A stretch of 27,425 bases of DNA. Source: Cochliopodium minus. Taxonomy: Eukaryota; Discosea; Himatismenida; Cochliopodiidae. The notes beneath the pieces are model-generated. The model did no database searches, was not told the origin of the DNA, and saw only the letters and a program-made list of their open reading frames with translations. Positions 1 to 27,425 of the stretch are shown piece after piece (the first letter of the stretch is position 1; every line of letters begins with the position of its first letter). Both the position numbers and the translations under genes were made by a program. The DNA lies in assembly GCA_024220525.1 (NCBI GenBank), contig JAMYWO010000382.1:1-27425 (forward strand), read 5' to 3'.

Positions 1-1494
1 GTTTTGGAAACAAAAATAATAAAATATTTAATTGAAAAAAAATTGGAAATAAATTCTATGACAAGCAATAAAATGACCCCTCTTTTGTTGGCATCCAAAT
101 ATTCTAATATTAACAAAGAATTTTTGGAATTTTTCATTGAAATGAAAAGTGACATAAATGTAAAAAATGAAAAAAAAAATGGTGTTTTACATTACCTAGT
201 TAGATCAACTAGTTTTACACTTGAAATGATAAAAATTTTAGACGAGATTGGAATTGAATACAATTACAAAAATTACAACTTTGAAACTCCTCTCGACTAT
301 GGAATAAACAATGCAAATTTAGATAAAGAAATTATTAATTTTATGATTGAAAAAAAAGGAGATTTAAACAGTGAAAACAAGCAAAATAGAAACATTTTAC
401 ACACTATTTGTTCCAATAACAATTTTGATATTAATATTTTGAAATTTTTATTGGAAAAAAAAGCTCATTTTAACAACAATTATTACGAACCTTCTCCTAT
501 TCAAATTTTACATGAATCTCATAAACTTACCACAGATATTTTAAAAGTAGTTTTGGAAAATAAAATCAATGATTCTAATAAACATCCTTATAATATTTTA
601 TTACATATTGTTTGTAAAGAAAGTAATTTTGAACTAATCAAATTCTTGGTAAATTCAAATTTTGATGTAAATTTAAATGATTCTTCTTTATGCACTCCTC
701 TCCACATACTATGTAAAGAAAAAGAATTAAACTTCAAAGCAATTAAATTTCTCATCAAAAATAAAAGTAATATTAATGCTGAAATTTACGGTCAGAATAT
801 TTCCACTCCCCTCTTTCTGCTCTGTTCTAACACACAATTTAATGTTGAAATCTTAAACTTTTTTATTAAAAAAAAAGTTGATATTAACTACAAAAACAAT
901 GAAAAAAAAAATATTCTTCATCTATACTTACAAAATAATACAGTAGAGTTGAATGTTTTGGAAAGATTTATTCAAAATAATTGTGATCTAAATCTAGAAT
1001 GCAGTTTTGGAAACAATCCTCTCCATTGTTATCTCTCTTTAAAACCTCCTGACCATAATATTCTTAAATTTCTACTACAAAACAGAGCCAACATAAACAA
1101 ACTAAATCACTACATGATGTCTCCTGTCAATAGAATATCCAACCCTTCTGATTTTCTACTTATCCTTATTTATTCACTCAAAAAAGTGATTTTCAAAAAT
1201 CCAACAGATAGTATATCTCAAACAATTATCGAAATATATGAAGATTATGAAAGAGGTTTTAATTTTTTTTCAAATTTATTATTTTTTTTATCAATTTCTT
1301 TCAATTATATAGGAAATATCTGGAGGATTGATAGGTTTCAACTTTTTCCATCTGAATGTCGATTGATCATTAAAACTATTATGCTTCTTTCAAAGATTAT
1401 CTCCAAAAGTATCAAACAAATCTTCCCAAAACCTATTTCTTTCGTAATTATCCAATATATTTTCACCAACAATCATAACAAGAAATTAAAATAA
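1..1494 (+). CDS. Ankyrin-repeat protein, 5' end outside window
   Basis: Open reading frame without introns that is already open at base 1, so the true start lies upstream; about 497 residues are visible. Residues 1 to about 370 are a run of roughly ten or more degenerate ankyrin repeats with a period near 33-36 residues. The recurring signs are a 'TPLH/ILH' start (for example STPLFLLC, NILHTIC, TPLHILC) and the helix-2 ending 'LKFLLEKKAxIN'. The last 120 or so residues contain no repeats and are hydrophobic and aromatic rich (a FFSNLLFFLSISF stretch); I do not recognise this domain. The protein is rich in Asn, Lys and Ile, as expected at this base composition. Ankyrin arrays are protein-binding scaffolds; no partner or enzymatic domain is visible here. 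It lies on the same strand as the LIM and F-box genes that follow, but 433 bp of noncoding DNA separates it from the next gene. Confidence 0.88.
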   Translation, partial: VLETKIIKYLIEKKLEINSMTSNKMTPLLLASKYSNINKEFLEFFIEMKSDINVKNEKKNGVLHYLVRSTSFTLEMIKILDEIGIEYNYKNYNFETPLDYGINNANLDKEIINFMIEKKGDLNSENKQNRNILHTICSNNNFDINILKFLLEKKAHFNNNYYEPSPIQILHESHKLTTDILKVVLENKINDSNKHPYNILLHIVCKESNFELIKFLVNSNFDVNLNDSSLCTPLHILCKEKELNFKAIKFLIKNKSNINAEIYGQNISTPLFLLCSNTQFNVEILNFFIKKKVDINYKNNEKKNILHLYLQNNTVELNVLERFIQNNCDLNLECSFGNNPLHCYLSLKPPDHNILKFLLQNRANINKLNHYMMSPVNRISNPSDFLLILIYSLKKVIFKNPTDSISQTIIEIYEDYERGFNFFSNLLFFLSISFNYIGNIWRIDRFQLFPSECRLIIKTIMLLSKIISKSIKQIFPKPISFVIIQYIFTNNHNKKLK

Positions 1495-1927
1495 TTCAAT
1501 ATAAAATTTAATATTTCTTGATATTTAATCCTTTTAATTGATTTTAATCCCCTTTTTATCAAAAATTTGAAAAAAAATAACTCAATGTTTCTTTCCAAAA
1601 CAATCAAACAATATGGTTCCAAAATAATATTTTGATTTCGCCATTTTTTCTTTGAATATTAATTATGAACTTGATATTTCAAAGATTATTAGTTCAATCC
1701 GTCATCTTTGTCACCTGACTTAAATTATAAGAGTATGAACTTTAAATTATATTTTATCAAAATAAAAGAAAAAAATATATATAAAAAAAATAAATAAAAA
1801 AAAAAAAAAAAACTTAAAAATTAGTAAACTAAATTCCTTTAATTCTTGAAAGAATATTTTTGAAATAAAACCTGAATAAAAAAGTTCAATTTAACTTTAA
1901 TTTTTTTTTTACTTCAATAGATCAAAA
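1495..1927. other. Intergenic, no gene seen
   Basis: AT-rich spacer between the ankyrin gene and the LIM gene, with A-runs near 1795-1811 and a T-run just before the LIM start codon. No reading frame, RNA gene or repeat was recognised. It probably holds the ankyrin 3' end signals and the LIM promoter. Confidence 0.6.
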
Positions 1928-2419
1928 ATGTCCAAAAAATGCCCAGTATGCGCTAAATCAGTCTATCCTATGGAAGAAGTACTCTCTGGTGGAAATTGTA
2001 ATCAAAAAAAAATAATTATAAATTAATTTATATTTCAAAACCACAAATATTAATCTGAAGAATTCACCTCCTTAATTTTACAATATTCATCTAAATCTTT
2101 TTTTTTCTTCTAAAATGGAAAGCTTATCACAAAACCACCTGCTTTAAATGTACTATGTGCAAAAAAGTTTTGGAAAAAGGAAAAGAAAGTTCTGGTAAAG
2201 ATGATAACTTGCCATATTGCAACACTGTAAAACAAATTTTGATATAATCTTCAATATCTCAAATTATAATTTATTTTTCAAATTTTCTTTCATTTCTCAA
2301 ATTTTTCTTTAATTTTTTAGTGCATGTCCAAGAAAGGAGGAGTAACCGGATTCAGAGGAGGTGTTACTTCTGGAACTATCATTGATTCCCATGTTTATGA
2401 AGGACAAAACAAAAACTAA
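1928..2419 (+). CDS. Small single-LIM-domain protein, three exons
   Basis: Spliced model: exons 1928-1997, 2123-2226 and 2321-2419, with GT-AG introns of 125 and 94 nt and consistent phases, giving 90 residues and ending in TAA. The start has CPVC followed by a VYPMEEVLSGGNSYHK segment, which matches the first zinc finger of CRP/Lim-type proteins. The second finger uses CFKCTMC and a later YCNTC. Zinc ligands are Cys5, Cys8, His26, Cys30, Cys33, Cys36, Cys56 and Cys59. After the LIM domain there is a Gly-rich tail (GGVTGFRGGVTSG). LIM domains bind proteins, often at the actin cytoskeleton; one LIM plus a Gly-rich tail resembles short CRP/LimE-like proteins. One oddity is three residues, not the usual two, between His26 and Cys30. 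The join SGGN-SYHK depends on the acceptor at 2121-2122 and fits the family well. Confidence 0.85.
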
Positions 2420-2569
2420 TAAGAAATAATAATTTAAATTAAAATTTTTCTTGAGAATTCATCACTCTACTTCTTTACTGTATTTCTTTTCAATTGATAT
2501 TTGGCTTGTTTAAAAATATATATATGCTTTCATTTAAAATTTGAATATATAAAAAAAAAACTGAATTTG

Positions 2570-4129
2570 ATGGAATACTTACCCAAATATATAAGTAAAA
2601 AAAACAATATTAATCAAAATACAAATTCCATTTCATATCATTTGATTTAATCAAAATTAGGATATATTATTTTTCTTGAATTAAATATAAAACATCTTGG
2701 GAGATGGTAATATCCATTTTTATTTACTATATTGAAAATTTGTTAGCAAATATATCAAAGAATGGATCAATATTAATCAACATAAACAAATGATAATATG
2801 ATTATATTCAATCAATGATCAATTTATTTACTGAAATATAAAAATTGATCCAAATTATATTGTGCATATTAAATTCTTACAAAAAATTTTCATTATAAAC
2901 CATTTTCATACAAAGCTGTTCAATATCAAAAAGATGGAAAGAATATGCTGGTATCTTTTTACCAATTTTATAATTTTTCAATAATAAAATATTGAATTAT
3001 AAGAGGATGATGAAGTAAATATTTCAAATATATATATTTCAATTTCAAATCGACCTTCTTAGATATGGAAAATCAAAATAAAAGAATATTACAACCAAGA
3101 AGTGATCAAACCAAATAAATACGTCAATTACAAACAATTCTATCAAAAATGTAAGTATAATCAATAAAAATAATAGAATACCGATCAAAATCTAATCACC
3201 CAAACAAAGATGGTAAGAAAATCTATTTTACATTTATTTTTGAAAAAAGTTTAATAAAAATTCTCACGTGAAGCGACCAAATTTGTGGAGACATATGAAG
3301 ATATGCTTTTAGATGATTTTATAATTAAGGGTGCTTCAGAAACAGTAATTAAAAAACCAAACAGAACACAAAAAGGGACAGTTGTACAAATAACATTTGG
3401 AAGAGATGGTAAAATTTTTTTTTTCTTAAGAGCTTGATGTTCAACTAAACTTAAATAATAGTTTATATACAGGGAAGCTGCTACGGAAAAACATGTAATT
3501 ATTTTCTTTTTTAATTTTTTTTTTTCTTACTTTTTTTTTTGTAAAGATGCAATGTTATTAGGAGTATTACAAAGTAAAAGATGAATTTAATTATTTCTTA
3601 AAAAAAAACAAATTAATATCACCATAATTTTATGTATAAAGGGTTGAATCATGATCTAAAAGAACTTCAAGTTTTAATATTACAACCTACAAGAGAAACT
3701 GCCTACTCATTAGAAAAAAAACTTGTGTCACTTTCCAAATACAAGCCCGTTAATATTCAAATGTGTGTGGGCGGTGTAATTTTGGACAAAAATGTAAAAT
3801 ATAATGAAGCACAAATAATCATTGGTACACCTGGAAGATTGTTAGATTTGAATGGGAGGGGTTTGGTAAACTAAATTTTTTTTTTTTATTTTTCTCATTT
3901 TAAATTTATTTTTTTTTTTTTAAAAAAAATTTTAAAATTTAAGGTTTCTCTCGATAAAGTCAAGATTTTTGCTATGATGGAACTAGACAGAGTTTATGAC
4001 ATTGGTTTTGGGGATGTAATGGAACACTTATTCCTAAAACTCAATCACTCACAACTCATCATGGGTTCTTACGTGTTGTTGGAGGATGTCGTGAAAAGGA
4101 TGAAAAATGTTTTTATCTATACCAACTAA
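2570..4129 (+). CDS. F-box / degenerate eIF4A-like protein, copy A (short)
   Basis: Spliced model of eleven exons: 2570-2594, 2661-2706, 2916-2950, 3004-3014, 3063-3150, 3210-3212, 3274-3408, 3462-3494, 3547-3573, 3642-3865 and 3944-4129. All introns are GT-AG and phases agree; the product is 270 residues. Residues 4-44 form an F-box (LPKYI, then LGRCCSISKRWKEY, then DDEIWK), which in the family binds Skp1 in SCF ubiquitin ligases. From about residue 71 there follows an eIF4A-type RecA1 domain: ETYEDM, a changed P-loop (GSCYGKT), a good motif Ia (PTRE), a GG motif (CVGG), and motif Ib (TPGR). MELD stands in place of DEAD and GSYV in place of SAT. The frame stops right after RecA1, so RecA2 and motifs IV-VI are missing. 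ATPase activity is unlikely. The stop lies 37 bp before the start of copy B, at the duplication junction. The 3-nt exon is tentative: skipping it also keeps the frame. Confidence 0.68.
3004..3014 (+). other. 11-nt micro-exon of copy A
   Basis: An 11-base segment flanked by AG before and GTAAAT after. It encodes the acidic residues just before the IWK of the F-box tail. Copies B and C have an 11-nt exon in the same place (4561-4571 and 6537-6547) with acidic codons and GTAAGT donors. Without it the F-box and the next exon are out of frame, which makes it fairly certain. Confidence 0.7.
3210..3212 (+). other. Candidate 3-nt micro-exon of copy A
   Basis: The triplet ATG sits between an AG and a GTAAGA and divides a 123-nt gap into two introns of 59 and 61 nt, the usual size here. 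Copies B and C show TTG in the same place (4786-4788, 6762-6764), between AG and GTAAGT, with flanking introns of 57 and 68 nt. Because it is three bases long, skipping it only removes one residue, so frame alone cannot prove it. Confidence 0.45.
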
Positions 4130-5202
4130 AAAAAGAGATCTTGAAAAAAAAATAAAAAAAATTGAAATGGAATTTTTGCCAAAATATATTAGTCAGATTC
4201 TTTTGATTCTCTTTGATTTTTTTGATATATCAATCCTATTTTATTTCATAGGATGGAAAATTCTATTCGAATTTGATGTTGTTTCTCTTGGAAGATGGTA
4301 TACACTCTTATAAATTTATATACCAAATTTTTGACCCTGCTTCTCTTCAGCTGCTCTTTATCAAAATTATGGAAAGTATATTCAGGTGAGATTAAAAAAA
4401 TAATATTTATCAAATAAAAATATTGGAAAATTTCATTCAATTTGATCGAAACGAAACATCTTTCATAAATGATTCTTATATCCATCACATTATGATTTTC
4501 AATTCGTTTATATTCAAGGATAATTAAATTATATTTAATAAATTCTAAAAAATGATACAGAAGAAGAAGTGGTAAGTTGATTTACATTGAAGTTATGAAA
4601 TTGATTATAAACCAGAAAAAATTTATTATTTAATGAATAGGTTTGGAAGAACAAAATAATCAAGTTTTTTGGGGTAGAGATAGAAAGACCAACTAATATG
4701 AAAACATACAAAGAATTCTACAAAAATTGTGAGTTTATCTTGTCAATAAATCAACAATTTTTAAAACAAATAATTTTTAAAATAGTTGGTAAGTTCAAAT
4801 AAAATAATGTAAATATTGAATTTGAAATAATTTAATTTTTTAAATTGAACAAAAAGCAAAAAACAGTTTTGAAACTTTTGAAGAAATGAATTTAAAAGAA
4901 GAATTGTTGAGAGGCATTTATGCTTATGGATTCGAAAAACCTAGCTCAAGCCAAAAGGAGAGTATTGTTCATATCTCTCTTGGAAGAGATGTCTTTATAA
5001 AAGATAGAAGCGGAACAGGAAAAACGAGTAAAAAAATTCTCCAAAAAATTTTAAATTTTTAAATATTTTCAAATTGTTTAGCTTCAATGATTATTGGAAT
5101 ATTACAGAGTAAGAGAAATTCTTTTTTGTTTAAATTTTAATTTAATTTTTGAATAAAGGGATAAATTCTGAAATCAAAAATTGTCAAGCAATAATTGTTG
5201 TT
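4128..5202 (+). repeat. Direct repeat, unit 1 (5' part of copy B)
   Basis: About 1,075 bp that recurs at 6104-7177, covering the leader, the first eight exons and introns, and the first 44 bases of the last exon of copy B. By eye there are only about five differences: one A-run length change, two substitutions near the start, and a small change in the last intron. Identity drops abruptly at base 5202. Confidence 0.9.
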
Positions 5203-6036
5203 AGTAGAAGGGAAATAGCAATAACTTTGAGTCAGTTCACCAAGTACATTTCTTCATTTTTTCCATTAGTTGTCAGTCATTGTATAGTTGGAAGAGATAA
5301 AGTAGATTTTAAAAATTCACAAATTATTATTGGGACCCCTGGAAGGTTATTTTTGTCAATAAAAAAGAAAGAGATTGATGTTTCTGGTTGTAAAATTTTG
5401 GCAATTGATGATATGACTGATAACGATAGTTATGAATATTTTATCGAAGTAATATGGGATATTTGTTCCTTGGTAAATTATGATCAATTAGTAACAAATT
5501 TTATTGTTAAAAAGAGTATTTGGGAAGAAAATTTACCCAAAACTCCGTTCATATATTATCCTCTATATAATCAACTCTGTCTTAAAGAAATCAATTTATT
5601 CAAAGTGGAATTGGAAGATGAAAATCAAAAATTAGAATGTTTATTTGATGTTTTTCTATCTTTCAACATTCTATCTTGTATCATCTTTTTCAAAAACAAC
5701 AAAATTTTGGACCATGTACATTCAAACTTGTTCAAAAAAGGGTTCGATGTTGGTATTTTTGATATTCATCATCCTCACAAAGAAAAAGATAGGAAAATGA
5801 TCCTTTCTTTGGATTATAATTTTGCTTTTCATACTCTCGGAGATTTCACGATTATTAATTACAATCTTCCCTTTGTTGTTGAAAACTATCTCATAAGAAA
5901 TGGAAAGTCAGGCAAATTTGGGAGGAAGAGATATTCTCTTTCTTTTGTTACGAATAAGGACTCCGATTTCCTAAAGCAAATTGAGCATCATTACTCCGTC
6001 TTAATCAATGTACTCCCTGAGAATCTTAATTATTAA
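4167..6036 (+). CDS. F-box / degenerate eIF4A-like protein, copy B
   Basis: Spliced model: exons 4167-4191, 4252-4297, 4351-4385, 4561-4571, 4641-4728, 4786-4788, 4857-5027, 5082-5108 and 5159-6036; the product is 427 residues. Residues 4-44 are an F-box (LPKYI, then [16 protein letters not shown], then EEVVWK). Residues 73-427 align along their whole length with eIF4A (SFETFEEM, then [15 protein letters not shown] as in eIF4A). The P-loop SGTGKT (121-126) and TPGR (about 195-198) are intact. DEAD is replaced by IDDM (about 218-221) and SAT by an unrelated VTNF. Motif V is lost, and motif VI HRIGRGGR has become IRNGKSGK, without the His and with Lys for the Arg fingers. It should fold like eIF4A but not work as a helicase. 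An upstream in-frame ATG at 4107 would add 20 residues; copy C has a stop there, so 4167 is preferred. Confidence 0.75.
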
Positions 6037-6103
6037 AATTTTCCAAGAATATATAGTAATTTCAAAATGACATCTTTGATTTCTGAGCTATTGGATTAAT
6101 TTG

Positions 6104-7177
6104 AAAAAAAAGAGATCTTGAAAAAAAATAAAAAAAATTGAAATGGAAATTTTGCCAAAATATATTCGTCAGATTCTTTTGATTCTCTTTGATTTTTTTG
6201 ATATATCAATCCTATTTTATTTCATAGGATGGAAAATTCTATTCGAATTTGATGTTGTTTCTCTTGGAAGATGGTATACACTCTTATAAATTTATATACC
6301 AAATTTTTGACCCTGCTTCTCTTCAGCTGCTCTTTATCAAAATTATGGAAAGTATATTCAGGTGAGATTAAAAAAATAATATTTATCAAATAAAAATATT
6401 GGAAAATTTCATTCAATTTGATCGAAACGAAACATCTTTCATAAATGATTCTTATATCCATCACATTATGATTTTCAATTCGTTTATATTCAAGGATAAT
6501 TAAATTATATTTAATAAATTCTAAAAAATGATACAGAAGAAGAAGTGGTAAGTTGATTTACATTGAAGTTATGAAATTGATTATAAACCAGAAAAAATTT
6601 ATTATTTAATGAATAGGTTTGGAAGAACAAAATAATCAAGTTTTTTGGGGTAGAGATAGAAAGACCAACTAATATGAAAACATACAAAGAATTCTACAAA
6701 AATTGTGAGTTTATCTTGTCAATAAATCAACAATTTTTAAAACAAATAATTTTTAAAATAGTTGGTAAGTTCAAATAAAATAATGTAAATATTGAATTTG
6801 AAATAATTTAATTTTTTAAATTGAACAAAAAGCAAAAAACAGTTTTGAAACTTTTGAAGAAATGAATTTAAAAGAAGAATTGTTGAGAGGCATTTATGCT
6901 TATGGATTCGAAAAACCTAGCTCAAGCCAAAAGGAGAGTATTGTTCATATCTCTCTTGGAAGAGATGTCTTTATAAAAGATAGAAGCGGAACAGGAAAAA
7001 CGAGTAAAAAAATTCTCCAAAAAATTTTAAATTTTTAAATATTTTCAAATTGTTTAGCTTCAATGATTATTGGAATATTACAGAGTAAGAGAAATTCTTT
7101 TTTGTTTAAATTTCATTTAATTTTTGAATAAAGGGATAAATTCTGAAATCAAAAATTGTCAAGCAATAATTGTTGTT
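6104..7177 (+). repeat. Direct repeat, unit 2 (5' part of copy C)
   Basis: Second copy of the 4128-5202 segment at an offset of 1,976 bp (1,975 after a one-base loss in the last intron). The offset defines the size of the duplicated gene unit. Introns are as conserved as exons here, which points to recent duplication or gene conversion and not to selection on protein. Confidence 0.9.
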
Positions 7178-8017
7178 CGCACTAGGGAAATAGCAATATC
7201 TTTGAGTTATCATACCAAAAAGATCTCCAATTATTGTAATGTGGAAATTAATTTTTGCGTATCTGGTACTGAAAAAATTAATTTTAAAAATACTCACATT
7301 ATTATTGGGACCCCTGGAATGTTACTTTTGTCAATAAAAAAGAAAGAGATTGATATTTCTGGTTGTAAAATTTTGGCAATTGATGATTTGTGTTATATCT
7401 CTGAACATCAAAATCTTTTATGTAACACAAAGCGTATCTGTTCACAAGTAAATTACAATCAATTTATTGCTAATTCTTATCTCAAAAATAAACTTTGGGA
7501 TGAAAATTTAATGAAGAACCCATTCGTGTATGACCCTGAATATAATGAACCTACATTGGATGAAATTATGCATTTCAAAGTGGAATTGGAAGATGAAAAT
7601 CAAAAATTAGAGTGTTTGTTTGATCTTTGTTATTCTTTTAAAGTTCTTCCTTGTATCATCTTTTTCAAAAACAATAAAATTTTGGACCATGTACATTCAG
7701 AGTTGTTCAAAAAAGGGTTTGATGTTGGTATTTTTGATTATTATGATCCTTTTAAAGAAATAGACAAGAAAATGATTCTTTCTGTTGATTATAATTTTGC
7801 TTTTCATTCTTTCAGAAATTTTTCGATTATCAATTACAATCTTCCACTTCTTGTTGAAAATTATCTCATTAGGAATGGAAAATTACCAGGGAGATTAGGT
7901 CTTAAAAGATTGTCCATTTCCTTTGTCACAAATGGAGACTCCGATTTCCTAAAGCAAATTAAAAATCATTTCTCTATCTTTATCAATGATCTCCCTGATA
8001 ATCTTAAAAATTTTTAA
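6143..8017 (+). CDS. F-box / degenerate eIF4A-like protein, copy C
   Basis: Spliced model: exons 6143-6167, 6228-6273, 6327-6361, 6537-6547, 6617-6704, 6762-6764, 6833-7003, 7058-7084 and 7134-8017; the product is 429 residues. The F-box and the helicase N-part through the P-loop SGTGKT match copy B except for one residue near the start (MEILP against MEFLP). The last exon is eIF4A-like but differs from B in about a third of its residues by eye. Motif Ia is VVRTREIA, motif Ib is TPGM, the DEAD position is IDDL, and motif VI is [11 protein letters not shown]. Blocks such as [17 protein letters not shown] and [16 protein letters not shown] are unchanged between B and C, whereas the segments after motif Ia and after motif II vary strongly. 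An in-frame TGA just upstream fixes the start at 6143. The stop is 65 bp before the ubiquitin-like gene. Confidence 0.75.
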
Positions 8018-8082
8018 ATAAATTTATTTTTTCCAAAATTTCATAAAAAAAAAATAAAAAAAGGGATAAACTCATTCAAAAG

Positions 8083-8394
8083 ATGGGAAATAAATTATCT
8101 CAATATAGCTCAGAATTGAGCAGTAATCAGAAAAAGATTGAGGTAAATAAAGAAGATGAAGAAGATATTACCATTTATTTTGAATTATTCACTGGACGTA
8201 AAATACTATTGAACATCAAACCATCAGATACAATCCTGTATGCAATAAAGCAGCTTGAAAAGAACGAAAACATAAAAATATACAGACCAAAGATTTTCTA
8301 TAAGGAAAAAAAATTGGAAAAGCAAGATACTTTTGCTTCACAATTCATCAATAATGGAGAATCTATCCAGATCTCTTTCTCCACAACACTTTGA
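8083..8394 (+). CDS. Ubiquitin-like protein without C-terminal Gly-Gly
   Basis: Single-exon gene of 103 residues. Residues about 29-100 match the ubiquitin fold along their length: ITIYFELFTGRKILLNIKPSDTI corresponds to ubiquitin's first two strands and turn (split here as ITIYFELFTGRK and ILLNIKPSDTI), then an amphipathic helix, then PKIFYKEKKLEKQDTF in the place of QRLIFAGKQLEDGRTL, then ESIQISF in the place of the last strand. The protein ends in FSTTL with no Gly-Gly, so it cannot be conjugated like ubiquitin. The start MGNKLS fits the N-myristoylation pattern MGxxxS, which suggests membrane attachment (inference). The N-terminal 28 residues are polar and probably disordered. It follows the three F-box genes closely on the same strand, which is suggestive but not proof of a shared function. 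Confidence 0.75.
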   Translation: MGNKLSQYSSELSSNQKKIEVNKEDEEDITIYFELFTGRKILLNIKPSDTILYAIKQLEKNENIKIYRPKIFYKEKKLEKQDTFASQFINNGESIQISFSTTL

Positions 8395-8637
8395 TGGGAA
8401 AATAAATGTAAAAAGGGTTATTTATGTTGGTATAAAAAACACCAATCAAATCAAATCAAATGTATTATAAAAGTAAAATATTAAAAAAATTCAACCAAAA
8501 CTTTATAAAGGATAAAAATTTTCAAATTCGCTCATTAAAAAATTTTCTGAAATAAATTTCAAAAAATAAAAAATATAAAAATTATTTAATTTAATGTAAA
8601 AAAAAACATGTAAGAAAGATTCACAGATATCTGGGAA

Positions 8638-11390
8638 TCAATTTCCCATTTCAACTAATTCTATCTTTTCATTTTTTTCTTTGAATTTTCTCTCCATAGC
8701 CTCACTGAAAAAAATATAAATATAAAAATAAAAAATAAAAAAAAATTACATAGGACCAAGGTATCCAACATAAAGGTAGCATGACAAAGTAAGTGCTACC
8801 AACAAAACTGAAATACCACACAATACAACAATATCAGGGAAATAAGCAGGGGCCGAATCAGATATGAAGTAAGCATACAATGATGCAAACCCAAAGTTGG
8901 ATATTGCGTCCATCAAAACTCTCCCTACCTTTTTGAAAAATTCGTTTATCAATAAAAAAAAAATTTAAAAAAAAAACTAAAAAAATAATATAAAATAAAA
9001 ATAAATAAAAATAAATAAAATAAATTCATAAAAAAATAAAAATTTTTCAAAAATAAGATTTTTTCAATACCTCCGCACCAGCAATAACTTTTCCTTGTTG
9101 AGAATCATCGGTGGTACGAGAAATCAAAGCCATAATACTAGGAACACTCATGCTACCAAAAGCAAAGAAGATGACAGCAAAGTAAGGAGCCCAGAGGGTG
9201 TTTTGGTTCGAAAAGAAAAACAGAGTGAAGGTGCAGAGTTTGGAGATGGTACACACAATCACTATACGGAGATCTCCTAGCTTTGGTTGAATGAAGCGGA
9301 TCACTACTCCTTGTGCTACTGCGCTTAGTACCCCATATTCCAACATTAGTGTTGCTGTTCCTACTACTCCAAACCCATATTTCTCTTTCAAAAATTTTTT
9401 GTAAAAATGATAAAATAATGAAGAAAGGTAATAATAAATATCACAAATTCATTCATGTAAAATAAAATATTTCTAAAATTTATTTAAATTTTAAACCAAA
9501 TTTAATTTTAAAAATAATTTTTAAAAAAATAAACTTTTAAAAGTTGAAATTCATTGGAGAAATAAATAAATTTGATAATTAAAAGAAAGAAAAATCTTTC
9601 AAAGATTTTTTTTATAAAATAATAACTAAATTCCCAACCCAAATTAATAAATTAAATTAATGATTAAAAAAACTATATTAATTTTTTTTTTCAAACCATT
9701 CATGTAAAGAACCCAATTAACGATGAGTGATTGTGCGCCAACGTCTATGCACCAATAGATTATGGTTAATGTTGGCAAGAATTTGATTCTTATCATCCAA
9801 GGAAATACCGCAAAAGGATTTGCCTTTAAAAATAAAAAAAAAAAATAAAAATAAAAAAAAATATTTTGACAATAATTTGAAAAATAAAATTTAATAAAAA
9901 ATAAAAAATTAAAAAAAATAAAAATTTTGACAATAATTGAAAAATAAAATTTAAAAATTAAATAGAAATAATTTACTTTTGACCATGAGAATCTTTGTCT
10001 TTTGTCTTCGTGTAAAGACTCTTGCACCCCAAAAAGAATGAAGAAAATATTGAAAATGGACAAAATGGTAGCAACAAAAAAGGGAGCCTTGTAATTGAAC
10101 TTTTCTCCTATTATTGTGAACACTCTTTTTTTTTTTTTTTTTGAAATGGTAGAAAAATAAATTTAAAGTAAAAATTTTTGGAATCAAAAATAGTGAAAAA
10201 AAAAAAATAATAAACTACCCTGCTGCCACAATGAACCCAAAACCTAAAAAAAAATTTAAATCAAAAATTCAAATCAAAAATGAATAATTAAAAAAATCGT
10301 CAAAAATAATTTATCAAAAAATAGATTAAAGTTAAAAAAATTTTACCAAAAGAAGCACCAACCATACCAACATTCTTGGATTTTTCTTCAGGACTCTCAC
10401 TGATATCAGCACTGTATGCCGTAGAAATGGCGAGAACCACAGAAGAAAGACCTCCTATGGAACTTCCCGTAAATAACAAAAATACAGAAAAGCCATATCC
10501 CGTCAAAGAAATCAGTCCCAAACAGTAGCACAAGTAGTAAATGACTGTACCAAAAGATGTAATAAACAAAACTCTTTTTCTGTTTTGTTTTTTTTAAATT
10601 AAATTTAATTTTATTGAATACTTTTTGTTTTATGAATTATTTTTGTTTTAAATAATTTCCATTGAAAATAAATTTTATTTTAGTTTTCATTTTTATTTTT
10701 ATTTTTAAAATATTTTACCTTCCATAAACATCTGACAAAACACCGAAGATGGATGTCCCAAGAAATTGGGTGAGATAATCTACTCCTCTCAACCACCCTG
10801 TGTAGTATGCAGTCTTAGAAGCATCTTTCTTGAAAATATTGTAGAATAATGCAAATCTAAAAAATTTTTAGAAACAAAGAATTTGTTAATATTTTAATTA
10901 AAAAAGTGTTTTCAAAGTATTGATATCAATTATAACTCTTTATTCAATGATCAAATTAATCTTCGCTATATAAAATATAACAATAAATTTAAAATTTGGC
11001 ATATACGAACATAAATTCTTCATATTATTCTTAATAAGATTTGTTTCAATAAAAGATTATTGGTTTGGTCATTATATTTTCATTTTATTGATATCAACCA
11101 TTTTATAAATTTTTTTTTGAAGAATCTTACTGAAATCCAAGATTGGTTACACCCCATCCAAACATATAGATCAATGCAAAAAAACATACTCCAAATAATT
11201 TTTTTTTATTGGGATCTATATTACAAAACTTTCTTCTCTTCAAATTATCCACAAATCCTCTTGTTTCTGATTGAGATTTACTATTTTCGTTATCATCATC
11301 AGAGAGATCTATTTCCTTCATGGTGGAATCGTCCATTATATCTGATGAGATTTCAAATTCTTTGATATGATCTTTTTTATATTCTTCCAT
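8638..11390 (-). CDS. MFS transporter, HIAT1/MFSD14-like, nine exons
   Basis: Spliced model on the minus strand: 11390-11131, 10856-10719, 10579-10347, 10243-10219, 10124-9977, 9823-9697, 9384-9071, 8928-8750 and 8704-8638. It gives 496 residues, close to the roughly 490 of HIAT1. The N-terminal 60 residues are acidic and cytosolic (DLSDDDNENS). Hydrophobic helices then follow in the usual MFS spacing. The signature loop after helix 2 is GVLSDVYGRKR. Later segments match the HIAT1 subgroup: STAYSADISESPEE, LFGVQESL at the end of the first half, and ALISRTTDDSQQGKV in the place of VSALVSRTADADQQG. Members are proton-driven or orphan solute carriers of endomembranes or the cell surface; the substrate cannot be inferred. 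The donor of exon 6 (GTTTGA) is weak, and exon 4 is only 25 nt. The tail is short and charged (MERKFKEKNEK). Confidence 0.85.
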
Positions 11391-12292
11391 CCCTCTTGAG
11401 ATAAAAATCTTCCTTGGATTTATAGATACTGGATCTCTATTTTTTTTTTATTTTAATTTTTTTGTTTTATTTTTTTTGATTGCTGAAAAACTTAAAGATG
11501 AATTATTTGAAACCATTCAGAATTAACAATAGACAAAAGAATAATACAATTTAAAATTATGAATGAAGCTAATTTCTTGTTAAAAAGGAAAGAACTGTAA
11601 GAATTTTTTTCTAAAAATTAAAGTAAATTCCATCTTGTTCAAAACAATTTTCAACTTCCTTCTTTTAAAAGGATGTAAAATTAGATTTTTAAAGAAACTT
11701 AAGGAAGTTGTTTGCTTGAAGAGTTTTTATTTGGCGCAAAAATGTAAAAAAATAAAAAAAATCAAAAAAAATTTCAATCAAATCATTAATATTTTTATTG
11801 TCAAATCTTGAAACACAAAATAAACCACATTTATGGAAGGATAGATAATTTCTGTTATATTCTATCATCTAAGTAAAAAGTTTATATATATGATTTCAAT
11901 TCTGTCAAAAATAATTCAATTTAAAATTTTCTGCTTATATAAATAAAATATTGATTCTTCCTAAAACACAGATCTTTAACCAATTAAATTTTTTCTTTCA
12001 ACTAGAAAATTTTGCCAAACAATATTCATAAAAAATTTATCCAAAAGATGACAATCAGATCAACAAAGGATTTGTAAAGGGAAAGAAAAATAATTCAAAA
12101 AGAAAATTTTTCAAAAAAGAAATTTCTGATTAAAATTAATTTACAAAAAAGCAGAATTGATTAAAAAGATTGAAAATTAAAAATTAAAAAATTGGCAGAA
12201 TCAAATCCAATTTTATTGATTAAAATAAAAACTTTTCAAAAATGTATTAAAAAAAAAAAAAATCATATTAAACAAAAAACAGCAGTAGCAAA
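11391..12292. other. Intergenic between divergent genes
   Basis: About 900 bp of very AT-rich DNA separating the minus-strand MFS gene from the plus-strand acyltransferase gene; it should carry both promoters. A 10-bp inverted repeat (CAACTTCCTT at 11652-11661, AAGGAAGTTG at 11701-11710) is the only structure noticed. A short frame starting with ATG near 11558 and running into a GTAAGA donor was seen, but no following coding exon could be found. Confidence 0.5.
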
Positions 12293-13573
12293 ATGAATTT
12301 TTCAATTCAAAATAAGTGTTTAGAAATACTCCAGTGCTCGCCATTCAGCATAAAAGTGGAAAGGGAAGATCAAGAAATGAGAAAAGATCTAAAGATGAAC
12401 CAATTAGAGATAAACATCCTCTTCAACAAAATGGAGAAGATCTACAACACAAAAGCATCTGATCACTTTGTGTTTGGCGGAGTGAAAACAGTGAGAGACT
12501 TTGTAGATTATTTCGTTGGATTAGTGGAGAAAAAATATGATGATGAGATCTTTTCGGAGGAGCCCGTGAAAAGAATAGAAAAAACAGAAGAGTACAAATT
12601 GTTGCATAAACTTCTCAACAACAATTCTTTTTCAAAGAAGATCAAGAAGAGATACGAGATAGAGATCAGAGAGGAATTACCATTCACCTTTGTCCCAAAA
12701 CTCAACGAAGAGGAGAAGAATGTCATCTGCTTTCCTGGACAAGGAAGCCAGTTTGTGGGAATGGCGAAAGATCTCGTAGAAAAATATCCACAAACTAGGA
12801 TCTACTTTGATAAAGCAAATAAGATACTTGGATACGATCTCCTCAAAATCTGTTTGGAAGGACCAGAGGAACTTTTATCTTCCACCGAGGTTTGTCAACC
12901 TGCCATCTTTGTATGTAGCATCGCATCCCTTGTTAAGCTCAACAGTGAATATCCACAGATTATATCCAATTGTGTTGCTACTGCGGGATTATCTCTTGGC
13001 GAATATACTTCTCTATGTTTTAGTGGTGCTTTATCTTTTGAGGATACTTTGGAGATCATTAAGGTGAGGGCCAAATTGATGCAGAAGGCTTCCAATGAGA
13101 ATGATACTTCCATGCTGAGCCTACTCGGCACTGATGTAAATGAATCCAATGTTCAAGAGCTCATCAATCATTCCATCAAAATTACTCCTGGGAATGTCAA
13201 AATTGCCAATTATTTATCTGAAGGTATATTCTTCAANNNNNNNNNNNNNNNNNNNNNNNNNNNNNNNNNNNNNNNNNNNNNNNNNNNNNNNNNNNNNNNN
13301 NNNNNNNNNNNNNNNNNNNNNNNNNNNNNNNNNNNNATCATTACCAATCTTGATGCAAACTTTACCATCAACCCTGTTGAATTAAAAAACAAGATCATAG
13401 AAGAATTAACAAAGCCAGTACAATGGGAAAAGACTGTCAAGCTGATGCTCTCAATGAACAACCATGACAAAATGAACATCATAGAGTGTGGTTGTGGAAG
13501 TGTATTGACAAACATAAATAAGAGAATGATGCAAAAAAGAAACAGATCCAATATTAAACTGATCAAATGTTGA
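12293..13573 (+). CDS. Malonyl-CoA:ACP transacylase with N-terminal ACP-like domain
   Basis: FabD/MCAT enzymes move malonyl groups from CoA to acyl carrier protein to feed type II fatty acid synthesis. Seen here: FPGQGSQ (residues 147-153), the nucleophile elbow GLSLGEYTS with Ser234, the Arg-containing IIKVRAKLMQKAS, and, after the gap, IITNLDA and KPVQWEKTV typical of the C-terminal part. The form GLSLGEY resembles plant and algal enzymes. Residues 1 to about 75 look like an acyl carrier protein (RKDLKMNQLEINILF, then VKTVRDFVDYFVG), but the phosphopantetheine Ser of DSL is Gln (NQL). An assembly gap of 100 N (13237-13336) hides the stretch that should hold the catalytic His; the family spacing suggests more than the 33 codons implied, and a GTATAT at 13224 could be an intron donor. 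Frame across the gap is therefore not meaningful. Compartment unknown. Confidence 0.85.
   Translation: MNFSIQNKCLEILQCSPFSIKVEREDQEMRKDLKMNQLEINILFNKMEKIYNTKASDHFVFGGVKTVRDFVDYFVGLVEKKYDDEIFSEEPVKRIEKTEEYKLLHKLLNNNSFSKKIKKRYEIEIREELPFTFVPKLNEEEKNVICFPGQGSQFVGMAKDLVEKYPQTRIYFDKANKILGYDLLKICLEGPEELLSSTEVCQPAIFVCSIASLVKLNSEYPQIISNCVATAGLSLGEYTSLCFSGALSFEDTLEIIKVRAKLMQKASNENDTSMLSLLGTDVNESNVQELINHSIKITPGNVKIANYLSEGIFFXXXXXXXXXXXXXXXXXXXXXXXXXXXXXXXXXXIITNLDANFTINPVELKNKIIEELTKPVQWEKTVKLMLSMNNHDKMNIIECGCGSVLTNINKRMMQKRNRSNIKLIKC
13237..13336. other. Assembly gap, exactly 100 N
   Basis: A run of exactly 100 unknown bases inside the acyltransferase gene. A round 100 usually marks a gap of unknown size. 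From the family, roughly 55-65 residues are expected between the IANYLSEG and IITNLDA segments, more than 100 bases can encode. Confidence 0.95.
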
Positions 13574-13723
13574 AAAAAAAAAATTAAAAAGTTTTTCTAA
13601 ACAATAAATATTTAATAATTTTTAAAAGAAGTTCTTTCATAATGAAAAGAGAATTTTGGAAGAAAAAAGTTTTTTTAAATGTTTTTATAAATTTCAAAAA
13701 AAGTTAAATAAAATCTCAGATGC

Positions 13724-14832
13724 TTAAAGCTTAGAAACACCCTTTCTGGTGAGCTCTGCAGTGATCTTTCCAGAAGGAGCAGAAACAGGATTGAATACAT
13801 TGAATCTGTTCTTTCTTCCAAAACGAGAAAGATCAACGGTCCAGTTATGTTTGTTAGGCAAAACGAGTTTGATAGTATTTAATTCAGGAAATTTCTCCAT
13901 AATGATTTTTTGAGCTCTGTACATAGTATCTTGGACACTGTATGAATAGGTCTCTGCTACTACTTCGAGGATGGTTTGTTTGACACCTTCCCATACTTTG
14001 GTGTAGTTTACGTTTTTGTAGGTTGGGTTGTATTGCCATGTTGCGTTGACGATGGTAGAAAAGATTCTGTCATCATCTTCTGGGAGCACAGTAAATTCAC
14101 ATTTGTGGAAATCTACAAATCCTGATCTGTCAAAAAAAAGAAGAGTTTAAAAACTGAAAGATTATTGATTATTTTGATAAATAAATAATAAATTGATTCC
14201 AAATAATTTATTATAAATTTAATTAAAAATATTTCTTACTGTGTTGTCTTGAGAATAAGCAAATCATCCTATAAGATAAAAAAGAATAAGAATAATTTTT
14301 TGTGAGAGGAAGATTTTTTTTTTTTAAAGTAAAATATTTGATTCAAATAAAAGGATTATAAGATATAAGACATTAATAAGGATTTTACAATTCCAGATTG
14401 TACTGTAGTTCCATTTCTTCCTGCTTTTATAACTGCAGTTCTCACTGCGGGGGTAGCTCTTTGAAAAGAATAAGGATGAGGCTTATTGTTGATCACCATA
14501 CGCTCCCATAAATGCTCAATAATAGATACGTGTGCAATAGATACGAGGGAATATTTGCTCAATACAAATTGACCCAAATTTATTGCAAATGTTTCAATAT
14601 CCTCAAAATCCTCATCAAATGCTCTTACGTATACCAAATTTTTGCATGTATCAGTTGGAATGACATTCTTATTGCTTGCTTTAGTGAAACTCTCCTCGAA
14701 ATCCCCCTCCAACAACAATTCTACAGTCAATTCCTTGAGCAAATGCTTTTCTGGTCTTCTTACAACTTTTACCAATCTTACATTAGCTTTACCATGGCTA
14801 TTGAATGAAATAACAAAATCTTCCTTGCTCAT
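13724..14832 (-). CDS. Urate oxidase (uricase), peroxisomal signal SKL
   Basis: Spliced model on the minus strand: 14832-14389, 14268-14240 and 14126-13724, giving 291 residues, normal for uricase. It oxidises urate with O2 to 5-hydroxyisourate and H2O2 in purine breakdown. Family marks: KANVRLVKVVRR near the N-terminus with the candidate catalytic Lys, IPTDTCKNLVYV containing the Thr of the Lys-Thr pair, QSGI-DDLLILKTTQSGF across the two introns, FTVLPEDDDRIFST, and LPNKHNWTVDLSRFG with the active-site His. The last three residues are SKL, a canonical PTS1, so import into peroxisomes is expected. The 29-nt middle exon is required to rebuild the conserved LKTTQSGF. It is convergent with the acyltransferase gene (150 bp between the stops). 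Confidence 0.93.
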
Positions 14833-15187
14833 TATAATTATTTAGTTTTATTTGATTTTTTTTAAATTTTATCAAAATCAATTTTATTTTTTAATTATAT
14901 TTTATATTTTCGCCTTTCATTTTGATTATCTACATGAATTTGAAAGAGGAAGTAGAATTGAATTGAGATTTCTTGTGGATGTCATTTAAAAAAAAATTGA
15001 AAAGAAATTGAAATTAATTAATTAAATTTGGACATAAATTATTAATTTAAATAAATTTAGATTAAAATAACTCTAAATTGTTGATCAAAATACCTTTGAA
15101 AAGAAATTTTTTATTCAATATTTTATTCAATCTTTCGATTTGATAAAAAAAAAGAAATATAACAAAAAATAAATAAACAAAAATATT
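14833..15187. other. Intergenic, no gene seen
   Basis: AT-rich spacer between the 3' end of the tRNA-ribosyltransferase gene and the start of the uricase gene, both on the minus strand. No RNA gene or repeat was recognised; it should contain the uricase promoter. Confidence 0.55.
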
Positions 15188-17066
15188 TTATAGATCTATT
15201 CCAACAGAATGTAAACTTTCAGTAACCCACGTAGGGTAGTTTTTCTTTGGAAATTGCTTGATCATAAACTCTCTGACGAAATCAGGGAAAGTCTGGTTAC
15301 GAATGCTCTTTCTTATTTCTCCCATCAATCTCATTTGAAAGGCAATATTGTGGTAAGTCAACAACAAGCTGCCAGGTCCCTCTTTAACAGCAGCCAAAGT
15401 ATGTAAGTAAGATCTAAAAAAGAAAATTTTAACAAATTAATTTAAGAATAAAATATCACTTTTGATAATGAAATTTATTTTTAATAAATATTTAAAAAAC
15501 CATTTTTTAATGAATGAAAAACAAAATTTGTTTTCCAAATATAATTCAAAAAAAACTTTTTATTACCTTGTATAATTTTTACAAACTTTACATGGACAAT
15601 CCTTTTCGATAGGATTGTGATCGTTTTTGAATTGCTTTTGCTTGAGATTCAAACTTCCCTCCATCACCAAGGCAGTACCAAATCTGGCAGTTCTAGAAGG
15701 GAAAACACAATCGAACATATCCACCCCCAAAGCACAACAAACAACTAAATCAACAGCATAACCTACATAGAAAAAATTTAAAAATGAAAAAAATAACAAT
15801 GAAAAAATAAGAAATAATTTAAATTAGATCATTTTTGTTAAATATTTTTTTTTTACCCACACCCATTAAATATCTTGGTTTATTTTCAGGTAAGTGATCT
15901 GTGCACTGAGTTACAACCCTTTTTTTTTAACAAGAAAAATAAAATTTTAAAGTAAAAAATTAAATTTATTTAAAGAAATAATACAAAAAGAAATTCAAAA
16001 AGTTTTTATTTACCTCCAAAATTGATCTTTTCCCTCCCCACCTGATAATCCACCAATAGCATAACCAGGGAGATTTCTTTCTATCATTTGTTCCAAACAC
16101 TGTTTTCTGAGGATGGGATCCAATCCTCCTTGAACTATCCCAAACAAATTTTGGTCTTTTTTTCTTTTATGCGCTTTAATGCACCTATCAATCCATCTCA
16201 TTGTTCTGTGCATTGCTTCTTCGACTCTCGGACCTTGTAGAAAGATAAAATTAATTTTAAATTTTTAAATTTTATTAATTTTGATTTATTTTAATTTTTT
16301 TTTATTACCTGTGGTTGTGGAGGACACTACATCATCCAAAGCCATCATAATGTCTGATCCTATTTGATTTTGCAAATGCATTGAGTGTTCTGGAGTCAAT
16401 ATCATCTCTGTGTTGTCTTTAAAAAAAAAAAACTGAATTAATTGATTAAAAGATCAAGATATTAATTATATGGAATTTGTTAGGAGGAAATCAATGGCAT
16501 AAATGATTGATGTTTGAAAAAGTTTTTTCAAGAATACCCTATATTGTCATAAGGATACTCCTTTTTATTATTATTTGACTATATCATGTTGAATAATAAT
16601 TTGTGGGAAATATATAAGAAAAAGAATTTATAACACTTGGATATAACATCCTTTTTTGATGGATATTTTCATGATGAAACAAAAATATGGACATACCATG
16701 TGGTGATGTGAATTTTACACCCTCTTCTGTAATCTCGGCCAATTTTAAAAGAGATACCATTTGGAATCCACCAGAATCAGTAAGGAGGTTTCTCTTCCAA
16801 TCCATGAATTGATGCAAACCACCCATTTCTTCAATCAAATCACCACCCGGCCTATGACCAAGATGATAGGTGTTTCCAAGAATAATCCCACAATTCAATT
16901 CTTCCAAATCTTGTGATTTCAAACCCTTCACTGTGCCTTGAGTACCCACAGGCATGAAGATGGGTGTTTCAACGGTATGATGTGGCAATTTTAAAATTCC
17001 TACTCTAGCTTTACCACATTTAGCTTCAACTTTAAATTCCAATGGCCATTCGATTACTTCTTCCAT
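15188..17066 (-). CDS. QTRT1: Queuine tRNA-ribosyltransferase, catalytic subunit
   Basis: Spliced model on the minus strand: 17066-16697, 16416-16309, 16233-16014, 15918-15857, 15762-15567 and 15413-15188; 393 residues, close to the human enzyme. It exchanges guanine for queuine at the wobble position of GUN-anticodon tRNAs. Motifs seen: [37 protein letters not shown] with the catalytic Asp, [47 protein letters not shown], and [15 protein letters not shown] with the nucleophile Asp. The zinc site is complete: CPCKVC and the following His in YLHTL. This pattern marks the catalytic subunit (QTRT1) and not the QTRT2 partner. The first in-frame ATG (17066) is used; the intron at 16417-16696 is long for this region (280 nt). 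Confidence 0.95.
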
Positions 17067-17266
17067 CAATTCTGGTGAATTTTATACGAGGATTTCAATT
17101 TTTTTTTTTGAAAACATTTCAGAGAAGAATAATTTGTTTGAAGGAATAAAAATTTAGATATTCAATTGATATGAAGGTCAATTTCAACTCCAATTTCAAA
17201 AACATAAATATTTTAATGTATTATTTGGAAGAATAATACATAATCCAACAAAAATCAAATCTTTTT

Positions 17267-18278
17267 TTAGAAAGTTTTGCGAGAACCAGAGGAAAATCTT
17301 TCAGGGATCCAAGATGAGATAGATTTCTTGACATAATTCAACATAGAGACGATTCTATTCTTTCTCTTATTCTTTGGGATTTCTTCAATATTAAGTGGTT
17401 TGGCTATAAAAGGTGAAAAGGTTAGATTATGTCAAAATTAAAGAGAAAAATGATGATATAAAGATTCATATGTCCTAGAACAATTTGTTCTTTGAGATAA
17501 TTTGTTTGATTCTTTTTTTTTTTTTTACTTAATCCTGTTGTTGGTAATACATTCTCGTTGGCACTTAAGGAGATGAAAAATACAAATGGGGTGAGCCATA
17601 CACAAAACAAGAAGAATGCAAGAATTTGAGGAAATGGAAAATAATGTTGAGTGAAAAATCTAAACCAAATTATGTGATCAATCACTGCAAAAACTGTATT
17701 TGTTGGTTTATTAATAAGAAATTTTAAAATTTATGTTAATTATCTTATATTGATTATTTGTTTATATATTTGGATCATTCTTCCTTTTTATTGGGTTTAT
17801 AAAGATATATGTCTTTGATTTTTTAAAATTTTTTTTTTTTACCACAACTTGCAATAAATTTTGGATCTGTGAGATTAATGAGAGGATAGTTTTGCAATAA
17901 AGTATAATAGATGATGTGTGATAAGATTCCAAAAGCGATATTTTGAAAAGGATATGATTCAATCAGCCAAAATAAAGTATGTAAAACAATTATGATCTAA
18001 GATATTGAATGATATCAAAGAATACAAAAAAAATATGTATAGTTTTACCAATATTGAATAATGAAGGATTTTTTTAGTCAACTGAGTATATTCTTCAACT
18101 ATCTCTGCTATATAATAGAGACCAGATGCTTTAAGAACAGAAAAAAATATTAAAAAGAGAAAATATAAGGGATTTGATTTGGGCATAAAGATTCTATATC
18201 ATTACCAATGCTCAATGTGGCAAATAATAATAAAAATGCATATGATGTGTAAACTACTGCAGCAATAAATATTGTCAT
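17267..18278 (-). CDS. TEX261/Svp26-family ER-Golgi membrane protein
   Basis: Spliced model on the minus strand: 18278-18206, 18128-18049, 17996-17843, 17684-17529 and 17403-17267; 199 residues against about 196 in TEX261. Svp26/TEX261 is a multi-spanning COPII cargo adaptor that helps load glycosyltransferases and other membrane proteins into ER-derived vesicles. Matches: SGLYYIAEIVEEYT corresponds to AGLYYLAELIEEYT, then a TM segment, LLQNYPLINLTDPKFIASC, then FTQHYFPFPQILAFFLFCVWL and the highly conserved FISLSANENVLPTT. The C-terminal tail is basic and cytosolic (KNKRKNRIV). All five exon joins fall in phase inside conserved segments, so the model is firm. Confidence 0.92.
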
Positions 18279-18665
18279 TTAAATGTAATTTCTCTTCTGA
18301 AATAATTTGTTCAAAAATCAACCAATGCAATTTTTTTTTAAATATTTACAAACGTGTTTGGTATATCGAGTATAACATTCAATATCGAAAGATCTCCACA
18401 ATTATCTTGAATCAATTAAATGAATTCACTTTATCATAAATTTTTCCTCAAAAAAGTATAAATTGAAAATCTTTATTGAATGAAAATTTATTAAACCAAT
18501 TCATAACTTTTTTTAATCCAATTCAAGAATGAACAATGTTTCAATGGGATAAATTGAAAAATTAACAACATTTTTTTATTTTTTATTTTAATTTACTGTT
18601 AAAATTTTTGAAGATGATTCAGAATATAAAAAAAAAATTAGGTTTCAGGATTGTCATATTACATA
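18279..18665. other. Intergenic between divergent genes
   Basis: About 390 bp of AT-rich DNA between the TEX261-like gene (minus) and Brr2 (plus), likely holding both promoters. A TTTCAG at 18643-18648 shortly before the Brr2 ATG could be an acceptor of a leader intron; nothing else was recognised. Confidence 0.5.
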
Positions 18666-21600
18666 ATGTCAGATTTAAATAAAGTTGCATATGATAATAG
18701 AAAGAATAATCCAAATTTGGTGATCATTTCAAAGAACAGACCAAGAATGAATGAGCCAACAGGAGAGGTAGAAACATTAAAAGGAAAAATAAAAGCATCA
18801 GATATGGGAATGTTGGCAGTGAGATCCAGACCAACAGAATTGTTGGAAAAGATGAAAAAGAGAAGAAATGACATCTCAAGCAAAGAAAAAGAAGTAAATA
18901 AAGATAATTTGGAAGAGAATATCAAAAAGCAAAAGAAAAGATCTAATATATCAATCTTGGAATCCAATTTATCTACAGGAAATTATGTACCAAGAAAAGT
19001 AGAGACAAGAGAAGTGTATGAAAGGATATTATCATTCATAAAGCATTTCATAGGAACACAACCAAACGAAATTCTTATTGGTGCAGCAGATGAAATATTG
19101 ATAATATTAAAGGATGATAACAAAAAGGATCTCAATAAGAAGAAAGAGATTGAATCCATAATTGGACAATTGAGCGATAAAAATTTCTTTGATCTTGTAG
19201 AGATGGGAAAGGGTATTACTGATTTTGCTGATACATCTGATTGGGGAATGGAAGATAATAAAGAAGAGGATATCCCTATTGTTTTCCATGGAGAAGAGGA
19301 AGACAGCGATGGAGATTATGAAATCAAACCAGATGAGAGTGACGAGGATGAGAATGGAGAAAAGGAGATAGAGAATAAAGAAGAGCAAGTATTGAAGACA
19401 GATAATCAGATTGAAGAATCCTCAAGAAACATACTGAATCCCAATGACATTGATGCTTATTGGCTCCAAAGAAAAATCTCTGAATTCATCAAAGATAGCC
19501 ATGAATCTCAAAAGATGGCGAATGATTTCTTGGAAGTTCTCGAAAATGAGAAAGAAGATAGAGAATGTGAAAACAAATTGGTTCTTCTCCTTCAATATGA
19601 ACACTTTGATTTGGTATCCTTGATTATGAACAACAGAAGAACAATCCTTTACACCACCAAGTACAAACAAGCTCAAAACCAAAAAGATAAGGAAGAGATT
19701 GAGAAGAAGATGCAAGAAGATGGAGAACTCACTCAACTGTTGCAACAAATCCAAGGAAAACTCCAAATTTCTCAAAAATCTACCAAAAACGATCAAAAAG
19801 GTGACAAAGATAACATGGACACCACTGAAGATGGAAAGCAAGATGATAAATGGAAACCAAATACCAAGATGTTAGATCTTGATGCACTTTCCTTTGAGGG
19901 AGGAAGTCATTTGATGACCAACAAGAAGTGCAAACTTCCTACTGGTACCTACAGAGTTCCAAAGAGAGGCTATGAAGAAGTACACGTTCCTGCTGTAACC
20001 CAAGAAAAAAAAGATGATGAGGTTTTGGTAAAAATTGCTGAATTACCTGAATGGGCTCAAAAATCCTTTGGAGGGACTAAATCTCTTAATAGAATTCAGA
20101 CTGCTGTCTACGAAAGTGCATTCAAGACAAACGATAACATGCTTGTTTGTGCTCCCACTGGTGCAGGTAAAACAAACGTTGCCATGTTGACAATCTTGCA
20201 CGAGGTTGGAATGAACCTTGATGAACAAAATAAAGTACAGTTGGATTCTTTCAAAATTGTTTACATCGCTCCAATGAAATCTCTTGTACAAGAAATGGTT
20301 CTCAACTTTTCAGAAAGATTAACCCCTCTTGGAATGAAAGTAGCAGAATTGAGTGGTGATCAAAATTTGAGTCGTCAACAAATTAGTGAGACACAAGTCA
20401 TTGTTACCACACCAGAAAAATGGGATATCATCACAAGAAAGGGAGGTGAAAGAACATTCACAGAGTTGGTTCGTCTTATCATCATCGATGAAATTCACTT
20501 GTTGCATGATGAAAGAGGTCCTGTCTTGGAAGCTATTGTAGCAAGAACAATCAGACAAGTTGAAAGCACATTACAACCTATTAGATTGGTAGGTCTCAGT
20601 GCTACCCTCCCCAACTATGAAGATGTTGCTCTTTTCTTAAAGGTAAAGGAAGAAAGATTGTTCCGTTTTGATGGTACTTTTAGACCTGTCCCTCTTCAAA
20701 TGGCATTGGTTGGTATCAAGACAAAAAAGGCAATCAAAGGCTTTCAAATGATGAACCAAATCACCTACGAAAAGGTGATGGAAAGAGCTGGCAAATATCA
20801 GGTCATCATTTTCGTCCATTCTCGTAAAGATACCGCAAAGACTGCTCGTTACATCAGAGATATGGCGATGGCAGATGATGTTTTGGAGAAATTGAGCAAA
20901 TCAGAATCTGCATCAAGAGAAATCATTTCTACAGAATCTGAATTGGTTAAAGATAAAGATTTGAAAGAATTGATGAAGTTTGGTTTGGCAATCCATCATG
21001 CTGGTATGAATAGAGCAGACAGAACCTTGGTAGAAGATCTTTTTTCCGCAGGTCATATTCAAGTATTGGTAAGTACTGCTACTCTTGCGTGGGGAGTCAA
21101 CTTGCCTGCACATACTGTAATCATCAAAGGAACCCAAGTCTACAATCCTGAAAAGGGACGTTGGGTAGAGTTGTCCGCATTAGATGTCATGCAGATGGTG
21201 GGAAGAGCTGGTAGACCTCAGTACGATACAACAGGAGAGGGTATCTTGATCACCACTCACTCAGAGTTGCAATACTATCTTTCTCTTTTGAACGAACAAC
21301 TTCCTATTGAATCTCAAATGTTATCGAAGCTTCCGGACATCCTCCTTTCTGAAATTGTTTTGGGTACTATCGTAAATGCCAAAGAAGCTATGGAATGGCT
21401 GACATATACTTACCTTTACATTTGTATGCTTCGTTCTCCGACAATCTATGGAATTTCTTCTACCGAGTTGGAAGAAGACAGTTTACTTGAAAGAAGAAGA
21501 GCAGATCTCATTCACACCTCTGCTACACATTTGGACAAAGCTGGTTTGATCAGTTATGAAAGAAAAAGTGGTAAATTTCAAGTTACTGATGTTGGTAGAG

Positions 21601-24600
21601 TTGCCAGTCTTTACTATGTTGGATACAAAACAATGGGAGTTTACAACGAGCACTTGAGACCTCACATTTCTGATATTGATCTCTTTAGACTCTTTACTTT
21701 GAGTAGTGAATTTTCTAACATTGTTGTAAGGCAAGATGAGAGACAAGAAATGGAAAGACTTTTACAAAGAGTACCTGTACCTATCAAGGAATCTTCCGAC
21801 GAACCAACCGCTAAAGTAAATGTATTGTTACAATGTTTCATTTCTAAATTGTCCCTCGATGGATATGCTTTGGCATCTGATATGGTTTACATCAGTCAAA
21901 GCGCAGCGAGATTGGTGAGAGCTTTGTTCGAGATTTCACTCAAACGTGGATGGTCCCAACTTGCAGACAAAACCCTTGAGTTGGCCAAAATGATCGACAA
22001 GAGAATGTGGTCCACCCAAAATCCTCTTCGTCAATTCAAAAGACTTCCAATGGAAATCGTTGAAAAACTCGAAAAGAGAGATTTCCCTTGGTCTCGTTTG
22101 TATGATTTGAATCATCAAGAACTCGGAAATTTGATCCGTTTGCCTCAACAAGGTAAGAACGTCTTCAAACACATCCATTTTTTCCCACGTTTGGAATTGG
22201 AGGCTAATGTTCAACCTATCACAAGATCCACCATCAAGATCGAGCTTACTATCAATGCCGATTTCAAATGGGATGATGAATATCATCAATCTAATCTTGG
22301 CTTCTGGATTATTGTTGAGGATAATGATTCTGAAAACATCTTGTTCAGTCAGTACTGGGTGCTCAAAAAGAGATTGTTGGAAATTGATCATCATGTCAGC
22401 TTGATCGTCCCTCTCTATGAACCGATGCCTCCGCAATATTTTGTCAAAGTGGTTTCGGACACTTGGTTGCAAAGCGTCACCACCCTTCCTATTTCTTTCA
22501 CCAAGTTGATCCCTCCTTCCAAAAACCCTCCTCACTCTGAACTATTGGACTTGCAACCCACGCCTTTGTCTGCTTTGGGAAATAACGCTTTCATCAAATT
22601 TTTTGAAGAACAAAGAAAATCTTTCACCGGAAAATCAATTTCTCAATTTAACCCTATTCAAACCCAAACCTTCAACTCTTTGTTCAAAAGTGATAACAAT
22701 GTTCTTGTTTGTGCATCTTCTGGATCGGGAAAGATCACTTGTGCAGAGTTTGCCATTTTGAGGATGTTCCAAAACTCTGCGGAGAAAAAAGAAAGTGTAA
22801 AGTGTGTTTACATCGCTCCTTTAGAAAAAATATGTGATACCAGATTGAATGATTGGACTAGATCATTTGGACAAGGAATGGGCAAGATAGTAGTAAAACT
22901 AACAGGTGATCTCACCACTGATTTGAAACTCTTGTCAACTGCAGATATCATCATTTCCACTCCTGAAAGTTGGGACAAAATATCCAGACGTTGGAAGACT
23001 AGAAAAGCTGTTCAAAACATTTCCTTGTACATCTTTGATAAGATCCATTTGATGGGATCCTCTGGAAATTCTGGTGCCACCTTTGAATTAATCGTTTCAA
23101 GACTCAGATACATGTTGAAAGTGATCAAAAAAGAATCAAGAATTATCGCCCTTTCTACTTCTATTTCAAATGCTGTGGATGTAGCAGATTGGATAGGAGT
23201 AAACAAGAACAACACTTTTAACTTTCATCCAAATGTAAGACATGTTCCATTGGAAGTTTCCATCCAAGGTTTTGATAATCCTTTCTTTGGTGCAAGATTG
23301 TTGAGCATGACTCGTCCTATCTTCAGACACATAAGCAGATTCGACAGAGACAAACCTATAATGATCTTTTCTCACTCGAGAAGACAATCTATTGTCGTGG
23401 CAAGAGAAATTCAAAGTTTCTTGACTGGAACAGAGGATCTCACAAGATTTAAAAAGCTGGAAACAAAAGAAATCGAAAGCATATTGGACGAAAACCAAGT
23501 GCACAACAAGTCATTGAGACATTTTGTTGCAGAATATGGTATCGGTCTTTACCACGAAGCTTTGTTGGAAAACGAGCTTAAAGCAGTCGAGCAACTCTAC
23601 AAAAGTGGAGCAATCACCATGATAATCGTAAGCAGAGAATTGTGTTGGGGAATCAATCTCACCGCCCATCTCGTTTTGATTGCAGGAACAGAGTATTACG
23701 ATGGACAACAACACAAACATCTGGATTATCCTATCACTGAATTGTTGGAAATGGTAGGTAAGGCAGGAAGGCCGTTTGTTGACGAAAAAGCAACTTGTGT
23801 AATTTTGGCGCATGCTCCAAAGAAATCTTATTACAAAAAGTTTTTGTCTGAACCTTTGCCTGTCGAGTCCAACCTTGATTTCTTTCTCCACAACCATCTC
23901 AGCGCGGAAATAGCTTCCAAAACAATCAAGACCAAACAAGAGTGTATTGATTACATCACTTGGACCTTCTTCTACAGAAGGTTGAATCTCAATCCCAATT
24001 ACTACAACTTGCAAGGCAACTCACACAGACACATCTCTGATTTTCTTTCCGAGTTGATTGAGAACACCCTCGAGGATTTGTCCAATTCGAAATGTATTGC
24101 AATCGATTCAGACGAGTTGAGTCCTCTCAACTTGGGTATGATCGCTTCTTACTACTACATCAACTACACCACCATCGAGTTGTTCAGCACTTCTATCGAA
24201 GCCACTTCCAATCTCACTTCCCTCCTTCAAGTGTTATCCTCTGCAACCGAGTTTGACAGCTTTGTCACCATCAGAAGGCATGAAGCATTGAAATTGAGGG
24301 AAATTGCCAAACATTTGCCTTTGAAGATTGGATCGAACAATTTCGAGCAAGTTTCCACTAAAGTTAACGTTCTTCTCCAAAGCCACTTTGAAAGAAAACA
24401 ACTCAGCATCGACTTTGCCTCTGATCAGAAAAAGATTTTGACAGTTGCAGTGAATCTCATTCATGCTATGGTCGATGTGATCAGTAGTGAAAGTTGGTTG
24501 TTGCCTTGCCTCACTGCCATGGAAATCTCCCAAATGTTGGTGCAGGCTGTTGGAGAAAGTGACAACTGTCTCAAACAACTTCCTTACTTCACTGAGGAGA

Positions 24601-25103
24601 TGATCCAAACTTGCAAGCAAAAGTACAAAGTCGAAAACATCTTTGACTTTGTCGAAATGGAAGATCAAGATCGTTCCTCCATTTTGAAGTTGGGAAAAAT
24701 CGATAACAGACAAACCAAACAAATCGCGCGTGCTTGTGACAGATTCCCTTCCATCGACGTCAAGTTTGAATCTGACAAAACTGAAGCCTCTCCTGAAGAT
24801 TCTGTAAACCTCCACATTTCCTTGGAAAGAGTCATCGATACTGACACTTTGTCTTCTGTCATTGCTCCTTATTATCCTTCTGAGAAAGTCGAATCTTGGT
24901 GGGTCATTTTGGGTGATGTGGGTTCCAATCATTTGTACGCTGTGAAGAAGATTCATTTGATCAAACAGTTGGAGTTTGATTTTGAGTTTTCTGCTCCTTC
25001 TACTATTGGATCTCACTCTCTTTCCCTCTATCTCATGTGTGACTCTTATCAGTCTGCTGATCAAGAGTTGTCTGTTGATTTAAAAGTATCTCAAGGAGAT
25101 TAA
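18666..25103 (+). CDS. BRR2: U5 snRNP helicase Brr2 (SNRNP200), intronless
   Basis: One uninterrupted frame of 2,145 residues, matching the 2.1-2.2 thousand of Brr2. Brr2 unwinds U4/U6 to activate the spliceosome. The N-terminal region has the EPTGEV and PLUG-like segments, then an acidic stretch (EEEDSDGDYE). The first Ski2-like cassette has APTGAGKT (496-503), DEIH (608-611), SAT (645-647), the HHAGM segment, ATLAWGVNLPAHTV and QMVGRAGRPQYD (from 843), followed by a Sec63 unit. The second cassette is degenerate: ASSGSGKI (1350-1357) instead of GKT, DKIH (1458-1461) for DExH, STS for SAT and EMVGKAGRP. It is followed by a second Sec63 unit. A catalytically dead second cassette is normal for Brr2, where it regulates the first. 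The first in-frame ATG is taken as the start. The absence of introns contrasts with the neighbours. Confidence 0.97.
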   Translation: MSDLNKVAYDNRKNNPNLVIISKNRPRMNEPTGEVETLKGKIKASDMGMLAVRSRPTELLEKMKKRRNDISSKEKEVNKDNLEENIKKQKKRSNISILESNLSTGNYVPRKVETREVYERILSFIKHFIGTQPNEILIGAADEILIILKDDNKKDLNKKKEIESIIGQLSDKNFFDLVEMGKGITDFADTSDWGMEDNKEEDIPIVFHGEEEDSDGDYEIKPDESDEDENGEKEIENKEEQVLKTDNQIEESSRNILNPNDIDAYWLQRKISEFIKDSHESQKMANDFLEVLENEKEDRECENKLVLLLQYEHFDLVSLIMNNRRTILYTTKYKQAQNQKDKEEIEKKMQEDGELTQLLQQIQGKLQISQKSTKNDQKGDKDNMDTTEDGKQDDKWKPNTKMLDLDALSFEGGSHLMTNKKCKLPTGTYRVPKRGYEEVHVPAVTQEKKDDEVLVKIAELPEWAQKSFGGTKSLNRIQTAVYESAFKTNDNMLVCAPTGAGKTNVAMLTILHEVGMNLDEQNKVQLDSFKIVYIAPMKSLVQEMVLNFSERLTPLGMKVAELSGDQNLSRQQISETQVIVTTPEKWDIITRKGGERTFTELVRLIIIDEIHLLHDERGPVLEAIVARTIRQVESTLQPIRLVGLSATLPNYEDVALFLKVKEERLFRFDGTFRPVPLQMALVGIKTKKAIKGFQMMNQITYEKVMERAGKYQVIIFVHSRKDTAKTARYIRDMAMADDVLEKLSKSESASREIISTESELVKDKDLKELMKFGLAIHHAGMNRADRTLVEDLFSAGHIQVLVSTATLAWGVNLPAHTVIIKGTQVYNPEKGRWVELSALDVMQMVGRAGRPQYDTTGEGILITTHSELQYYLSLLNEQLPIESQMLSKLPDILLSEIVLGTIVNAKEAMEWLTYTYLYICMLRSPTIYGISSTELEEDSLLERRRADLIHTSATHLDKAGLISYERKSGKFQVTDVGRVASLYYVGYKTMGVYNEHLRPHISDIDLFRLFTLSSEFSNIVVRQDERQEMERLLQRVPVPIKESSDEPTAKVNVLLQCFISKLSLDGYALASDMVYISQSAARLVRALFEISLKRGWSQLADKTLELAKMIDKRMWSTQNPLRQFKRLPMEIVEKLEKRDFPWSRLYDLNHQELGNLIRLPQQGKNVFKHIHFFPRLELEANVQPITRSTIKIELTINADFKWDDEYHQSNLGFWIIVEDNDSENILFSQYWVLKKRLLEIDHHVSLIVPLYEPMPPQYFVKVVSDTWLQSVTTLPISFTKLIPPSKNPPHSELLDLQPTPLSALGNNAFIKFFEEQRKSFTGKSISQFNPIQTQTFNSLFKSDNNVLVCASSGSGKITCAEFAILRMFQNSAEKKESVKCVYIAPLEKICDTRLNDWTRSFGQGMGKIVVKLTGDLTTDLKLLSTADIIISTPESWDKISRRWKTRKAVQNISLYIFDKIHLMGSSGNSGATFELIVSRLRYMLKVIKKESRIIALSTSISNAVDVADWIGVNKNNTFNFHPNVRHVPLEVSIQGFDNPFFGARLLSMTRPIFRHISRFDRDKPIMIFSHSRRQSIVVAREIQSFLTGTEDLTRFKKLETKEIESILDENQVHNKSLRHFVAEYGIGLYHEALLENELKAVEQLYKSGAITMIIVSRELCWGINLTAHLVLIAGTEYYDGQQHKHLDYPITELLEMVGKAGRPFVDEKATCVILAHAPKKSYYKKFLSEPLPVESNLDFFLHNHLSAEIASKTIKTKQECIDYITWTFFYRRLNLNPNYYNLQGNSHRHISDFLSELIENTLEDLSNSKCIAIDSDELSPLNLGMIASYYYINYTTIELFSTSIEATSNLTSLLQVLSSATEFDSFVTIRRHEALKLREIAKHLPLKIGSNNFEQVSTKVNVLLQSHFERKQLSIDFASDQKKILTVAVNLIHAMVDVISSESWLLPCLTAMEISQMLVQAVGESDNCLKQLPYFTEEMIQTCKQKYKVENIFDFVEMEDQDRSSILKLGKIDNRQTKQIARACDRFPSIDVKFESDKTEASPEDSVNLHISLERVIDTDTLSSVIAPYYPSEKVESWWVILGDVGSNHLYAVKKIHLIKQLEFDFEFSAPSTIGSHSLSLYLMCDSYQSADQELSVDLKVSQGD

Positions 25104-25556
25104 TCAAATCAAATAAAATAATAAAAAAAATTAAAAAAGAAAAATAAATTATCAAAATTAAAAAAATCTTTTTGAAATTTCTCATTAATCCTTTCTTTTT
25201 CTTTCTTGATAGTAAAAATTTTAAATTAGATCCTTTGAATAAAATTGAAGATCTGCTTTTATAAAAAAACTAAATTTCCATTTTATGCTTGATCAATGAA
25301 GTAAATTGAATAAATTTTTCAAATTCAATTAGTTTATTTGCCTTAATGGAGGATATATTCAAATGAAGGATAAAAATTTTGAGGATATAAATAATTTTTT
25401 CATAATTTAATGAGAATTCCAAAAATCAAAGCAAAAAAGTTTTTGTGTGTTGATATTATTCTATTCGATCAGAGATATACAAGCATTGATTACCATTCAT
25501 AGCTATATTAAAAGAAAGAAATAAAAATCTGAGAATATATTGTTAAAAAAAAATGA
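25104..25556. other. Intergenic, no gene seen
   Basis: AT-rich DNA between the convergent ends of Brr2 and the small membrane-protein gene. Reading frames are short and interrupted; no RNA gene was recognised. Confidence 0.5.
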
Positions 25557-25817
25557 TTACGTTGTTGTAGACATATAGATGGCAAACCAGATTAAGAAAA
25601 AACCAATATATAATGCATAAATTAAAGGAAATATGATAAAGAAAGTCACTATGATTATTTATATTTTTTTCAAAAGGAGAAATTAAATTAAAAAATAATT
25701 ATTATTTCGACGAAAAAAATATTTCTTACACCATTCTTTGCCAGTATAAGTTATAAATGTAAATCTTCCATCTTTATTGTATCCAAAAGGATTAACTTTT
25801 CTAATACTTCTCAACAT
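25557..25817 (-). CDS. Small single-pass membrane protein, two exons
   Basis: Spliced model on the minus strand: 25817-25730 and 25648-25557, GT-AG intron of 81 nt, 59 residues. A basic N-terminal half (MLRSIRKVNPFGYNKDG), a short RFTFITYTGKEW segment, then one long hydrophobic helix of about 25 residues (FFIIFPLIYALYIGFFLIWF) and a very short tail. The order 'N-P...G-x-F...TG-x-x-W, then one TM' resembles the N-terminal end of Na,K-ATPase beta subunits, but the extracellular domain of that family is absent, so the similarity may be superficial. A coding-looking exon at 26160-26097 joins in phase to an acceptor at 25829-25830, which would lengthen the N-terminus; its own start was not found. 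Function not assigned. Confidence 0.5.
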
Positions 25818-26455
25818 TTTTGTTTGCTCTGTAATTCAAATTTTTATTTCAATTTTTTTTATATTATTCTCTCATAAAAATCTATTTTTAAAATTGTGTT
25901 TTCTTTGAACAGAGCAAATAAAAATTCATCCAAACTATTTTATTTCTTCCTCTTTAATTCTATGAACAAAAGTATTTTTCTTTGAATCTCACTTTTAAAA
26001 AATTAAAAAAAAAGTATTTGTTGAAGAAAAACAATAATGATTTGAAGCTAACAAAAGGAAGTATTTAAATATAAGAAAATGGGAAGAGATATTAACCTTG
26101 TATCGATAATTTTTCCTTATCAAATTTTTTCCCAAATAAATTATATTCTTTGATTGGTACCTGTCACAAGTATCAAAAACTTTCAATCAAATACTTCTCA
26201 AATAACTTAATTATCTTAAAATTAGATTGCTTTCTTATGAAATATATTGAAAACTCATTAAATACTTTGAATAATTTGGAATGGAGAAATTCAATAACAT
26301 TAAAAACAACACATATATCCCTTTCTCTTTTCCATTTTAAAATCACCCAAACAAATTTTTGATTGTAAATTAAAATTTATCCTAAAATAAAAATAGCTGA
26401 ATAAAAAAAAAAATTAAATTGGATTTTTCAACACTAAAACAAAGAAGAAAAAGAA
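25818..26455. other. Region with one possible upstream exon
   Basis: Mostly AT-rich noncoding DNA between the minus-strand small membrane-protein gene and the plus-strand OTU gene. The one protein-like stretch is on the minus strand at 26160-26097 (VPIKEYNLFGKKFDKEKLSIQ), with an AG just before and a weak GTTAAT donor after; it may be a 5' exon of the small membrane protein. No other feature was recognised. Confidence 0.35.
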
Positions 26456-27425
26456 ATGTTATTCAACGAAAATTTCCTGGAATATGTATCCAAAAGTAGT
26501 TCATCAATCGATTTCATGCAGGCATTGAAAAGGGCAAAAGAAGAGAGCATAAAGTTGCAGAATCAAAATACCAATGATTCAACAAGGATAATGGAGAGAA
26601 TAAAAAAATTCAATCTTCATCTCAATCCAGATACTGGTATTAATTATCATAAAATTAAATTCATACAACAAAAAATTTCCTGTTAAAATATAAATGAGGA
26701 TGAATAATGTATATGTTTCATTTTGCATGATATATTCCCATTTATATCCTTTTATACACATTTCATTATTATTTTCAGCTTAACAAAATTTCATTTTGAA
26801 AATAGACAATACTGGTGATTGTCAATTCGATTCTGTAGCAGATCAATTAAAACTTGTAGATAAGAAATATGATGGGATAACAAAGGAAGATGTGAGGAAC
26901 ATCTCAATAGATTGGCTAAGAAAAAATGGAGATTATAAACTTGACTCAGAGGATCCACAAAGTGAAACATTAAGATCATGGTAAAGAATATTAAAAAGAG
27001 AATTATTATTATGTCAAGAAATTTTATTATTAGGTCATTCATTTATCATTAATACTATTTATGATTCAAAATACCATATTGGGATAATAACCCTTTATTA
27101 AAAAGAAATTATTAATATGTTAAGAAATTTCGGACAATTTAGTTTTACTAAAAGAATATAATTTTAATTATAAAAGAATAGACTTATTTAGAAATCCCAT
27201 TATACTTGTTTTTTTTTTTTTTTCTATTTTAAGGGTATATATCACTCAAGATTGTTTGGATTGGAATGCATATTGCGATAAAATGAGCAAAGCACGCGAA
27301 TGGGGAGATGAGGTAAGAAAAAATAAATCATAATAACAAGAAATAGCTTAAAAATATCATCATTTAGTTTATATTTATAAAAAGAATCTTAAAATTAAGA
27401 TATTTGTTCATTAATACAAGTTAAC
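26456..27425 (+). CDS. OTU-family cysteine protease, 3' end outside window
   Basis: Spliced exons 26456-26636, 26806-26980 and 27234-27312 are visible, in consistent phase, giving the first 145 residues; a GTAAGA donor at 27313 shows that the gene goes on past the window. OTU proteases cut ubiquitin from substrates. The catalytic block is DNTGDCQFDSVADQL, with the Cys after Gly-Asp, followed by EDVRNISIDWLRKNG and then YCDKMSKAREWGDE, which is the usual 'W..Y...M...G.WGD' segment of the OTU fold. The catalytic His lies beyond the window. The N-terminal 60 residues are a polar, helical leader (FMQALKRAKEESIKLQ). It is the second recognisable ubiquitin-system component in the window besides the F-box cluster. 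Confidence 0.85.

Follow-up and report, generated by a model that had tools for sequence, protein, structure and literature searches.

Three tandem genes of Cochliopodium minus predicted to join an N-terminal F-box to a degenerate eIF4A-like helicase core

Three neighbouring genes of Cochliopodium minus, here called A, B and C, are predicted to encode proteins in which an F-box is followed by a copy of eIF4A whose helicase motifs have degenerated. The genes lie in tandem on the + strand at positions 2570-8017 of the stretch of DNA analysed (27,425 nt in full, hereafter the window; G+C 28.6%), which belongs to an assembly of 44.65 Mb in 598 contigs. Judged from their sequences, the chances are about even that the three proteins are substrate receptors of the SCF (Skp1-Cul1-F-box) type, with the degenerate eIF4A copy as the substrate-binding module. 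In the literature searched, mainly journal papers in open access, we noticed no description of F-box and eIF4A being fused. This agrees with an earlier reading made from the letters alone (the sequence-only reading), which knew of no such family; among eukaryotic genomes, our sequence search covered this one alone.

Gene models

Splice-site modelling by hand, together with a script check, yielded the following features:

2570-4129, + strand: gene A; F-box and RecA1 only; 270 aa; 11 exons (2570-2594, 2661-2706, 2916-2950, 3004-3014, 3063-3150, 3210-3212, 3274-3408, 3462-3494, 3547-3573, 3642-3865, 3944-4129)
3210-3212, + strand: candidate 3-nt microexon (ATG) of gene A, between the F-box-side and helicase exons, with AG and GT on its flanks
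4167-6036, + strand: gene B; F-box and degenerate RecA1-RecA2; 427 aa; 9 exons (4167-4191, 4252-4297, 4351-4385, 4561-4571, 4641-4728, 4786-4788, 4857-5027, 5082-5108, 5159-6036)
6143-8017, + strand: gene C; F-box and degenerate RecA1-RecA2; 429 aa; 9 exons (6143-6167, 6228-6273, 6327-6361, 6537-6547, 6617-6704, 6762-6764, 6833-7003, 7058-7084, 7134-8017)

The spliced models contain zero inner stops and all of their introns are GT-AG; with open spliced frames, an N-terminal F-box and then an eIF4A-like part, the tandem family of three genes proposed in the sequence-only reading is upheld. The F-box half is divided into exons in the same way in A and B/C, including the candidate microexon, which recurs at the matching place in B (4786-4788) and C (6762-6764). 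The reading frames of all three genes also stay open when this triplet is left out.

Genes B and C share a long identical block and differ at one position among their first 133 residues:

4192-5137 (B) and 6168-7113 (C), + strand: identical block, 946 bp with zero mismatches, introns included

Such identity could stem from gene conversion, from a recent duplication or from an error of assembly. Beyond the block, comparison of the last exons yields dN 0.232 and dS 0.460 (dN/dS 0.50), with a Fisher p of ~9e-5 for synonymous versus non-synonymous sites (rounded counts), and by these sequence measures the last exon of B and C is under constraint. Among 13 overlapping windows of 40 codons, one reaches a dN/dS of 5.68 (28.5 non-synonymous and 1.5 synonymous changes), a value on which we place no weight.

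The N-terminal F-box

Pfam searches with the spliced proteins place the F-box of gene A as follows:

2570-3071, + strand: F-box of gene A, residues 1-42, five exons; PF12937 and PF00646 both above cut-off

The F-box-like family (PF12937; cut-off 24.3) scores 26.9 bits with the whole protein and 29.7 with its first 80 residues, and the F-box family (PF00646; cut-off 20.5) scores 21.6 and 24.2 bits, respectively. In gene B the F-box-like score is 13.5 bits (16.8 with the first 80 residues) and the F-box score 15.2 (first 80 residues), and in gene C they are 13.4 and 12.9 bits. The N-terminal F-box of the sequence-only reading thus stands in gene A by profile search; in B and C it is represented by matches of 12.9-16.8 bits, below the cut-offs, which sit where gene A has its F-box. 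Between A and B, 25 of 44 residues are identical in the F-box, 8 of 28 in the linker following it and 31.8% in the helicase part, so that the F-box is the better-kept part of the two proteins. Elsewhere in the genome, 6 matches to Skp1 were found and 29 to cullin exons, the latter count referring to cullins as a whole.

The helicase part and its origin

The DEAD profile of Pfam (cut-off 26) matches A, B and C with 70.7, 57.7 and 64.0 bits, respectively, and no UvrD family was found in any of them at E up to 1. The best PDB match of gene B in phmmer is yeast eIF4A (1.6e-48, residues 68-425), with eIF4A-III lower (4.5e-46) and Dhh1 further down (2.2e-33), and that of gene A is the N-terminal domain of eIF4A-I (7.7e-27). 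An eIF4A-like DEAD-box core following the F-box, as had been read from the exons, is present, comprising RecA1 and RecA2 in B and C, whereas gene A ends after RecA1 and lacks RecA2.

The glutamine of the Q motif and the GKT of Walker A are present in all three proteins, motif I of gene A reading SCYGKT in place of SGTGKT. Motif II (DEAD) reads MELD in A, DDMT in B and DDLC in C; SAT of motif III is lost; the ten-residue motif V (TTDLLARGID) is changed in B and in C; and motif VI (HRIGRSGR), absent from A, has become IRNGKSGK in B and IRNGKPGR in C. The active site is hence degenerate, as the sequence-only reading had it, and from these motifs the ATPase of A, B and C is very probably dead.

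For a column-wise comparison, we used the eIF4A-I-like gene C130 (516 bits versus 484 for eIF4A-III), the eIF4A-III-like gene C119 (614 bits versus 529; one exon junction approximate) and yeast eIF4A, which are identical in 168 columns, 52 of them in ten motifs defined here. The motif columns kept are 25/52 in B, 26/52 in C and 19 of the 32 that A spans, versus 53/116, 52/116 and 19/47 of the other invariant columns (Fisher p 0.87, 0.62 and 0.11, respectively). Since both kinds of column are kept at similar rates, the whole core of A, B and C is relaxed, the active site having no special protection, and the non-motif invariant columns, set against the motif columns, give no sign that a partner-binding surface was selectively retained. 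The divergent paralogue C39, near which the genome list of F-box matches has no entry, favours the motifs (46/52 versus 65/116 other columns; p 3.6e-5). Structure prediction for the last exon of gene B, from a two-row alignment of B and C, gave a mean pLDDT of 33.5.

Descent from eIF4A, likewise part of the sequence-only reading, is corroborated by the PDB matches, by a tree and by an intron:

3574-3641 (A), 5109-5158 (B) and 7085-7133 (C), + strand: phase-1 intron within the Arg codon after Leu-Gln

C130 has an intron at the same place and in the same phase, and neither C119 nor C39 has one at this site. The tree separates A+(B,C) from the eIF4As with 99-100% support; as it comprises seven sequences with long branches, the intron outweighs it as evidence. 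Taken together, shared intron and tree point to the fusion having arisen through DNA-level duplication of a C130-type gene.

Proposed role and alternatives

The sequence-only reading had suggested that the proteins act as a substrate receptor or as a decoy of eIF4A. F-box receptors usually recognise what they bind by means of WD40, LRR or similar domains. As SCF receptors, A, B and C would dock on Skp1 with the N-terminal F-box and offer the C-terminal degenerate eIF4A copy (RecA1 alone in A, RecA1 and RecA2 in B and C) as a bait for binders of the eIF4A fold, be they MIF4G/MA3 partners resembling eIF4G or PDCD4, or foreign proteins aimed at eIF4A, and the captured partners would then be ubiquitinated; the three proteins would be expressed and would lack ATPase activity. 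Known partners of the parent eIF4A suggest which substrates to test directly. Such a role is supported by (i) the F-box of gene A, which exceeds both Pfam cut-offs and is kept better than the helicase part, (ii) the Skp1, cullin and F-box matches in the genome, (iii) the loss of motifs in all three proteins and the constraint seen when the last exons of B and C are compared, (iv) the eIF4A descent seen in tree and intron, and (v) the parallel loci with F-box and Ras-family matches described below. It is weakened by the sub-threshold F-box of B and C, by the missing RecA2 of A, by the low pLDDT of gene B's last exon, by the non-motif invariant columns being kept no better than the motif columns, and by the example of RhoBTB1. 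This Rho-related Cul3 adaptor is reported to bind its substrate PDE5 through its C-terminal half and not through the GTPase domain (PMC10413933). An F-box ligase precedent exists in SKP2, which is reported to act on the eIF4A partner PDCD4 (PMC6375223).

It is unlikely that the proteins are instead dominant-negative regulators of eIF4A, in which the degenerate helicase competes for partners and the F-box either does not act through SCF on the bound target or only shortens the life of the protein. Degenerate motifs in a protein in which part of the eIF4A sequence persists would fit such a regulator, and published work discusses F-box proteins that do more than serve as SCF baits (PMC1712225), but the F-box is conserved between A and B better than the helicase. 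Quite unlikely, in our assessment, are decaying pseudogenes or recent functionless chimaeras: although the catalytic residues are degenerate, gene A is truncated and the identical half of B and C could come from a recent duplication or from an error of assembly, three genes have frames that stay open across 9-11 exons and splice sites that can be used, ~290 codons are open despite the AT-rich composition (an open frame of 290 codons has a chance probability of ~1e-14 given the nucleotide frequencies of nearby introns), and the last exons of B and C compare with a dN/dS of 0.50.

eIF4A, Ras and Rho are hubs attacked by pathogens, and the eIF4A copy could be an integrated decoy mimicking a host factor targeted by parasites or viruses, with the F-box marking the attacker's protein and the F-box-Rho and F-box-Ras combinations being parallel decoys. 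The joining of F-boxes to copies of all three hubs, the tandem arrays and the patchy divergence of B and C would fit; the overall last-exon dN/dS of 0.50 does not, the value of 5.68 being that of one of 13 overlapping windows, and we regard a decoy as decidedly unlikely. Highly improbable are separate mRNAs for the F-box exons and the helicase exons. An in-frame Met occurs early in the helicase exon of gene B (FEEM), but A and B/C agree in exon order, phase-1 joins and the microexon-like triplet while their helicase parts are only ~32% identical, and the distance from the final exon of the F-box side to the helicase exon is only ~125 nt.

Among known systems, FBH1/FBXO18 likewise combines an F-box with a helicase core. 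The localisation of this F-box DNA helicase is reported to need SCF assembly, and the roles of its F-box and helicase to be distinct (PMC2294136), which shows that such a combination can exist and that assembly into an SCF is important for it. However, FBH1/FBXO18 is UvrD-related and its helicase function matters, whereas A, B and C have a degenerate eIF4A-type core. From eIF4A (DDX2) itself they descend, B and C along RecA1 and RecA2 and A along RecA1, and they share the intron of the eIF4A-I-type gene; they differ in the changed motifs II, III, V and VI (in A also motif I), in the added F-box and in the lack of RecA2 in A. Utp25 is similar in being a helicase-like protein termed a pseudohelicase, but it is a component of the SSU processome, and the available part of the paper holds no mention of an F-box that we found (PMC9539457). 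An NTPase fold combined with a cullin-RING adaptor domain is found in RhoBTB1 (PMC10413933) and in those ARF GTPases that carry an F-box or BTB domain, which are described as recurrently recruited into ubiquitin-dependent circuits (PMC8358228). These are GTPases, and RhoBTB1 works through BTB and Cul3; the joining of an F-box to another NTPase is already in print for the ARF GTPases (PMC8358228).

Other F-box loci in the genome

From 469 first-look candidates, 150 F-box matches were scored in the genome, and 51 loci (L001, L005-L054) were examined; being chosen by likeness to gene A or by a high F-box score, they are not a random sample. Their ORFs on the F-box strand were judged by eye, and suspicious pieces only were submitted to Pfam, so that the counts of F-box and NTPase combinations are lower bounds. 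In at least 5 of the 51 loci (C114, C11, C54, C224 and C185) the F-box is followed downstream, on its own strand, by a Ras-family match that exceeds the cut-off, in C185 barely so (23.3 versus 21.6); a further match, in C23, is weak (16.5 bits). C11 carries an array of five tandem F-box and Rho-like units with CAAX-like ends, the GTPase pieces of two units being Pfam-checked, and C114 carries three F-box units, of which two have Ras-like exons and one is apparently truncated. In L017 a PP2C match follows the F-box. These joins were read from unspliced loci and may represent separate neighbouring genes on the same strand; on this reading of the loci, an F-box with an NTPase copy looks like a theme in this genome. 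Two GTPase-like pieces of L015 had no match in Pfam, nor had two pieces of C518 taken by eye for SPRY-like. WD40-like repeats were seen by eye at several other F-box loci, and the genome has many small GTPases.

It is tempting to speculate, although we hold this with considerable doubt, that lineage-specific SCF receptors have formed here by the joining of F-boxes to degenerate copies of eIF4A, Rho and Ras, all of them housekeeping NTPases, and are kept in tandem arrays, capturing and destroying by mimicry the parent's partners or foreign attackers. A receptor that recognises its substrates with a degenerate copy of a central translation factor would point to a simple evolutionary route to new ligase specificity, in which a hub is duplicated and disabled and an F-box is added.

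In a search for relatives of the three genes, C130 eIF4A was compared by blastp with 2150 ORFs of at least 20 aa from one strand of 54 loci. It matched only L002-L004, the three known eIF4A loci, and so revealed a further F-box-eIF4A combination at 0 of the 51 F-box loci. Comparison of the genome lists by eye placed no DEAD match within 5 kb of a listed F-box, the nearest being ~9 kb away (contig C358); this screen is insensitive, as both lists miss A, B and C, whose exons are short. In one scan, 20 pattern matches to protein B in viral contigs yielded 0 confirmed by tblastn. Searches with proteins B and A gave weak matches at other F-box loci, of which those in C169, C518 and C351 span the F-box into the helicase start (query residues 1-103, 2-99 and 1-97, respectively); these were among the loci covered by the blastp with C130 eIF4A. 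The window also encodes a uricase, an oxygen-using enzyme, and the Fe-hydrogenase family has a match at one place only in the genome, in a 506-aa frame whose length would presumably fit cytosolic Nar1.

Additional features of the F-box genes

The three tandem genes A, B and C, which encode an F-box and a degenerate eIF4A-like domain, share at a common position a candidate 3-nt microexon bordered by AG and GT:

3210-3212, + strand, candidate microexon of gene A
4786-4788, + strand, candidate microexon of gene B
6762-6764, + strand, candidate microexon of gene C

Elsewhere in the same assembly (G000), locus L035 (G000:C11:122600-130300) comprises five F-box plus Rho-like GTPase units in tandem, with CAAX-like ends (CNLF, CIFF, CTLF, CFLF and CILF) and switch regions that, read by eye, appear degenerate in part; the Pfam check of this array covered pieces from two of the five units. 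Locus L001 (G000:C114:71500-78500) holds three F-box units, two followed downstream by Ras/Rab-like exons and the third apparently truncated. Small GTPases are very numerous genome-wide (771 first-look candidates for PF00071, 150 of them scored). At L017 (G000:C256:24483-26974), an F-box precedes a PP2C-type phosphatase match (Pfam, 46.4 bits) on the same strand.

Other features of the window

Directly downstream of gene C, a small ORF (8090-8394) carries ubiquitin-like sequence, scoring 22.5 bits against PF00240, below the cut-off of 25.4. ORF 26784-26984, for which the Pfam search returned no match, contains a stretch, GDCQFDSVADQL, that resembles an OTU-protease motif. A uricase is also present:

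13724-14841, - strand, uricase (Pfam match, first exon)

Its last ORF ends in a C-terminal SKL, a peroxisomal signal.
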